This document shows, piece after piece, positions 1 through 64,000 of a stretch of DNA of 64,000 bases. Both the position numbers and the translations under genes were made by a program. The stretch comes from Neiella litorisoli (GTDB lineage: Bacteria > Pseudomonadota > Gammaproteobacteria > Enterobacterales > Neiellaceae): assembly GCF_014773395.1 (NCBI RefSeq), contig NZ_JACXAF010000024.1, forward strand, positions 1 to 64,000, in the 5' to 3' direction. Within the stretch, counting starts at the first letter, position 1. Each line of letters opens with the position of its first letter. The notes under the pieces were generated by a model. It did not search any database, was not told the origin of the DNA, and saw only the letters and a list, made by a program, of their open reading frames with translations.

Positions 1-10
1 GTGCTGTGGC

Positions 11-91
11 AAGGATGGCTCAAATTACAAGCCATCCTTGAAGGGTACGAATTAGCCAAGTCTCTTGAACTCTAAGATGTGATCAAGAGAC
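11..91. other. Two hairpins downstream of frdD
   Basis: Two inverted repeats lie between the window edge and the end of frdD. The first has arms AAGGATGGCT (11-20) and AGCCATCCTT (30-39). The second has arms GTCTCTTGA (60-68) and TCAAGAGAC (83-91). Neither has a clear T-tract, so whether they end the frd transcript or belong to a neighbouring unit outside the window cannot be told. Confidence 0.4.
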
Positions 92-133
92 AGCCGAGTT
101 TCGGTGGCTTTTTTGATCGGGGCGACCTCATCG

Positions 134-496
134 TTAAATCGCAATCAGATAGGCACCAGCGGCGATCGAGACAACAAAGGCCATGCCATACCAGAACAGT
201 TTGAAGAAACCGCGAGCAGTATCAATCTTCAAATCGTGCATAGCATGGAAGATGCGGTGACAAGCGTGCCACATTGGGAACGCGATCACCGCTAGCAAAA
301 TAATCTTGCCCAGCCAGTTGCTGGCAAATGCATTGACGCTGGCATAATCCAACTGCAACACGCCGAGCGGCACTAGAATACCGGTGATCAGGATCAGCGC
401 TGGGGTGGCAAATGCTGCAACCACGCCGCCGGCACCAAACAAGCCCCAAAAGATAGGCTCATCGGCACGATGATATGTTTTGCCTGACTTACTCAT
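134..496 (-). CDS. frdD: Fumarate reductase subunit D (membrane anchor)
   Basis: This 120-residue integral membrane protein is the smaller of the two anchors that hold the FrdAB catalytic dimer on the cytoplasmic face of the inner membrane and pass electrons from menaquinol. Three hydrophobic helices are visible after a short N-terminal stretch beginning [14 protein letters not shown]. The conserved His-rich segment [12 protein letters not shown] sits before the third helix. I chose the ATG at 496 because it overlaps the frdC stop in an ATGA arrangement; a longer frame to 511 would only add five residues inside frdC. It is the last gene of frdABCD. The length matches the E. coli subunit. Confidence 0.93.
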
Positions 497-894
497 GCGG
501 CACCTCCCCAAGCGACAAAGCCAAGAATCACGATGGTGGCAATAACAAAGACGATGTAATGGCCGACGACCACCGGCTTGTCACTGATTTTCTGATCGCC
601 TTTTTGCAAATGCATGGCCTTTGGCGCCAGCGAGAACCAAGTTATGGCGTGGTATAAGCAGGCGACTAAAGCGATCAAATGAAAGCCAATGTAGATAGGG
701 TTTTCCATGTGACCAAGCCAGTTATTCCACGCCGCTTCGCCTTTGACCAGTGCGGCCAGTCCCCACAACATGATCAGCGAATAAAGACCAACAAAAATAC
801 TGGTGCCTTCGCGCAGCATATACAGGGTATGGAATCGATTGGCCATAAACCAATTGGCTGGCATCGGTTTTACATAAGGTTTGCGCTTACTCAT
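493..894 (-). CDS. frdC: Fumarate reductase subunit C (membrane anchor)
   Basis: This 133-residue protein is the second anchor and contributes to the quinone-binding site of fumarate reductase. It starts [16 protein letters not shown], the usual soluble N-terminus of FrdC, followed by three membrane helices; a His (YHAIT) lies in the middle helix. The start at 894 overlaps the frdB stop by ATGA, so translation is probably coupled throughout the operon. An open frame extends upstream to 1023, but that part lies inside frdB and is not FrdC-like. Confidence 0.94.
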
Positions 895-1637
895 GATGGC
901 CTCCGTGGACGAAGTTTTGACATCACAAAGTCGGTGCTGCTTTCGACTTTGCCTTGCTGGATTGCCGATGCCGGATCGACACCTTTTGGACAAACTTCCG
1001 AGCAATAGCCGACAAAGGTACAACCCCAGACACCTTCCTCGGCATTGACGATATCAATCCGCTCGTCACGGCCTTGGTCGCGGGAATCTTGGTTGTAGCG
1101 GTGTAGCAAAGTCAGGGCTGCTGGTCCCATGAATTCGTTGTTGAGGCCATACTGAGGACAAGCGGCATAACAAAGCCCGCAGTTGATGCACAGGCTGTAT
1201 TGACGATATCGAGTGAGCTGAGCGGGCGTTTGTAGGTGCTCACCATCGTCCACCGATACCGCATCTTGGCGAATAATGTAGGGCTTAATTTCTTCGAGCT
1301 TTTCCACAAAATCGCCGATGTCAGCGACCAAGTCCCGCTCGATTGGGAAGTTGGCCAATGATTCCACCGTGATACCGGTGTTGAGGTAATCTCGCAGAAA
1401 GGTTTTACAACCGAGTTTGGGCACACCATTGACCATGTAACCGCAAGAGCCACAAATGGCCATTCGGCATGACCAGCGATAACTCAAGGTGCCATCTAGA
1501 TTATCTTTGATGTAATGGAGGGCATCGATGATCGACATATCGTCGGCATACGGCACTTCAAACTCTTGCATGAAGGGGGCGTCGTCTTGCTCCGGGCGAT
1601 AACGCTGGACCTTGACGCGCATCATCGCGCTATTCAT
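891..1637 (-). CDS. frdB: Fumarate reductase iron-sulfur subunit
   Basis: This 248-residue subunit carries electrons from the quinone site to the flavin of FrdA. The N-terminal half is a plant-type ferredoxin domain with the [2Fe-2S] ligands in [10 protein letters not shown] and a following Cys in PKLGC (roughly residues 57-77). The C-terminal half has the two further clusters, [12 protein letters not shown] and [17 protein letters not shown]. Length and spacing match FrdB rather than SdhB-type fusions. The gene overlaps frdA by four bases upstream and frdC by four bases downstream. Confidence 0.96.
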
Positions 1638-3421
1638 TTTGCACCTCCTTCTTGTTCTTGCGCTTCGGCGGCGGCACCGTAGACTCGCTCTTTCGGCTGT
1701 GATTTGGTGATCACTACATCCTGATATTGAATATCGGGAATGCCGTCTTCGCGGTAAAACGCCAACGTATGTTTCAGGTAATTTTCATCATCGCGTTGTT
1801 CATAGCCATCAATACGCTGATGTGAACCACGAGATTCTTTACGATTGATCGCCGAGTGAGCCATGACGGTTGCAACATCAAGCATGTAACCAAACTCGAT
1901 GGCATTGAGCCATTCGGTATTGAACACCGTTGATTCGTCATCAAGCTTCAGATTGCCAAGGCGAACGCGCAATTCTTTCAGCTCGTCGATGGCGGTTTGC
2001 ATCAACCCTTCTTCACGATAAATACCAACGCCGCGCTCCATGGTTTCGATCAACTGTTGGCGCAAATCGCCTAGCTTCTCGGTGCCGTTGGACTGACTGC
2101 GAATGGCTTCGGCAGCAGCAATTGACGCTTCGGCTTGGGCAATGGCGTCGGCTTCGCTAATGTGGTCGACTTCAAGCGAACGGGCGCCAGCATTTTCACC
2201 GGCCACTCGCCCGAGTACGGCTAATTCTGCCAGCGAGTTTGAACCCAAGCGGTTGGCGCCGTGTAAGCCTGAGCTGGCACATTCACCAATTGCAAATAAC
2301 CCTTTGACGGTGGTTTCACAATTTGGATCGACGTAGATGCCGCCCATGGTGTAGTGGACGGTCGGTCGCACTGGGATTGGTTCATGAACTGGGTCAACGC
2401 CGACATAGGCTTTGGCTAGTTCGCGGATGAATGGCAGGCGTTCGTTGATTTTCTTTTCACCCAAGTGACGCAGGTCAAGGTGGCTGACCATGCCCCATTT
2501 GGAATCAATCATGTTGCCTTTTTTCTCTTCGTGCCAGAAGGCCTGTGAAACTCGGTCACGCGGGCCCAGCTCCATGTATTTGTTTTTCGGCTCGCCGAGT
2601 GGCGTTTCGGGGCCCATGCCATAATCTTGCAGATAGCGATAGCCATCTTTATTGACCAGAATGCCGCCCTCGCCGCGACAGCCTTCGGTCATCAAAATGC
2701 CGGTGCCGGGCAGTGCGGTCGGGTGATACTGAACAAATTCCATATCGCGTAGGGCAACGCCATGGCGATAAGCTAGCGCCATGCCATCGCCAGTCACAAT
2801 GCCGCCATTGGTGTTGTAGCGATAGACGCGGCCTGCACCGCCGGTGGCTAGGATCACTGATTTTGCGCGGATCAGATGATAAGTGCCTTCGGCTAAGTTG
2901 ATCATTACCAGACCTTTGACTGCGCCATTCTCAACGATTAAATCGTGGCAGAAGAACTCGTCATAGCGGGTGATATTGCTGTATTTGGTCGAGGTCTGGA
3001 ATAGGGTGTGGAGCATGTGGAAGCCGGTTTTGTCGGCGGCAAACCAAGTCCGTTCAATCTTCATGCCGCCGAAGGCGCGGACGTTGACATGGCCACTTTC
3101 TTTACGGCTCCAGGGGCAGCCCCAGTGCTCGAGTTGTAGCATTTCTTTTTTCGATTGCTCAACGAAGTATTCGACCACGTTTTGGTCGCATAACCAGTCG
3201 CCGCCGGCGACCGTGTCGTTGAAGTGATTATCCAGTGTGTCGTGATCTTGTACTACCGCTGCCGACCCGCCTTCTGCCGCCACCGTGTGGCTGCGCATAG
3301 GGTAGACTTTGGAAACTAGGGCAATACTCGAATCTGGATATTTTTCGGCAGCAGCAATGGCGGCGCGCAAGCCTCCACCACCGGCACCGACAATCGCGAT
3401 ATCGGTTGTGATTATGTCCAC
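1634..3421 (-). CDS. frdA: Fumarate reductase flavoprotein subunit
   Basis: This 595-residue catalytic subunit reduces fumarate to succinate. It starts with the FAD-binding Rossmann motif [14 protein letters not shown], has the HTVAAEGG segment whose His carries covalent FAD, and keeps the active-site block [21 protein letters not shown]. The C-terminal capping/helical region is complete. The start is a GTG at 3421, preceded by GGGAG at a good distance. As the first gene of frdABCD it marks a respiratory fumarate reductase for anaerobic growth. A candidate FNR site lies 80-93 bases upstream. It is distinguished from SdhA by the gene order A-B-C-D and by anchors of FrdC/FrdD type. Confidence 0.96.
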
Positions 3422-3499
3422 TAATGTTCTCCCAAGAACTGGCTCTATTTAATTGTTGTAGGGCTGTCCCGATGGTACTGATACGTACCTGAATATAGG

Positions 3500-3513
3500 T
3501 TGATCTTGATCTT
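3500..3513. promoter_or_regulatory. Candidate FNR box upstream of frdA
   Basis: The 14-mer TTGATCTTGATCTT matches the FNR consensus TTGAT-N4-ATCAA at 8 of 10 defined positions; the left half is perfect. It lies about 80-90 bases before the frdA start, a distance compatible with an activator site at -41.5. The family knowledge that frd operons are FNR-activated makes it plausible; the imperfect right half keeps it tentative. Confidence 0.4.
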
Positions 3514-3656
3514 TTTTTCCGGCAGTTGTGAAAAGGCGCTGCCAGAGTTGTTAACTATAGGTCGTTGTTGCATTTTTACCGCAATTGTTAGTCTGCAAAT
3601 TGGATCAAAGAAGGACCATATGAGGGGGCAATTAGCCGCAGTTGTTGAACTCGGAT

Positions 3657-3680
3657 GACAAGTTTGGTTAACAACTTGTC
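3657..3680. promoter_or_regulatory. 24-base palindrome upstream of zinc operon
   Basis: Arms GACAAGTT and AACTTGTC surround an eight-base centre. It lies 77-100 bases before the first zinc gene. Position suggests an operator, perhaps for Zur, but the sequence does not resemble the common gammaproteobacterial Zur box, so the assignment is open. The T-rich stretch that follows could alternatively make it a weak terminator. Confidence 0.35.
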
Positions 3681-3756
3681 TTATTTTTGTCATTGATTAA
3701 CTTTTAGCTTGGCTATAGCATGAGCCGGTTCACATAATCACCAGATTAATTAGTCG

Positions 3757-4062
3757 ATGTTTCAACGGTTCACTCCAAACCACCGAATTTGGCTCCTTGC
3801 CATGTTGGTGGTCGCTTTGCTCGGATTGCAGCTTGCTGCAAGCTGGCATAGTGCCGATCACGTCCATGAGGATGAGGGTCAGCATGTGGTGTGTACCTTG
3901 TGTCTGGTCAAGCATTCAGTCGCTGTCAGCTCGACGCCGGCTGCCGCGTTAATTGCCTCGCTGTGTTTACTCAGTTTGGCAAGACGCATCCGTATTGTTA
4001 CTTCCAAACCTTTAGCGCCAACGTTTGCAACCAGTTGTCGCGGCCCCCCAGCTGTTATCTAG
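3757..4062 (+). CDS. Small membrane protein, zinc-chaperone-like
   Basis: The 101-residue product has an N-terminal hydrophobic segment (residues ~11-28), then a periplasmic-type stretch rich in metal ligands (SWHSADHVHEDEGQH), a CTLC motif with a nearby His, and a second hydrophobic segment (~residues 59-73). Small His/Cys proteins of this kind are commonly annotated as zinc chaperones of ABC zinc-uptake systems in Alteromonadales. It is the first gene of a run that continues with the zinc porin, ZnuA-like and ZnuB-like genes. No strong ribosome site is visible before the ATG. The function is inferred from ligands and neighbours. Confidence 0.6.
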   Translation: MFQRFTPNHRIWLLAMLVVALLGLQLAASWHSADHVHEDEGQHVVCTLCLVKHSVAVSSTPAAALIASLCLLSLARRIRIVTSKPLAPTFATSCRGPPAVI

Positions 4063-4141
4063 CTTTTTCTTTTCTTACAACACCTAACTAAACACATGCT
4101 CACAACGGCAGGATGAGTCGTTGTGCTTTGGGAGAATAACA

Positions 4142-5431
4142 ATGCAAAAATCCACTACTGTTCTAGCGGCAGCGATCACTGCTGCGTTGGCTGTTGCTGC
4201 AGCGCCTGCTGCAGCTGAAGAAGCCAAGTCTGGACTGAATAACATTAACGTCAGTGCCATCTTAAATGGCGGTTTTACCTCACGGGATGAGGACTTCACT
4301 GGTATTTCTGGCTTGCCGATTGATGGCGACCATGCATCGGGTCCCCAAGATGGATTCTGGCTGGATCATTCTGAGTTGGCTTTGTCGGGCGCTGCCGATG
4401 ACATGATTTACGGCAAAATGACGGTGGTACTTGAAGACCATGATGGCGACACTGAAGTCGAGCTGGAGGAAGCCTTTATTCAAACCATGGGGCTGCCGCA
4501 TGGCTTGGCGATTCGCGCCGGTCGCTTTATGTCGAACGTTGGCTACCTCAATGCAAAGCACACTCACACCGATTACTACGCCGATCGCCCAATTGCCTAT
4601 CGTGGCTTGCTGGGCCGCCATTATTACGATGACGGTGTTCGTTTGAACTGGGTTGCGCCAACCGATTTTTATCTGGAATTTGGTGTTGAGGCTTTTAAAG
4701 GTGGCCAATTCCCAGCGGCCTCCGGCGATACCGTCGGCAGCCATGTGGTGTATTCAAAAATTGGGGACGACATTAGTGAAAGCTTAAGCTGGCAGGGTGG
4801 CTTGGCATGGATGAAAACCGATGTCGATCCGGACCACTGCTCGAGCCATGATCACGGCCATGATGATGAACACGATGAACATGACGAACACGAAGAGCAT
4901 CATGATGATCACGACGAGCATGAAGAACACGAAGCTGGTCCTGCATTCTGTGAGTTCGACGGTGACAAAGACTTCTATGTTGCTGACTTTGTGTTGAAAT
5001 GGGCTCCAGGCGGCAACTACAAGTATCAGTCGGTGACTTGGCAGACTGAGTGGATCAAAGTTGACGAAGATGGTGCTGTGTTCCACGAAGAACATGACGA
5101 TCACGAGGAAGAAGAGCACGAAGAACACGGCGAGTGGGAAGCGTTTGATGCTGACAATACTGGCTGGTACACCTCGTTGGTTTATCAATGGTCACCACAC
5201 TGGGCGGCTGGTGTTCGCTACAGTGAAATTGATGCCGATGACGCCTATGCTGAGGAAGGTTTTGACAGTCCAAAAGCGTATGACTTTATGTTGCAGTACA
5301 ACTTCTCTCACTTCTCGTTATTGCGATTCCAATATACTCGCGATGAGAGCCAAGCCGATGGCGTAGAGGACAATGTCTTCACTCTGCAATACACAACTGC
5401 GATAGGAGACCATGGTGCGCACATGTTCTAA
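4142..5431 (+). CDS. Zinc-associated outer-membrane porin with His/Asp/Glu-rich loops
   Basis: The 429-residue product begins with a clear signal peptide (MQKSTTVLAAAITAALAV...AAPAAAEE) and continues as a beta-barrel-type protein ending in an aromatic residue (HMF). Two acidic histidine-rich stretches, at about residues 238-263 and 315-335, look like extracellular loops able to bind zinc. I start at the ATG at 4142, which has GGAG eight bases upstream; an in-frame ATG at 4121 would precede this site. Related proteins in marine gammaproteobacteria are described as zinc-regulated outer-membrane receptors or porins. There is no obvious TonB plug, and at ~430 residues it is too short for a TonB-dependent receptor. 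The end overlaps znuA by 20 bases. Confidence 0.75.
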   Translation: MQKSTTVLAAAITAALAVAAAPAAAEEAKSGLNNINVSAILNGGFTSRDEDFTGISGLPIDGDHASGPQDGFWLDHSELALSGAADDMIYGKMTVVLEDHDGDTEVELEEAFIQTMGLPHGLAIRAGRFMSNVGYLNAKHTHTDYYADRPIAYRGLLGRHYYDDGVRLNWVAPTDFYLEFGVEAFKGGQFPAASGDTVGSHVVYSKIGDDISESLSWQGGLAWMKTDVDPDHCSSHDHGHDDEHDEHDEHEEHHDDHDEHEEHEAGPAFCEFDGDKDFYVADFVLKWAPGGNYKYQSVTWQTEWIKVDEDGAVFHEEHDDHEEEEHEEHGEWEAFDADNTGWYTSLVYQWSPHWAAGVRYSEIDADDAYAEEGFDSPKAYDFMLQYNFSHFSLLRFQYTRDESQADGVEDNVFTLQYTTAIGDHGAHMF

Positions 5432-6332
5432 AATGTGGGCTGTTGCGTTGACGGTGCTGCTCAGTGCAGCAGCACCAGCTCGGGCGCTGAACATCTTTGC
5501 TTGCGAACCCGAGTGGGCTTCGTTAGCCAAAGAGCTAGCGCCTGAAGCTGATATTTACAGCGCAACCACTGCTTATCAAGACCCTCATTATGTTCAGGCT
5601 CGACCGAGCTTAATTGCCAAGCTTCGCCGTGCCGATCTATTCGTGTGTTCTGGTTCCGAGCTTGAAATCGGCTGGTTGCCAGCGCTGCAAATGCGCGCCA
5701 ATAACAGCAAGGTCAGAGATGGCCAACCCGGCGCCTTCTATGCCGCTGAACAAGTCGAGCGGTTAGATGTGCTAGGCAAAGTCGACCGCAGCATGGGCGA
5801 TGTGCATGGTGGCGGCAATCCTCATGTCCATTGGTCGCCGACTCGCATCGAGCAAATCGCTAAAGCCCTCACTCAGCGCTTAATCGTTATCGAGCCAGCC
5901 AATGCAGAACGCTACCAGCAACAACTCGCGTCGTTCTTGCAGCGCTGGCAGACCCAGCGTGAACAATGGGCTGCCCAAGCATCGAGCTTAAATGGGGTGC
6001 AGGTGGTGTCATACCACACCAGCTATCGATACCTATATGACTGGTTGGGTATTGAGCAAGTGGGTGATTTAGAGCCAAAGCCGGGGTTGCCGCCAACCAG
6101 TGGTCATCTGGCCTCTTTGGTTAGCCTGCACAAGCAAAAGCCTTATCAATTGATTATTTACGCGTCTTACCAAGATGGTAAAGCGGCCAATTGGTTGTCA
6201 TCTAAGACGGGGACTGCCGTGCTGGGACTGCCATATAGTGTGGATCCAAACAAGGAGCAGCTGGTTGATTTATTTGGGCTGTATCAAACGGCAATCGATC
6301 AACTGCTAGCTGCGGTAGCCGCCGATGGCTGA
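5412..6332 (+). CDS. znuA: Zinc ABC transporter substrate-binding protein (ZnuA-like)
   Basis: This 306-residue periplasmic protein captures the metal for the ABC importer. A signal peptide ends near ARA (residue ~25). Cluster A-I metal ligands are visible: His59 in YQDPHYV, the His pair in NPHVHWSP (~residue 139) and His in VVSYHTSYRYL (~residue 201). The long charged His loop of classical ZnuA is reduced to a short GDVHGGGNPH segment. It overlaps the porin upstream and znuB downstream (8 bases), so all are probably translated together. Zinc rather than manganese is inferred from the partners. Confidence 0.82.
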   Translation: MVRTCSKMWAVALTVLLSAAAPARALNIFACEPEWASLAKELAPEADIYSATTAYQDPHYVQARPSLIAKLRRADLFVCSGSELEIGWLPALQMRANNSKVRDGQPGAFYAAEQVERLDVLGKVDRSMGDVHGGGNPHVHWSPTRIEQIAKALTQRLIVIEPANAERYQQQLASFLQRWQTQREQWAAQASSLNGVQVVSYHTSYRYLYDWLGIEQVGDLEPKPGLPPTSGHLASLVSLHKQKPYQLIIYASYQDGKAANWLSSKTGTAVLGLPYSVDPNKEQLVDLFGLYQTAIDQLLAAVAADG

Positions 6333-7089
6333 TTTGTTACCGATCCTGATACCGGCACTAGTGGCCGGTTTGTTGGTGGTGTCGACCCATGTGCCGCTAG
6401 GGTATCAGGTGTTGCGTCGCGGCATTATCTTCATCGATTTGGCGATAGCGCAGGTGGCAGCATTGGGCATTGTGGTGGCGCATCAGCTGCATTTGATGCA
6501 TACCTTCCATGGCGTTGAATATTTGCTGTCGGTGGTGTTTGCCATGTTCGCTGGCTTGGTGCTGGCGCTGTTGGAAAAACGCTTAAAACAAGAGTTAGAA
6601 GCGGTTATTGGTTGCATTTATGTATTAGCAGCAACTGCGGGCTTGCTGGTGTTGGCTCATGATCCACACGGTGGCGAGTTGCTCAAGCAAACCTTGTCGG
6701 GCTCTATCCTTTGGGCAACTTGGGATATGTTGGTTTGGCATGGGGTAGTGGTAGCTGGCGTGTTGGTTTTACTGTGGTGGAAGCGCTCGTTATTAAACGG
6801 TATTTGGTTCTATCCCATTTTTGCTATTGCGATTACTAGTGCGGTGGATTTAGTCGGCGTCTATCTGGTGTTTGCTAGCTTGATCATGGTGCCGTTGGCG
6901 ACCAATCGCTTGCCGTCAGGCGCCAAGCGTTTGGCCACTGCTTATGGCTTGTCGATACTGGCTTACGCCGCAGGATTACTGATTTCGGCTTGGTGGGATT
7001 TACCGAGCGGAGCGACGTTAGTTTGGTGCTTGGCTGTTGTCGCGCTGGCGTTTGCTTTGCTGGCACAGCGTAAAGCTACCATGGCCTAG
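6325..7089 (+). CDS. znuB: Zinc ABC transporter permease (ZnuB-like)
   Basis: This 254-residue inner-membrane protein has the multi-helix profile of the ABC-3 permease family. The N-terminal part includes LGYQVLRRGIIFIDLAIAQV, the family segment that normally contacts the ATPase. It is the last gene of the operon; no ATP-binding subunit follows before the intergenic repeats. The system therefore needs a ZnuC encoded elsewhere. The N-terminus overlaps znuA by 8 bases. Confidence 0.82.
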   Translation: MADLLPILIPALVAGLLVVSTHVPLGYQVLRRGIIFIDLAIAQVAALGIVVAHQLHLMHTFHGVEYLLSVVFAMFAGLVLALLEKRLKQELEAVIGCIYVLAATAGLLVLAHDPHGGELLKQTLSGSILWATWDMLVWHGVVVAGVLVLLWWKRSLLNGIWFYPIFAIAITSAVDLVGVYLVFASLIMVPLATNRLPSGAKRLATAYGLSILAYAAGLLISAWWDLPSGATLVWCLAVVALAFALLAQRKATMA

Positions 7090-7097
7090 CTTTGGTC

Positions 7098-7289
7098 ACT
7101 CTCCTTAAAAGTCCCATGAACTGTGTGAAAAGTCGGGCATTAGCGAGTATCGGTGCGTCAGACAGCAGGAATGCTGTCTGTCGAGCGCCCCAAGGATGGG
7201 CTTGCAGCGTCAGCGATAATTGCTGATGGCTGGCTTTACCATCCATTTGGGCCATCAAGGAGAATTAGCTGCTTCTAACTCAGACTCGT
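7098..7289 (+). repeat. Intergenic repeat, copy 1
   Basis: About 190 bases that recur at 7432-7622 with an offset of 333-334 bases. It contains a hairpin with arms CAGACAGC and GCTGTCTG (7159-7180) and a second, looser structure around TCAGC...GCTGA. It starts just after the znuB stop. The core (about 7140-7240) is more conserved than the edges. Confidence 0.85.
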
Positions 7290-7431
7290 CGTGAATACTT
7301 TGCTGACGGGCTCCTGCCCTTTGCAAAGTCCCGCTCCGGCTTCCTGCCTACGCGACCACTTTATAAAGTTGTCCCATGTCGGCTCTACTGCCGCTTCCCT
7401 GCGGCAGAAGCTTGTTTTCGTCCTATTGACA

Positions 7432-7622
7432 ACTCTCCTGAAAAGCCCGTGGACTGTTTGAAAAGCTAGGCATTGGCGAGTATCGGTGCGTCAGACAGCA
7501 AGGATGCTGTCTGTCGAGCGACCCAAGGATGGGCTTGCAGCGTCAGCGATAATTGCTAATGGCTGGCTTTGCTATCGACTTAGATGAGCATGGTGAATTA
7601 GCTGGTTCTAATTCAGGCTCGT
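7432..7622 (+). repeat. Intergenic repeat, copy 2
   Basis: This is the second copy of the 7098-7289 repeat. The CAGACAGC/GCTGTCTG hairpin recurs at 7492-7513 with a five-base instead of six-base loop. The second palindrome is decayed (GCTGA has become GCTAA). It ends eight bases before the stop codon of the convergent gene. Confidence 0.85.
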
Positions 7623-7629
7623 TTGCTAG

Positions 7630-8052
7630 CTACTCCAACGCCTTTACCAGCTGGGTGACCGCGTTGCGGGTGGCGGTAATCTGGTGGCTGATGGCATCGT
7701 TGCTATCGCGATCCGTGGCTAGAGTCGGCCAGTGTTGTTGCCACTGCGCGAATAGTTGCTCAGTGTGCTGGGGCACGGGTGGAGGCATTAATACGCTGAA
7801 ATCTCGGATCAACAGCACATGATTCCAGCCTTGGAGGTTGTAATCCGTTGGTGGCTGCTCACCGAAATGAGTTTGATGGACCAGTTGCTGCAGAGCTCCC
7901 AGTTCCCTGAGCATTTCAAAAGCAGCAAATCTTATGGTTCGGTTATGTTCAGTCACGTCGCTGCGATATTGGCTAGCCGCCAGTGCCGTGACGGCAATAA
8001 ACAGGCTCACCACACCGACCCATTGTTGCTTCAAGTCGTTGAGCAAACTCAT
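7630..8052 (-). CDS. Hypothetical membrane-anchored protein
   Basis: I do not recognise this 140-residue protein. It begins MSLLNDLKQQWVG and has one hydrophobic segment at about residues 12-28 (VVSLFIAVTALAAS), followed by a charged, mostly helical soluble part without cysteines or catalytic-looking motifs. This suggests a protein with a single N-terminal membrane anchor. Its start overlaps the end of the glycerophosphodiesterase gene by four bases, so it is probably the third gene of that operon. Confidence 0.6.
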   Translation of the reverse strand: MSLLNDLKQQWVGVVSLFIAVTALAASQYRSDVTEHNRTIRFAAFEMLRELGALQQLVHQTHFGEQPPTDYNLQGWNHVLLIRDFSVLMPPPVPQHTEQLFAQWQQHWPTLATDRDSNDAISHQITATRNAVTQLVKALE

Positions 8053-8822
8053 GTCGACACCCCGCTTCCATGGGGCGCTTGTTCTCCAGATGGTTCAATC
8101 GGCTTTAATGCGGCAATAGCGCGGCTGGGGAAGTTAGTGAAAATGCCGTCTACACCTTGAGCTTGCAAAGCGATGACATCATCGACCTCGTCTACGGTAT
8201 AGACCCGCACCTGCAAGCCACGCCGATGAGCATCATCAATGAGATCATCATCGAGATTGGCCACATCAATATGAATCGCCGAGCAGCCGATGCGCTGGGC
8301 AAACTCTGCTAAATCCAATGGCACACTGGCGGTCAAACCGGCGTAGTTGTATTGCGGCCAGTTATAACGAAGCTCAGACAATAAGCGATGGTGAAAGCTA
8401 GAAACGATCAGTTGCTCTGGGGCAAAGCCGAGTTGCGCTACTGCAAAATCGAGCGCATTGAGCGTTGGTCCAGCCACCTCTTTGTGCTTTAACTCCACGT
8501 TGAGCTGGCATCGACCTCGGATACAATCGAGCACTTCGAGTAGCGTTGGGATTTGTTGATCGCCACCGGTTTTCAGTTGTCGGAGTTGCTCAAAGCTAGC
8601 ATCGCGCAGCCGACCAATACCATTGGTGGTGCGGTGGAGCCAACGGTCATGGAACACCATGACCTGATCATCGGCTAATTGGACATCAATCTCGATGCCA
8701 TCGGCATCAAATTGAATCGCACGCTCAATGGCGACCAAGGTGTTTTCTGGATGGTCGCCACTGGCGCCACGATGGGCAAAAACCTGCATGCTGAACTCAT
8801 CAGCTATCGATTCATACTGCAA
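8049..8822 (-). CDS. Glycerophosphodiester phosphodiesterase, cytoplasmic type
   Basis: This 257-residue enzyme hydrolyses glycerophosphodiesters to glycerol-3-phosphate and an alcohol. The GDPD signature is complete: HRGASGDHPENTL at the N-terminus with the catalytic His and Glu, DGIEIDVQLADD for metal binding, VFHD with the second His, and NVELK further on. No signal peptide is seen, which fits the cytoplasmic UgpQ type rather than periplasmic GlpQ. The frame opens at 8822, overlapping the transporter upstream by 11 bases; an internal ATG at 8789 (MQVFAHRG) is an alternative start. Confidence 0.88.
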   Translation of the reverse strand: MQYESIADEFSMQVFAHRGASGDHPENTLVAIERAIQFDADGIEIDVQLADDQVMVFHDRWLHRTTNGIGRLRDASFEQLRQLKTGGDQQIPTLLEVLDCIRGRCQLNVELKHKEVAGPTLNALDFAVAQLGFAPEQLIVSSFHHRLLSELRYNWPQYNYAGLTASVPLDLAEFAQRIGCSAIHIDVANLDDDLIDDAHRRGLQVRVYTVDEVDDVIALQAQGVDGIFTNFPSRAIAALKPIEPSGEQAPHGSGVST

Positions 8823-10206
8823 GTAAACATGCGCTCAGAATAACCGTCAAACCGATTAATGAGACCGCGATGCCAATCTTGGCCATATCTTTGTTATTAA
8901 TCTTGCCACTGGAATAGGCCAGCGCATTGGGCGGCGTGCTCACTGGCAATACCATGCCCATTGATGCAGATAGTGCCACCACCAACAGCAGCGATGTTGT
9001 GCCGGTCAGTTGGCCAGCATCAATGAGTGTTGTTGCTACAGCGACGGCAACCGGCATTAGCAAGTTGGCGGTGGCGGTGTTGGACATCAAGTTGGCCATC
9101 AAATAACACAACACGGCTAAACCAATGAACACGCTAGCCAGCGGCAATACGGTGAAGTCGACGGCGTGGGCAATTGCTTCAGCTAGGCCTGTTTTAGACA
9201 ACGCTATACCAATGGCGATACCACCGGCAACTAGCCAAATGACATCCCAGTTGAACAGTTTCAAATCTTCTTTGCTAATAATGCCGGTAGCAGTGAATAC
9301 CGCCAGTGGCAGGATAGCCACCACGTAGCTGTTCATGCCGTGCAGCTTGGTCGACAACCACAACAGAATGGTGGTGGCGAAGGTGACGTAAACAATAATC
9401 GCGCGCGGCGAGGTACGGAATTTGCGCTTAATGTTGATGTTCAGCTCGGTCATTTTTGGCGGGAAGAATCGCGTCAGCAGAAACCAACCCACTGCCAACA
9501 TCACAATGACAAAAGGCACGCCAAAGGCCATCCAAGAACCAAAACTAACCGCATTTGCGCCTTCAAGATACTGCAGTGCAATAGCATTGGGGGGCGTGCC
9601 AATGGGGGTGCCAATACCGCCGAGGTTGGCTGCGACAGGAATCGACAGCACCAACCCCTTGGCCCCAGGATCGCCCTCTGGTACTGCCGCCAAAACCGGC
9701 GCCAGAATCGCCAACATCATCACGGTGGTCGCGGTATTGCTCATGAACATGGAGAACACTGCGGTGATCATCATCAGGCCCAGCATTACGTTTTGCGGCT
9801 TATGGCCAAACGGCTTGAGCAATACGCGCGCTAGGTTAATGTCCAGCTCGTATTTGGAGGCCGCCACGGCCAAAGCGAAGCCGCCTAAGAACAGGATGAT
9901 AATCGGCGAACTGAGGGCGTTGAGAATGCTGGTGTAAGGCAGTAACAAATCAGCGCTGCGAAAATCGGCGACAAGCCAGCCGAGACCGGCGCTCGATAGC
10001 ATCATTAACTCCAGCGTAATAATCACCACAGATGTGGCGAATACCGGAATCGGCTCCAAAATCCACAGGCCCGCAGCGAGCACGAAAATCGCCAGTAGTC
10101 GCTGCTGAATGGGATTCAAGTCAGCTAAAGGTAACCAGTCAGCGGGTAGGATTAATACCAGCACGAATAAGGCGATGCAGATAGCCAGTTTGCGCCACTC
10201 GATCAT
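8812..10206 (-). CDS. DASS-family sodium/anion symporter (SLC13 type)
   Basis: This ~464-residue inner-membrane carrier has about a dozen hydrophobic helices. Two SNTAT motifs (MSNTATTVMML and MSNTATANLLMP) and two paired PPNA motifs (GTPIGTPPNAI and STPPNALAYSSG) are the sodium- and carboxylate-binding elements of the divalent anion:sodium symporter family. Substrates in the family are dicarboxylates, citrate or sulfate; the motifs favour a carboxylate here, but the substrate cannot be decided. The ATG at 10206 is preceded by GGAGTG at correct spacing; an ATG at 10218 contains that ribosome site and is less likely. Confidence 0.85.
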   Translation of the reverse strand: MIEWRKLAICIALFVLVLILPADWLPLADLNPIQQRLLAIFVLAAGLWILEPIPVFATSVVIITLELMMLSSAGLGWLVADFRSADLLLPYTSILNALSSPIIILFLGGFALAVAASKYELDINLARVLLKPFGHKPQNVMLGLMMITAVFSMFMSNTATTVMMLAILAPVLAAVPEGDPGAKGLVLSIPVAANLGGIGTPIGTPPNAIALQYLEGANAVSFGSWMAFGVPFVIVMLAVGWFLLTRFFPPKMTELNINIKRKFRTSPRAIIVYVTFATTILLWLSTKLHGMNSYVVAILPLAVFTATGIISKEDLKLFNWDVIWLVAGGIAIGIALSKTGLAEAIAHAVDFTVLPLASVFIGLAVLCYLMANLMSNTATANLLMPVAVAVATTLIDAGQLTGTTSLLLVVALSASMGMVLPVSTPPNALAYSSGKINNKDMAKIGIAVSLIGLTVILSACLLAV

Positions 10207-10509
10207 AGAACACTCCATCGTATGGTGAGTCGTCGATGAAAAAAGCTAGAGCCAGTTTAGGAGCACTTGGATTGGTGCTCCTGCGCAGGATCATCTTTTG
10301 GTTTGACCTACAAAAAAATATAGCCAGATTGTGATCTATCAAAGTGAAACAGCAAATTTTGCTTGTTTCGCCCTTAGTTTTCGCTCAGCAGCAAATAATC
10401 AGCGATTGAAGTTAATGAGAACTTGCTGTTTGGCCTTAAGATTCGTAACTTGGTGGCCATTATTGTAAATGGATTGTTGAAGTTACCGCAGTGGTAATTC
10501 GGTCATCAT
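10207..10509. other. Divergent promoter region symporter / prsT
   Basis: This ~300-base gap holds the two outward promoters. It is AT-rich near prsT. I see no repeat, RNA or clear operator. Confidence 0.5.
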
Positions 10510-13311
10510 ATGTATATCCAGACTCGTTTTTTTATCGCTTTGTTATTCGGCGCCTTCTCTGCTCCGGCGCTTGCTCAGTTGAGCAACTACGAAAAAGGGC
10601 TGCAGTCCTACGAGGCCAACAAGGTTGAAGAAGCCTACATCCACCTCAAAAACGCCCTGCAAGATAACCCTGATTACCTCCCTGCACAGATTTTATTAGC
10701 AAAAATCCTCATCGATCGGCGCCAATACGCAATGGCCGAGAATGAGCTCGACAGAGCGGCTCGCAAAGGCGCCGATGGCGACATTATTGTTGAGTTGTTG
10801 GGGCAGGCATTGTTGGCTCAAGCCAAGTATGAACAGGCATTAAATTATGCCAACCGCATGGTGCTATCCGACGCCGGTGAAGTTCACTATCAACTGGTTC
10901 AGGCTCAAGCCCATCGAGCGCTCGGTAATATCGGCCAGGCGGAGTCGATTTACCGCGCCATTGTTCTACAACAGCCGCTGCAACTGAAAGCGAATCTTGG
11001 CCTTGCCGCGGTGTTACTGTCACAACAGCAGTTAGATGAAGCCGAGCAGTTACTGGCAACCATAAAGAGCGTTGCGAGCTCTGACAGCCAATACTGGTTA
11101 CTCGCCGGTCGAGCTCATTATCTACGCGATGATGTGCAACTTGCGCTCGCGGCCTATCAAAAGGCGGTAGAGCTGGCACCAGAAAGTGTCCCTGCGCTTA
11201 AAGCATTAGCGATTACTTACTACGTCGATTTGGCTAACTATGACAAAGCACAACAGTCAGTGGAGCAAATTTTGGCCATCGCGCCAAACGATCCCCATGC
11301 TCAGCTGATTAAGAGCAACTTGCTAGCGGATCTGAATCAAGACAGTGTTGCCGATCAGGTGCTGATGCAACTTCACAGTCAGTTGTCGCGGGTTGACACT
11401 CAATACCTGCTGAAAAGCAGTGAGTTGCTCCTTATCGATAGCGTCACTAGCTACAAATTACAGAAGTGGGAAGAAGCTAGTCGTAAGTTTGAGACCTACC
11501 TAGACAAGGAACGTGACGTCAATGCGGCGGTGATGCTGGCCGATACCTACCTGCAGCTTGAACTCTATCCGTCAGCTTTGGCCCTGTTAGATGGCTATAA
11601 GAAAGAATTACTGGATAACTTGGATCAGGCGCTGATCCTCGCATCCTTGTATGTTGATTACGGCAAGCTTTATGACAGCCGACATTATTTACCGCAAATC
11701 GAGCAGCGTTATCCGGGGGCGCCGTCGTTACTCGTTCTGATGGCAAAAAGTCTGACCAAACGTGGCCAATATGATGAGGCGCTCGCAACCTTATTGCGGG
11801 CCACGGATCAGTCAGACCGAGCGTATCAATACGCCTTGGCGACGGCTTATGGCAACGTTGGCCAGCCTCAGCAAGCATTAGCTATTGTCAATGAGCTACT
11901 GCAGCAAGAGCCAAATAACCAAGATCATCTGCTGTTCAAAGCACGGTTGTTGGTGCAGCTGCAACAAGCCGACGAAGCCGAAAAAATCGTGGCTGGTTTG
12001 TATCAACGCACTCCAGACGAGCGCAATGTGGCCTACGCCTATGCCAGTTTATTGCGCGCCAAAGGACAGCCTCAACAAGCTTTGTCAGTGATCAAGCCGG
12101 TCACTCAGGCGCACTCCAGAGATAATCAACTGTGGTATCTGTTAGCCAAAATCGAAACTGACCTTGGTCGAGTTGATGAAGCTGTTGATATTCTCAAAGA
12201 AAAGGTCAAAGGCGATCGCCTGACTGTGACCGTTGAGTTGGCCAAAATCTACCATCAGGAGGGGCGTTTTGACGATGCCATGAGCATGGTCGACAGTGCC
12301 TTGTATCAAGATCCAAACAATGAAGAAGCCGCTGTGCTCAAGGCGCAGATGCTGATTGAACAACGCGATCGCAAGGGTGCCGATCGCGTGTTGGCCAAAT
12401 TGAGCCGCTTGTGGGCTGAGAATGCCGCCCGACTGGTGGAGTTGAGCCGCATGCAGCGAGCTAATCAAGCGTTGACCAGTGCTGAGCAATCGCTGCGCCA
12501 GGCGCTGGCGTTACAGCCTAGCTCAAGCATCGCCTTTATCGAGTTAATTGAGCTGTCGTTACAACAGCAAAAAGTGTCTGAGGCAAAATCGTTGCTAGCC
12601 GATTTTGCTGATTTGGAAGGGGCTTCCGCGGTCTACCTAGAGGTGTTGCGTGGCGATGTCGCCTTGGCGGAAAACAAAACTGAACAAGCTCTGACTCATT
12701 ATCAAGCTGCATTTAAGCTGGACCCTTTGAACGTCAAATCCTTTACTCGGATGACGCAATTGAGCGCAAGTGCTGAGCGTCAGCAGCAATATGCTCAGTT
12801 GGTTGAAGCCCAGCTTGATAAACAGCCGCACAATGACTTTATGCGCCACACTCTGGCCGACTTTTATTTGCAGCACGGCCAGTTCGACCGTGCTCAGCAT
12901 CATTTGCAACTGTTGCTGACCCAACCTGTGCCCGATTTCCGCAAGGCGGTGGCGCTAAATAACCTGGCGTTTATTCATATTCAAAAGAATAACTATCCGC
13001 TGGCGGTATCGACCTCGGCGCAAGCGTTGCAGTTGCTCCCTCAGAATGCCCAGTTTCTCGATACCCACGGTTGGGCATTGACGTTGAACGAGCAGTATTC
13101 CGAAGGGTTAGGCTATTTACGAGAGGCGCATGTAAGGGAGTCCTCGGAGATCGAAATTCGATTCCATTTAGCATATGCGCTTGCCAAAACAGGGCGTCAG
13201 GCTGAGGCGCGCGCGCTACTCCAGCAACTACCTGATTTTCCGAAAGGTATTGCGGAGCAGAAATTTGCGAATGAACTGTTTTCTGAAATTTTTGTTAATT
13301 CTCAAAAATAA
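10510..13311 (+). CDS. prsT: TPR-repeat protein of the PEP-CTERM system (PrsT-like)
   Basis: This 933-residue protein starts with a signal peptide (cleavage after APALA, about residue 22) and the opening YEKGLQSYEANKVEEAYIHL, typical of PrsT. The rest is a long array of tetratricopeptide repeats (N-P-x-x-x-x-A spacing, e.g. ALQDNPDYLPAQ and ALYQDPNNEEAAV) to the C-terminus. PrsT proteins usually accompany exosortase/PEP-CTERM exopolysaccharide systems. The next gene downstream encodes a protein with a PEP-CTERM-like tail, which supports the link. Exosortase and polysaccharide genes are not in the window. Other long periplasmic TPR proteins remain possible. Confidence 0.75.
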   Translation: MYIQTRFFIALLFGAFSAPALAQLSNYEKGLQSYEANKVEEAYIHLKNALQDNPDYLPAQILLAKILIDRRQYAMAENELDRAARKGADGDIIVELLGQALLAQAKYEQALNYANRMVLSDAGEVHYQLVQAQAHRALGNIGQAESIYRAIVLQQPLQLKANLGLAAVLLSQQQLDEAEQLLATIKSVASSDSQYWLLAGRAHYLRDDVQLALAAYQKAVELAPESVPALKALAITYYVDLANYDKAQQSVEQILAIAPNDPHAQLIKSNLLADLNQDSVADQVLMQLHSQLSRVDTQYLLKSSELLLIDSVTSYKLQKWEEASRKFETYLDKERDVNAAVMLADTYLQLELYPSALALLDGYKKELLDNLDQALILASLYVDYGKLYDSRHYLPQIEQRYPGAPSLLVLMAKSLTKRGQYDEALATLLRATDQSDRAYQYALATAYGNVGQPQQALAIVNELLQQEPNNQDHLLFKARLLVQLQQADEAEKIVAGLYQRTPDERNVAYAYASLLRAKGQPQQALSVIKPVTQAHSRDNQLWYLLAKIETDLGRVDEAVDILKEKVKGDRLTVTVELAKIYHQEGRFDDAMSMVDSALYQDPNNEEAAVLKAQMLIEQRDRKGADRVLAKLSRLWAENAARLVELSRMQRANQALTSAEQSLRQALALQPSSSIAFIELIELSLQQQKVSEAKSLLADFADLEGASAVYLEVLRGDVALAENKTEQALTHYQAAFKLDPLNVKSFTRMTQLSASAERQQQYAQLVEAQLDKQPHNDFMRHTLADFYLQHGQFDRAQHHLQLLLTQPVPDFRKAVALNNLAFIHIQKNNYPLAVSTSAQALQLLPQNAQFLDTHGWALTLNEQYSEGLGYLREAHVRESSEIEIRFHLAYALAKTGRQAEARALLQQLPDFPKGIAEQKFANELFSEIFVNSQK

Positions 13312-13492
13312 TCGTCAGAAAAATTTACAATCAGTTTAGAATATATACTCAATTTTTATGGGTTGTTACTTAACTTATTGTAAATTAAGTCTAAATAATG
13401 TTGGCTTGATTTGTGCTTATTTACTCCGCGTGAATCGATATTAAATTAAATAACGATACGTAGTTGTTGTACTTTTTGGGTTTGAGCGTCGT
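13312..13492. promoter_or_regulatory. AT-rich leader of the GEVED/PEP-CTERM gene
   Basis: This AT-rich 181-base gap contains an inverted repeat ACTTAA...TTAAGT (about 13370-13392). It probably carries the promoter of the following gene, so that gene need not be co-transcribed with prsT. No terminator with a GC-rich stem is seen after prsT. Confidence 0.4.
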
Positions 13493-14341
13493 ATGAAATT
13501 ACTAGCGGTAAAAATCACACTACTGACAAGTTTGGCTCTAATGAGCGGTTTGTCATACGCAGGTTCGGTCATTAGTTGTTCGAGTAAGTCCATCAATCTT
13601 GATTACGGTAATGCTTCAGGCTACGCGCAAGCTTGCCATGAAACGCCAACTTGGCAGCGCCTCGGCAGCAGTTGGGACAGCGAAGCGGCAAACACCAATG
13701 GTGACGCGACTGACTCTGATGGCGTTAAATGGCGTATCAAGCAGTCCGACGGCAGTTGGTCAGACTATTCCAACACCGCTACGCTAGAGCAAGGCGATAC
13801 GGTTGAGTTTCAATTCAGCTTTACCCGCAGCACCACAGGTTATGCCCATAACTACGATCAGCTGAAAGCGTGGGTTGATTGGGACCAAGACTTTAAGTTT
13901 GAAGGCCGCAAAAAAGGCGAGCTATTGACTAAAGTGACTTGGGATAAGAATAGAGATTCCGAAGGTAATATTGACGGTGGCGGCGATCCAAACCGTTCGT
14001 TAGGTTGGATCGATTCAACTAACCACAGCTTGGGTTATGTAAAGAACAGTGCCGACACCCATGGCTTTTTCTATCAAACCATCACGATTCCAATGGATGC
14101 CATGATTGGCGACACTTGGATGCGCGTTCGGGTGGCTTGTTCTGAGTCGATTGTCAATAACGGCGGTGGGGTTTTAAGGCCTAAAGGCTATTTGTATCAA
14201 GGTGAAGTGGAAGATTACCTGCTGACCATTGCCAAAAAGACAACGATTACCAAGGTATCAGAGCCTTCAGCGATTGCCTTGATGATGGCAGGTTTCCTGT
14301 TGATGGTTGCCCGAGCACGGAAAAAGGCGCGCGTCAGCTAA
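13493..14341 (+). CDS. Secreted GEVED-domain protein with PEP-CTERM-like sorting tail
   Basis: The 282-residue product has a signal peptide (cleavage near SYAGS, residue ~24), a middle beta-rich domain ending in GEVEDYLLTI, the hallmark of the GEVED domain, and a C-terminal tripartite signal. That tail has VSEPS (first Pro of PEP replaced by Ser), a hydrophobic stretch IALMMAGFLLMVA, and the basic end RARKKARVS. This predicts export, exosortase-dependent processing and surface display. A strong bidirectional terminator follows. The role of the exposed domain is unknown. Confidence 0.78.
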   Translation: MKLLAVKITLLTSLALMSGLSYAGSVISCSSKSINLDYGNASGYAQACHETPTWQRLGSSWDSEAANTNGDATDSDGVKWRIKQSDGSWSDYSNTATLEQGDTVEFQFSFTRSTTGYAHNYDQLKAWVDWDQDFKFEGRKKGELLTKVTWDKNRDSEGNIDGGGDPNRSLGWIDSTNHSLGYVKNSADTHGFFYQTITIPMDAMIGDTWMRVRVACSESIVNNGGGVLRPKGYLYQGEVEDYLLTIAKKTTITKVSEPSAIALMMAGFLLMVARARKKARVS

Positions 14342-14356
14342 GTCGCAAAACAGCAC

Positions 14357-14384
14357 AAAAAAGCCCCTTTCGAGGGGCTTTTTT
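14357..14384. terminator. Bidirectional rho-independent terminator
   Basis: The stem AAGCCCC/GGGGCTT has an A-tract on the left and a T-tract on the right, so it can end transcripts from both the GEVED gene and the convergent DMT transporter gene. Confidence 0.85.
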
Positions 14385-14390
14385 GTGTCT

Positions 14391-15278
14391 TCAGCTTTTG
14401 CTCTGTTTGTGGCCATAAAGTGTCTCGTAAGCCGCAGCTGATAGCACTAAAGCGCCGCCTAAGAGCGTTCGCCAGGTTGGTACATCAGCTAGTATCAACA
14501 CAGCAAGCGAGGTGCTGTACAAAGGCTGCATACAGGAAATTAAGCCAACTGTTTTTGCCTTTAAATAGCGTAGGCTGGTGGTGTACAAAGAATGAGACAG
14601 TGCAGTAAAAACGACGCCAAGAAGGATTAAAAAGGTCCAGTCTTTGCCACTGGCTTGTTGCCAGTCATCAGAGAGAAAGGCTACTAGCGCGAGACCGCCG
14701 ATGAGGGTTTGATAAAACATCGCCTGGGTGCCGCTATAGTGTGAAAATTGATATTTATACAACAGGTTTCTGGCGGTAAATAGCAAGGCCGAGAACACGC
14801 CGGTGAGGATCCCGGCGATGACTTCTGAGTTCTGCGTCGTACCGCTATTCCCCGCGATCAGCCACAATCCGGCAAGCCCGACTAAGCCCATCAATGCGTC
14901 CGTGATATGAGGCAGCTGTCGATGCAGCAACGGCTCAATGAGCACGGTCATCAGCGGGTAGGTGTAAAATGCAATCACGCCGATGGCTACGCCAGCATAT
15001 TGCATTCCGGCAAAGTAAGTCGCCCAGTGCGTCGCCATCAATACGCCCAGTGCGAGCGCGATCAGATAATCTCGCCAGTTATTTAGCCGGACGCGCTCGT
15101 TTCGAAACTGAAACAGCGCGATAAAGGTTGCGACCGCAATAAAGCACCGAATAATGGTGATATCGAGCGCTGTGAGCTCGATCAGCTGAGAAAATAGCGC
15201 GGTACCGCCAAATAGCAACACGGCGCCGTGTAATGACAGCAGCCCTTTACGTTGCTCGGCGGCAGATTGGCTTGGCAT
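14391..15278 (-). CDS. EamA-family (DMT) transporter
   Basis: This 295-residue protein has about ten hydrophobic helices in two homologous halves, the drug/metabolite transporter layout. The second half includes the EamA-typical segment KTVGLISCMQPLYSTSLAVL. Substrates in the family range from amino acids to nucleotide sugars, and nothing here fixes one. It begins immediately after the psd stop codon (adjacent at 15278/15279), so it is probably the last gene of an rsgA-psd unit. Confidence 0.8.
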   Translation of the reverse strand: MPSQSAAEQRKGLLSLHGAVLLFGGTALFSQLIELTALDITIIRCFIAVATFIALFQFRNERVRLNNWRDYLIALALGVLMATHWATYFAGMQYAGVAIGVIAFYTYPLMTVLIEPLLHRQLPHITDALMGLVGLAGLWLIAGNSGTTQNSEVIAGILTGVFSALLFTARNLLYKYQFSHYSGTQAMFYQTLIGGLALVAFLSDDWQQASGKDWTFLILLGVVFTALSHSLYTTSLRYLKAKTVGLISCMQPLYSTSLAVLILADVPTWRTLLGGALVLSAAAYETLYGHKQSKS

Positions 15279-16151
15279 TTATTCGGCTCGGCCAAAGGTC
15301 GCCATTGGCTCACCCATTCGAGTCGTCGCTTCTGCTGCCATGGAATCGACAAAGTTAATCGCATCTTTACCAAATAGCATGATGACCGTTGAACCGAGCT
15401 TGAAGCGGCCCATCTCATCGCCTTTGTTCAGTGACACTGATGTCGGCCCTTGCGCCGGATACTGCCAGCTGAATACTTGCTTGCCGGCAGGGGGAGTAAT
15501 GGTGCCGGCCCAAACCGTCTCCATGCTAGCGACAATGGTTGCGCCAACTAGGATTTGCGCCATCGGCCCAACAGGGGTATCAAAAATGCAAACGACGCGC
15601 TCATTACGGGCGAATAGCCCTGGCACGTTTTGCGCAGTGAGCGGGTTCACTGAAAAGAGTTTTCCTGGCACATAAATCATCCGCCGTAAGACGCCATCAA
15701 CCGGCATGTGTACTCGGTGATAATCGGTCGGCGACAAGTAAATTGTGGCAAAGGTGCCGTCATTGAATTGTTCGGCCAACTGGGCATCGCCACCAAGTAG
15801 CGCGGTGGCGCTGTATTCGTGACCTTTGGCTTGAAAAATCTGACCGTTATTAATCGCGCCGCACTGGCTTACTGCGCCATCTGCCGGCTGAACTAAGGTG
15901 TTGGCAGTGTCGTCAATTGGCCGCGCGCCGGGTTTCAGTGCTCGGGTAAAGAAATCATTAAAAGTCTTATAGCCACCAGGATCAGGGTTGGCCGCCTCGT
16001 CCATATTGACCTGATAGCGTTTGATAAACCATTGAATGGTCCGTGTCGTGATTGTTCCGGCTTGAGCTGCTGCTAAGCGGCCTAATAAGCGACTCAGGCC
16101 GTGTTGTGGGAAGCAATATTGCAAAGCCACCTTAAGTGAATCTATAGACAC
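15279..16151 (-). CDS. psd: Phosphatidylserine decarboxylase proenzyme
   Basis: This 290-residue inner-membrane enzyme makes phosphatidylethanolamine. It has the self-cleavage site LGST near the C-terminus ([11 protein letters not shown]), where the Ser becomes the pyruvoyl group, and the conserved YHRVHMP segment and ADGAVS motif. Length and motifs match the short gammaproteobacterial Psd. It lies downstream of rsgA, as in E. coli. Confidence 0.95.
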
Positions 16152-16205
16152 GTGTTTACCTCTGTTAAATGAACCGCTGTAGTGTACACATTCGAGTCGC
16201 TTAGA

Positions 16206-17255
16206 TCAGCGAACAAAGGTTCGATTACTGCGGTTTTCTTCCATGCTGAGCATGATCTTATGGTAGTTATCGAACCGGAATTGTGGGATTTCGCCTGCAT
16301 CGAGTGCTGCTCTCACCGCACAGCCAGGGTCTGCTTGGTGTTTGCAGTCGCGAAATTTGCACTGGCTGATCAACGGCAAAAACTCGATATAGCCATTGAT
16401 AATTTGTTCAGGAGTCAGGTGCCACAAGCCAAACTCGCGCACACCCGGAGAATCAATTAAGCGCCCGCCGCCGGGAAAGCTCAACATCCGCGACGCCGTC
16501 GTGGTGTGCTGACCTAAGCCTGAATTTTCTGAAATATCGCCCACGTCAATATCAGCGTCGGGGATTAATTGATTGATCAACGACGATTTTCCTACGCCGG
16601 ATTGACCAACAAAGATGCTAATTTGGTCATTCAATTTCGGTATTAATTGCTCAATCCCCAGTTGTTGCTTACAACTGATGGTGAGCGTTGGGTAGCCCAA
16701 TTGCTGGTAATAGGCCAAGCGCTCATCAATGTGCTGTCGTTGCTGCTCATCGGCCAATTCAATTTTGTTGACCAGCAGGGTCGGTGTGATCCCCATGTCT
16801 TCAGCGGCAATAATATAGCGGTCGATAATTTGATCAGAAAAATCAGGCAAGACACTGCTGACGACAAACACCTGATCAATGTTGCTGGCGACAATTTTGA
16901 CGCCATCATAATAATCTGGCCGAGTCATTTGGCTATGGCGTTCTTGCACGGCCTCAACCACGCCGCGGCGCTTATCGCTCTCCCGAGCTTCACGCCAAAG
17001 TACCCGATCACCACACACTAGCGACGATACATTGCGGCGGATGTCGCAACGGATCACCTGTCCTTGATTGTCTTCAATATCGGCATGCTGGCCAAAACGG
17101 CTGATCACTAAACCGTGCTGCTCTGCGCCGAGCATGTCGTCATCGATTGATGCTCCCGCTTCTGGTTGTTGCTCAACGCCACGCTCAAGTTTGCGCTGGC
17201 GGTTCTGTTGAATGCGGCGGATCTGCCCTTTGCTGAGTTTTTTACGTTTCGCCAA
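16206..17255 (-). CDS. rsgA: Ribosome small-subunit-dependent GTPase A
   Basis: This 349-residue GTPase acts late in 30S subunit maturation. A basic N-terminus (MAKRKKLSKGQIRRIQQNRQ) precedes an OB-fold, then the circularly permuted GTPase domain. The NKIEL-type G4 precedes the P-loop GQSGVGKSSLIN, and DSPGVREFGL is G3. The C-terminal zinc finger has CKFRDCKHQADPGCAV. It is divergent from orn and upstream of psd, a conserved neighbourhood. Confidence 0.96.
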   Translation of the reverse strand: MAKRKKLSKGQIRRIQQNRQRKLERGVEQQPEAGASIDDDMLGAEQHGLVISRFGQHADIEDNQGQVIRCDIRRNVSSLVCGDRVLWREARESDKRRGVVEAVQERHSQMTRPDYYDGVKIVASNIDQVFVVSSVLPDFSDQIIDRYIIAAEDMGITPTLLVNKIELADEQQRQHIDERLAYYQQLGYPTLTISCKQQLGIEQLIPKLNDQISIFVGQSGVGKSSLINQLIPDADIDVGDISENSGLGQHTTTASRMLSFPGGGRLIDSPGVREFGLWHLTPEQIINGYIEFLPLISQCKFRDCKHQADPGCAVRAALDAGEIPQFRFDNYHKIMLSMEENRSNRTFVR

Positions 17256-17345
17256 GTCGGGTTCCAGTTGGGGTTGATGGTGTCCATTGCTATGATAATA
17301 CCAATCTGCTTGGATATGTACGGTTAGACGAAAAGGAGTGCATTT

Positions 17346-17885
17346 GTGGCTAGAGACAGGCGCCTGATCTGGATTGATTTGGAGATGACTGGGTTGGAGC
17401 CGATGACAGATGTCATCATTGAGATCGCAACCATAGTCACGGACGATGAGCTAAACGTGATTGCCGAAGGGCCGGTGATTGCGATTCATCAGAGTGATAC
17501 GGTTTTGGCAGGTATGGATGACTGGTGCACCCGCACCCACACCGAATCTGGACTGGTTGCTCGAATTAAAGCGAGCCAATACTCGGTGCAACAAGCGGAG
17601 GCTGAAACACTGGCCTTTCTTAAAGAGCATGTTGACCAAGGCGCTTCGCCGATGTGCGGCAACAGCATTGGCCAAGATCGGCGGTTTATCTACAAATACA
17701 TGCCCGAGCTGGCTGAATTTTTCCATTATCGCAACATCGATGTCAGCACCTTAAAAGAGCTGGCTCGCCGTTGGCGACCTGACTTAGCACCATTTGCAAA
17801 GAAAAACACCCATTTGGCCATGGACGACATTCGCGAGTCGATTGCCGAGTTGGGTTACTATCGTGAACATTTTTTACGCAGCTAA
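17346..17885 (+). CDS. orn: Oligoribonuclease
   Basis: This 179-residue 3'-5' exoribonuclease degrades di- to penta-ribonucleotides. DEDDh residues are visible: IDLEMTGLE, the NSIGQDRRF segment, and the [11 protein letters not shown]-terminal His/Asp. The start is a GTG at 17346, chosen because AGGAG lies eight bases upstream. It precedes three tRNA-Gly genes as in E. coli. Confidence 0.96.
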
Positions 17886-17986
17886 ACTGCCCAGAATCAG
17901 GGTTTTGAAGCTAATTTCAGAAATTTTCCGATCTGGGCTTGCATCGTCGGCGGATTTGCGTAAAATTCGCATCCGCTTGACGGAAC

Positions 17987-18062
17987 GCGGCACTAGCTCA
18001 GCTGGTAGAGCGCAACCTTGCCAAGGTTGAGGTCACGAGTTCGAACCTCGTGTGCCGCTCCA
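17987..18062 (+). tRNA. tRNA-Gly (GCC), copy 1
   Basis: The 76-base cloverleaf has acceptor arms GCGGCAC/GTGCCGC, anticodon loop TTGCCAA and an encoded CCA end. The anticodon stem is AACCT/AGGTT, differing from the other two copies by a compensated end pair. All stems pair. Confidence 0.97.
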
Positions 18063-18090
18063 ATTCCTCAAGCCCGATCAATACAGTGAT

Positions 18091-18166
18091 GCGGCACTAG
18101 CTCAGTTGGTAGAGCGCGACCTTGCCAAGGTCGAGGTCATCGGTTCGAACCCGATGTGCCGCTCCA
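18091..18166 (+). tRNA. tRNA-Gly (GCC), copy 2
   Basis: The 76-base cloverleaf has an encoded CCA. The T-stem is ATCGG/CCGAT instead of ACGAG/CTCGT, a set of compensated changes. The anticodon loop is TTGCCAA. Confidence 0.97.
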
Positions 18167-18187
18167 ATTCTCACTGTATATCAATAA

Positions 18188-18263
18188 GCGGCACTAGCTC
18201 AGCTGGTAGAGCGCGACCTTGCCAAGGTCGAGGTCACGAGTTCGAACCTCGTGTGCCGCTCCA
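18188..18263 (+). tRNA. tRNA-Gly (GCC), copy 3
   Basis: The 76-base cloverleaf has an encoded CCA. It combines the T-stem of copy 1 with the anticodon stem of copy 2. The three genes form one cluster downstream of orn. Confidence 0.97.
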
Positions 18264-18277
18264 ATTTTCTCTCTGAA

Positions 18278-18871
18278 TTATCTAATCCGAGTTCGCTCAT
18301 CAAGCTTGTATGCTTGCCTGATGCAGGCATCAATGCCGCCTCTAATAATCTTTGCTGTTTGCGTCATCGGAATGGTGATGGACGTGTTCAAGGCATTGTT
18401 AATCGAGCGAATGGTCAGTCGCTGACCAGAGCTCATTTCTGATAGCAAGGTGCTTGCTCGGCTCATGGCGGTTAGCTGAAGCAACAAGTAGTTACCATCG
18501 ACTCGCTGCTGTGAATGGCTGGTGAACGTGGCTATCCGCGCGGGGTTGTGATCGATGGCAAAGCGAAACTGATATTGCTGGCCGCCCATACTCTGGTTGA
18601 ATTGATCGCTAGGGCCGAATTCAAGCTGCAAGGCGGCATTGGTGCATGCCGGTGGGTAACGCTCAAGTACCAGTGCGCCGCGTTTAACGATGCCGGGTGA
18701 AAAATCAAAGCGCGACATCACCTTGAGCTGCTCGTTGTCTTCAATGTTGCGCCATTGGCCGTCAATTGCGACGTCATTTGCTCCGTTGTTGGCGTAAGCG
18801 ACTTTGGCCGCAGGCAAGCAACTAAGCAAGCAACATAAAAAAGCCAAACCAGAACGGCATAGCAAACGCAT
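18278..18871 (-). CDS. Hypothetical secreted protein
   Basis: I do not recognise this ~197-residue protein. It has a signal peptide (MRLLCRSGLAFLCCLLSCL...KVAYA) and a beta-rich, mostly polar mature part with two separated cysteines (PPACTNAAL and GGIDACIRQAY). The frame is open up to 18949, but that extension runs through the pfkA terminator, so a start at 18871 (or 18898) is more sensible. It lies between the tRNA cluster and pfkA on the pfkA strand. It is probably a periplasmic protein of unknown role. Confidence 0.65.
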   Translation of the reverse strand: MRLLCRSGLAFLCCLLSCLPAAKVAYANNGANDVAIDGQWRNIEDNEQLKVMSRFDFSPGIVKRGALVLERYPPACTNAALQLEFGPSDQFNQSMGGQQYQFRFAIDHNPARIATFTSHSQQRVDGNYLLLQLTAMSRASTLLSEMSSGQRLTIRSINNALNTSITIPMTQTAKIIRGGIDACIRQAYKLDERTRIR

Positions 18872-18920
18872 CTCGATGGCTCTTTTCTTTGACAACATGG
18901 CGGCGATTGTAGCGCAAATA

Positions 18921-18946
18921 AAAAAGCTCCCATACAGGGAGCTTTT
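18921..18946 (-). terminator. pfkA terminator
   Basis: The stem AAAAGCTCCC/GGGAGCTTTT with a five-base loop, read on the minus strand, is followed by a T-rich run. It lies directly downstream of the pfkA stop. Confidence 0.8.
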
Positions 18947-18969
18947 CAAAACATGAGAGCGATTCTGGT

Positions 18970-19932
18970 TTAGAACAGCTTCGCAGCGGTTAGGTACAGC
19001 TCTTCATCAAAGACGCGGCGCTTGTTCTCAATGGCGTCAATGATGTCGTGGTGTACTAACTCACCTGAAACAACACCAACACAACGGCCGCCGTGGCCAT
19101 TAATTAGTAGATCGACAGCGTAAACGCCCATACGGCTCGCCAGAACGCGGTCAAACGCTGTTGGCGCACCGCCACGTTGAACGTGGCCAAGAATCGTTGC
19201 TCGTGTTTCACGGCCGGTACGAGCTTCAATTTTCTTCGACAACTGGTGAACATCGGTGATGTGCTCAGTGACCACGATAATCGAGTGTTTCTTGCCATTT
19301 TTGATGCCTTTGACGACATCTTCAATCAGCTGAGTTTCATCATATGGCTTTTCAGGAACGATGGCGTACTCGGCACCACCGGCAATCGCAGCGGCCATGG
19401 TCAAATCGCCACAGTAGCGACCCATCACTTCGATGACAGAGATACGATTGTGAGAGCTAGAAGTATCACGCAGGCGGTCAATGGCTGAAATGACACAGTT
19501 CAGCGCCGTCAGGTAACCGATTGTGTAATCAGTGCCCGGTACGTCGTTGTCAATGGTGCCTGGCAAGCCGATACATGGATAACCCATTTCAGTCAGACAT
19601 TTAGCACCCATGTAAGAGCCATCACCACCGATCACAACCAAGGCTTCGATGCCGTGTTTGTTGAGGTTTTCGATGGCTTTTTGGCGTACCGCTTCGTCTT
19701 TGAATTGCGGGAAGCGAGCAGAGCCCAAGAATGTACCGCCACGGTTGATAACATCTGATACTGAACGACGGTCCATTTTCTCGATCCGATCTTCGTACAG
19801 ACCCAAGTAACCATCATAGACGCCATAGACTTCTAAACCTTCTGACAATGCAGCCCGAACTACTCCGCGAATTGCGGCATTCATGCCAGGCGCGTCACCG
19901 CCGCTGGTTAGTACACCAATCTTTTTAATCAT
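18970..19932 (-). CDS. pfkA: ATP-dependent 6-phosphofructokinase
   Basis: This 320-residue glycolytic enzyme phosphorylates fructose-6-phosphate. It has the ATP-binding [18 protein letters not shown], the catalytic segment [17 protein letters not shown] and the effector-site region typical of the bacterial allosteric PFK. Length equals E. coli PfkA. It has its own ribosome site (AGGAAACCC before the ATG) and terminator, so it is monocistronic. Confidence 0.97.
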
Positions 19933-20340
19933 GGGTTTCCTCTGTCCTGTATTTCAAAATCTTGTCTGCCTGATAGCTGCCAACCGAGTTGTTTAACGGT
20001 CACGCCGCGCACTTTAGGCCACCAACTATTGTGTGATTGACGGTGGCTATTGCGTTTGGCTCTAGCAGTATAGGACGTTCTTTTCGTATTTTTGGTGGCG
20101 TTATTGTAATAATTTCTTGAGATAGATCACCCTGATCTGCTTGATCTGGTTCAACTAAGCTTCGAATTCTGCGGCGAAAGGCTGCTGGCGCAAGGCTTTC
20201 ACGGCTGAAAAAAGTTCCGCCAAGACGTGAATTCGGGCAACTTTTTCGCTTATTCATAAATTTTTCTTTTGACAAATAACGTATGCAACATTATTTCTGA
20301 TTTTGATCCGTCAACGGTGTTTTTTGGAGATTCAGTTACT
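19933..20340. other. Gap between pfkA and maoP
   Basis: These ~400 bases hold the divergent promoters of pfkA and maoP. A 91-codon frame on the minus strand (20000-20275) has no family resemblance and no clear ribosome site, so I do not call it. No RNA or repeat is visible. Confidence 0.5.
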
Positions 20341-20694
20341 ATGTCTCAAGAGATGCGGATGACGCTGAAAAAGCGTTTTCAAGATTTTCGAAACTATCCC
20401 TATGGGTTTTCTCGTTCTGGCGATTTTTCACTGAAAGAAAGTCAGGTGTTGGAGCAGCATGGCAAATTAGCAGCGGCTTTGGCTGATGATTTAATCACAC
20501 CAGAAACCGACGAGGAGCAGCGCTTACAGGCGGTGATTCGTGGCGAATTGAGCGCAGAATCGGCTCTGGAGAAAGTCTGGATGAAGTACCAGAAGCGCAT
20601 CAACCGGCCTCATGTCAGCGCGTTGTCTGCCAAGACCACACGCAATGATGATGACGACGACGATGATGACATCGTCATTGATGATGATGATTAG
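20341..20694 (+). CDS. maoP: MaoP-like (DUF413) macrodomain Ori protein
   Basis: This 117-residue product matches the MaoP/YifE family in its core: RFQDFRNYPYGFSRSGDFSLKESQ, then QHGKLAAAL and EKVWMKYQKRINRP. In E. coli MaoP works with the maoS site to organise the Ori macrodomain. The ATG at 20341 has GGAG upstream; the longer frame from 20269 lacks one. The C-terminus is an extreme acidic tail of nearly continuous aspartates (~18 residues). A palindromic sequence follows. Confidence 0.85.
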   Translation: MSQEMRMTLKKRFQDFRNYPYGFSRSGDFSLKESQVLEQHGKLAAALADDLITPETDEEQRLQAVIRGELSAESALEKVWMKYQKRINRPHVSALSAKTTRNDDDDDDDDIVIDDDD

Positions 20695-20710
20695 TCAATT
20701 GATGTAGACC

Positions 20711-20738
20711 ACAACAGCCAGCAATTGCTGGCTGTTGT
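20711..20738. terminator. 28-base perfect palindrome between convergent maoP and ppgK
   Basis: The sequence reads identically on both strands around the centre AATT, with the inner arm CAGCCAGC. It lies between two convergent genes and lacks a long T-tract, so it may be a weak bidirectional terminator. Confidence 0.5.
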
Positions 20739-20768
20739 CTGTTCACGTCGTGCGTCGATCGCTGGGCA

Positions 20769-21539
20769 TTAACCCGGCAGTTGCGTCATATCTAACGATT
20801 GATGACTTTGCGATGCCAACACTGCGGCGCCGATGATGCCTGCTTGGTTGAGCGATTTGGCTGGTGTTACTTGCGCGGCTACATCAATCGCATCGGCAAA
20901 TTTGTCGAATTTTTTGCTGGCGCCGCCACCGAGAATAAAGGCATCAGGCCAAAACAATTGCTCCAGCGTAATCAGGTATTTATTAAAACGCTTCGCCCAT
21001 TCTTGCCAATCCAAATCGTCACGCTTGCGAGCGGCATCAGAAGCGCGATGTTCCCATTCACGGCCTTTGTTATCGAACAGGTGACCCAACTCGGTGTTAG
21101 CAACAAGCTCGCCGTTATTGAACAGCGCGGTACCGAGCCCTGTGCCAATGGTGACCATAAACACCACGCCATCTAAATCTTTACCGGCGCCAAATTGCAT
21201 TTCCGCTAGACCAGCGACATCAGCATCATTACCGACGTAACAAGGCAGATGAGTGGCTTCACAAAAAATCTTTTGGACATTGACGCCACGCCAGCTGTCA
21301 TCGATGTTGGCGGCGGTTCTCGCGACGCCATGCTGAATCGCTGCCGGAAATCCGCAGCCCACCAGGCCATGCCAATGAAGCTGGTCGCAGATCTCGGCCA
21401 CGGTTGCCGCCACCGCTTCTGGGGTTGCAGGCTGAGGGGTAGGAATACGTAATCGCTCGCTAATCAATTCACCAGTAGTTACATCCACCACGGCGCCCTT
21501 AATACCTGAGCCTCCGATATCAATACCTAAAACCTGCAT
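20769..21539 (-). CDS. ppgK: ROK-family glucokinase, polyphosphate-type (PpgK-like)
   Basis: This 256-residue sugar kinase has the ROK phosphate motif [15 protein letters not shown], the substrate segment [19 protein letters not shown] with the catalytic Asp, and [13 protein letters not shown]. The polyphosphate-glucokinase style is suggested by [10 protein letters not shown] in place of the Cys-rich zinc motif found in NagC/Mlc-type ROK proteins, and by the short length. Polyphosphate as phosphate donor is inference from family resemblance. Confidence 0.75.
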
Positions 21540-21548
21540 GTTAGTTTC

Positions 21549-22022
21549 CTATTGTTTTTGTTCGACTATTTTTACCAAGAGCGTATTGCTTCGCTGCCCC
21601 GTTATTTCCACTTGAGTGCCCGCCTTGGCAGTCTCTCCGGCAGGGAGCTCCACTTGCCATTCGCTATCACCCAAATGAATTCGGCTGCGGCCGTTTTCAA
21701 CATCCTGAGTCAGGGACGCTACTTTGCCCTGATGGCGGCCAACCTGCTGATTTAAGTCGGGCTGGCTACTACGAATGTTGGCTGGATTGTAAAAGCGGCG
21801 GCCAATAACCAACATGAGCATGGTCAAAGCAGCGAAAGTTAGCAACTGAGCGGTCCAGCCAAGTGGGATCAACCAGTGGAGCAGTGCCACTATCAGTGCT
21901 GCTAGCCCTGGCCACAACAACCAGCTGGTTGGCAGGACCACTTCCAGCACCACCAAAATGATGCCGGCGATGGCCCAGTCTGAGGGCTCCATTTGTTTGA
22001 GCCAATCGATAAGTAGCATCAT
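21549..22022 (-). CDS. NfeD-family membrane protein
   Basis: The ~157-residue product has two to three hydrophobic helices (residues ~15-85) followed by a small OB-fold domain ([11 protein letters not shown]...[13 protein letters not shown]), the NfeD1b layout. Such proteins pair with SPFH proteins, and it indeed follows the qmcA gene, overlapping or abutting its stop. Possible starts are GTG at 22028 and ATG at 22022 or 22019; the choice changes only a few residues. Confidence 0.85.
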
Positions 22023-22024
22023 GA

Positions 22025-22939
22025 TCACTTACCTGTTGATTTCAGCAGCTCTCTAACGCCTTCGACGGCACCTAAGATGCCCGAGGCTTCCAGCGGCAGC
22101 ATCACCACTTTTTGATTTTCTGCTGCGGCAATGTCTTTGAGCGAGTCGACATACTTTTGCGCGATGAAGTAATTGAGCGACTGCGGGTTACCCTTGGCAA
22201 TGGCATCGGACACCATGCGTGTCGCTTCGGCTTCGGCTTCGGCTTGTCGCTCTCGGGCCTCGGCATCGCGAAATGCGGCTTCTTTGCGGCCTTCGGCTTC
22301 GAGGATCTGCGCTTGCTTTTCACCCTCTGCACGCAGCACTTGGGCTTGTCGTTCGCCTTCGGCCTCAAGTACCGCCGCACGCTTGTCACGCTCGGCTTTC
22401 ATTTGATTGGCCATCGCTTCAACCAAATCGGCAGGTGGGGCAATGTCTTTGATTTCGATACGGATGACCTTAACACCCCAAGGCTCGGCGGCGCTGTCGA
22501 CCACTGCTAGCAAGCGCGAGTTAATTTCATCGCGCTCCGACAGCATTTTGTCCAGCTCCATGGAGCCTAAAACGGTCCGGATATTGGTGAGCGCTAAATT
22601 GCGCAGGGCATGTTCTAGGTGGTTTACCTCGTAGACTGATTTCGCAGCATCAATCGGCACAAAAAATAACAGCGCATCAATACTCACCATGGCATTGTCA
22701 GAGCTGATGATTTCTTGCGAAGGAATTTCAAGTACCTGTTCCATCATATTGACCTTATGGCCCACTTGGTCGACAAACGGCACGACAAAATGCAGCCCAG
22801 GTTTTAGCGAGCGAGTAAATTTGCCAAACCGTTCGATGGTGTATTGATAGCCCTGGCGGACGGAAACAACACCGGAATACACCAGAAACAGGACGAAAAC
22901 TGCGATAACTAACGGCAGCACAGGGAGTTGATCGAGCAT
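22025..22939 (-). CDS. qmcA: SPFH/stomatin-like membrane protein QmcA
   Basis: The 304-residue product has one N-terminal membrane helix (LPLVIAVFVLFLVYSGVV), an SPFH/band-7 domain (YTIERFGKFTRSLKPGLHFVVPF) and a long Ala/Glu/Arg coiled coil (~residues 175-245). These oligomeric scaffold proteins help quality control by FtsH and related proteases. The gene lies in tandem with NfeD, the usual partner. Confidence 0.92.
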   Translation of the reverse strand: MLDQLPVLPLVIAVFVLFLVYSGVVSVRQGYQYTIERFGKFTRSLKPGLHFVVPFVDQVGHKVNMMEQVLEIPSQEIISSDNAMVSIDALLFFVPIDAAKSVYEVNHLEHALRNLALTNIRTVLGSMELDKMLSERDEINSRLLAVVDSAAEPWGVKVIRIEIKDIAPPADLVEAMANQMKAERDKRAAVLEAEGERQAQVLRAEGEKQAQILEAEGRKEAAFRDAEARERQAEAEAEATRMVSDAIAKGNPQSLNYFIAQKYVDSLKDIAAAENQKVVMLPLEASGILGAVEGVRELLKSTGK

Positions 22940-23069
22940 ATTAGTTCTTCCTTGATTTGATTGGATATTTCTGACTTAGCCTAGCTTATCTTGGCGGTCT
23001 TTTGTGGAACCTATGTTGAAAATTGGCAAGGAAGTTGGTTGGCTTTTTGTAACAGCGGATAACAAAAAA

Positions 23070-23093
23070 GCGAATGCTCCAAGGAGCATTCGC
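23070..23093 (-). terminator. gal operon terminator
   Basis: A perfect stem GCGAATGCTCC/GGAGCATTCGC is followed on the minus strand by TTTTTT. It lies 40 bases past the galK stop. Confidence 0.88.
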
Positions 23094-23134
23094 TATTGAT
23101 CACAACCAGCTGTGACTGGTGGCCCAGTGGGTTG

Positions 23135-24298
23135 TTAGCCGATGCGGCCGGCGCCTGCCATGGCAGAGCAAATATAGAAGTCTTCTTTCAAACCCGTTTG
23201 TGCTTGATAGTTTGCCGCGACAGCTGCGCGGACTGGTTCGACTAAGTCATTTGGCACGAGCGCGACAATACAGCCGCCAAAACCGCCGCCGGTCATCCGC
23301 ACGCCACCGCGCTCGCCAATGGTTTGCTTGACGATATCAACCAAGGCGTCGATTTCGGAGGTGGTGATTTTGAAATCATCACGCATTGAAGCATGGGAGG
23401 CCGCCATTAAGCTCGACAACGCTTTCAAATCACCTTGCTCCAACGCTTCGACCGACTCCAGTACCCGCGCATTTTCTGTCACCACATGACGGGCGCACTT
23501 GAACACATCAGCCGCTAGTTCGGATTCTTTGGCCAGTAGTTCGTCCTGGCTCAGCTGGCGGAGGCTGGCTTTACCGAAGAAGCTAGCTGCCTGCTCACAT
23601 TGTTGGCGGCGCTTGTTGTATTCGCTATCGACTAAACCGCGCTTTTTGTTGGAGTTAATGATCACCACATTCAATTCAGCGGGCATTTTCACCGACTTAG
23701 TGGCAAGGCTCTCGCAATCAATCAACAGGGCGTGACCCGCTTCGCCTTTGGCAGAAACCAGCTGGTCCATAATGCCGCAAGCACAGCCGACAAATTCGTT
23801 TTCTGCTTGCTGGCCATTAAGGGCAATTTCTTGCTGCGATAAATCAAGCTGATACAGCTCTTTAAACACTTGCCCGAGGACAACTTCAAGGGCCGCAGAT
23901 GAACTTAACCCAGCGCCTTGCGGGACGTTGCCAGAAAAAGAGATATCGGCACCAGCAAATTGATAACCGCGAGCAAGCAGACATTTGATCACGCCACGGA
24001 CGTAGTTGACCCACATGTTGCCGTCATGAAATTCAATGTCGTCGGCAATGGAGAACTGATGAACTTCGTTGTCGTAATCAACCGATTGAATTCGAATGAT
24101 GGCGTCATCGCGCTTTGATGCAACCGCGACAGCCTGATAATCAATGGCGCAGGGTAACACAAAGCCATTATTGTAATCGGTGTGCTCGCCAATCAGGTTG
24201 ACGCGACCGGGCGCTTGTACCGTGAGAGCAGGTGATGCACTAAAAGCGGCTTCAAATGAGCGGGTTACAGCATCGATAAGTTGTTGTTGACGGGTCAT
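23135..24298 (-). CDS. galK: Galactokinase
   Basis: This 387-residue GHMP kinase phosphorylates D-galactose at C1. It has the galactokinase signature [15 protein letters not shown], the GHMP ATP loop [14 protein letters not shown] and the C-terminal [12 protein letters not shown]. The start overlaps the galT stop by one base (TAATG). It is third in galE-galT-galK. In this window it would channel galactose freed by the GH2 enzyme. Confidence 0.97.
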
Positions 24299-25353
24299 TA
24301 GCGAGCCTCCAAATAATGTACATCACTCACATCGCGCAGCCTCTGGGCCGCTTGTTCGGCGGTGAGATCACGCTGTGATTCGGCCAGCATTTCGTAGCCA
24401 ACCATGAATTTTTTCACTGTCGCACTGCGCAACAGTGGCGGATAAAACAACGCATGTAGTTGCCAGTAGTCGGCATTTTGCTGCTCTACGAACGGCGCAT
24501 AATGCCAGCCCATGGAATAAGGGAACGAGCACTGAAACAGGTTGTCGTAGCGGCTGGTTAGCTTTTTCAGGGCAACGGCCAAATCATTTTTTTGGTCATC
24601 GTTGAGATCGCTCATCCGCGCCGCTTTGAATTTCGGCATCAACATGGTTTCAAATGGCCATGCCGCCCAATAAGGCACCACCGCGATCCAGTATTCAGTC
24701 TCCACCACAGTGCGCTCTTTGCGGTCGCTTTCACGCAGTGCATAGTCAAGCAGTAAGTTGCTGCCATGTTTGTCGAAGTGGGCTTTGAGGTGGCGATCTT
24801 TAATGGCAATTTCGTTGGGTAAAAAGCTGTTGGCCCAAATCTGACCGTGTGGATGAGGCTGCGAGCAGCCCATCGCGGCTCCCTTGTTTTCAAACACTTG
24901 CACCCACGCGTAGTCCTGACCCAACTCTTCAATTTGCTCATTCCACGTATTGATAATGGCGCGGATCTTGTCGGTGCCCAGCTCTGGTAGGGTCTTGCTG
25001 TGATCCGGCGAGAAACAAATCACTCGGCTCAAACCACGGGCGCCCTGGCTGACAAACAGCGGATCGTCCGATGCCGGTGCATCTGGCGAGTCGGTCATCA
25101 GTGCCGCAAAGTCATTGTTAAAGACATAGGTTTCGGTGTAATCGGGATTTTTATCACCGGAGATGCGGGTATTACCGGCACACAGAAAACAGCTCTCGTC
25201 ATAGCTTGGCGAGTCTGTCTCCGGTAGCGCTTCATTCTGACCGCTCCAAGGGCGTTTCGCGCGATGTGGCGACACCAACACCCATTGTCCGGTGAGTGGA
25301 TTAAAGCGACGGTGCGGATGTTCGGTCGCATCAAATTCAATTTGTTGGGTCAT
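24298..25353 (-). CDS. galT: Galactose-1-phosphate uridylyltransferase
   Basis: This 351-residue enzyme exchanges UMP between UDP-glucose and galactose-1-phosphate. It has the active-site HPHG motif ([13 protein letters not shown], histidine nucleophile), the zinc-ligand segment CFLCAGNTR and an N-terminal [20 protein letters not shown]. Length matches E. coli GalT. It starts 12 bases after galE. Confidence 0.97.
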
Positions 25354-25365
25354 GACTGTTCTCGC

Positions 25366-26382
25366 TTAGTCAGAAAAACCGTTGGGGTAGTTGGATTGCC
25401 AGCGCCAGGTATCGGCGGTCATCTCGGCAATGCCATATTGGGCCTGCCACTTGAGATCGGCTTTGGCTTTGCTCGGATCGGCCCAGCATTCGGCAATATC
25501 GCCAGGGCGACGCTCGCAAATTTGGTATTTGATTGGATGGCCGCACGCGTCAGAAAAAGCGGCAACCATTTCCAGTACGCTGGTACCCGTGCCGGTGCCT
25601 AAGTTGTAGATATGCACACCGGCCTTGTCAGATACATGTTGCAGCGCTGCGATGTGACCATCGGCTAGGTCCATCACATGAATGTAGTCGCGCACGCCGG
25701 TGCCGTCTTTGGTCGGGTAGTCGTTGCCGAATACTGCCAATTGTTCACGTCGGCCAACGGCAACCTGAGCAATAAAGGGCATTAAGTTATTAGGAATGCC
25801 CTGAGGATCTTCGCCAAGCAAACCGGACGGGTGAGAGCCAACTGGGTTGAAGTAACGCAACAGGGTGATGCTCCAGTCCGGATCGGCGATGTGGAGATCT
25901 TTCAGGCACTCTTCGACCATGTACTTGCTGCGACCATATGGATTCGTGGTGGCGCCAGTCGCGGTTGTTTCTCTAATGGGAATTTCTTCCGGATCACCGT
26001 AAACCGTTGCTGACGAGCTGAAGATAATCGACTTGATGCCGGCAGCTTTCATCTCCTGAACCAGCGCTAGGGTACCGTAGACATTGTTTTCGTAGTACTC
26101 CAGCGGCTTTTCGACCGACTCTCCGACGGCTTTCAGTCCAGCAAAATGGATCACTGCTTTGATGTCATGCTCGGCGAAGATCGATTGCAGCAGTTGGCGA
26201 TCACGAATGTCGCCCACATAGTACTGCACATCCTGATCGAGAATTTTCTTTAAGTGGCTGACGACGCCGAGTTTGCTGTTGTGCAAATTATCCAGCACCA
26301 CTGGGGTATAGCCAGCGGCAATAAGTTGTACACAGGTATGGCTGCCAATGTATCCAAGACCACCAGTTACCAGTACTTTCAT
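25366..26382 (-). CDS. galE: UDP-glucose 4-epimerase
   Basis: This 338-residue SDR enzyme has the NAD motif [13 protein letters not shown], the catalytic YGRSKYMVE and the [10 protein letters not shown] substrate segment. I start at 26382, preceded by GGAG, which gives the standard N-terminus MKVLVTGG. The frame is open for another 56 codons upstream, but that part is not GalE-like and would cover the operator at 26484. It is first of galETK. Confidence 0.97.
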
Positions 26383-26483
26383 GTGTGAGCTCCAGTTCTC
26401 GTCGCATTGCAAATTAAGCTGGCAGGGGCTGGGTAATGCCTGTTGCGAGCTTGCTGAAGACAATTTCAACATAAATAATTCGA

Positions 26484-26495
26484 TTGGTAAACCAA
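26484..26495. promoter_or_regulatory. Operator TTGGT-N2-ACCAA upstream of galETK (perfect)
   Basis: TTGGTAAACCAA lies about 100 bases before galE. It is one of the perfect copies of a palindrome repeated across the agar locus and has the form of ExuR/UxuR-type operators. A further half-site ACCAA lies at 26512-26516. Confidence 0.7.
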
Positions 26496-26565
26496 ATAGT
26501 TTTATAGATTGACCAATGTCAAAATTGTTTAACCAGATAGCCGGAAGCAAGTCCTGCCGAAAGAC

Positions 26566-26592
26566 AAAAAAGGACAGCTGACGCTGCCCTTT
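26566..26592 (-). terminator. Terminator after the solute-binding gene
   Basis: The stem GGGCAGC/GCTGTCC (one G-T pair) is followed on the minus strand by a T-tract. It separates the 26605 gene from the gal promoter. Confidence 0.75.
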
Positions 26593-26604
26593 CGAGGTTA
26601 CTTT

Positions 26605-27459
26605 TTAGAGCTTTCGCTGCGGATCGAGCCACAACTCTTTACGTGATAGCGGAGCATCGGCAGGTAGTGAATGATTGGCGATGCGGATGATGTTGCGGCG
26701 ATCAATTTGGGCTAGCTCCATGGCACTGGCAATCACCTTGGAGCCATAGAACATTTTATCAAAGCTACCGTCGGCAATCGCGGCCTCTAGACCTTGCTCT
26801 AAGGCGCGATGTAATTCGCGATTATTCTTGTCGACGTACAAATACATCGCCATGGGATACTGCAATACGACACCGTTTTCGACGGCTAAATTCAGATCGT
26901 TATGGGTTTCAACAACCTCCCAAATTTCATGCATGGCCAGCGGCAGGTAGTCAAAGCGGCCGCCATCGACCATATAAAACAAACTCTCGGCTTTGACCGG
27001 CTTCACTACTTCCAAACCAGCGGTTTCTAAAATTTGGGTGTCGCCCCAGAAGCGGCCCAAACCGGCGGTTAATTGCTTGAGTTGATTGAGACTGTTGATG
27101 CCGTTAAAACGGTGCTGTGCATTCTTTTCGATAACAAATAAGCGATAGCCTGCTAATCCTTTAAACAAAGGAATCTTGACGGCTTCTAATTCGCCCTGCA
27201 GTTCAGTGCTGGCGCCGGCCCACATGACACTCATGTTGCCGTGTTTTACTTCTTCCTTCAGCCGATTCACGCTCAACCATTCGTTCGCTGCATTCATCTG
27301 GTAGCGATAGTTGGACTTCTCAAAAGCTAACTTCATTAAGTCAACGACAAGCTGATCACGCTCGCCAAGTATAATCGGCGTGGTGACATTGCTATTGGCT
27401 TGACTCATGGCGCTAAATAGAGCGACCAGCAGGAACGTAACGTACTTTTTTATGGTCAT
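26605..27459 (-). CDS. Periplasmic solute-binding-like protein (SBP family 3 type)
   Basis: The 284-residue product has a signal peptide (TFLLVALFSAMSQANS) and an alpha/beta layout resembling extracellular solute-binding family 3. Features include GLAGYRLFVIEK and VDGGRFDYLPLAMHEIWEV, as seen in the transporter-substrate domain proteins of Shewanella-like bacteria. No permease or ATPase is nearby, so it may be a sensor or orphan binding protein rather than part of an importer. It has its own terminator and lies between the gal and LacY-type genes on the same strand. The ligand is unknown. Confidence 0.65.
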   Translation of the reverse strand: MTIKKYVTFLLVALFSAMSQANSNVTTPIILGERDQLVVDLMKLAFEKSNYRYQMNAANEWLSVNRLKEEVKHGNMSVMWAGASTELQGELEAVKIPLFKGLAGYRLFVIEKNAQHRFNGINSLNQLKQLTAGLGRFWGDTQILETAGLEVVKPVKAESLFYMVDGGRFDYLPLAMHEIWEVVETHNDLNLAVENGVVLQYPMAMYLYVDKNNRELHRALEQGLEAAIADGSFDKMFYGSKVIASAMELAQIDRRNIIRIANHSLPADAPLSRKELWLDPQRKL

Positions 27460-27750
27460 GGTTGTGTAACTCCCCAGAGTGATGGACTGTCGATGTCATC
27501 CTGGACTGGCGAAGCATGAATGCTGGCTTCTGCCGCAGTCCCGTCCCTGGGAACAACGTAAACTTAAAAATAATATTGCAAAATGTTAACAATCTACATT
27601 GATTCAATAAAGTGATGACAGCGTTTTTTGCTACCTTGATCAAGAAATAATCGACTTGGATTAGGGCCTGTTGGCGAGTGGTTAGCTAGCCAGCCTGTGG
27701 TCGCTGCGAAAGCGAACCACTGGCTGACCCGTGCTGGAATTGTGGAAAGA
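27460..27750. other. Gap with an imperfect hairpin, upstream of the solute-binding gene
   Basis: These 291 bases hold the end of the LacY-type transcript and the promoter of the solute-binding gene. A sizeable imperfect hairpin can be drawn around 27680-27728 (GTGGTCGCT against AGCGAACCAC). There is no clear T-tract and no coding frame that I accept. Confidence 0.4.
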
Positions 27751-29028
27751 TTAAGCTGCAGCAGTTTCTGGCTGTTGTTCTGGCTCAGGCTCAACCGCTT
27801 TGCTTTTCGAGCTGAGCGTAAAGCAGGCGACTAACGTCGCAGTCAGCGAAAACAGGCCAAAGTAGATATAGCTCATGGCAAAACCATGGACATCGTACAT
27901 GTTGCCCATGACCGGCGAGGCAATGGCAGTAAACAGGTTATTCACCACCTGAAAGCCGAACATATAAGTGAAGGAATTCACTTTCTTATCAAATTGCTCC
28001 GCAACATAGGCAAACACCGACACCATCAACAACGGGTTGGCAACGCCAAACATCAATTTACCAGCAATGGCGAGATATAAGTTTTGTTCGCCTAAGCCGG
28101 CAATTCCCATCATAAACATGAACGAGGTGATACCCGCGGCGGTGACAATTAAGCTACCTTTGGCGCCGATACGGTTAATCAGGAAGGGCACGCTGGCGCT
28201 AACAAAGAACAGAAAGACGGAGCAAATACCGTCCATGGTTGAACTAAAGGCGATCCCCGCTTCTTGGGTTTCAAAAAAGCTAATGAAGTAGCGGGTGAAT
28301 TGTGTGGTCGAGGTCCAGAACACCACCGAAATGGTCGCCGCGTAGGTCATAAAGGCCCACATTTTGGGATTCTTAGCCAGCTTAATGACGTCTTTAGGGG
28401 CAATTTTCTCTTGCGATAGCACCTCATTCTCAACGTCATCGAGATGGCGTACCTTCAAGCTCCAGCAAAACGCCAGCATGATAAATGCTGACACGGAAGC
28501 CGCGTAGAACATCAGATCTGGGTTGATGTTATAGAGCACGCCCGCCAGTAACGCGGAGACGCCCCACGAGGCAATACCAAAGCCATTCACCAAACCGAAG
28601 TCAAAGCCGTGACAGCGAGCAAAGCGGTCACAGTAAGAAGCAATCACGCCGCTACCTGCCTGGAACAGCATCCCGAGATACAGCGAACCGAGAATCACGC
28701 CATACATAAAGGTTGAGTCGTTGGCTAGCAGCGGAGCATAGACGTACAGGTAAAATGGCCCAATCATCAGTGCACACAGGGCAATGAAATAGACCAAATG
28801 CTTTTTCAAGCCGAGCTTATCGAGGATGTAACCGAAAAAGGGCTTAAATAAAATGGCTAGACCGGTTTGAAAACCAAACAGAATGCCGATTTGAGCGCCA
28901 TCAATGCCGACGCGATCATCCAGCCATACTGCGAACAATGAACCTGAGGTCAGCGACCAGAAGAAGTTATAGAAAAAGTACATCAGGCAAGCTTTGCCCA
29001 TGGCCACTTTATTTGAATCGACGCTCAT
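27751..29028 (-). CDS. MFS oligosaccharide:H+ symporter (LacY family)
   Basis: This 425-residue, 12-helix carrier resembles the OHS/LacY family: MYFFYNFFWSLTSGSLFAVWL at the N-terminus, KPFFGYILDKLGLKKHL in loop 2-3 and FGLVNGFGIASWGVSALLAG in helix 5. It is divergent from the GH117 gene and shares its operator-bearing promoter region. I infer uptake of neoagaro- or agaro-disaccharides or small oligomers across the inner membrane, since both glycosidases next door lack signal peptides. Generic galactoside transport is the alternative. The C-terminus is a Glu/Pro-rich tail. Confidence 0.8.
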   Translation of the reverse strand: MSVDSNKVAMGKACLMYFFYNFFWSLTSGSLFAVWLDDRVGIDGAQIGILFGFQTGLAILFKPFFGYILDKLGLKKHLVYFIALCALMIGPFYLYVYAPLLANDSTFMYGVILGSLYLGMLFQAGSGVIASYCDRFARCHGFDFGLVNGFGIASWGVSALLAGVLYNINPDLMFYAASVSAFIMLAFCWSLKVRHLDDVENEVLSQEKIAPKDVIKLAKNPKMWAFMTYAATISVVFWTSTTQFTRYFISFFETQEAGIAFSSTMDGICSVFLFFVSASVPFLINRIGAKGSLIVTAAGITSFMFMMGIAGLGEQNLYLAIAGKLMFGVANPLLMVSVFAYVAEQFDKKVNSFTYMFGFQVVNNLFTAIASPVMGNMYDVHGFAMSYIYFGLFSLTATLVACFTLSSKSKAVEPEPEQQPETAAA

Positions 29029-29074
29029 CTAGCGACTCCTATTCGCAGCGCTTCACTATCTCAGTGAGTGAATG

Positions 29075-29086
29075 CTGGTAAACCAA
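29075..29086. promoter_or_regulatory. Operator-like site (CTGGTAAACCAA)
   Basis: One mismatch to TTGGT-N2-ACCAA; 47-58 bases upstream of the LacY-type gene. Confidence 0.6.
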
Positions 29087-29116
29087 TAACCTGAAAAGTT
29101 GAAGGGACTATACATA

Positions 29117-29128
29117 TTTGTCAACCAA
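29117..29128. promoter_or_regulatory. Operator-like site (TTTGTCAACCAA)
   Basis: One mismatch to TTGGT-N2-ACCAA; about 90-100 bases upstream of the LacY-type gene. Confidence 0.55.
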
Positions 29129-29366
29129 TTGTAAGTGATGCAGCTAACAAAATACTTCTAAATTGAGTGGTGAAGGGCTTTTTTGAGCCATTGTTAAGCT
29201 ATTTTTGTTAACAATGTTCGTGTGTTTTTATGATGGTTGAATCGCCATCTTGTTTTGGTTTGTCTTAATTTTATTGGTGTTGCGGCGATAAACGTGCATC
29301 TCGTCACTTTTCTATCGGAATTAAAAAGAGTAGACTTGCTGGCAATTAGCTATACCAATTGATTTA

Positions 29367-29378
29367 TTGGTTAACCTT
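29367..29378. promoter_or_regulatory. Operator-like site (TTGGTTAACCTT)
   Basis: A perfect left half and two mismatches in the right half; about 40 bases upstream of the GH117 start, where a repressor would block the promoter. Confidence 0.5.
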
Positions 29379-29417
29379 TAATTAGGTAGCACTCATCAAT
29401 TTATAAACGAGGTAACC

Positions 29418-30503
29418 ATGGATACGACCAACAAGAAGCTGAGTTTGGCTTCCAAGCGCGCCATTGAGCGAGGCTACGATTCAACCGGCCCTGAGTGGTT
29501 CATTGAGTTTGGTGTTGAAGAACTAAAAGGCGACTTTGCCTATGAAGAAGGCGTGATCCGTCGTGATCCTTCGGCGGTGTTGGAAGTTGATGGCGTCTAC
29601 CACGTTTGGTACACCAAAGGTGAAGGTGAGACCGTTGGTTTCAACTCGGATAACCCGGAAGACAAAGTATTTCCATGGGACTTGACCGAAGTGTGGCATG
29701 CCACCTCTAGCGATGGTGAAACTTGGAAAGAGCAAGGCGTGGCGATTGCTCGTGGCGAAGCCGGCCGATTTGATGACCGCGCGGTATTTACCCCAGAAGC
29801 ACTAGCCCATGACGGCAAGTTCTATTTGGTCTATCAAACCGTTACCACGCCATACACCAATCGTCAGTACGAAGAAATTGCCATTGCTTGGGCGGATTCA
29901 CCGTTTGGACCTTGGCACAAGTCAGATGCACCGATTCTCAGCCCAGAAAAAGACGGCGAGTGGGATGGCGAGCAGGACAACCGTTTTGCAGTGAAATCAA
30001 AAGGTAGCTTTGACAGCCACAAGGTTCACGACCCTTGCTTAATGTTCTTCAACAACAAGTTTTACCTGTACTACAAGGGTGAAACCATGGGTGAAGGAAT
30101 GAACTTTGGTGGCCGAGAAATCAAGCATGGTGTCGCTATTGCCGACAACATCCTCGGTCCTTACACCAAAAGCGAGTACAACCCTATTTCCAACAGTGGC
30201 CATGAAGTTGCTGTGTGGCATCACGCTGGCGGTATTGCCTCACTGATCACTACTGATGGACCAGAGAAGAATACGGTTCAATGGGCGCCCGATGGGATTA
30301 ATTTCGAGATTAAATCTCACATTAAAGGCGCACCAGAGGCGTTGGGCATCTTCCGCTCTAACGACAGCTCTGAGCAGCAAACGCCAGGTTTGGAATGGGG
30401 CTTGTGCCATAAATACGACCCATCTTGGAACTGGAACTATATCTGTCGTTACAAGGTGAAGCGCCAAATTCTAGGTTTTGATACCTACCAAAATACCAAC
30501 TAA
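29418..30503 (+). CDS. GH117 alpha-1,3-(3,6-anhydro)-L-galactosidase (neoagaro-oligosaccharide hydrolase)
   Basis: This 361-residue enzyme releases 3,6-anhydro-L-galactose from the non-reducing end of neoagaro-oligosaccharides. The N-terminal helix-turn-helix carries the GH117 dimerisation motif SxAxxRxxxR ([10 protein letters not shown]). The five-bladed propeller core follows with [57 protein letters not shown] and the His-rich [11 protein letters not shown]. No signal peptide is seen, so it acts in the cytoplasm. The start has GAGG upstream. The GH2 gene follows on the same strand. Confidence 0.9.
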
Positions 30504-30528
30504 GCCCGCGCCTTAGTTGAACGCTATT

Positions 30529-30558
30529 AGCCAAGCCGTGAAAAACCCCGGCTTGGCT
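30529..30558 (+). terminator. Hairpin between GH117 and GH2 genes
   Basis: The strong stem AGCCAAGCCG/CGGCTTGGCT is followed only by a weak T run (TTTGCGCTTTT). It could partly end or stabilise the GH117 transcript while letting some transcription reach the GH2 gene. Confidence 0.5.
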
Positions 30559-30619
30559 TTGCGCTTTTGCTCGCCCTGAGCCGCGCACCTGTCTTTTCTG
30601 CCCGATCTTTGAGGATGCC

Positions 30620-33085
<2,466 letters not shown>

Positions 33086-33106
33086 CAGGCACTGCGGCAA
33101 TGACCC

Positions 33107-33132
33107 AAGGGCACCACTTCGGTGCCCTTTTT
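33107..33132 (+). terminator. GH2 gene terminator
   Basis: The stem GGGCACC/GGTGCCC with a five-base loop is followed by TTTTT, 20 bases past the GH2 stop. Confidence 0.88.
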
Positions 33133-33145
33133 GTTTGTGAGTTAC

Positions 33146-33175
33146 AAAAAAAAGCCCTGGCAGAGGGACCAGGGC
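33146..33175 (-). terminator. Aldehyde dehydrogenase gene terminator
   Basis: The stem GCCCTGG/CCAGGGC is followed on the minus strand by a long T-tract. It lies downstream of the 33223 gene and back-to-back with the GH2 terminator. Confidence 0.85.
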
Positions 33176-33222
33176 AAAACCACAATCGGGGTATTTTTCA
33201 CAAGGGTGGGGTGGTTTAAAAT

Positions 33223-34671
33223 TTAGCCATAATTGAAGTACACGGTTTTCTTCTGCAAATAGCCTTCAAGGCCATATTTGCCATCTTCGCCGCCAATGCC
33301 ACTGCGCTTAAAGCCAGTGTGGAAGCCGTTGAGCAGCTCGCCATTTGGCCGGTTGACATAGATTTCGCCGACTTCTAACTCGTTAACCGCCTTCATGATG
33401 GTGCGAACATCTTTGCTGTAGATGTAACCGGATAGGCCTAAATCGATGTCATTGGCAAACTGCAGCGCTTGTTCCAAGCCGGTTACCGGCATTGCCGCGA
33501 CGATTGGCCCAAACACTTCTTCTTTCATAATCGCCATGTCGTTGGTGACATTGGTGATCACTGTCGGCTCAAACCAGTAGCCCTGCTTAAACAGTTCGCC
33601 TGTTGGCTTGCCGCCACCACAGGCTATCGTGGCACCGGCTGCTTTGGCTTTTTCAACATGGCCAATTAGATTGTCAATTTCGCGGGCATTGACTTTAGGG
33701 CCCACATCAACGGTTTCGTCGGTGGGCAAGCCAACTTTCAGCGCTTTCACTTTATCGATGAACTTCGCCATAAACTCATCGTAAATGGTTTCATGGATAT
33801 ACATGCGCTCATTTGAGGTACAGATTTGGCCACAGTTACCAAAACCAGATTGCACCGCCAGCTCAACCACTTCATCAACATCGATGTCATCCATCACAAT
33901 AAACGGCGCTTTACCACCCAATTCTAGGTTTAGCGCCGTGATGTTTTCAGATGCAGAGCGATACAGAATAGAGCCAACTTCGGAGCTGCCGGTGAGTGTG
34001 ACCAGCTTGGTGATTGGATTGCGAACCAGCTCGTCGCCAACTTCAGTACCTAAGCCAGAAACGATATTGACCACCCCTTTGGGGATGCCAACTTGTTCAA
34101 CCAGCTTGCCGAACTCAAGCACAGTCAATGGCGTGTCGGCAGGCGGCATCAGCACCATGGAGTTGCCGGTGACTAACGCGTTGCCCAGCTTACGAGCGGC
34201 CAATGCCAGCGGGTAGTTCCAAGCGAGCAGACCAACGGTAACGCCATAAGGTACGCGCTGAATCCAGATTTGCTCATTGGCGTTCTCACTGGTGGTGATC
34301 TCCCCTTCGATACGACGGGCAGATTCCGCGGCATAACGCAAAAAGCCAACCGAACCGGCTACTTCGCCGCGGGCATCGGTCAGTAATTTACCTTGCTCTT
34401 CGGTGACCATTTGAGCAAAAGTTTCGCCTTGCTCTTCGAGTTTGTCGGCTAGCGCAGCCACGTACTCAGCGCGCTTTTGTGCTGGCAAACGGGCCCATTC
34501 GATTTGGGCCACCGCAGAGGACTGCAGCGCAGCTTTGGCATCGTCTCGCGTACCTTGCGGGGCGTATCCGACAACTTGTTCGTTTGACGGATTGAGAACC
34601 GTGATGGCTTGACCATCTGACGATTCGACCCATTGCCCATCAACATACATTTTGTGGGTGATCTTGCTCAT
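33223..34671 (-). CDS. Aldehyde dehydrogenase, probable 3,6-anhydro-L-galactose dehydrogenase
   Basis: This 482-residue NAD(P)-dependent aldehyde dehydrogenase is closest in style to AldA-type enzymes. The general base Glu in LNLELGGKAP (~residue 250) and the nucleophile Cys in GNCGQICTSNERMY (~284) are present, as is EEVFGPI for cofactor binding. At ~residue 172, where most family members have KPS/KPA, this protein reads MPPADTP, so the cofactor-contacting Lys is lost. Its place in the agar locus and the operators before it suggest oxidation of anhydrogalactose to anhydrogalactonate. Lactaldehyde or another aldehyde is the alternative. It is divergent from the regulator gene. Confidence 0.78.
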   Translation of the reverse strand: MSKITHKMYVDGQWVESSDGQAITVLNPSNEQVVGYAPQGTRDDAKAALQSSAVAQIEWARLPAQKRAEYVAALADKLEEQGETFAQMVTEEQGKLLTDARGEVAGSVGFLRYAAESARRIEGEITTSENANEQIWIQRVPYGVTVGLLAWNYPLALAARKLGNALVTGNSMVLMPPADTPLTVLEFGKLVEQVGIPKGVVNIVSGLGTEVGDELVRNPITKLVTLTGSSEVGSILYRSASENITALNLELGGKAPFIVMDDIDVDEVVELAVQSGFGNCGQICTSNERMYIHETIYDEFMAKFIDKVKALKVGLPTDETVDVGPKVNAREIDNLIGHVEKAKAAGATIACGGGKPTGELFKQGYWFEPTVITNVTNDMAIMKEEVFGPIVAAMPVTGLEQALQFANDIDLGLSGYIYSKDVRTIMKAVNELEVGEIYVNRPNGELLNGFHTGFKRSGIGGEDGKYGLEGYLQKKTVYFNYG

Positions 34672-34702
34672 TTAACTTCCTCGAAAACAAGGTTGAATTA
34701 TA

Positions 34703-34714
34703 AAGGTAAACCAA
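34703..34714. promoter_or_regulatory. Operator-like site (AAGGTAAACCAA)
   Basis: Two mismatches to TTGGT-N2-ACCAA, all in the left half; about 35 bases upstream of the aldehyde dehydrogenase start. Confidence 0.5.
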
Positions 34715-34735
34715 TTTGGTGAATAATACTGAAAA

Positions 34736-34747
34736 TAGGTTAACCAT
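34736..34747. promoter_or_regulatory. Operator-like site (TAGGTTAACCAT)
   Basis: One mismatch in each half of the palindrome, placed symmetrically near the promoter of the aldehyde dehydrogenase gene, 33 bases from the preceding site. Confidence 0.45.
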
Positions 34748-34811
34748 TAAAGTGATTGTTATCACATCAAGTCAATCTTTGTAGAAAAAATAAGGCATGT
34801 GGATGATTTTA

Positions 34812-34823
34812 TAGATCAACCAA
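34812..34823. promoter_or_regulatory. Operator-like site (TAGATCAACCAA)
   Basis: Perfect right half and two mismatches in the left half; lies midway between the divergent aldehyde dehydrogenase and regulator genes. Confidence 0.4.
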
Positions 34824-34938
34824 AATGTCATTCTGACCATTGCTGGCCAAAAAGTGAGATCTGTGTCGAGTCGCTTGCTACATTTTGCAAGACAAAAAGA
34901 GTAGTATCTGGAGCAGGGTTGCCGCGCAATTTGCTAAA

Positions 34939-34950
34939 TTGATTTACCAA
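34939..34950. promoter_or_regulatory. Operator-like site at the regulator start (TTGATTTACCAA)
   Basis: One mismatch to TTGGT-N2-ACCAA, only 14 bases before the regulator ATG. This predicts autoregulation. Confidence 0.55.
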
Positions 34951-34963
34951 ATTGCAGTAGCAC

Positions 34964-35773
34964 ATGGAAATAAAGACGAAGGTACCACAACAAATGAATA
35001 GCCCAGAAGCGAAACGGCGTTATTACGACATTGGTTTGCAGATTGAAGAAATGCTCTTTTCGGGCGTCTTCAAAGCGGGCGAGCGATTGCCGTCTGAGCG
35101 TGAGTTGAGTGAGCGTTTTGAAACCAGTCGGGCGACTATTCGCGAAGCCATTATTATGCTTGAACTTAAGGGCTTGGTGAATGTTCGTCAGGGCGCCGGC
35201 ATTTACTTCATCAATTCACCCGAACTGGCCAACCACCGCTCGATTTTGCCGAAAAGCGATATCGGCCCGTTTGAATTGCTGCAAGCTCGCCAAATCATTG
35301 AGAGTAGCATTGCCGCGTTTGCCGCCAGCCAAATCAAGTTCAATGAGCTGCGCGAGCTGAAGAAAGTGCTGCAGGCGCAGGAACGTGAAGTAAACGGCGA
35401 CAGCGCGAAGTTCGAAGAATTGGATCAGCAATTTCACTCGTTAATCGCCGAGTCGACCCAAAACCGGGTGTTGATCAATCAGGCCGCAGAAATGTGGAGT
35501 ACAGTGCGGACCCAGAATCCACTGTGGAAAGAGTTAAACCATCAGTTTCTCCACGAGGAACGCCTGCAGGCCATGTGGATTGAAGACCACAAACGGATCT
35601 TGCTGGCTCTGCAAAAGCGCTCTGCTGAAGAAGCCCGGCAAGCGGTGTGGAATCACATTGAAAACAGTAAGCAGGAATTGCTGAAAATCGCTAACGCCGA
35701 AGATGTTGATGCTGACGCTGATTTTGATGATTACTTCTTCGCCCAGGATTACGAGCTGGATGCTAAAGGCTGA
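34964..35773 (+). CDS. GntR/FadR-family repressor, ExuR/UxuR-like
   Basis: The 269-residue product has a winged helix-turn-helix (GERLPSERELSERFETSRATIREAI) and an FCD-type all-helical effector domain. The linker GPFELLQARQIIES, the segments NPLWKELN and WIEDHKRILLAL, and an acidic tail ending DYFFAQDYELD are strikingly ExuR/UxuR-like. ExuR and UxuR respond to hexuronates and bind TTGGT-N2-ACCAA palindromes, and just such palindromes surround this gene. I infer it is the local repressor, released by a sugar acid of the anhydrogalactose or galactonate route. An alternative start at 34994 (MNSPEAKRRYY) has a GAAGG sequence upstream. Confidence 0.88.
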   Translation: MEIKTKVPQQMNSPEAKRRYYDIGLQIEEMLFSGVFKAGERLPSERELSERFETSRATIREAIIMLELKGLVNVRQGAGIYFINSPELANHRSILPKSDIGPFELLQARQIIESSIAAFAASQIKFNELRELKKVLQAQEREVNGDSAKFEELDQQFHSLIAESTQNRVLINQAAEMWSTVRTQNPLWKELNHQFLHEERLQAMWIEDHKRILLALQKRSAEEARQAVWNHIENSKQELLKIANAEDVDADADFDDYFFAQDYELDAKG

Positions 35774-35792
35774 CAGCCTGAATTGACTGAAT

Positions 35793-35816
35793 AAAGCGGC
35801 TTTTGCCGCTTTTTTT
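35793..35816 (+). terminator. Regulator gene terminator
   Basis: The stem AAAGCGGC/GCCGCTTT with a TTTT loop is followed by more T residues, 20 bases after the GntR stop. Confidence 0.85.
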
Positions 35817-35837
35817 ACGTCTGCAGGTGGCTTATTC

Positions 35838-35849
35838 CAACAGGCTCTA
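35838..35849. repeat. 12-base match to the MITE terminus of 62782-62793
   Basis: CAACAGGCTCTA here is identical to the right terminus of the MITE-like element near 62.8 kb. It overlaps the stop codon of the methyltransferase gene. It may be a solitary terminus left by an excised or decayed element, or chance. Confidence 0.4.
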
Positions 35850-36614
35850 GTCGTTTTGCGGCGGTTTTTCAGCAACAATTAATAATTGTGAAGCCAGCCT
35901 TTTTACGCCTAATTTCCACACTGCCCAGTCATAGATGGAAGACAGTAGAAATACCGGAAATACACTGACGTAGTAGGACGACTGATAATAGCGAAAGCGA
36001 ATTTGGCTCAGGTTAAAGCCGCTGTTTTCAAACAAGTTCCGAATCTCCGGATAAGCACAGCGATGGTAGTAGGCAACAAAGCCTAATTCGCCGCGGCGCT
36101 CTGGAAATGCCCAGTTCACCAGCTTTTGAGTCCATGAGTTGGGTAGCATCCGGTTGAGTAATGAAAACGGTGCGTTTTTACCCGGTAAAACATGAACACA
36201 AACACCGCCAGGTTTTAGCACTCGAAACATTTCTCGGGCGAATACGTCGTTATTTGGCAAGTGCTCCATCACTGAACGGCTAATGACGAGATCGACGGAG
36301 TTGTCTGCCAGTGGCCATTGCTCACAGGCATCAGCGACGAGTGCGGCGTCTAGGTAGCGGTTTTTGCGCAGTGACGATGGCAGAATATCCATGCCGATGA
36401 TGGTCGTTGAACCGGCTGCCGCAAGCTTTAATGAATCAGGTAACAAGTAACCGGCGCCGACATCTAAAATCACGCCTCCGTCAAGGCGCATGGCGTGCTC
36501 AAGGATCTGCTGTTCGTAGTGGGGGAATAATGGTGCCGTTAACTGTTGTGGCAAGCGCCATAACACACGTCGGCAAAGGCCATGATTCAGCCGCTTGATA
36601 AACCCCATTATCAC
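35847..36614 (-). CDS. Class I SAM-dependent methyltransferase
   Basis: The 255-residue product has a Rossmann methyltransferase core: VILDVGAGYLLPDSLKL (motif I), IIGMDILPSS (motif II), SVDLVISRSVMEHLPN (motif IV) and FRVLKPGGVCVHV. This fits the Methyltransf_11 type. The substrate is unknown. The GTG at 36614 has GGAG eight bases upstream and is preferred over ATG at 36608. It sits alone between the regulator and the dehydrogenase operon and has no evident connection to sugar catabolism. Confidence 0.78.
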   Translation of the reverse strand: MIMGFIKRLNHGLCRRVLWRLPQQLTAPLFPHYEQQILEHAMRLDGGVILDVGAGYLLPDSLKLAAAGSTTIIGMDILPSSLRKNRYLDAALVADACEQWPLADNSVDLVISRSVMEHLPNNDVFAREMFRVLKPGGVCVHVLPGKNAPFSLLNRMLPNSWTQKLVNWAFPERRGELGFVAYYHRCAYPEIRNLFENSGFNLSQIRFRYYQSSYYVSVFPVFLLSSIYDWAVWKLGVKRLASQLLIVAEKPPQND

Positions 36615-36747
36615 TTGTGCTCCAACTATTGGTTGAGTTCGTTCGCAACTCGCTGCTGCTGGTTCTGAACGAGTATGATCTCATTTGTGCGCTCGAAGCA
36701 TGCGTTGAAAACACTATGGAATCAACTTCTTTGCCAGCAGAAACAAC

Positions 36748-36773
36748 AAAGCCGCTTCAAGTGAAGCGGCTTT
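36748..36773 (-). terminator. Terminator of the uxuB-like/lgoD/Ldh operon
   Basis: The perfect stem AAAGCCGCTTCA/TGAAGCGGCTTT lies 20 bases past the stop of the 36794 gene; read on the minus strand it ends in a T-containing run. Confidence 0.78.
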
Positions 36774-36793
36774 GTCATCATTGGCCAATGGCG

Positions 36794-37801
36794 TTAGCTG
36801 ACCAGATAATCGTAAACGCCTTGTGGCACCGGAATGCCCTCTTTGCTGCACTTGGCTTTGTATTCAACCTGCAAATCATTTGGTGCCAATACTTTTTCAA
36901 CATCCGGTGCAGGTGGCACTTCGCGCAATTCGGTCACCATGGCTTTCATCATGGTGGCAAACAATGGGTTACCCAATTTGTCCGGATCGATGACGATGAC
37001 TAAGCTGGCGAGCTTGCGGAATTTATCGTAGTCGCCGTACATCCGAACAATGTGGTTGCCGAAGTTGGCGCCCATCAGAATGCCGGTCAAAGCATCAATT
37101 GACAGCGCAATACCGGAACCCTTGTGGCCGCCGAACGGCAGTAGGTTTTCAACCTTGTGAGGATCGGTCGTTTCGTGACCTTCGGCATCAATGGCAAGGC
37201 CCGGACCGATGGATTTACCGGTTTCTTTGGCATGCAACAACTTACCAAAGGCAGTAGCGCTGGTGGCCATGTCAACAATCATTGGCTCACCATCAGCAAC
37301 AGGGAAACCAAAGGCAATCGGGTTGGTGCCCAAGAAGCGTGCAGCACCGCCATATGGCGCAACACAGGTATCGGTTTGGGTCATCGAAATGGCTATTTTG
37401 CCAGCATCAGTGGCTTGTTGAATAAAGTAAGACAGGGCACCACAGTGTGAGGTGTTTTTAATGCTAACAAAGCCAACACCGGTTTCCGTTGCCAGTTCGA
37501 TGGCGTGGTTGGTGGCCGCGATCAGCGCCGAGTGGCCCATGCCATCGTCAGAATCGAGCACTGCCACAGATGGCGAGATCTGATCGATGCTGAATTCGGC
37601 ATTAGGATTTAAGCCACCTTTTTGCAAGCGTGTGCAGTAGTGCTCAACGCGCATCACACCATGAGAGTGCACGCCGGTAGAGTCGGCATGGACTAACACA
37701 TCGGCGACTTCATCGGCAGTTTTTGCTGGCAGCCCAGCAGCTTCAAGTTTTTTAACGGCGAGCGCTTTTAGCTCGGCTTCCATTACATATTGAGTTGTCA
37801 T
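36794..37801 (-). CDS. Malate/L-lactate/ureidoglycolate dehydrogenase-family oxidoreductase
   Basis: This 335-residue Ldh2/MDH2-type NAD(P)-dependent dehydrogenase has THSHGVMRVEHY-like N-terminal residues (VHSHGVMRVEHY), the catalytic His region TSHCGALSYF, PIAFGFP and GHKGSGIALSIDALTG. The fold is shared by ureidoglycolate, diketogulonate and sulfolactate dehydrogenases. As third gene of an operon with lgoD and a uxuB-like gene it probably oxidises or reduces a 2-hydroxy or 2-keto sugar acid. It starts 14 bases after lgoD. The exact substrate is undecided. Confidence 0.75.
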   Translation of the reverse strand: MTTQYVMEAELKALAVKKLEAAGLPAKTADEVADVLVHADSTGVHSHGVMRVEHYCTRLQKGGLNPNAEFSIDQISPSVAVLDSDDGMGHSALIAATNHAIELATETGVGFVSIKNTSHCGALSYFIQQATDAGKIAISMTQTDTCVAPYGGAARFLGTNPIAFGFPVADGEPMIVDMATSATAFGKLLHAKETGKSIGPGLAIDAEGHETTDPHKVENLLPFGGHKGSGIALSIDALTGILMGANFGNHIVRMYGDYDKFRKLASLVIVIDPDKLGNPLFATMMKAMVTELREVPPAPDVEKVLAPNDLQVEYKAKCSKEGIPVPQGVYDYLVS

Positions 37802-37814
37802 TGCTACTTCGACC

Positions 37815-38834
37815 TTAAGAGAAATTAATCACGCCTTTGATCAGCGACTTGTTTTCCACCACGTCTTCTTTGTAGTTGCTGCCAAAGGTGGCGAAGTCGT
37901 AGTCTTGGTTCTTCATGATGTCTTCAGAGATGAGGCCCTGTTCCATCAGTTCGATAACGCGCTGGAAGTCTTCGCGGGTGGCGTTACGGCTGCTCAACAA
38001 GGTGGTTTCTTTCTTGTGGAAGGTTGGGTCGTCGAGTACCAGATCGCCGATGTATAAACCGATGAAGACCACTTTGCCGCCGTGGCGGATCAGCTCAATA
38101 CTGCGGCTCATTGATTGCTTATTGCCGGTTGCATCCATTACGGTGCAGGCCAAACGGCCGCCGAATGCCGCTTTGAGCTGGACTTCGTAGTCTTCGGCAA
38201 GTGGATCGAGTGCAGGTACACCCAGTACTTTTTCGATGTGTTGACGACGCGCTTCGCTGACATCAGCAACCACGACTTGGGCGCCATTTGCTTTGGCAAT
38301 GGCGGCAGCGGCAATGCCGATTGGACCTGCACCAATTTGCAATACGCGCTCACCGGCTTTGACTTCGGCACGGCGAACGGCGTGGGCGCTAATGCCGAAA
38401 CATTCGATCAGCGCACCCTGACTTGGGGTGATCGAAGCGGGTAGTTTGATCAGGTTGTCTTCTAGCACACTGAGGAATTCAGTGAAGCCGCCATCTTGGT
38501 GCACACCATAGAGGGAGACATTTTCACAACAGTTGGTTTTGCCATCTTCACAAGCTGGGCACTCTCCACACGGAATACAGGGGATCACGGAGCAGCGATC
38601 GCCAACTTGGGCGTCTTTACAATCGGCTCCTAGCTCAACCACTTCGCCGCAAATCTCATGACCCAACACGCGTGGGTAGCTGAAAAATGGCTGGCGGCCG
38701 GCATAGGCGTGAATGTCAGTACCACAGATGCCAACGGCTTTGACTTTCAGCAGCACTTCATTAGCTGCCACTGCTGGCATCTCACGTTCAACATATTCGA
38801 TAGAGAAAGGCTCATTACAAATTAAAGTTTTCAT
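37815..38834 (-). CDS. lgoD: Zinc-dependent L-galactonate 5-dehydrogenase-like enzyme
   Basis: The 339-residue medium-chain dehydrogenase is strongly similar, segment by segment, to E. coli LgoD (YjjN): GICGTDIHAYAGRQPFFSYP, RVLGHEICGEVVELG, NCCENVSLYGVHQDGGF(T/S)E and ETTLLSSRNAT. Catalytic zinc ligands (Cys in GICGTD, HE in LGHE) and the four-Cys structural site (CGECPACEDGKTNCC) are present. E. coli LgoD oxidises L-galactonate to D-tagaturonate. It starts three bases after the uxuB-like gene's stop. In a galactan locus this points to L-galactose or L-galactonate use. Confidence 0.85.
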   Translation of the reverse strand: MKTLICNEPFSIEYVEREMPAVAANEVLLKVKAVGICGTDIHAYAGRQPFFSYPRVLGHEICGEVVELGADCKDAQVGDRCSVIPCIPCGECPACEDGKTNCCENVSLYGVHQDGGFTEFLSVLEDNLIKLPASITPSQGALIECFGISAHAVRRAEVKAGERVLQIGAGPIGIAAAAIAKANGAQVVVADVSEARRQHIEKVLGVPALDPLAEDYEVQLKAAFGGRLACTVMDATGNKQSMSRSIELIRHGGKVVFIGLYIGDLVLDDPTFHKKETTLLSSRNATREDFQRVIELMEQGLISEDIMKNQDYDFATFGSNYKEDVVENKSLIKGVINFS

Positions 38835-38836
38835 GA

Positions 38837-40315
38837 TTAGTTGGTTCCTTTAGATACCGAGTGGACCAAGCCCTTGATACCTGTTTCTTGTAGGTTCACG
38901 AATGCTGTCTCAATGAGCGCAGCAAAGGTTTCATTGCTTTGTGGGTGTTCACCAAAAATCTGCTTTAGGGCCAGCAGTGCCTTGAGCTGGTCGACGGCGG
39001 TCGATGCGCTATTCACTGCTTGCTTCAGTTGTTCTGCCATTGGGTCAACCAAATCGCCGCCGTTGGTGACGGCGTTAATGACGAATGTTGCCCAGCCGGC
39101 AATCAGCAGCGGCTGGCACGTTGGCGTAATGCCGCGCTCAAGCATCGTCAGCATTGGGTCAATGGCGCGTTGCGGCAGTTTTTGGCTGCCGTCCATCGCG
39201 ATTTGAGCTGTTTTGTGCTTGATGTTGGGGTTGCTGAAGCGGCCAATCAGTAACGAGGCGTATTGCTCGAGGTCGACTTTCAAATTTGGATTAAGCGATT
39301 TTGCTTGCTCTTCAAGCATCAGGCGCAAGGTAGTGGCGCGGAAATCGGCATCTTCCATGCACTGGTAGATGAAATCGTAACCGGCAAGGAAACCGTTATA
39401 GGCGAGGAATGAGTGGCTGCCGTTGAGCATACGCAGCTTCATTTCTTCGTAAGGCAAGACATCGGCGACGAACATGGCGCCGGCTTTGTCCCAGTCTGGG
39501 CGGCCTGCAACGAAGTTATCTTCGATCACCCATTGACGGTAATCTTCACAAACAATGCCGCATGGGTCGCGGTAGCCAATGCATTCGTCGATCACGGCAA
39601 AAGCGTCATCGGTCATGGCTGGCACAATGCGGTCAACCATAGTGCTAGGGAAGGTGACATTCGCTTCAATCCAGCTGGCCAGCTCGGCATCAAGTTGTTT
39701 GGCAAAGCTCAATACGGCTTCTTTGGTCAGCAGGCCATTCTCTGGAATGTTGTCGCAAGACAGCACGCTGAACGGTGCTAGACCGCGATCGCGGCGTATC
39801 CGCAAGGCTTCGGTGATAAGGCCGAGTGCCGATTGTGGCGTCTGTGGGTTGGCTAAATCATGTTGAATGAGGCCGTTGTTGATATCGAGTTGGCCCGATT
39901 GTGGATCGCTGCAATAGCCTTTTTCAGTGATGGTCAGAGAAACAATCTTTACTTGTGGCTCGGCCAACTTATCAATTGCTGCTTGAATACCATCGACTGG
40001 GGTATGAATTGATTCGGTTACTGACCGGATTAGGCGCGACACCATGGTGTCGGCTGAGCGCTCAACGACGCTAAATAAGTGATCTTGAGCTTGTAAGTCG
40101 GCGATTAATTCAGGGCCGCCAAACATGTTAATTTCGCAGATCCCCCAAAGTTGGTCTGACTGATCGTTGGTGAGATCGTTATAAACGGCCTGGTGACCGC
40201 GGTGAAAGGCGCCGAACCCGATATGGACAATATTTGTTGCTAGCTTTGAGCGATCAAAGCTTGTCTTTTCATTGAATCCAAGAGATTCCAAATTTACTTC
40301 TGTTGTTGTTGTCAT
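38837..40315 (-). CDS. Mannitol dehydrogenase-family sugar-acid reductase (UxuB/UxaB-like)
   Basis: This ~492-residue long-chain polyol dehydrogenase has an N-terminal Rossmann motif variant IVHIGFGAFHRGHQAVY and the family segments SLTITEKGYC, SCDNIPENG, MVDRIVPAMTDD and the catalytic KLRMLNGSHS with Lys. The family includes fructuronate and tagaturonate reductases. Next to LgoD, it would reduce D-tagaturonate to D-altronate, or fructuronate to mannonate. I start at ATG 40315 (MTTTTEVN); a TTG at 40339 lies in the promoter next to an operator half. It is first of the operon. Confidence 0.8.
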   Translation of the reverse strand: MTTTTEVNLESLGFNEKTSFDRSKLATNIVHIGFGAFHRGHQAVYNDLTNDQSDQLWGICEINMFGGPELIADLQAQDHLFSVVERSADTMVSRLIRSVTESIHTPVDGIQAAIDKLAEPQVKIVSLTITEKGYCSDPQSGQLDINNGLIQHDLANPQTPQSALGLITEALRIRRDRGLAPFSVLSCDNIPENGLLTKEAVLSFAKQLDAELASWIEANVTFPSTMVDRIVPAMTDDAFAVIDECIGYRDPCGIVCEDYRQWVIEDNFVAGRPDWDKAGAMFVADVLPYEEMKLRMLNGSHSFLAYNGFLAGYDFIYQCMEDADFRATTLRLMLEEQAKSLNPNLKVDLEQYASLLIGRFSNPNIKHKTAQIAMDGSQKLPQRAIDPMLTMLERGITPTCQPLLIAGWATFVINAVTNGGDLVDPMAEQLKQAVNSASTAVDQLKALLALKQIFGEHPQSNETFAALIETAFVNLQETGIKGLVHSVSKGTN

Positions 40316-40327
40316 TTGTATCACCAA

Positions 40328-40339
40328 CTTATCAACCAA
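40328..40339. promoter_or_regulatory. Operator-like half-site (CTTATCAACCAA)
   Basis: Only the right half ACCAA is perfect; lies 13 bases before the uxuB-like start codon. Confidence 0.35.
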
Positions 40340-40396
40340 TTGCTAGCGGACTGTTGTTCGTTCATCCGCAAGCCGTCACTGTGTAGGAATGAGTGA

Positions 40397-40408
40397 ATGG
40401 TAAACCAA
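40397..40408. promoter_or_regulatory. Operator-like site (ATGGTAAACCAA)
   Basis: One mismatch to TTGGT-N2-ACCAA; about 80-90 bases upstream of the uxuB-like gene. Confidence 0.6.
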
Positions 40409-40560
40409 TTTTTGTCGGCTGGCTAATAGGTATTTGGCGGCTGACTTGCGTTTTTTTTTGTTTATTTTGATTTAAGTTATTGTTTATTATTTTTATTTTG
40501 TATTTTTTGTTGACAATTAAATGTTCTTTATTTTTTAACGCCATCACATTATTTATTGTT

Positions 40561-40572
40561 TTGGTTGACCAA
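40561..40572. promoter_or_regulatory. Operator TTGGT-N2-ACCAA upstream of KDG kinase (perfect)
   Basis: TTGGTTGACCAA lies about 95-105 bases before the kinase start, identical to the copy at 43488. Confidence 0.7.
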
Positions 40573-40665
40573 AGTTGTGAGCTAGCACTAAGATGGCACC
40601 GTTTTCTAATCCCAATGACTTCGTCTTATTGCAGGGCGAGCCAGCAAAAAAACTGAGAGTTGAGC

Positions 40666-41601
40666 ATGTCTAGTGAAATTTTGACTTTTGGTGAACCAAT
40701 GTTTGAGTTCAGCCAAATCAAGGAACGTGATGCTGCAGATGCAGATTTCCTGAGTGGGTTTGGCGGCGATGTATCAAATTTCGCAATCGCTGCTGCTCGC
40801 CAGGGCGCCAATGTCGGCATCTTTACCCACTTGGGCGCGGATGCATTTGGTGCTGAATTCCTCAAGTTATGGCAGCGTGAATCGGTCAACTCTGATCTGG
40901 TTGTCAGCAGCCAAACGGCTCATACCGGTGTTTATTTCATTACCCACGACGAGCAAGGTCATCATTTCTCATTTCTGCGCAAAGGCTCTGCGGCTAGCTT
41001 GATTCAGCCGCATCAGTTACCCGTCGAAGCGATTAAAGCGGCAAAACTGCTGCATGTGACTGCCATCACTCAGGCGATTAGTGCCAATAGTTGCGATGCT
41101 GTATTTGAAGCATTAGATGTGGCCCGAGCCAATGACACCCTAGTTTCGTACGACACCAACCTGCGGTTGAAATTGTGGTCTCTGCCACGTGCCCGTGGGG
41201 TGATCAGCGAAACGATTCGCCATGTCGATATTTGTTTCCCTAGCTTGGACGAAGCTCAGCTGTTGACCGGTTTGACCGAGCCCGACGAAATCATTGACTA
41301 CTACCTCAAGCTTGGTGCTCGTATTGTGGTGCTAAAGAAAGGTGGTGAAGGGGCCACAGTTGCCACTGAATCGGAGCGTTTTTCAATTTTGCCGCACAAG
41401 GTGACGCCGGTGGATGCGACTGCTGCTGGTGACTCTTTTGCCGGTTCGTTCTGTACTCATTACGTGCGTGGCGCCAGCCTCAAAGACGCGCTGGCTTATG
41501 CCAATGCGACGGCTTCGATCACCATCACTGGCTACGGTGCGGTCGCGCCACTGCCAACATTGGCGCAGGTTGAAGCGCGACTAAACGAAGCCAGCGCCTG
41601 A
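40666..41601 (+). CDS. 2-keto-3-deoxy-sugar-acid kinase (KDG/KDGal kinase, PfkB family)
   Basis: This 311-residue kinase phosphorylates 2-keto-3-deoxygluconate or -galactonate. It has LTFGEPMFEFSQ, GGDVSNFAIAAARQGA, the YDTNLRLKLWS segment and the PfkB signature DATAAGDSFAGSF with the catalytic Asp. I start at ATG 40666; a TTG two codons earlier is less likely. It leads a three-gene operon with the aldolase and cycloisomerase (spacings 21 and 19 bases), so 2-keto-3-deoxygalactonate from anhydrogalactonate is the probable substrate. Confidence 0.87.
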   Translation: MSSEILTFGEPMFEFSQIKERDAADADFLSGFGGDVSNFAIAAARQGANVGIFTHLGADAFGAEFLKLWQRESVNSDLVVSSQTAHTGVYFITHDEQGHHFSFLRKGSAASLIQPHQLPVEAIKAAKLLHVTAITQAISANSCDAVFEALDVARANDTLVSYDTNLRLKLWSLPRARGVISETIRHVDICFPSLDEAQLLTGLTEPDEIIDYYLKLGARIVVLKKGGEGATVATESERFSILPHKVTPVDATAAGDSFAGSFCTHYVRGASLKDALAYANATASITITGYGAVAPLPTLAQVEARLNEASA

Positions 41602-41622
41602 ATATCGAATTTAATTTAAAAC

Positions 41623-42264
41623 ATGGATCCATCTATGCAAAACCTTAACGAACAGCTTCGCGCGCTAAAAGTGGTGCCAGTTATTGCCGTTGACAAGGCC
41701 GAAGACATCTTGCCGCTGGGCGAGCAATTGGTCAAAAACGGCTTACCTGTGGCCGAAATTACGTTCCGCTCGGACGCCGCTGAAGAAGCCATTCGCCTAC
41801 TTCGCCAAGCGCAACCTGAGATGTTGATTGGTGCCGGTACTGTGCTCGATGAAGCACAAGTCATCGCCGCTAAAAATGCTGGCGCAACCTTTATCGTCTC
41901 GCCGGGGCTGAATCCAAATACCGTGAAAGCTTGTCAGAAGCATGACATCGCAATTGTGCCGGGGGTCAATAACCCATCGACCATTGAAGCAGCCATTGAA
42001 TTGGGGCTCGATACGGTGAAGTTCTTCCCTGCAGAGCCTTCCGGTGGCATCAAGATGCTGAAAGCGCTGCTCGCGCCTTATCCGCAATTGCAGGTGATGC
42101 CAACCGGTGGCATTGGCGCAGGCAATATTGAAGATTATCTGGCGATTCCTCGCGTATTGGCTTGCGGCGGGTCGTGGATGGTTGATAAGGCGCTGGTGAA
42201 CGCCGGCGAATGGGACAAAATTGGTGAGTTAGTTGCTGCTGTTGTCGCGCAACTGAACGACTGA
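41623..42264 (+). CDS. KDPG/KDPGal aldolase (Eda family)
   Basis: This 213-residue class I aldolase cleaves a 2-keto-3-deoxy-6-phospho sugar acid to pyruvate and glyceraldehyde-3-phosphate. It has the catalytic Glu in [18 protein letters not shown], the Schiff-base Lys in [11 protein letters not shown], and PTGGIGAGN for phosphate. The sequence is Eda-like rather than DgoA-like. Locus context favours KDPGal, but Eda enzymes accept KDPG too. An internal ATG at 41635 is an alternative start; neither has a strong ribosome site. Confidence 0.87.
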
Positions 42265-42283
42265 TTTCGGAGTAGTAGTTGTT

Positions 42284-43375
42284 ATGAGCCCGATTAAGTC
42301 GATTGAAAATCGCCTTTATAAGATTCCGTTGGCTGAGATCTTATCTGATGCTAAGCATGGCGATCATGACCATTTTGAGCTGATCACCTGCACCATCACC
42401 TTAGAAGATGGTTCTCAGGGCACCGGCTACACCTATACCGGCGGCAAAGGCGGTTATTCGATCAAGGCGATGCTTGATTATGACTTGGCGCCATCGCTGA
42501 TTGGTGCCGATGCGGAGAACATCGATGCCATTTATGATCACATGGAATGGCACATTCACTATGTTGGTCGCGGCGGTATTTCGTCCTTTGCTATTTCGGC
42601 GGTTGATATCGCCCTCTGGGATCTCAAAGGTAAGCGTTTGGGGCAGCCGCTGTGGAAAATGGCCGGTGGTAGTAGTGATCGCTGCAAAGCTTATTGTGGC
42701 GGCATCGACTTACACTTTCCGCTCGACAAATTGCTCAATTCGATCGAAGGCTACCTCAAGCGGGGTCACAACGCGGTAAAGATCAAAATCGGTCGTGCCA
42801 ACATGCAAGAGGACATTGACCGAATTGCCGCCGTCCGCCAACTGATTGGCCCAGATATCACATTTATGATTGATGCCAATTACTCACTGACGGTTGAGCA
42901 GGCCATTACCTTGTCTAAAGCCGTCGAACAGCATGACATTACTTGGTTCGAAGAGCCGACCATTCCTGATAACTATCAAGGCTTTGCGGAGATCGCCAAG
43001 AACACATCGATTCCATTGGCGATGGGTGAGAATTTACACACCATCCATGAGTTTGGCTATGCCTTTGAGCAAGCTTCGTTGTCGTTTGTGCAGCCCGATG
43101 CGTCGAATTGTGGTGGTGTCACCGGTTGGCTGCGTGCGGCACAGCTCGCTGACAAATACGGCATTCCGGCTTGTAGCCACGGCATGCAGGAATTGCACGT
43201 TAGCTTAGTCAGCAGTCAGCCCAATGCAGGCTGGCTAGAAGTGCATAGTTTTCCGATTGACCAATACACCAAGCGCCCGCTGGTGGTTGAACAACACTTG
43301 GCTGTCGCGCCCAATACACCGGGCACTGGCGTCGAGTTTGATTGGCACAAGATCGCCGAATATCAGGTCGCATAA
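42284..43375 (+). CDS. Enolase-superfamily cycloisomerase, probable 3,6-anhydro-L-galactonate cycloisomerase
   Basis: This 363-residue mandelate racemase/muconate lactonising enzyme-type protein has the base KIKIG (~166), metal ligands in FMIDANYS (Asp ~197), WFEEPT (Glu ~222) and MGENL (Glu ~247), and the C-terminal SHGMQE His. The capping domain is complete. Anhydrogalactonate cycloisomerase opens the 3,6-anhydro ring to give 2-keto-3-deoxygalactonate. GH117, the aldehyde dehydrogenase, kinase and aldolase around it support this over a sugar-acid dehydratase, though a dehydratase would look similar. Confidence 0.82.
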
Positions 43376-43428
43376 CGCCGACCGAGGTTCGCCTTACTAA
43401 GCGTTATATTTGTACTTTGTGTGGTTTT

Positions 43429-43464
43429 GCCCCGTGCTGGACATCAGCATTGGGGCTTTTTTTT
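43429..43464 (+). terminator. Cycloisomerase operon terminator
   Basis: The stem GCCCCGTGCTG/CAGCATTGGGGC is followed by eight T residues. Confidence 0.88.
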
Positions 43465-43487
43465 GCGTTGATTTTGCGATTGCTAAT

Positions 43488-43499
43488 TTGGTTGACCAA
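43488..43499. promoter_or_regulatory. Operator TTGGT-N2-ACCAA upstream of the sugar porter (perfect)
   Basis: TTGGTTGACCAA is identical to the 40561 copy. Confidence 0.65.
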
Positions 43500-43638
43500 T
43501 GTGTTTTGTTACTTGTGCTGATGAAATTTTAAATTGCTTCGTCATTTGATGATCTAGGACAAAAAGTGATTTTAAACCGAGTGTTAGAGGATTTTTGATG
43601 TGTTTGTTTTGTGATTATTGATCTACCTATTTTGTTAT

Positions 43639-43650
43639 TTGGTTGACTAA
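43639..43650. promoter_or_regulatory. Operator-like site (TTGGTTGACTAA)
   Basis: One mismatch; about 75-85 bases before the sugar porter start. Confidence 0.6.
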
Positions 43651-43724
43651 TGTGATCAAAACTAAAAAATTGGTTGTCCTTTTGTGTAACCATGTCGGCC
43701 AGTTAAAACACTGAAGTTATTCGA

Positions 43725-45281
43725 ATGACTAAACAAACACTAACGGCTTGCCAGTACGCGTTGATCGTCACCATTGGCGGTTTTGTCTTTGGCCTTGATG
43801 CTGCCATCATTTCCGGAACCATTCGCTATATCACCGCTGAATTCGCTCTCTCTGACATGGAGTTAGGGACGGTCGTCAGTGCGCCGAGTTTAGGAGCCAT
43901 TTTTGGCCTGTTCTTGGCCGGCAAAATGGCCGACCTATTTGGCCGCAAGAAAACCCTCATCATCATTGCCGTGGTCTATCTGATCTCGGCCCTTGGTTCT
44001 GCCTTTGCGACCAACTTTACCGTGCTATTGGTGGCGCGTTTTATTGGTGGATTGGCGTTTATTTCAATTTCAGTCACCTCTATGTACATCGGCGAAGTTT
44101 CGCCACCACAGCTTCGCGGCAAGCTGGTTTCGTTTAACCAATTAATGATGGTCATTGGCTTATCCGGTGCTTACTTCATTAGCTATGGCTTAGTGCAGTC
44201 GGTGGCGCCCGGTGAAACCGAAATTTGGGGTTTTGCCATTTGGCGAGTGATGTTTGCTACTGAGATCTTGCCAGTCATTATCTGGGCAGGCTTGCTGTTT
44301 ACCATTGCCGAGTCGCCGCGTTGGTTGCTGATGTATGGCCAACGAGCACAAGCGAAGCAGGTGATTTTCAGTGTCAATGACCCAGCCACAGCGGCGGCGG
44401 CACTGGCCGACATGGAAGCAAACTTAGCCAGTCACAAAAGTGAGTTGGTTGCAGACAAGCCGCTGAAACTCACTTTTGCCCCTAAGTACCGTAAGGTGCT
44501 GTTGCTTGGTATTGCCATTGCCACAGCGCAGGGATTCACAGGCATGAACGCCATTTTGTTTTATGCGCCCGTCGTGTTTGAGCAATTGGGTTCTGGTGTT
44601 CACGGTGCGTTTGAACAAACCACATACATTGGCGTGTGCGGCTTTATTTTTACGCTGGCGGCAATTTTTCTGGTTGATAAATTGGGGCGCCGACCTTTGC
44701 TACTCATGGGGCTCGCCGCCATTTTGGCATCTCACTTGTTGTGTTGGTATGGCTTTAGTAATGCTAGCTACGTCATCTCGCAACGGACCCTCGACAATGT
44801 GCCGGTTTCGATGGACGCCAGTAAGCTCGAACCGCACACCGGTAAAACCTTCGATTCCGACATTGCGCTCAAAGCGTTGCTGGCGGAAACCTATGAGCAC
44901 AAAGGTGCCAAGCTTATCGAAGGCTACGTGATTCAGTCTTCAGTAACCATGAACGCCACCGTCATTCTGTTCGGCATCTTTGCTTTTATTGGCGCGTTCC
45001 ACTTTTCCATTGGGCCAATCATGTGGGTATTGATCTCGGAGATCTCGCCGAATGCGATTCGCAGTGTCGCGATTCCGTTTTTTGCTCTGACCACCAGCAT
45101 TTCCAGTTACTTGGTTCAGCACCTATTCCCTTGGCAATTAAACACCATTGGGGCCGCCGGAACATTCCTGATGTACGGCATGTTCGCCGCTATTCCACTG
45201 TTAGTAGTGGCGCTGTTCCTGCCTGAGACCAAAAACAAAAGTATTGAAGATATTGAAAAAACTCTGGTGTCCGAGGCCTAG
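43725..45281 (+). CDS. MFS sugar porter
   Basis: This 518-residue 12-helix carrier is of the sugar porter family. It has GRKKTLIII after helix 2, the PESPR-like motif AESPRWLLM at the end of helix 6, the QGFTGMNAILFYAP segment of helix 7 and PETKNKSIEDIE at the C-terminus. An insertion of about 60 residues (~345-405) between helices 9 and 10 is longer than in XylE/GalP and would face the periplasm. D-galactose or anhydrogalactose import is inferred from the locus and from operators upstream. Confidence 0.85.
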   Translation: MTKQTLTACQYALIVTIGGFVFGLDAAIISGTIRYITAEFALSDMELGTVVSAPSLGAIFGLFLAGKMADLFGRKKTLIIIAVVYLISALGSAFATNFTVLLVARFIGGLAFISISVTSMYIGEVSPPQLRGKLVSFNQLMMVIGLSGAYFISYGLVQSVAPGETEIWGFAIWRVMFATEILPVIIWAGLLFTIAESPRWLLMYGQRAQAKQVIFSVNDPATAAAALADMEANLASHKSELVADKPLKLTFAPKYRKVLLLGIAIATAQGFTGMNAILFYAPVVFEQLGSGVHGAFEQTTYIGVCGFIFTLAAIFLVDKLGRRPLLLMGLAAILASHLLCWYGFSNASYVISQRTLDNVPVSMDASKLEPHTGKTFDSDIALKALLAETYEHKGAKLIEGYVIQSSVTMNATVILFGIFAFIGAFHFSIGPIMWVLISEISPNAIRSVAIPFFALTTSISSYLVQHLFPWQLNTIGAAGTFLMYGMFAAIPLLVVALFLPETKNKSIEDIEKTLVSEA

Positions 45282-45443
45282 CCTCGGGCGATCAGCGACT
45301 GACACAGGAGGTAATCAACTCACACGGTTATTGAGGATCATGGCTTGGATGCAGTGGGACTAATCTAACCGAAAGTCATGGTTGTGATAGAGATTTCGAA
45401 TATTACAAATCACGCACGACTCCTTGGGGGGAGTTACAAAATA

Positions 45444-48230
45444 ATGGAAACACACAACATGAAATTAACAATAAAGTTGTTGTCCCTTGCCGTTGCTACA
45501 GCCTTGGCCGGAACCAATGTCGCAGTAGCACAGGAACAAAACGAAGATACAGAAGTGATTCAGGTCCGTGGTATTCGCGGTTCTTTAGACAAGGCTGTTG
45601 GCATTAAGCGGACTTCTTCTGGTGTCGTTGATGCCATCTCCGCAGAAGATATCGGTAAATTCCCAGACACTAACCTAGCCGAATCGCTGCAGCGGATCAC
45701 GGGGATTTCGATTGACCGCAACAACAACGAAGGCAGCCAAGTGACCGTTCGTGGTTTCGGCCCGTCATTTAACCTAGTGACCTTGAATGGTCGCCAAATG
45801 CCAACCTCCAACGCGCTCGGTAATGACTCCGCTGGCGGTCGCACCAACAGTCGTAGCTTTAGTTTTGAAGAGATCTCAGCCGATAGCGTTAGTGGCGTGG
45901 AAGTCTTTAAAACCGGTAAAGCACATGTGTCATCTGGCGGTATTGGCGCCACCATCGACATTAAAACGTCGCGCCCGCTCGACTTAGAAGACAACACCCT
46001 GATGTTTAAAGTACAGGGCAATATCGATACCAGTAACGAAAAAGGCGATGACATCACGCCAGAAGTGTCGGGCTTGTTTAGCAAGGTACTCGAAACCGAT
46101 ATGGGTAACCTTGGCTTTCTGGTCAATGCCTCGTTCTCCAAGCGCGATAGTCGCAAAGAGTTTGTTGCCGTGAATGGCTGGATTAATGACCGTGCAAATA
46201 CCTGGATGCCCGGCATTGATGACAGCAATATCGACCGCACAAAAAATCCAGATGGTTGGTATTGGGCTCCGCAAGATTTCAGTATTAACACCAGCGACCA
46301 TGAACGAGAGCGGACCAATGCTCAGTTTGTGCTGCAATATGCGCCGAATGATGACTGGGTGGCGACGCTGGATTACACCTTGTCACGTTATGACGAAGAA
46401 ATTGAACGAACCAACATTGCTTGGTGGTACGACTATTGGAAAGTGCAGGGAACTGCCGATAGCAATGGTACTGTGATTGACGCGACCACGGCCAACCACC
46501 GCATTAACCACTACGGCTTCTACAACGACCTCGAAACCGAAAATGATTCCTTTGGCGTTAACTTAACCTGGCAGGCAACTGACGAGTTGCAGTTTGAGCT
46601 TGATTACCACGACTCAACTTCGGAATCTCAACCTGATGGCACCGTTGCAGAAAATTTAGCGATTTTGAGTGGCAAAGAGTTTGATGACGATTTAACGCTT
46701 AATGCGACTAACGGTGTGCCAACGGTCAATATCCTCGATCGCAATGGTGACAGCTTTACCACCGAAGGTTTGATCGGTGATCTGGGTATTGCCCGTGGTT
46801 ATCAGGTCAAGAACGACATTGAGCAACTTCAATTACATGGTAAGTGGGACCTCGACTTTGGCCCGCTAATTGGCTTGAACTTTGGTGTCTCGGATACTGA
46901 TTTCAAATATGATTCGAGTCGTCGTTTGCAGTTCTCGTTCTTATCTGAGCTCGACTTTAGTGAGCTGGAAATTGATTGGGTGAAAATCAACGGAGTGCCC
47001 GGTTTGAATACTGCGGCAGAGTTTGACCCCAAGCACCTACTCGCATTGGGTGAAGAGCAAGGGTTAATTGCGCCCGAATTTCCGGCTGATCTTGATCGGG
47101 TGAAAGAAGAGACCACAGCGATGTACGTCTCCGCTGATTTGGAGTTTGAGGTTGCCGGCTATGATGTCAACGTCAACGCTGGTTTGCGTTATGAAGACAC
47201 TGACGTCACCGGTTCTTCACAAAGTAACCTGCCTTACGCCTATCAATACGTGACCATTTCCGAGCTGCTGCCGCTTTACTACGACAATGGCGCAACGCTG
47301 GAATCGCTCAAAGCATCGTACGATGAGTATCTGCCGAACTTAGACATTAACGTTAATCTGACCGACGATTTGATTGCCCGTTTCGCTGTCAGCCGGACCA
47401 TGACACGCAGTGATTTGCCGGCGTTATCTCCGGCCACCAACTTGACCATGTATCGTCCTGGCGGGCCTTACACTGCCGGTCAAGGTAACCCTGGTCTGGA
47501 GCCATATACCTCCGACAACATCGATCTGTCGCTGGAGTGGTATTACACCGAAGCCAGTTATGTGTCGATTGGTTACTTCGATAAGTCAGTCGAAAACTTT
47601 ATTGGCACCGATACTGAGCAGCGCATCATTAATGGTGCCGATGGCTCGCCGCTAACCGATCCGAGCATCAACCCGCGTCCGGGCTGTCCTGATGGTGAAA
47701 ATCCTCAGTGTCAGTCGCAACCGGGCGATCCAATCATGAATTGGGACGTAACCACGCCAATGAACATGGAAGATGCCTCGGTTGATGGTTGGGAAATGGC
47801 GTTACAGCACGTCTTTGGCGAAACCGGCTTTGGTACCATTATCAATGCCACATTTGTTGACGGCGACGTCGAATACGATGTGTTCTCTGTGGAACAAACG
47901 GTGGCGCTCACCGGTTTGAGCGATTCGGCCAACTTTGTTGGTTTCTATGAGAAAGACGGTATTCAGGTGCGTGTTGCTTACAACTGGCGTGACGACTTCT
48001 TGTTAAAGACCGATCAGCCTGCTCGTGGTGACGAGCCAGTGTTCACTGAAGCCTACGGTCAGTGGGATATGAATGCGAGCTACGACATCGACGACAACTT
48101 CACTGTGTTTGTCGATGCCATTAACATCACCGGCGAAGATGCCCGCTCTCACGGTCGCTTCAAGAACCAGTTGATCGATAGTCAGGAGTACAAAACGCGC
48201 TATGCCATTGGTGTTCGCGGTAAGTTCTAA
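45444..48230 (+). CDS. TonB-dependent receptor
   Basis: The ~928-residue outer-membrane receptor has a signal peptide (MKLTIKLLSLAVATALAG...VAVAQ), a likely TonB box (DTEVIQVRG), a plug domain (SAEDIGKFPDTNLAESLQRI, VTVRGFGPSFNLVTLNGRQM) and a large barrel ending in aromatic Phe (GVRGKF). The plug is of the long carbohydrate-type receptors common in marine Alteromonadales. A start at 45444 fits the GGGGGAG ribosome site; the frame extends upstream to 45378 without one. It probably imports galactan oligosaccharides. No operator copy lies directly before it, so it may be read from the sugar porter promoter. Confidence 0.88.
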   Translation: METHNMKLTIKLLSLAVATALAGTNVAVAQEQNEDTEVIQVRGIRGSLDKAVGIKRTSSGVVDAISAEDIGKFPDTNLAESLQRITGISIDRNNNEGSQVTVRGFGPSFNLVTLNGRQMPTSNALGNDSAGGRTNSRSFSFEEISADSVSGVEVFKTGKAHVSSGGIGATIDIKTSRPLDLEDNTLMFKVQGNIDTSNEKGDDITPEVSGLFSKVLETDMGNLGFLVNASFSKRDSRKEFVAVNGWINDRANTWMPGIDDSNIDRTKNPDGWYWAPQDFSINTSDHERERTNAQFVLQYAPNDDWVATLDYTLSRYDEEIERTNIAWWYDYWKVQGTADSNGTVIDATTANHRINHYGFYNDLETENDSFGVNLTWQATDELQFELDYHDSTSESQPDGTVAENLAILSGKEFDDDLTLNATNGVPTVNILDRNGDSFTTEGLIGDLGIARGYQVKNDIEQLQLHGKWDLDFGPLIGLNFGVSDTDFKYDSSRRLQFSFLSELDFSELEIDWVKINGVPGLNTAAEFDPKHLLALGEEQGLIAPEFPADLDRVKEETTAMYVSADLEFEVAGYDVNVNAGLRYEDTDVTGSSQSNLPYAYQYVTISELLPLYYDNGATLESLKASYDEYLPNLDINVNLTDDLIARFAVSRTMTRSDLPALSPATNLTMYRPGGPYTAGQGNPGLEPYTSDNIDLSLEWYYTEASYVSIGYFDKSVENFIGTDTEQRIINGADGSPLTDPSINPRPGCPDGENPQCQSQPGDPIMNWDVTTPMNMEDASVDGWEMALQHVFGETGFGTIINATFVDGDVEYDVFSVEQTVALTGLSDSANFVGFYEKDGIQVRVAYNWRDDFLLKTDQPARGDEPVFTEAYGQWDMNASYDIDDNFTVFVDAINITGEDARSHGRFKNQLIDSQEYKTRYAIGVRGKF

Positions 48231-48262
48231 GTCACTTCCTGCGATTATCATTTGCTGATCCA

Positions 48263-48288
48263 AGGGCAGCCTGCAGGCTGCCTTTTTC
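48263..48288 (+). terminator. TonB-receptor gene terminator
   Basis: The perfect palindrome GGCAGCCTGCAGGCTGCC is followed by TTTTT. Confidence 0.88.
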
Positions 48289-48443
48289 GGTGCTCAGCGT
48301 GACCATTTTGATACGCCATCGACGCGCAAGATGATCTACAGCAAACATCAGAAAAGTTTGCCGAAGTGAGCTATTTGCTTTGCCAAGTAAATAGGTCATT
48401 ATTTGTTTTAACTGTTAAATAAATTAATCAAGGATAACCCATC

Positions 48444-49448
48444 ATGACTGACAGCAATCACTGGATCGAACTGACCAATGCCAATGGCATGCGGGTACGG
48501 CTGGTTGATATTGGTGCCAGTATTGCCAGCATTCAGTTGCCAATGGCCAATGGTGAGATGCGCGAAGTAGTGGTTGGTTGTGATCGGCGTGACGATTATC
48601 TCGACAATCCCGCGTTCCTTGGCGCTAATGTTGGACGCTTCGCCAATCGTATTGAAGCGGGCCAGTTTTCTATTGGCGACCAGCAATACCAAGTGACGAT
48701 TAACCAAGCGCCTAACCATCTCCATGGTGGCAGTCAGTTCAGTCACAATGCTTGGCAGTTAGTCAGCCACGATCGTCAATCTGCGGTGTATCAGTTTGAA
48801 TCGAAGGATGGTGACGAGGGCTATCCGGGCAACTTGGTGGCAAAGGTTCACTATCAGTTGGGTGACAACAACGACTTGAAAATCAGTTATGAGGCAACCG
48901 TTGATCAGCCTTGCCCAGTGAATTTAACCAACCATAGCTACTTTAACCTCGATGCCGAGCAAGCCACTGTGCTTCAACATCAGATGCAAGTGGCGGCGCA
49001 ACATTATTTGCCGGTTCGTGAAGGCGGCATTCCAGAAGGACAGATTGCAACGGTTGCAGACACCAGCTTTGACTTCCGTGTGGCCAAGACCATTGGTGCC
49101 GATCTGCTGAGTGACGAGCAGCAACAGCGGGTCAAAGGTATTGATCATAGCTTTATTATTGAGCCTCAACTGGCCGCCACTGAACCTGCTGCGAAGGTGA
49201 CTTCAGCCGATCGCCAAGTTGTTCTGTCGGTGTTTACCAGTAAGCCAGCGGTGCATATCTATACTGGTAATTTCCTCGGTGGCGTTGCTACCCGTGATGG
49301 CGATGGTGTCGATTATCAGGGCGTCGCTCTTGAGACCCAGTATTTACCCGATGCGCCCAATCAGAACTGGCCTCACCAAAGCTGCATTTTGCAACCCGGT
49401 GAGACCTACAAGCACTTTACTTGCTTCCAATTCAGTATCGAAGATTAA
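48444..49448 (+). CDS. galM: Aldose 1-epimerase (galactose mutarotase)
   Basis: This 334-residue enzyme interconverts anomers of galactose or glucose so that GalK receives the alpha form. It has the ligands [15 protein letters not shown], the catalytic His in [10 protein letters not shown] and the base Glu in [11 protein letters not shown]. No signal peptide is present. It is detached from galETK but borders the agar locus. Its stop overlaps that of the convergent Amt-chemoreceptor gene by four bases. Confidence 0.93.
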
Positions 49449-51724
49449 CAGCTGACCGGTTCGTAGCTGCGGTGACGATAGCCTTTAATATCGCTTTCAA
49501 AGCCTTTTACGCTGCTTCGCAATTCCTCTGAAGCTTGCGCCAATTGCGTGGTGCAAGCTTGGTTGCCTTCGGCAATTTGATGCACTTCATCAATCAATTG
49601 ATGAGTCTGCTTTGATAGCTGAGCTTGATGGCTGGCCGAATTGGCGATTTGAACATTGAGGTCGGTAATACTATCAACCACGTTAACCAGTGAGCGTAGT
49701 GCAGTCAGGGTATCTCGCGATTGATCGGCGTTGGTCAGTGCGCTAGCCGAGTAGTCTTTGAGCACCTGAGCAGATGTCGATGCTTCATCCTGCAACGACT
49801 CGATCTGCCCCTGGATCTCTTCGGTGGCGACCTGCGTGCGTTGCGCTAAATGACGCACTTCTTCGGCGACTACGGCAAAGCCTTTGCCATGACTACCTGC
49901 TCGAGCTGACTCGATGGCAGCATTCAATGCCAACAAGTTGGTTTGGCCAGCGATATTTTGAATTAACTCAACAACTTCATTAATGGCATTGGTTTTTAAT
50001 GCCAGTCGATCGGCGCGCTCTGATGCTTGGTGCAAATCGGTTGATAAGCGAGACACGGCATTGGCCAGTTGCTCCACTTGACCAACGCCTTGAGTGACAT
50101 CCTGCTGCGCTTGTGACACTAATTCGGCGCCACGAGTCGACGAGCTTTGGGTGGTTTCGGCTTGGCTTAATACATCGGCCATTAGCTCGTTAATGCTTTT
50201 GGTCAGGCGTTGCTGACGATAGATCCCATCGGCACTGTGATTAACAACCTGATCCAGCTGGGTGCTTTGAACCGAAATATTGCGTGCCGAATCGGCCATT
50301 AAACCAATACTGCTTTGGAATTTATCGAGCAGGTGGTTAAACGCAATGGCTGTCTCGCCAGCTTCGGTTGCTCGCTCGACTGGCGCTCGGTCGGTTAAAT
50401 CGCCGGTTTGAACGATGTGATGCATGGTTTTCATGGTGTCGAGCCAAACCGTTTTAGCGCCGTGTTCGACCACGTTCAAGCCCAGTTCTTCCTCGCTTTC
50501 GGTGACACGCAGGTCGTGGAATACATTGAGCAAGAAGAAGGTGACCAGCCCCATGCCAAAGGCCCAGCCAAAGGTTGTGAACACGCCGGTCAGCTGTACC
50601 ATGAATTGTTCGACATGAGAGCCTGCAAGCAGTTGCGAACTATCGGCGAATAGTGCCACCGCTAAGGAGCCCCAAATACCGCCAACGCCGTGCACTGCAA
50701 CTGCCCCAACTGGATCGTCGAGTTTAAAGCCGTGCAGAATGGCGATTTCAGCACCATACACAATGACAGCGCCGATCAAGCCAATCCAAATCGCGCTGCT
50801 CGGCTCAACAAAAGCACAGCCTGCGGTGATTGATACCAACCCCGCCAAAATACCATTTAATGCTTGTTCGACTCGGACCTTGCCTTGATGTTGCAGCCAC
50901 GACAGCAACAGGCAAGTTAAGCCGCCTGCGCTTGCCGCCAGCAAAGTGTTGACGATGATCTTAGCAATCGCTCCCTCTGCTTTTAAGGTGCTGCCGCCGT
51001 TGAAGCCAAACCAGCCAAACCACAGGATAAATACGCCCAAGGTTGCCAATAACAAGTTGTGGCCGGGGATTTCTTCCACCTCGCCGTTATCATTAAAGCG
51101 CCCTTTACGGGGGCCCAATACAATCACGCCAGCCAGAGCAACCCAAGCGCCAACGGAGTGGACGACAGTTGAACCGGCAAAATCCATAAAGCCTTTACTT
51201 TCCAACCAGCCTTGGCTATCACCCAACAACAGGCTGCCCCAGGCCCAGTGACCGCTGACCGGATAAATGACTAAACTGATAATCACCGAGATAATGAGGT
51301 AGGCACGAAACTTCATTCGTTCGGCAACGGCGCCAGCGACGATGGTGGCCGCGGTACCCACAAATGTTGCTTGGAATAGAAAGAAAGCAAAGTCGAAAGG
51401 TTGATTGAGTAAACTGCCGAAAAAACCTGAGCCACCAAATAAGCCAGAATTGGTTTCACCAAACATCAGGCCAAAACCGACGAACCAGAATGACAACACG
51501 GCAACGGTAAAATCTGAGATATTTTTGACTGCGACGTTGTAGCTATTTTTGGCCCGAATCAGGCCGGATTCAAACATGGTGAAGCCAGCTTGCATGAAAA
51601 ACACTAGGCCGGCGGCGACAACCACCCAAAGTAAATCTATCACCCGTGACTCATCTGCTGCCTGTGCCGGAAGAGCCAATAACAATACGGGTAAGTACCA
51701 CAATCCTTTCACGATAGTCCTCAA
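49445..51724 (-). CDS. Ammonium transporter fused to a methyl-accepting chemotaxis domain
   Basis: This 759-residue fusion has a signal peptide and an 11-helix Amt domain (~25-405). The Amt domain has [20 protein letters not shown], the His pair in [14 protein letters not shown] (~residue 188) and [14 protein letters not shown] (~344), and the NGGSTL region. A HAMP-like linker (~430-475) leads to a full chemoreceptor signalling coiled coil. The tip [19 protein letters not shown] (~591-612) and [13 protein letters not shown] are intact. I infer that ammonium binding or flux in the Amt part controls CheA through the C-terminal part. Amt fusions to kinases and cyclases are known; the chemoreceptor version is unusual. 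No glnK is adjacent. Confidence 0.9.
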
Positions 51725-51999
51725 ATTTTATTGTCGATGCGCCGTTGCATCGCTGTAGCATTCTTCACATCTGTAATAAAAAGTAAACATTTTGAATGAC
51801 TTACGACAATTTTGAGGTTTTATTCGATCTGCTTTGGTGCGTTATATTTATTTTTTGCCCTTTTGGTGTGCGTGGCGGATCTCAATGGTGCAAAATTTAT
51901 TGCAGTGGTTAAAAAGTATGCCGGTACTGATTGTTTTGCCAGCGCTCAACTGATTGACGCTGGCCTCTTGACACTAGCCGAAATTATCTCTTTGGATTG
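51725..51999. other. Gap upstream of the Amt-chemoreceptor gene
   Basis: These 275 bases hold the promoter of the Amt fusion. No sigma-54 type element (GG-N10-GC) is evident to me. A TTG-initiated 67-codon frame here (51812-52015) is not accepted. Confidence 0.4.
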
Positions 52000-53199
52000 C
52001 TATGGCTGTGATTGATTCGACTTCGAAAACGCTTGTTGCAGTTGCTGTAACGAAACGCCGAGTAATGCTTTGCTCAGCTTGCTGAGCTGTTGCTGATCGC
52101 CACTGAAGTGGTAGGTGTTGTGGTAGTGACTCAAGCGCTCACCAACGGCGAGCTCTCGGGCATGAGAAGACGTCTCTAGTTCATAAAATGGGCCGGGCCG
52201 ACCATTTTCCAGCAAGCCGTAGTTAAAGATATTGGTGACATCACCGCCGTATGGATCGACATCATCCTGCCATACCGAGTTGACGTAACTGCCATCTGCC
52301 GGTGGCTCAAATTGAAACTTAACAATGGTCAGCAGATTCAACTCAGCGTTGTAACTGCCCATGATCGGTTTAGTGTATTCCGGCGCGATGCCGATCTTAT
52401 TCATGTAGCTGGCATCGGCGTTGTAGAACACAGTATCGTCAACGATGTTGGTGTGGCTGGCTTTGGTCGGAGTGAAATAGGATGTGACCTCGGCGAGTGG
52501 TTGGCTCAGCGGAATGGCAATGGTGGCATTGGGATAGAAACAACCTAACTCCCAAATGGATACCAAGCCGGTTTGCCGAGACAATGCTTGGTTAGCCGTG
52601 TTGGTGAGTGTCGTCGACGCACTAAAACCAATAGCCTGAATGCCTTCGGGAATGGTTACCGCTAGCGATTTGGCCAGCTCGGCAGTATCAAACAAATGCA
52701 AGGTTCGGCTGACATGAAAATTGAATTCAGTTTCCATGTGATTGATAAGGCGAATGTCTTGCTCGAATGTCACTTGTTGTGGTGTTTGATTGACGATATC
52801 AAAAGCAACAGTGGTAATGGCCGGTTGATAATGGACGGTTTCTGCTACTTGCGCCGTGCCTGGCTTGAAAAACAGGGCATACGGGCCTTTTTCTGGGCCG
52901 AACCACAAACGACTGACACCGCCCACATTGAGGTTTTCAATCTCACTCAGATCTTGCTTGAGCAATTCTCGGTCGAACCAGCCGATGCTATCGCCTTGAT
53001 CGCCTGTCATGCTGCTCACCATGGCACGGCCCTGAAACTCGGCTAACACTGCCAGACGATTGTCGCCGCTGGTTAACACAATGGGTTGGTAGTTCTCGGC
53101 TAACAGCGCCAAGTCTGACTGAAAGCTAGCCGCTTGGCTGAAATGAATTGAAGTCATAGTGATGAAAAGAGCTGCAATGGAGTAAGCAAAGCGCGTCAT
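52000..53199 (-). CDS. Secreted protein of unknown function (possibly DUF6786)
   Basis: The 399-residue product has a signal peptide (MTRFAYSIAALFITMTSIHFSQA) and a beta-rich mature part with many aromatic and Asn/Asp residues, such as GWFDRELL, LWFGPEKGPYALFF, FEPPADGSYVNSVWQDDVDPYGGD and SSHARELAVGERLSHYHNTYHF. The His/Arg-rich end and general layout resemble beta-sandwich proteins such as DUF6786 or aldose epimerase-like folds, but this is a weak impression. It follows no recognisable operon. A periplasmic carbohydrate-related role is possible, not shown. Confidence 0.6.
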   Translation of the reverse strand: MTRFAYSIAALFITMTSIHFSQAASFQSDLALLAENYQPIVLTSGDNRLAVLAEFQGRAMVSSMTGDQGDSIGWFDRELLKQDLSEIENLNVGGVSRLWFGPEKGPYALFFKPGTAQVAETVHYQPAITTVAFDIVNQTPQQVTFEQDIRLINHMETEFNFHVSRTLHLFDTAELAKSLAVTIPEGIQAIGFSASTTLTNTANQALSRQTGLVSIWELGCFYPNATIAIPLSQPLAEVTSYFTPTKASHTNIVDDTVFYNADASYMNKIGIAPEYTKPIMGSYNAELNLLTIVKFQFEPPADGSYVNSVWQDDVDPYGGDVTNIFNYGLLENGRPGPFYELETSSHARELAVGERLSHYHNTYHFSGDQQQLSKLSKALLGVSLQQLQQAFSKSNQSQP

Positions 53200-53313
53200 A
53201 GTTGCAATTGAATTATGGTTAACAATTTACAATTTATTTTAAGGAGAGATGATGAAAGAAGATGAGAGCTGGATCGGCTTTACGGAACTGTCTTGCTGAT
53301 TTTGACTACCTAC

Positions 53314-53691
53314 TTAGAGTTGATTCGACTCCGACCATTCGCGCAATTTGTCTAAGCACTCTAATGCCGACTGGCCAAACGGTGTCAGTTCGTAGGTGAC
53401 GGCGACAGGCCGGTCACTAATAACCTTGCGAATGACCATGCCGTTGCTTTCCAATTCTTTTAGCCGCTGATCGACCATTTTCTTGCTGGCGCCACCGAGC
53501 ATGCGACTCAAATCATTGAATCGAACCGGGCCGTCCTTGAGGTGATAGATGATCGAACCGGTCCATTTGCCGCCAATCATTCGCATGCCTTTTTCAATTG
53601 AGCAAGGTTCAAGGCATGGATTGATGGCTTTTTTTCGACCGTAATCATCTGTTTCTAAATAACTTTTCAAATCCGACCTCAAAAAACACAT
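53314..53691 (-). CDS. HxlR-family transcriptional regulator
   Basis: The 125-residue winged-helix regulator has the HxlR core: PCSIEKGMRMIGGKWTGSII with the conserved Cys, RFNDLSRMLGGASKKMVDQRLKELE as recognition helix, and ITPFG-like YELTPFGQSALE. Members such as YodB/HypR sense quinones or diamide through the conserved Cys. It is divergent from a quinone reductase/CMD/GST operon, which fits that role. An inverted repeat GGTTACC...GGTAACT begins directly upstream of its start codon. Confidence 0.9.
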   Translation of the reverse strand: MCFLRSDLKSYLETDDYGRKKAINPCLEPCSIEKGMRMIGGKWTGSIIYHLKDGPVRFNDLSRMLGGASKKMVDQRLKELESNGMVIRKVISDRPVAVTYELTPFGQSALECLDKLREWSESNQL

Positions 53692-53735
53692 AGGTTACCA
53701 AAAGGTAACTAATTGAAATTGGTTTGTAGGTTACC
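53692..53735. promoter_or_regulatory. Candidate HxlR operator region
   Basis: An inverted repeat of GGTTACC (53693-53699) and GGTAACT (53704-53710) is followed by a further copy AGGTTACC (53728-53735). They lie between the HxlR gene and the mdaB-like operon, close enough to control both. Confidence 0.55.
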
Positions 53736-53811
53736 ATAATAAACCGAAGTGCAACAGATTGAGTACTAGACTAAGTACCGCAGTAGACAATCCAACTGAG
53801 GAGCCATCACA

Positions 53812-54396
53812 GTGAGTCACGTTTTAATTATCAATGCCCATGAACCTTCACCCTATTCGGAGGGCAAATTGAATGCTTCGTTGGTTGCGCAAGCCAATGC
53901 AACGCTCGAAGCCAAAGGCCATCAAGTGCGAGTGGTGACAATGCAGGATGACATCGTTGTTGAGGAGCAGCTGGCGCATTTTGAATGGGCCGATCGAGTG
54001 ATCTTACAAACGCCAATCAATTGGATGACGATTCCATGGTCTTTTAAGAAATACATGGATGAAGTGTTTACCGCGGGCATGGGGGGCGCATTGTGTCACT
54101 TTGATGGTCGTACGCCGGAACAGCCGAATAAAAATTATGGCACAGGCGGTACCCGAACGAATACCAAGTACATGTTGTCGCTGACCTTTAATGCACCAGA
54201 GGCGTCGTTCAATGATGCCAGCGAATACTTGTTCCAAGGTAAAAGTGTTGATGACTTGATGATGCACATGCATGCCAATTTCCGCTTCTTTGGGATGACG
54301 GCACTACCAACCTTCGCCTGCTTTGATGTGATGAAGAACCCCAATGTCGAAGCCGACTTCAAACGCTTTGCCGCGCACTTGAATGCCCATTTCTAA
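53812..54396 (+). CDS. mdaB: NAD(P)H:quinone oxidoreductase, MdaB-like flavodoxin-fold
   Basis: This 194-residue flavoprotein has a flavodoxin-like N-terminus ([18 protein letters not shown]), the FMN/FAD-side segment [21 protein letters not shown] and [20 protein letters not shown]. MdaB reduces quinones by two electrons, avoiding semiquinone. The start is GTG at 53812 with GAGGAG upstream. It is first of a three-gene operon divergent from the HxlR gene. Confidence 0.87.
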
Positions 54397-54429
54397 CCCT
54401 TGATACAACTCACCAGCTAGGAGCTACCC

Positions 54430-54987
54430 ATGTTCACTTACTACGAGCTAGATAACGCACCGGAAGAGTCCAAGCCTTTGATGGAGCAGTCGTTAAAAGG
54501 TTTTGGCATGCTACCCAACTTGCACAAAATACTCGCCGAAGCGCCAGCGACGTACGAGGCGTATAACACCACTTTTTCTTTGTTTATGAATAACACCACG
54601 CTATCGCCGATCGAGCAGCAGGTGGTATTCATGACGTCCAACTTTGAGAACAACTGCCACTATTGCGTGCCGGGTCATACTTGGATGATGAAAGCTGGAA
54701 AAATGCCGGAAGAAGTGATTGAAGCGCTGCGCGAAGGCACCGTGATCCCCGATGCCAAGCTGCAAGCGTTGCATGATTTTGCCAAAGCCTTGCTCGACCA
54801 ACGCGGCCATATTGGCGATGACAAATTACAGGCATTTCTGGCTGCCGGTTACTCCAAGCGACAAGCGCTGGAAGTGCTAACGGGACTGGCGTCTAAATTG
54901 ATTTCCAATTTCACCAATGCGCTGACCCATACCGAAGTCGACGCGCCAATGAAGGCATTCGCCTGGACCCATCCATCACAGCGATAA
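54430..54987 (+). CDS. Carboxymuconolactone decarboxylase/AhpD-like protein
   Basis: This 185-residue all-helical protein has the AhpD-type redox motif CHYC with a following His (NNCHYCVPGHTWMM, ~residues 75-85). Such proteins act as thiol-dependent peroxidases or partners of peroxiredoxins. Between a quinone reductase and a GST gene, and under an HxlR regulator, it fits protection against quinones or peroxides. Confidence 0.85.
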   Translation: MFTYYELDNAPEESKPLMEQSLKGFGMLPNLHKILAEAPATYEAYNTTFSLFMNNTTLSPIEQQVVFMTSNFENNCHYCVPGHTWMMKAGKMPEEVIEALREGTVIPDAKLQALHDFAKALLDQRGHIGDDKLQAFLAAGYSKRQALEVLTGLASKLISNFTNALTHTEVDAPMKAFAWTHPSQR

Positions 54988-55003
54988 GGAGCAACGCAAG
55001 ATC

Positions 55004-55729
55004 ATGAGCACAGCAAAAGATATTCATCTGTACACAGCCTCGACCATGAATGGCTGGAAACCTGTGATCTTCTTGGAAGAAGCTGGGGTGGAGTACGATC
55101 TGACGTATATCGATTTTTCCAAGAAAGAACAGAAAGCGCCGGAGTACGTCAAGCTCAACCCGAACGGTCGCATTCCGACCATTGTTGATCGCTCTAACGA
55201 TGACTTTGTGGTTTTCGAGTCGGGCGCAATTCTTTGGTATTTAGCTGAGAAATACGGCAAGTTCCTCCCTGAAGACGCCAATGAGCGGTCGCAAACCTTG
55301 CAGTGGTTGATGTTCCAAATGGGTGGCGTCGGGCCAATGATGGGGCAGGCCATGTATTTTCAGCGGATTGCCGCCAAGCAAGGCGAAGAACATCCTTTCG
55401 CCATCAAACGTTATGTCGATGAGAGCCGTCGTCTGATGGAAGTATTGAACAGTCGTTTGCAAGGTCGCGACTATCTGGTTAGCGATCAATACACCATTGC
55501 AGACATGGCGACGTACCCATGGGCCAGAGCGTACTATTGGGCCAATGTCTCCGTCGATGGTTTGCCGCATTTGCAGGCGTGGTTTGACCGTATCGATGGT
55601 CGCGAAGCAACTCAGCGCGCGCTCGAGATCCCAAAACCGTTTTGGGCGTTCTTTGGTAAAGGCGATGTCGCCGCCCAAGAACGGGAAAATGCCGAGCGTT
55701 TTAAGAGCGATGTGAGCAAATCGAAATGA
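55004..55729 (+). CDS. Glutathione S-transferase, Ure2p/Nu-class-like
   Basis: The 241-residue product has an N-terminal thioredoxin fold (YTASTMNGWKPVIFLEEAGVEY, then NPNGRIPTIVD and ESGAILWYLAEKYG) and an all-helical C-terminal domain (DYLVSDQYTIADMATYPW). The NG-x-K active-site pattern resembles YfcG/YghU, which have glutathione disulfide reductase activity. It is the third gene of the HxlR-linked operon. Confidence 0.87.
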   Translation: MSTAKDIHLYTASTMNGWKPVIFLEEAGVEYDLTYIDFSKKEQKAPEYVKLNPNGRIPTIVDRSNDDFVVFESGAILWYLAEKYGKFLPEDANERSQTLQWLMFQMGGVGPMMGQAMYFQRIAAKQGEEHPFAIKRYVDESRRLMEVLNSRLQGRDYLVSDQYTIADMATYPWARAYYWANVSVDGLPHLQAWFDRIDGREATQRALEIPKPFWAFFGKGDVAAQERENAERFKSDVSKSK

Positions 55730-55849
55730 TGCAACTGCTCACTCCATGCTAGCATTAGGGCTTTGAAACTGGGGTGGTCTTAATCCGCCTGAAAGTCGTA
55801 AGGTCGATATGAAATCGACTTGTCGTAGCAGCAAGGAGTGAAAGGAAGC

Positions 55850-57439
55850 ATGCGTCATATTTATTTAGGTTTACTGGTCTCAGCCGTTTTAACCGGTTGC
55901 GGAGGCGGCGGTGGTGGCTCATCGACTGCCGGCTCCAATCCAACGCCTTCGCAGCCAGATGGCCGCTGGCAGCAAGGGGTGTTTGAACCATCCACCGACT
56001 TTGAAGCCAAGTGCGAAGTGGTTCGTACACATCTGGATATCAACGGCAATTATTACCCAGATGAACAGGGTTCAGAGGAAGATGAAAAGCTCTGGTTGCG
56101 CTCTTGGAGCCATGAAACCTACCTTTGGTACGATGAAATCATCGATCGAAACCCAGCGAACTATGCCTCGCCACAGAGTTACTTTGAGGTGTTAAAAACC
56201 ACAGCCAAAACGGCGTCAGGTGCTAACAAAGATAACTTCCATTTTTATGAGTCGACCGATGACTTTGAGGCGTATTCTCAATCAGGTACTCAGACCGGCT
56301 ACGGCATCAATTGGCGCTTTATTGCCAGTGCGCCGCCGCGAGATATTCGTGTCACCTCAGTCGAAAGCCAATCGTCGGCAGGGCTTGCCGGTGTCGCTCG
56401 CGGCGACAAGCTGATCCGAATTAATGACGAGGACGTGATTAACGGCAATAACGTTGATTTCTTCAACGATGCGCTATTCCCCGCTGAGGAAAATAGCCAG
56501 TACAGTTTCACTTTTGAGCGCGTTGATGGCAGCGAAGTGACCTTCAACCTGTCTTCGGGGGTGTTTGAGCAAAGCTTCGTTAATAACGTAGCGATTTTGG
56601 CCACCGATTCTGGTTCGGCCGGTTATGTCCGCTTTGATGGATTTCAGCGCCCAGCGCAAACGCCGCTGATTGAAGGTTTTCAGCAGTTTGTCGATGCCAA
56701 TGTCAGCGATTTAATTCTCGACCTGCGCTACAACGGCGGCGGCTTATTAGCCATGTCATCTCAGCTCGCTTTCATGATTGCCGGTGAGCAGCAAACCGCT
56801 GGCAAGATTTTTGAAACCCTACAATACAACGATCAATTCCCATCTGATAATTCAGCAACGCCTTTTTACACGCAGGAGATTGACTGGGAGCGCGGCGTGT
56901 TGACCAACAATCGACTGCCTACCTTGAACCTTGAGCGAGTCTTTGTCATTGCCACCGACAACACTTGTTCCGCCAGCGAATCCTTGATGAACAGCCTCAA
57001 AGGTATTGACGTTGAGGTCATTCAAATTGGCGGTACGACCTGTGGTAAGCCTTACGGTTTTGTGCCAACCGATAACTGTGGCACCACCTATTACACCATT
57101 CAGTTCCAAGGCGTAAATGACAAAGGCTTTGGCGATTATGCCGATGGCTTTAAGCCGACAGAAACACCGCTTTATGATGATGAGTTGCTAGGCTGTGTGG
57201 TTGCAGATGACTTTACGCAGCCGTTGGGAGATACCAACGAAGGCATGCTTTCTGCGACCTTGGCGCGGTTAAACACCGGCAGTTGCCCGTTGAATGCTAG
57301 CGGCGTGGCCCAGACTAGTGTGAAAACCAAAGCAGGCAATAACCTGCTGAGTGAATTGTCGGTATTTGATCCAAACAATCGTGTCTTGCTTCAGAACAAT
57401 CGCATCTACCTGCCGATTAAGGACCAAGCCGATGACTAA
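55850..57439 (+). CDS. S41-family peptidase lipoprotein
   Basis: The ~529-residue product starts with a lipoprotein signal (MRHIYLGLLVSAVLTGC) and a Gly-rich linker. A PDZ-like domain follows (~170-235, SSAGLAGVARGDKLIRIND). The tail-specific protease core contains ILDLRYNGGGLL, the serine in ATDNTCSASESLMNSL and the Lys in GTTCGKPYGF, so catalysis should be intact. It probably acts on proteins at the periplasmic face of a membrane. The ATG at 55850 follows GAAAGGA; a GTG at 55838 is an alternative. It overlaps the next gene by eight bases. Confidence 0.87.
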   Translation: MRHIYLGLLVSAVLTGCGGGGGGSSTAGSNPTPSQPDGRWQQGVFEPSTDFEAKCEVVRTHLDINGNYYPDEQGSEEDEKLWLRSWSHETYLWYDEIIDRNPANYASPQSYFEVLKTTAKTASGANKDNFHFYESTDDFEAYSQSGTQTGYGINWRFIASAPPRDIRVTSVESQSSAGLAGVARGDKLIRINDEDVINGNNVDFFNDALFPAEENSQYSFTFERVDGSEVTFNLSSGVFEQSFVNNVAILATDSGSAGYVRFDGFQRPAQTPLIEGFQQFVDANVSDLILDLRYNGGGLLAMSSQLAFMIAGEQQTAGKIFETLQYNDQFPSDNSATPFYTQEIDWERGVLTNNRLPTLNLERVFVIATDNTCSASESLMNSLKGIDVEVIQIGGTTCGKPYGFVPTDNCGTTYYTIQFQGVNDKGFGDYADGFKPTETPLYDDELLGCVVADDFTQPLGDTNEGMLSATLARLNTGSCPLNASGVAQTSVKTKAGNNLLSELSVFDPNNRVLLQNNRIYLPIKDQADD

Positions 57440-57818
57440 ACTACTGACGGCGCTGCATTGCAGTATTCTACTGTTGGCAATCGGAGGATGTATGAGTACT
57501 GTTGCCGATACCAATGAGCCCGTAGCGGCGGTGGTTGCCAGCGGTGACGCGAATAAACAAGCACTGGAGCGTGCTGCTTCTGAGTTGCTGTTTGGCCGTC
57601 AGATTCGCTTTTCGGCGACTGCTTTTACCGATAGCAGCCGAGTCTCTATCGAGAAAAACCAAACTCGAGATGGCCAAGGGCTGCCGTTAAATGGTCGCGA
57701 GTTGCAAGCTGAGGTGATTGTTTTTTCGTTGTGGAAGCAAGCTGAGCAATGTTGGCTGAAACGTGAAGATACTGAGAAACAGGTATTGGTGGAAGGCGTC
57801 GACTGCCAGTCTATTTAG
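57432..57818 (+). CDS. Small lipoprotein, hypothetical
   Basis: The 128-residue product has a lipobox (SILLLAIGGC) after a short hydrophobic segment. The rest is an unrecognised small domain with two cysteines (EQCWLKRED and EGVDCQSI). It starts inside the end of the S41 gene (eight-base overlap), so the two are translationally coupled, and the protein may assist or be processed by the peptidase. An earlier in-frame ATG at 57351 lies within the S41 gene and would remove the lipobox position. Confidence 0.7.
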   Translation: MTKLLTALHCSILLLAIGGCMSTVADTNEPVAAVVASGDANKQALERAASELLFGRQIRFSATAFTDSSRVSIEKNQTRDGQGLPLNGRELQAEVIVFSLWKQAEQCWLKREDTEKQVLVEGVDCQSI

Positions 57819-57840
57819 CCTACTCTGAGCAAGGAAATCT

Positions 57841-57866
57841 AAGGCGGACTTTGGTCCGCCTTTTTT
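57841..57866 (+). terminator. Terminator of the S41 operon
   Basis: The stem AAGGCGGAC/GTCCGCCTT is followed by TTTTTT. Confidence 0.88.
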
Positions 57867-57900
57867 GGTCCGTTCAACATTCTTGTGGTTGCTAAGATGA

Positions 57901-58755
57901 TCAACCCTGCGCTGCCTGAAATTGCTGGCGGTATTTCAACGGGGTTTGCTTCATGATGGTTTTGAATTGGCGGTGAAAGAACGCCATGTTCTGGTAGCCG
58001 CAGCGATAGCCAATTTCTTCCACTGGTTCATCGGTACGGATCAGTAGGCCGCACGCTTGAGTCACACGGTATTCATTGAGATACGAGGTAAAGGTTTTTT
58101 TGAATACCCGCTTAAAGTATTTGGAAAACGACACCGGTGTCATATTGGTGAGGTCTGCCATTTGCTGAGCGTCGATTTTCTGCTCGTAGTTGGCCGCGAC
58201 ATAATTGAGGATATTCTCGATTCGCTTTGAGGCGTTATTGTCCTGATATTGAATGCCACCATGGCTGATTGGCTTGGCATCTAAGGTGGTGAGATCTTGC
58301 AGCAATGCCATAAAAGCCAGTAGCCGCTCAAACGGTTTGGCTCGGACCAGTTCGCGCATTCGCTCACCAATAAAAGGCACTTTATAGCCTGAAAACAATA
58401 GTCCCGATTCACAGTTCATTAGCAGTTTTCGAATGGCGCTGAACTCGGACTTCTCCATCCAGTTGTCACCCAATAAATCGGCACTCCATTGAATAAATAC
58501 CGAACTGACCTGCTCACCATCATTGACGTTGCTTTTCCAACAGTGAGGTAAGTGCGGGCCCATGAGCGCCAGTTCACCATCACCAAAGTGGCGGATGGCG
58601 TTGCCGGTATAAGCCGTACCTGTGCCTGAAATGATGTAGGTCAGTTCCCACTCGGGGTGGTAATGCCACGGAAAGGTAAAGCCCTCACCTTTGTAACGTC
58701 CGGCGTAAAACGATTGTTCTCGACTATGGGGGATGTGCTCAAGAATGGGTCTCAT
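57901..58755 (-). CDS. AraC-family transcriptional regulator
   Basis: The 284-residue product has an N-terminal cupin-like sensor domain (FPWHYHPEWELTYIISGTGT) and a C-terminal pair of helix-turn-helix motifs (DAQQMADLTNMTPVSFSKYFKRVF and EEIGYRCGYQNMAFFHRQFK). It is divergent from the kinase-isomerase-aldolase operon and is its likely activator, responding to the sugar or an intermediate. No operator pattern stood out to me in the 167-base gap. Confidence 0.9.
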   Translation of the reverse strand: MRPILEHIPHSREQSFYAGRYKGEGFTFPWHYHPEWELTYIISGTGTAYTGNAIRHFGDGELALMGPHLPHCWKSNVNDGEQVSSVFIQWSADLLGDNWMEKSEFSAIRKLLMNCESGLLFSGYKVPFIGERMRELVRAKPFERLLAFMALLQDLTTLDAKPISHGGIQYQDNNASKRIENILNYVAANYEQKIDAQQMADLTNMTPVSFSKYFKRVFKKTFTSYLNEYRVTQACGLLIRTDEPVEEIGYRCGYQNMAFFHRQFKTIMKQTPLKYRQQFQAAQG

Positions 58756-58922
58756 CAGCGGCTCTTTATCAAAAAATAAGTCTGATTTGTTCCGTGAACT
58801 CTATCACTAATCGTCTTTCATGGGAAAAATAGTACATATTTTCTCTAACACAGTATTTAGATACCTGTTGCTGGTCGACGTAAATTTGCCCCATCTGAAA
58901 AATCTGTTGATGAGGACGAATT

Positions 58923-59834
58923 ATGGCGTTTGATGTCATTGTCTCAGGACTAAACGTAGTTGACCTGTTGGTCACGCTGCCCACTCAATATGAAGCGGGT
59001 AAAAAGCATGAAGTGGACAACATCCTGATCCAAGGTGGCGCTCCTGCCGGTAACGCCGCCTGTGGCTTGGCTAGTTTGGGTATGAGCACGGCTTTTCTTG
59101 GCTTTAACGGTGACAACACCCAAAGCCAGATCGCCCTAGCTGAACTAGCGCGCTGTGGTGTTGATACCAGCTTGATGCTACATGAATCTGGCGCTCAACC
59201 CGCGATTGCGTTAGTCGAAGTCGATCCAGACAACGGCGACCGCACGGTGTTTTATTCCCTCCAAGGCTATCGGGCGTTAACTCCCGCTGAAGTTGATCCA
59301 GCTTGGGTCGCCAACACGCGCTTGGTGTTTGTTGATGGCTACGACGTTGACGGCAACCTTGAGTTATTGCGACAAGCCAAAGCGGCCAATGTGCCATCGG
59401 TCATTGATATTGAAGCTGGCGACAAAGCCACGCTGATGGAAATGTTGGCCCTTGCCAGCCACGCCATCTTGCCACTCGAAGCCGCCCAAGAGCTGGCTGC
59501 TGAGCAAAATCCAGAAATTTGCTTACGTCGCCTTGCCGAGCACACCGACGGCCAATTGGTGATCACCGATGGTGCCAACGGCAGCTGGGCGCTGGACGGC
59601 GACAGCGTGATTCATCAGGGCATTTTCCCAGTTGAAGTGGTCGATACCACAGGTTGTGGCGATGCCTATCACGCAGCCTATGCGTTTGCCCTGTTACGTG
59701 GCGATAGCTTAGCGGAGCGGATGCAATTCGCTGCTGCTTTTGCCGCACTTGTGGCGCGCCACCTTGGTGGTCGAACGGCATTCCCATCTGCACAACAAGT
59801 TCATTCTTTCATTGAATCTAGTAGTAAGGCGTAA
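58923..59834 (+). CDS. PfkB-family sugar kinase
   Basis: The 303-residue kinase has GGAPAGNAACGLASLG at the N-terminus and the signature DTTGCGDAYHAAYAF with the catalytic Asp. Its substrate is probably the ketose made by the isomerase encoded next. It is first of a three-gene operon (4 bases to the isomerase, 23 to the aldolase). Confidence 0.85.
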   Translation: MAFDVIVSGLNVVDLLVTLPTQYEAGKKHEVDNILIQGGAPAGNAACGLASLGMSTAFLGFNGDNTQSQIALAELARCGVDTSLMLHESGAQPAIALVEVDPDNGDRTVFYSLQGYRALTPAEVDPAWVANTRLVFVDGYDVDGNLELLRQAKAANVPSVIDIEAGDKATLMEMLALASHAILPLEAAQELAAEQNPEICLRRLAEHTDGQLVITDGANGSWALDGDSVIHQGIFPVEVVDTTGCGDAYHAAYAFALLRGDSLAERMQFAAAFAALVARHLGGRTAFPSAQQVHSFIESSSKA

Positions 59835-59838
59835 CCCC

Positions 59839-61353
59839 ATGACTGTTAACTTTTTAGAACGCAAAGGCGTGGTTGAAGACTTGATGAAGCAGGCCATTAG
59901 CCCTGCCCAGCCTCGCGATAATGTTGCCATTGGTTTGATTGGTATTGGCTTTGAATTGCATTTTGATTGGGAAAAAGCCAAAGCATCTTACAGCCAAGCC
60001 AAGCAGCAGATTGAAAGTGTTATGTCCGATAGCAACTCGCTGCTTGCCGAGCCAACGCCTATTCAAACGCGCGAAGATTTGCTCAAGCTGCTCAATCAAT
60101 ATGCCGCTCAAGGTATGAAGGCACTGGTGATCTACCAAGCGTCATACATTGCTGGCGATCTGGCGATGGCGCTGGCAACTTGGTTGCGCAATAACGACAT
60201 GCCAATGTTGAGCTGGTCGCACACCGAAGTAACAGGCGGCAACCTGACGGCTAACCGCTTATGTGGGCAGAACTTCCTGCTCAACAACCTATCTTCGATG
60301 GAAGTGAAGTACAGCTGGGTATTTGAAGAGCCAGGTGCTGAAGCACTTAACGCCTCGCTGGATCGCTTCATTCGGGTTGCTTCTGCCAAGGCGCGAATGA
60401 AGTTTGCCAAAATCCTCATGGTTGGCGGCATGCGCGTACCGGGCTTCTACGATTGCGAACTGAACGAAATGTCCATCTCCAAGCATTTCGGTTTAGATGT
60501 CGATCGGGTCGATTTGGCCACTGTGTGGTTGCATGGTGAGAAGACCTTCGGTGCCGATGTGGTCAATCCGATTGTTGAAGCATTGCTGGCATCGCCACTG
60601 TTGGGCAACAACGGGGTCAACGAAAAAGAGCTGTTCTTGTCTGTCCGTTTAGCCCTTGCGGTGGCTGATTACGCCAATGCCAATGGCTACATCGGTGTCG
60701 CCCTGAAGAACTGGCCAGAACTGTTTGAGCAATATGGCATTGCCGGTGATGGTGCCGGTGCCTTGGTACAGGATCTGGGCTTGCCGATTGCCGATGAGTC
60801 GGACATGGGCGCACTGCTGACCATGGTCACTTTCAACGAGATGACCCTTGGCGCAGGGCTGCCAACCTTGATGGATTTCTCCTACGTCAATCATGCCGAT
60901 AACAAAGTGGGTATGTGGCACTGTGGCGGCACCTCCACCAAATTGCTGCGCCAAGGCACCACCTTCGATATGCAAAATCACAGCATCCTCGACAACTTCG
61001 ATCCGGCCGAGTCGTGCGGCATGCTGGTGGAATTCCTGCAGGAGCTTGGTCCAGTCACGATTGCCAAATATCAATATCCACATGCATCGACTGTGTTCGC
61101 CTTTGAGGGCGATATTGTCGACTCGCCAATGCGTTATCGCGGCTGTTATGGCGAAGTGGCGCCGAAAGACATCTGCTCGCAATCGATTGCTGCCTCAGTA
61201 ATGAACCACGGCATGGATCACCACTGGATCATGGCCCGCGGCCATTTGCTCGACGATCTTCGTGAGTTCAACTATTGGACTGACGTTAGTGAATTAGCTG
61301 CATCTGCACCGGCAACCACGGGCCGTGGTTTAACTAAGAAACTTGACTACTAA
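59839..61353 (+). CDS. L-fucose/L-arabinose isomerase-like sugar isomerase
   Basis: The 504-residue product has the FucI/AraA fold segments VAIGLIGIGFELHFDW, ALVIYQASYIAGDLA, VGGMRVPGFYDCELNE and a C-terminal stretch with GMDHHWIMARGH. These give metal-ligand Glu, Asp and His candidates in place. The N-terminus I choose (59839) follows the kinase stop by four bases; the longer frame from 59740 overlaps the kinase. It should convert an aldose to a ketose, but the aldose cannot be named. Divergence from FucI proper suggests a different hexose or 6-deoxyhexose. Confidence 0.75.
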   Translation: MTVNFLERKGVVEDLMKQAISPAQPRDNVAIGLIGIGFELHFDWEKAKASYSQAKQQIESVMSDSNSLLAEPTPIQTREDLLKLLNQYAAQGMKALVIYQASYIAGDLAMALATWLRNNDMPMLSWSHTEVTGGNLTANRLCGQNFLLNNLSSMEVKYSWVFEEPGAEALNASLDRFIRVASAKARMKFAKILMVGGMRVPGFYDCELNEMSISKHFGLDVDRVDLATVWLHGEKTFGADVVNPIVEALLASPLLGNNGVNEKELFLSVRLALAVADYANANGYIGVALKNWPELFEQYGIAGDGAGALVQDLGLPIADESDMGALLTMVTFNEMTLGAGLPTLMDFSYVNHADNKVGMWHCGGTSTKLLRQGTTFDMQNHSILDNFDPAESCGMLVEFLQELGPVTIAKYQYPHASTVFAFEGDIVDSPMRYRGCYGEVAPKDICSQSIAASVMNHGMDHHWIMARGHLLDDLREFNYWTDVSELAASAPATTGRGLTKKLDY

Positions 61354-61376
61354 TTGCGACTGACAATCAGGATTAA

Positions 61377-62222
61377 ATGATGACCAATAAATTAACTCAA
61401 CTAGTTCAGAACTATCGTCAGGAGCAGCGTTGCCTGGCTGGTTTCAACATCAACGACATATACGATTTACACGCGGTCGCGCTGGCAGCGAACGAGCTTG
61501 ATTTGCCCTTTATGGCGATGACGTATCCGCCGGTGGCTGAGCTCAATGGCACTTATCTGTGTCGCAAGATGGTCGATGGTTTTGCCAAGATCGCCAATAA
61601 CGACATCTTTTTGCACCTTGATCACAGTACCTCGGTTGATTTGTGTAAGCGCGCCATTGACGACGGTTATGACTCAGTGATGATTGACGGCTCGCATCAG
61701 AGCCTCAAAGAAAACATCGCCATGACCAAAGAAGTGGTGGCATATGCCCGCAGCGCTGGTGTCACCGTCGAAGCGGAAATCGGCAAGATCATGGGCCGCG
61801 ATGTGGTGGTGCAGTGCGAAGATGATTACCTCGCATCGGTTGCTGACGTCAAAGCGCTTTACGAAGAAGCAGGCCCAGACATGCTGGCTGTCGGCATTGG
61901 TACGGCCCACGGCTTTACCCCAACCACACCGAAAATTCACTTCAATCGTTTGCAAGAAATCGCTAACGCTGTCGCCGCGCCACTGGTGCTACACGGCGGT
62001 ACCGGTATTGCTGATGAAGACATTCAAAAAGCCATCACCATGGGCATTGCCAAGATCAATATTGGCACCATCGTCCACACCACTTACATGCGCGAAGCGC
62101 ACAAAGAGATTGATGCCGATGTCGGCGCAGCATACCCGCCGTATGTCATGAAGTCGGTGATCCCACGGGTACAAGCGGTGGTGGTGGATCGCTTGAAAGC
62201 GGTCAATCCGCATCTGAAATAG
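61377..62222 (+). CDS. Class II ketose-(bis)phosphate aldolase
   Basis: The 281-residue aldolase has the zinc-ligand His pairs and surrounding motifs of the class II FBP/tagatose-bisphosphate type: FLHLDHSTSVDLCKRAIDDG, GVTVEAEIGKIMG, GIGTAHGFTP and VLHGGTGIADEDIQKAI. It should cleave the phosphorylated ketose to dihydroxyacetone phosphate and an aldehyde. It ends the operon; a terminator follows. Confidence 0.87.
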   Translation: MMTNKLTQLVQNYRQEQRCLAGFNINDIYDLHAVALAANELDLPFMAMTYPPVAELNGTYLCRKMVDGFAKIANNDIFLHLDHSTSVDLCKRAIDDGYDSVMIDGSHQSLKENIAMTKEVVAYARSAGVTVEAEIGKIMGRDVVVQCEDDYLASVADVKALYEEAGPDMLAVGIGTAHGFTPTTPKIHFNRLQEIANAVAAPLVLHGGTGIADEDIQKAITMGIAKINIGTIVHTTYMREAHKEIDADVGAAYPPYVMKSVIPRVQAVVVDRLKAVNPHLK

Positions 62223-62256
62223 TTTCCTCCTCCTCCTGATTCTGACAAATCAGGAG

Positions 62257-62299
62257 CCTCAGCCAGCATTGTCCTGTTGCTGGTTGAGGACATTTTTTT
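62257..62299 (+). terminator. Aldolase operon terminator
   Basis: The stem CCTCAGCCAGCA/TGCTGGTTGAGG (one G-T pair) is followed within two bases by seven T residues. It separates the operon from the dehydrogenase gene. Confidence 0.8.
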
Positions 62300-62526
62300 G
62301 CCGATTGTACTTAGGCAAGAAGAGGGAGCAGAACATTGCTAAAACCGCAATCAAATTGACGGATGGTGCAGATATGTTGGCGACAAGCATCTGCTGCAGG
62401 GAGCAGCAGTTGAGCCATCAGGGATGATTTCACGGCGTCTTGTCGAAAACGTCTCTGTACCAGCCGCAGAACCAATTTCAAGGCTTGTGCGAGTTCATTG
62501 ATAGATGTTTTGAGCCTGCAGAGCCC

Positions 62527-62792
62527 AGAGCCTGTTGAACTTTGGTGTATGAATTTTGTTCGTTCAAAATGCTCCTTTGAGCAAGAAACGAGCTATGCCG
62601 TATAGCAATCTATATAAATAGCGAGTGACGCAGCGAAATGAGCATTTTGACGAACCCTTCGGGCAGCGTTTATTGGCAATTTATTCAGCGTCAGCGGTTA
62701 TTCATTGACGGCCAGTCAATTTCATAACCGCTTCCTTGCCTAAATCACCAATAAATTGCAGCAAAAACATACAGCAAAGATCAACAGGCTCT
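62527..62792. mobile_element. MITE-like element with 25-base terminal inverted repeats
   Basis: The ends AGAGCCTGTTGA...TGTATG (62527-62551) and CATACAG...TCAACAGGCTCT (62768-62792) are inverted repeats matching at 23 of 25 positions. Inside are further nested inverted repeats: GTTCGTTCAAAATGCTC against GAGCATTTTGACGAAC, AGCGGTTAT against ATAACCGCT, and GCAATTTATT against AATAAATTGC. There is no room for a transposase. A target-site duplication is not obvious. Confidence 0.75.
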
Positions 62793-62825
62793 AATTAACT
62801 TATCTAATCATTGAGGGCAAATTAT

Positions 62826-63947
62826 ATGTCTATTGCAATTCCAGAGCAGGCCAAAGTCGCAGTACTGACCGAGCTGAAAAAGTTTGAGTTTCAACATCAT
62901 CCGATTCCACAAATTAGCGATGATGAAATTTTGGTAAAAGTTGAAGGTTGCGGCGTTTGCGGCACCGATGTTCATGAATATCGTAACGATCCGTTTGGCA
63001 TGATCCCTGTTGTGTTGGGCCATGAGGGCTCAGGTCGCATCGTCAAATTGGGTAAAAACATCACCACAGACTCTACTGGCAAACCGGTCGAAGTGGGCTC
63101 AAAGCTGATCACCAGCATCATTCCATGTGGTGAGTGTGGGCCTTGTACCAGCACGCCGGGTCGGACCAACTTGTGTGAAAACATGGGTTGTTATGGGTTG
63201 ATGGGCGACCAACCGGAGAACAAATTCAACGGCTGGTTTGGTGATTATCTCGTGTTGAAACCTGGCTCAACTTTCTTTGAGGTGTCCGAGTTTAGCCTCG
63301 AAGAACGTATTCTAATTGAGCCGGTGGCGGTTGCTGTTCATGCCGTTGAGCGTGCTAAAACCACCAACCTGCTGAATTTTGCTTCACCTGTATTGATTCA
63401 AGGGGCAGGCCCAATCGGTTTGTCGATTATTGCGGTGCTCAAGGCCATGGGGATTCAAAACATCATTGCAGTTGATGGTCAGAACGATCGGCTGGAATTG
63501 GCAAAAGAATTGGGCGCTTCGCAAGGCTTGAATTTCAACGAGTTTGAATCAACTGAAGCACTCGCAGCAAAAGTTCAAGAGTTGACATTAGGCCGCGGCG
63601 CTCAGTTTGCATTCCAGTGTACTGGCAGCCCAGCGGCGGCTTCGACGGTTTGGAAACTGATTGCCCGGGGTGGCGGTTTATGTGAGCTTGGCTTCTTTGT
63701 TGATAATGGCGAAGCGAAAGTGAATCCTCACTTCGATATGTGCAACAAAGAAATCACCATGGTTGGTTCTTGGGCTTACAGCCCAGAGGATTATCCAAAT
63801 GCCATTGCTTGCATGAAGAGTATCAAAGACGCAGGCTTGCCGATCACCAGGCTAGTGACGCACGTATTCCCACTGGATCAAATTGGCGAAGCCGTTGAAA
63901 CCAATATCCGGATGGAAGGGATCAAGGTCATCACCGTCAACGAGTAA
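62826..63947 (+). CDS. Zinc-dependent sugar/polyol dehydrogenase (MDR family)
   Basis: The 373-residue medium-chain dehydrogenase has the catalytic-zinc Cys in GCGVCGTDVHEYR and HE in VLGHEGSG. The structural-zinc site is CGECGPC...NLCENMGC, and QGAGPIGLSIIAVLKAMG is the NAD fold. I start at ATG 62826, preceded by GAGGG; a TTG at 62811 is in frame. The family includes sorbitol, threitol and similar polyol dehydrogenases. A terminator and the MITE-like element separate it from the sugar operon, so a shared pathway is only suggested by proximity. Confidence 0.82.
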   Translation: MSIAIPEQAKVAVLTELKKFEFQHHPIPQISDDEILVKVEGCGVCGTDVHEYRNDPFGMIPVVLGHEGSGRIVKLGKNITTDSTGKPVEVGSKLITSIIPCGECGPCTSTPGRTNLCENMGCYGLMGDQPENKFNGWFGDYLVLKPGSTFFEVSEFSLEERILIEPVAVAVHAVERAKTTNLLNFASPVLIQGAGPIGLSIIAVLKAMGIQNIIAVDGQNDRLELAKELGASQGLNFNEFESTEALAAKVQELTLGRGAQFAFQCTGSPAAASTVWKLIARGGGLCELGFFVDNGEAKVNPHFDMCNKEITMVGSWAYSPEDYPNAIACMKSIKDAGLPITRLVTHVFPLDQIGEAVETNIRMEGIKVITVNE

Positions 63948-64000
63948 CTGATACTGCTAGTGCAAAAGATTCACTCAATGCGCTAGAAACGAAAAAGCCC

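Follow-up and report, generated by a model that had tools for sequence, protein, structure and literature searches.

What is the 266-bp non-coding segment that separates a class II aldolase gene (ending at coordinate 62222) from a zinc-type dehydrogenase gene (starting at coordinate 62826) in the 64-kb stretch of Neiella litorisoli DNA analysed here (the window), and what maintains the inverted repeats that fill it? The segment, at 62527–62792, had been described in an initial annotation as MITE-like, with nested inverted repeats that let the whole element fold into a branched structure. The interior of a MITE is commonly taken to be dispensable filler that varies from lineage to lineage. We examine below the ends, target, copies, relatives and fold of this element, and then weigh what could account for its interior.

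Limits and ends of the element

The segment is one copy of a 266-bp gene-less non-autonomous transposon (MITE). The transposon proper, on the + strand, extends from G62528 to C62791, and A62527 and T62792 are part of the TA target; with these outermost bases counted as target, the coordinates given initially are right to the base. The 25-base ends are, as proposed, inverted repeats agreeing at 23 positions, which can be read directly from the sequence, and they can be lengthened without gaps to 30 nt with 87% complementarity. The left terminal inverted repeat (62527–62556, + strand; AGAGCCTGTTGAACTTTGGTGTATG...) and the right one (62763–62792, + strand; ...CAAAGATCAACAGGCTCT) both match the end of an IS5 element of the ISSod6 type. 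The inverted repeats noted in the interior are also real (e.g. 62564–62578 with 62636–62650). At 266 bp the element is too short for a transposase gene, and it is not itself an autonomous IS5 member, having no coding capacity and encoding no DDE transposase. A covariance model spanning the whole element (R1) finds only one element locus in the 64-kb window.

Target site and empty orthologous site

A search with the upstream flank located the orthologous site in the sister species Neiella marina J221 (G002; Alteromonadales, Echinimonadaceae), where the two flanks adjoin with ~95% identity to those of the window and the element is absent. The window copy is thus species-specific, and conserved ancestral intergenic sequence is ruled out. 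The junction reads GAGCC-TGAC-TAAATTATC in Neiella marina and GAGCCC[element]AATTAACTTATC in the window, with small differences such that the exact target bases are not readable from this pair alone; the YTAR site in Neiella marina reads CTAA and is unoccupied.

Insertion is at Y-TA-R with duplication of the TA. TA is present on both sides of 22 of 26 copies in the window's genome (the preceding base is Y in 23 and the following base R in 25), of 21/25 copies from the order, and of 7/12 copies from other orders. The window copy retains the right TA, the flank at 62793–62794 (no strand) giving CTAA together with T62792, and its left TA is degraded, the flank reading CCCA.

Copies and deletion forms within the genome

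BLAST comparison with the 46 contigs (4.32 Mb) of the genome to which the window belongs identified, besides the window copy, 16 near-full-length relatives (at least 17 near-full-length copies in all) that are 84–97% identical, together with many short forms and isolated single ends. There are thus further copies, and the segment is not conserved ancestral sequence, the two points on which the MITE-like call had been made to depend. Full-length copies read with their flanks are 266–268 bp. Three of the near-full-length copies are 316–332 bp, and the 332- and 316-bp copies (L019 1101–1432, L020 1006–1337 and L021 1006–1321) contain an extra block of ~66 bp, composed of small hairpins, at one fixed point. 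In different genomes, extra hairpin blocks of unlike sequence (~66 bp or ~15 bp) occupy one and the same position in the left domain (also in L116 and L058).

Internal-deletion forms of 175, 97, 92, 77, 67, 56 and 52 bp are also present. The 52-bp forms are barely more than the two ends. Both Neiella genomes have them, at several TA sites (L029, L034, L035, L104, L105 and L106); they may be mobile in their own right, or may instead be deletions in place. At one further locus (L027, ~990–1049) two element ends lie back to back (TCAACAGGCTCT followed by AGAGCCTGTTGA) beside a 49-bp truncated copy.

Distribution

Copies, mostly of 263–268 bp, occur in at least eight families of the GTDB order, in other orders, and in another class. 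At a threshold of E <= 1e-5 (model E-values being rough), R1 matches 80 of 197 genomes sampled from the order, with 16 families represented, 35 of 274 genomes in the class sample, and 52 of 299 in the phylum sample, many of these last from one family outside the class; matches in all three samples are mostly full-length. Plasmid records contain full-length elements in Vibrio, Pseudoalteromonas and Catenovulum, and partial ones in Methylophaga, Azotobacter, Halomonas, Pseudomonas aeruginosa and Magnetococcus. No carriage was found in the E. coli and phage collections searched, and another Neiella relative (G001) is without the element.

IS5-type elements with the same ends

The initial annotation had suggested looking for an insertion sequence that shares these ends, and an end-sequence search led to the annotated IS5-like elements ISSod6, on the Shewanella oneidensis megaplasmid, and ISSpu10, on NDM plasmids of Vibrio cholerae and Leclercia, whose transposases are DUF4096 + DDE_Tnp_1 proteins. 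Both resemble the MITE in their terminal inverted repeats GGG[TC]CTGTTGATCTTTG, flanking TA and Y-TA-R site, but are ~866 bp long with a transposase gene and have dissimilar interiors. Their ends beside the TA read GGGTCTGTTGATCTTTG...CGAAAGATCAACAGACCC, with the left end given as GGGTCTGTTGATCTTTGCTG. Within the order, intact relatives end in the same way, again next to TA. The resident IS5 and MITE of genome G061 share ends even to the left/right difference TTTGCTG / TTTCG, and a genome of another order (G318) has five IS5 copies with ends GGGCGTGTTAACACTAAT + TA and MITE ends GGGCCTGTTAACACTA. The pairing of IS5 and MITE ends is not universal, as the sole clear IS5 end type in genome G554 is unlike the MITE ends.

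When the IS loci are compared with R1 the matches are weak and mostly terminal, and the interior is not IS-derived; an IS remnant is rejected, no likeness to the IS interior being seen. We found no ISSod6-like transposase in Neiella marina or in the window's genome, where absence is not proven because a draft assembly can lose an IS, and among the order genomes occurrence of the MITE is not associated with that of an ISSod6-like gene (10/20 vs 80/197). A DDE_3 search of the window's genome for an IS630-type partner gave no matches.

There is good support for mobilisation in trans by transposases of the IS5 type. A transposase of the ISSod6/ISSpu10 kind (DUF4096/DDE), where present, would bind the 5'-G[AG]G[CT]CTGTTGATCTTTG ends, and the bound enzyme would presumably move the element in trans.

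A conserved fold in the interior

The branched structure proposed for the element is borne out, and is conserved through compensatory changes. As RNA the whole element folds at -105 kcal/mol, where dinucleotide shuffles give -60.3 (sd 4.3) and hence z -10.4; the other strand behaves similarly (z -9.8). The common fold, to which no strand is assigned, consists of a central stem (inner part 62554–62558, paired with 62762–62766), two long hairpins, and a 3-bp hairpin between these. In the window copy the left hairpin domain is at 62559–62654 (consensus helices 4–9) and the right at 62664–62761 (consensus helices 11–15), with the 3-bp hairpin CCCTTCGGG at 62655–62663, between both domains and present in all aligned copies.

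Thirty-two copies within the order, representing six or more GTDB families, were aligned (A1); their lengths are 264–268 bp, a few insertions aside, and RNAalifold predicts 81 pairs in this alignment. Two-sided (compensatory) change is seen in 49 of the 81 pairs, 95.3% of cells have standard pairs (vs 82.8% in column shuffles and 35–44% with slid partners), and the covariation score is 0.363 vs 0.139; as the fold is derived from these same sequences and the shuffles ignore relatedness, an independent set matters. Such a set is provided by 13 copies from genomes of other orders, found with R1 (which was built from A1) and having interiors mostly below BLAST reach. Among these, 92.9% of pair cells are standard vs 37–44% in slid controls, and 58 pairs show two-sided change, in an alignment fitted to R1, which favours pairing, although lengths of 263–268 leave little room for gaps. 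Primary motifs common to both sets are the terminal repeat start AGGG.CTGTT, ACCC...GGG, GCGTTA, ATGTAG...ACTACAC, and TGCCTTG. Across orders, compensatory changes have preserved the two-hairpin structure of the interior, which is old and constrained in length and appears to be under selection.

The two big hairpins are alike in reverse complement, such that R1 matches both strands of every copy, and sequence similarity from hairpin to hairpin is clear in some copies only (z 5–8 in 4/34). A single transcribed strand is rejected, as both strands fold equally well; with no strand preference, its site of action might be DNA, or RNA from either strand. No Rfam 15 family matches the element at gathering score, and a known RNA family is thereby rejected. 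Among open-licence papers we found no description of this element family.

Neighbouring genes

The insertion lies 33 bp upstream of the dehydrogenase start codon, and is absent there in Neiella marina. It had been proposed that the element may influence dehydrogenase expression; being 33 bp before the start codon it could possibly do so, but a simple consensus scan of 62200–62900, element included, found no promoter-like or terminator-like site and gave this proposal no support. The same scan did not detect the upstream terminator mentioned in the initial annotation, for which an inverted repeat followed by T's (~62262–62298) is seen by eye only.

Several copies elsewhere abut the stop codon of a neighbouring ORF, with TAG rebuilt from the target TA and the first G of the element (L009, L010, L016, L018, L023 and L030). 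A stop codon is an inexpensive landing place, and such insertions are expected for an element that targets TA.

Just upstream of the window copy, at 62381–62446, is a member of a second, unrelated repeat family of ~60 bp (CGACAAG...CTTGTCGA), which has more than 50 copies in the genome, often clustered ~150–600 bp apart, and is also present in Neiella marina and two other families. A weak, sub-threshold Rfam match (Ysr224) overlaps this repeat. At another locus (L052 1346–1460) a TPP riboswitch lies ~90 bp from an element copy.

Class and relation to known systems

The initial classification as MITE-like stands, with many copies, TA target duplication, an empty site in Neiella marina, and an IS5 with the same ends. 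The element has the type II MITE features examined here: terminal inverted repeats, small size without a transposase, dispersed copies with target duplication, an empty orthologous site, and ends, rather than an interior, in common with an autonomous IS. It departs from the textbook MITE in the long-term conservation of its length and fold.

ERIC elements, of ~127 bp, have a TA target and internal-insertion variants, and the Correia elements also have a TA target. Romine et al. are said to have described, in 2008, a MITE of Shewanella oneidensis, SonMITE_1; as a MITE in a related member of the order it could be a relative. The present element resembles ERIC as a small, structured, intergenic multi-copy MITE over several bacterial families, and the Correia elements of Neisseria in being non-autonomous with inverted-repeat ends; effects on transcripts are known for Correia, which differs in its ends and its host group. 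REP or ERIC identity is rejected, the ERIC2 primer sequence (the one motif tested) being absent from the window at 3 mismatches. ERIC is confined to Enterobacteriaceae and Vibrionaceae, and a 204-bp Correia element has been described in Neisseria (PMC10969869).

What maintains the interior

Given its mobile history, its target, the identity of its ends with those of IS5, and its conserved fold, we consider the element very probably to be a type II MITE with IS5-type ends, mobilised in trans, with an interior fold selected at the nucleic-acid level. That selection would act on a folded transcript, or on extruded or single-stranded DNA, a step that we put forward with less assurance than mobilisation. 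Against the reading as a whole are the failure to find an ISSod6-like transposase in either Neiella genome, the lack of association between such a gene and the MITE across the order, the degraded left TA of the window copy, the chance that the 52-bp forms are in-place deletions, and the fitting of the distant alignment to R1. The fold would most likely aid persistence of the element, leaving it inert or insulating, or subject to RNase processing, when transcription passes through, as has been reported of both Correia and ERIC. Persistence is preferred to a need of the transposase because 52-bp copies that are little but ends lie at TA sites in each of the two Neiella genomes, an argument that mobility may need no more than the ends.

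These same 52-bp forms, which have none of the interior and yet lie at several TA sites in each of the two species, also speak against the possibility that the hairpins are required for mobilisation, through binding of transposase or a host factor or through single-stranded DNA intermediates. The shared architecture and partly shared sequence of the two hairpins, and conserved unpaired motifs such as AACG, GCGTTA and TGCCTTG, would fit such a role, but IS5 elements themselves carry no such hairpins, and we regard it as rather unlikely. It is improbable, too, that the element is first of all an RNA or DNA structure of use to the hosts that retain it, such as a mobile transcript-end or mRNA-stability module, whose mobility is secondary. 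The site of insertion is peculiar to the species, many other genomes of the order (that of the Neiella relative noted above among them) are without the element, and the equal folding of both strands indicates no transcribed strand. In favour of this view are the copies abutting stop codons, the conserved fold, and the precedent of Correia and ERIC, with their RNase III and RNase E effects (PMC10969869).

An ordinary IS5 internal-deletion MITE, with incidental inner palindromes and a likeness across lineages that reflects recent horizontal spread only, would account for the IS5-matching ends and for within-genome copies that are 84–97% alike, as recent amplification predicts. It would not account for an interior unlike that of the IS, nor for cross-family copies that share about 67–80% identity with the window copy, or escape BLAST altogether, and still keep a length of 263–268 bp and pairing via double changes. 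Recent spread predicts near-identical sequence rather than compensatory change, so this explanation is strongly disfavoured and we think it very improbable.

Within the favoured reading of a trans-mobilised MITE with a selected fold, a more speculative extension, which we offer as possible though doubtful, is that the interior is an ancient nucleic-acid structure which has a selected function of its own and has been carried through the Gammaproteobacteria and one or more further classes of Pseudomonadota, its ends being repeatedly re-matched to local IS5-type transposases. Set against the usual view of MITE interiors as filler, this MITE has ends that match local IS5 and a length of ~265 bp and an 81-pair fold held across orders with strong covariation. 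If our reading is right, the element would rank among the most widespread gammaproteobacterial structured repeats that no Rfam model yet covers; covariance model R1 is available for annotating it. It would also make testable what selects for MITE interiors, whether mobility, transcript fate, or host tolerance.
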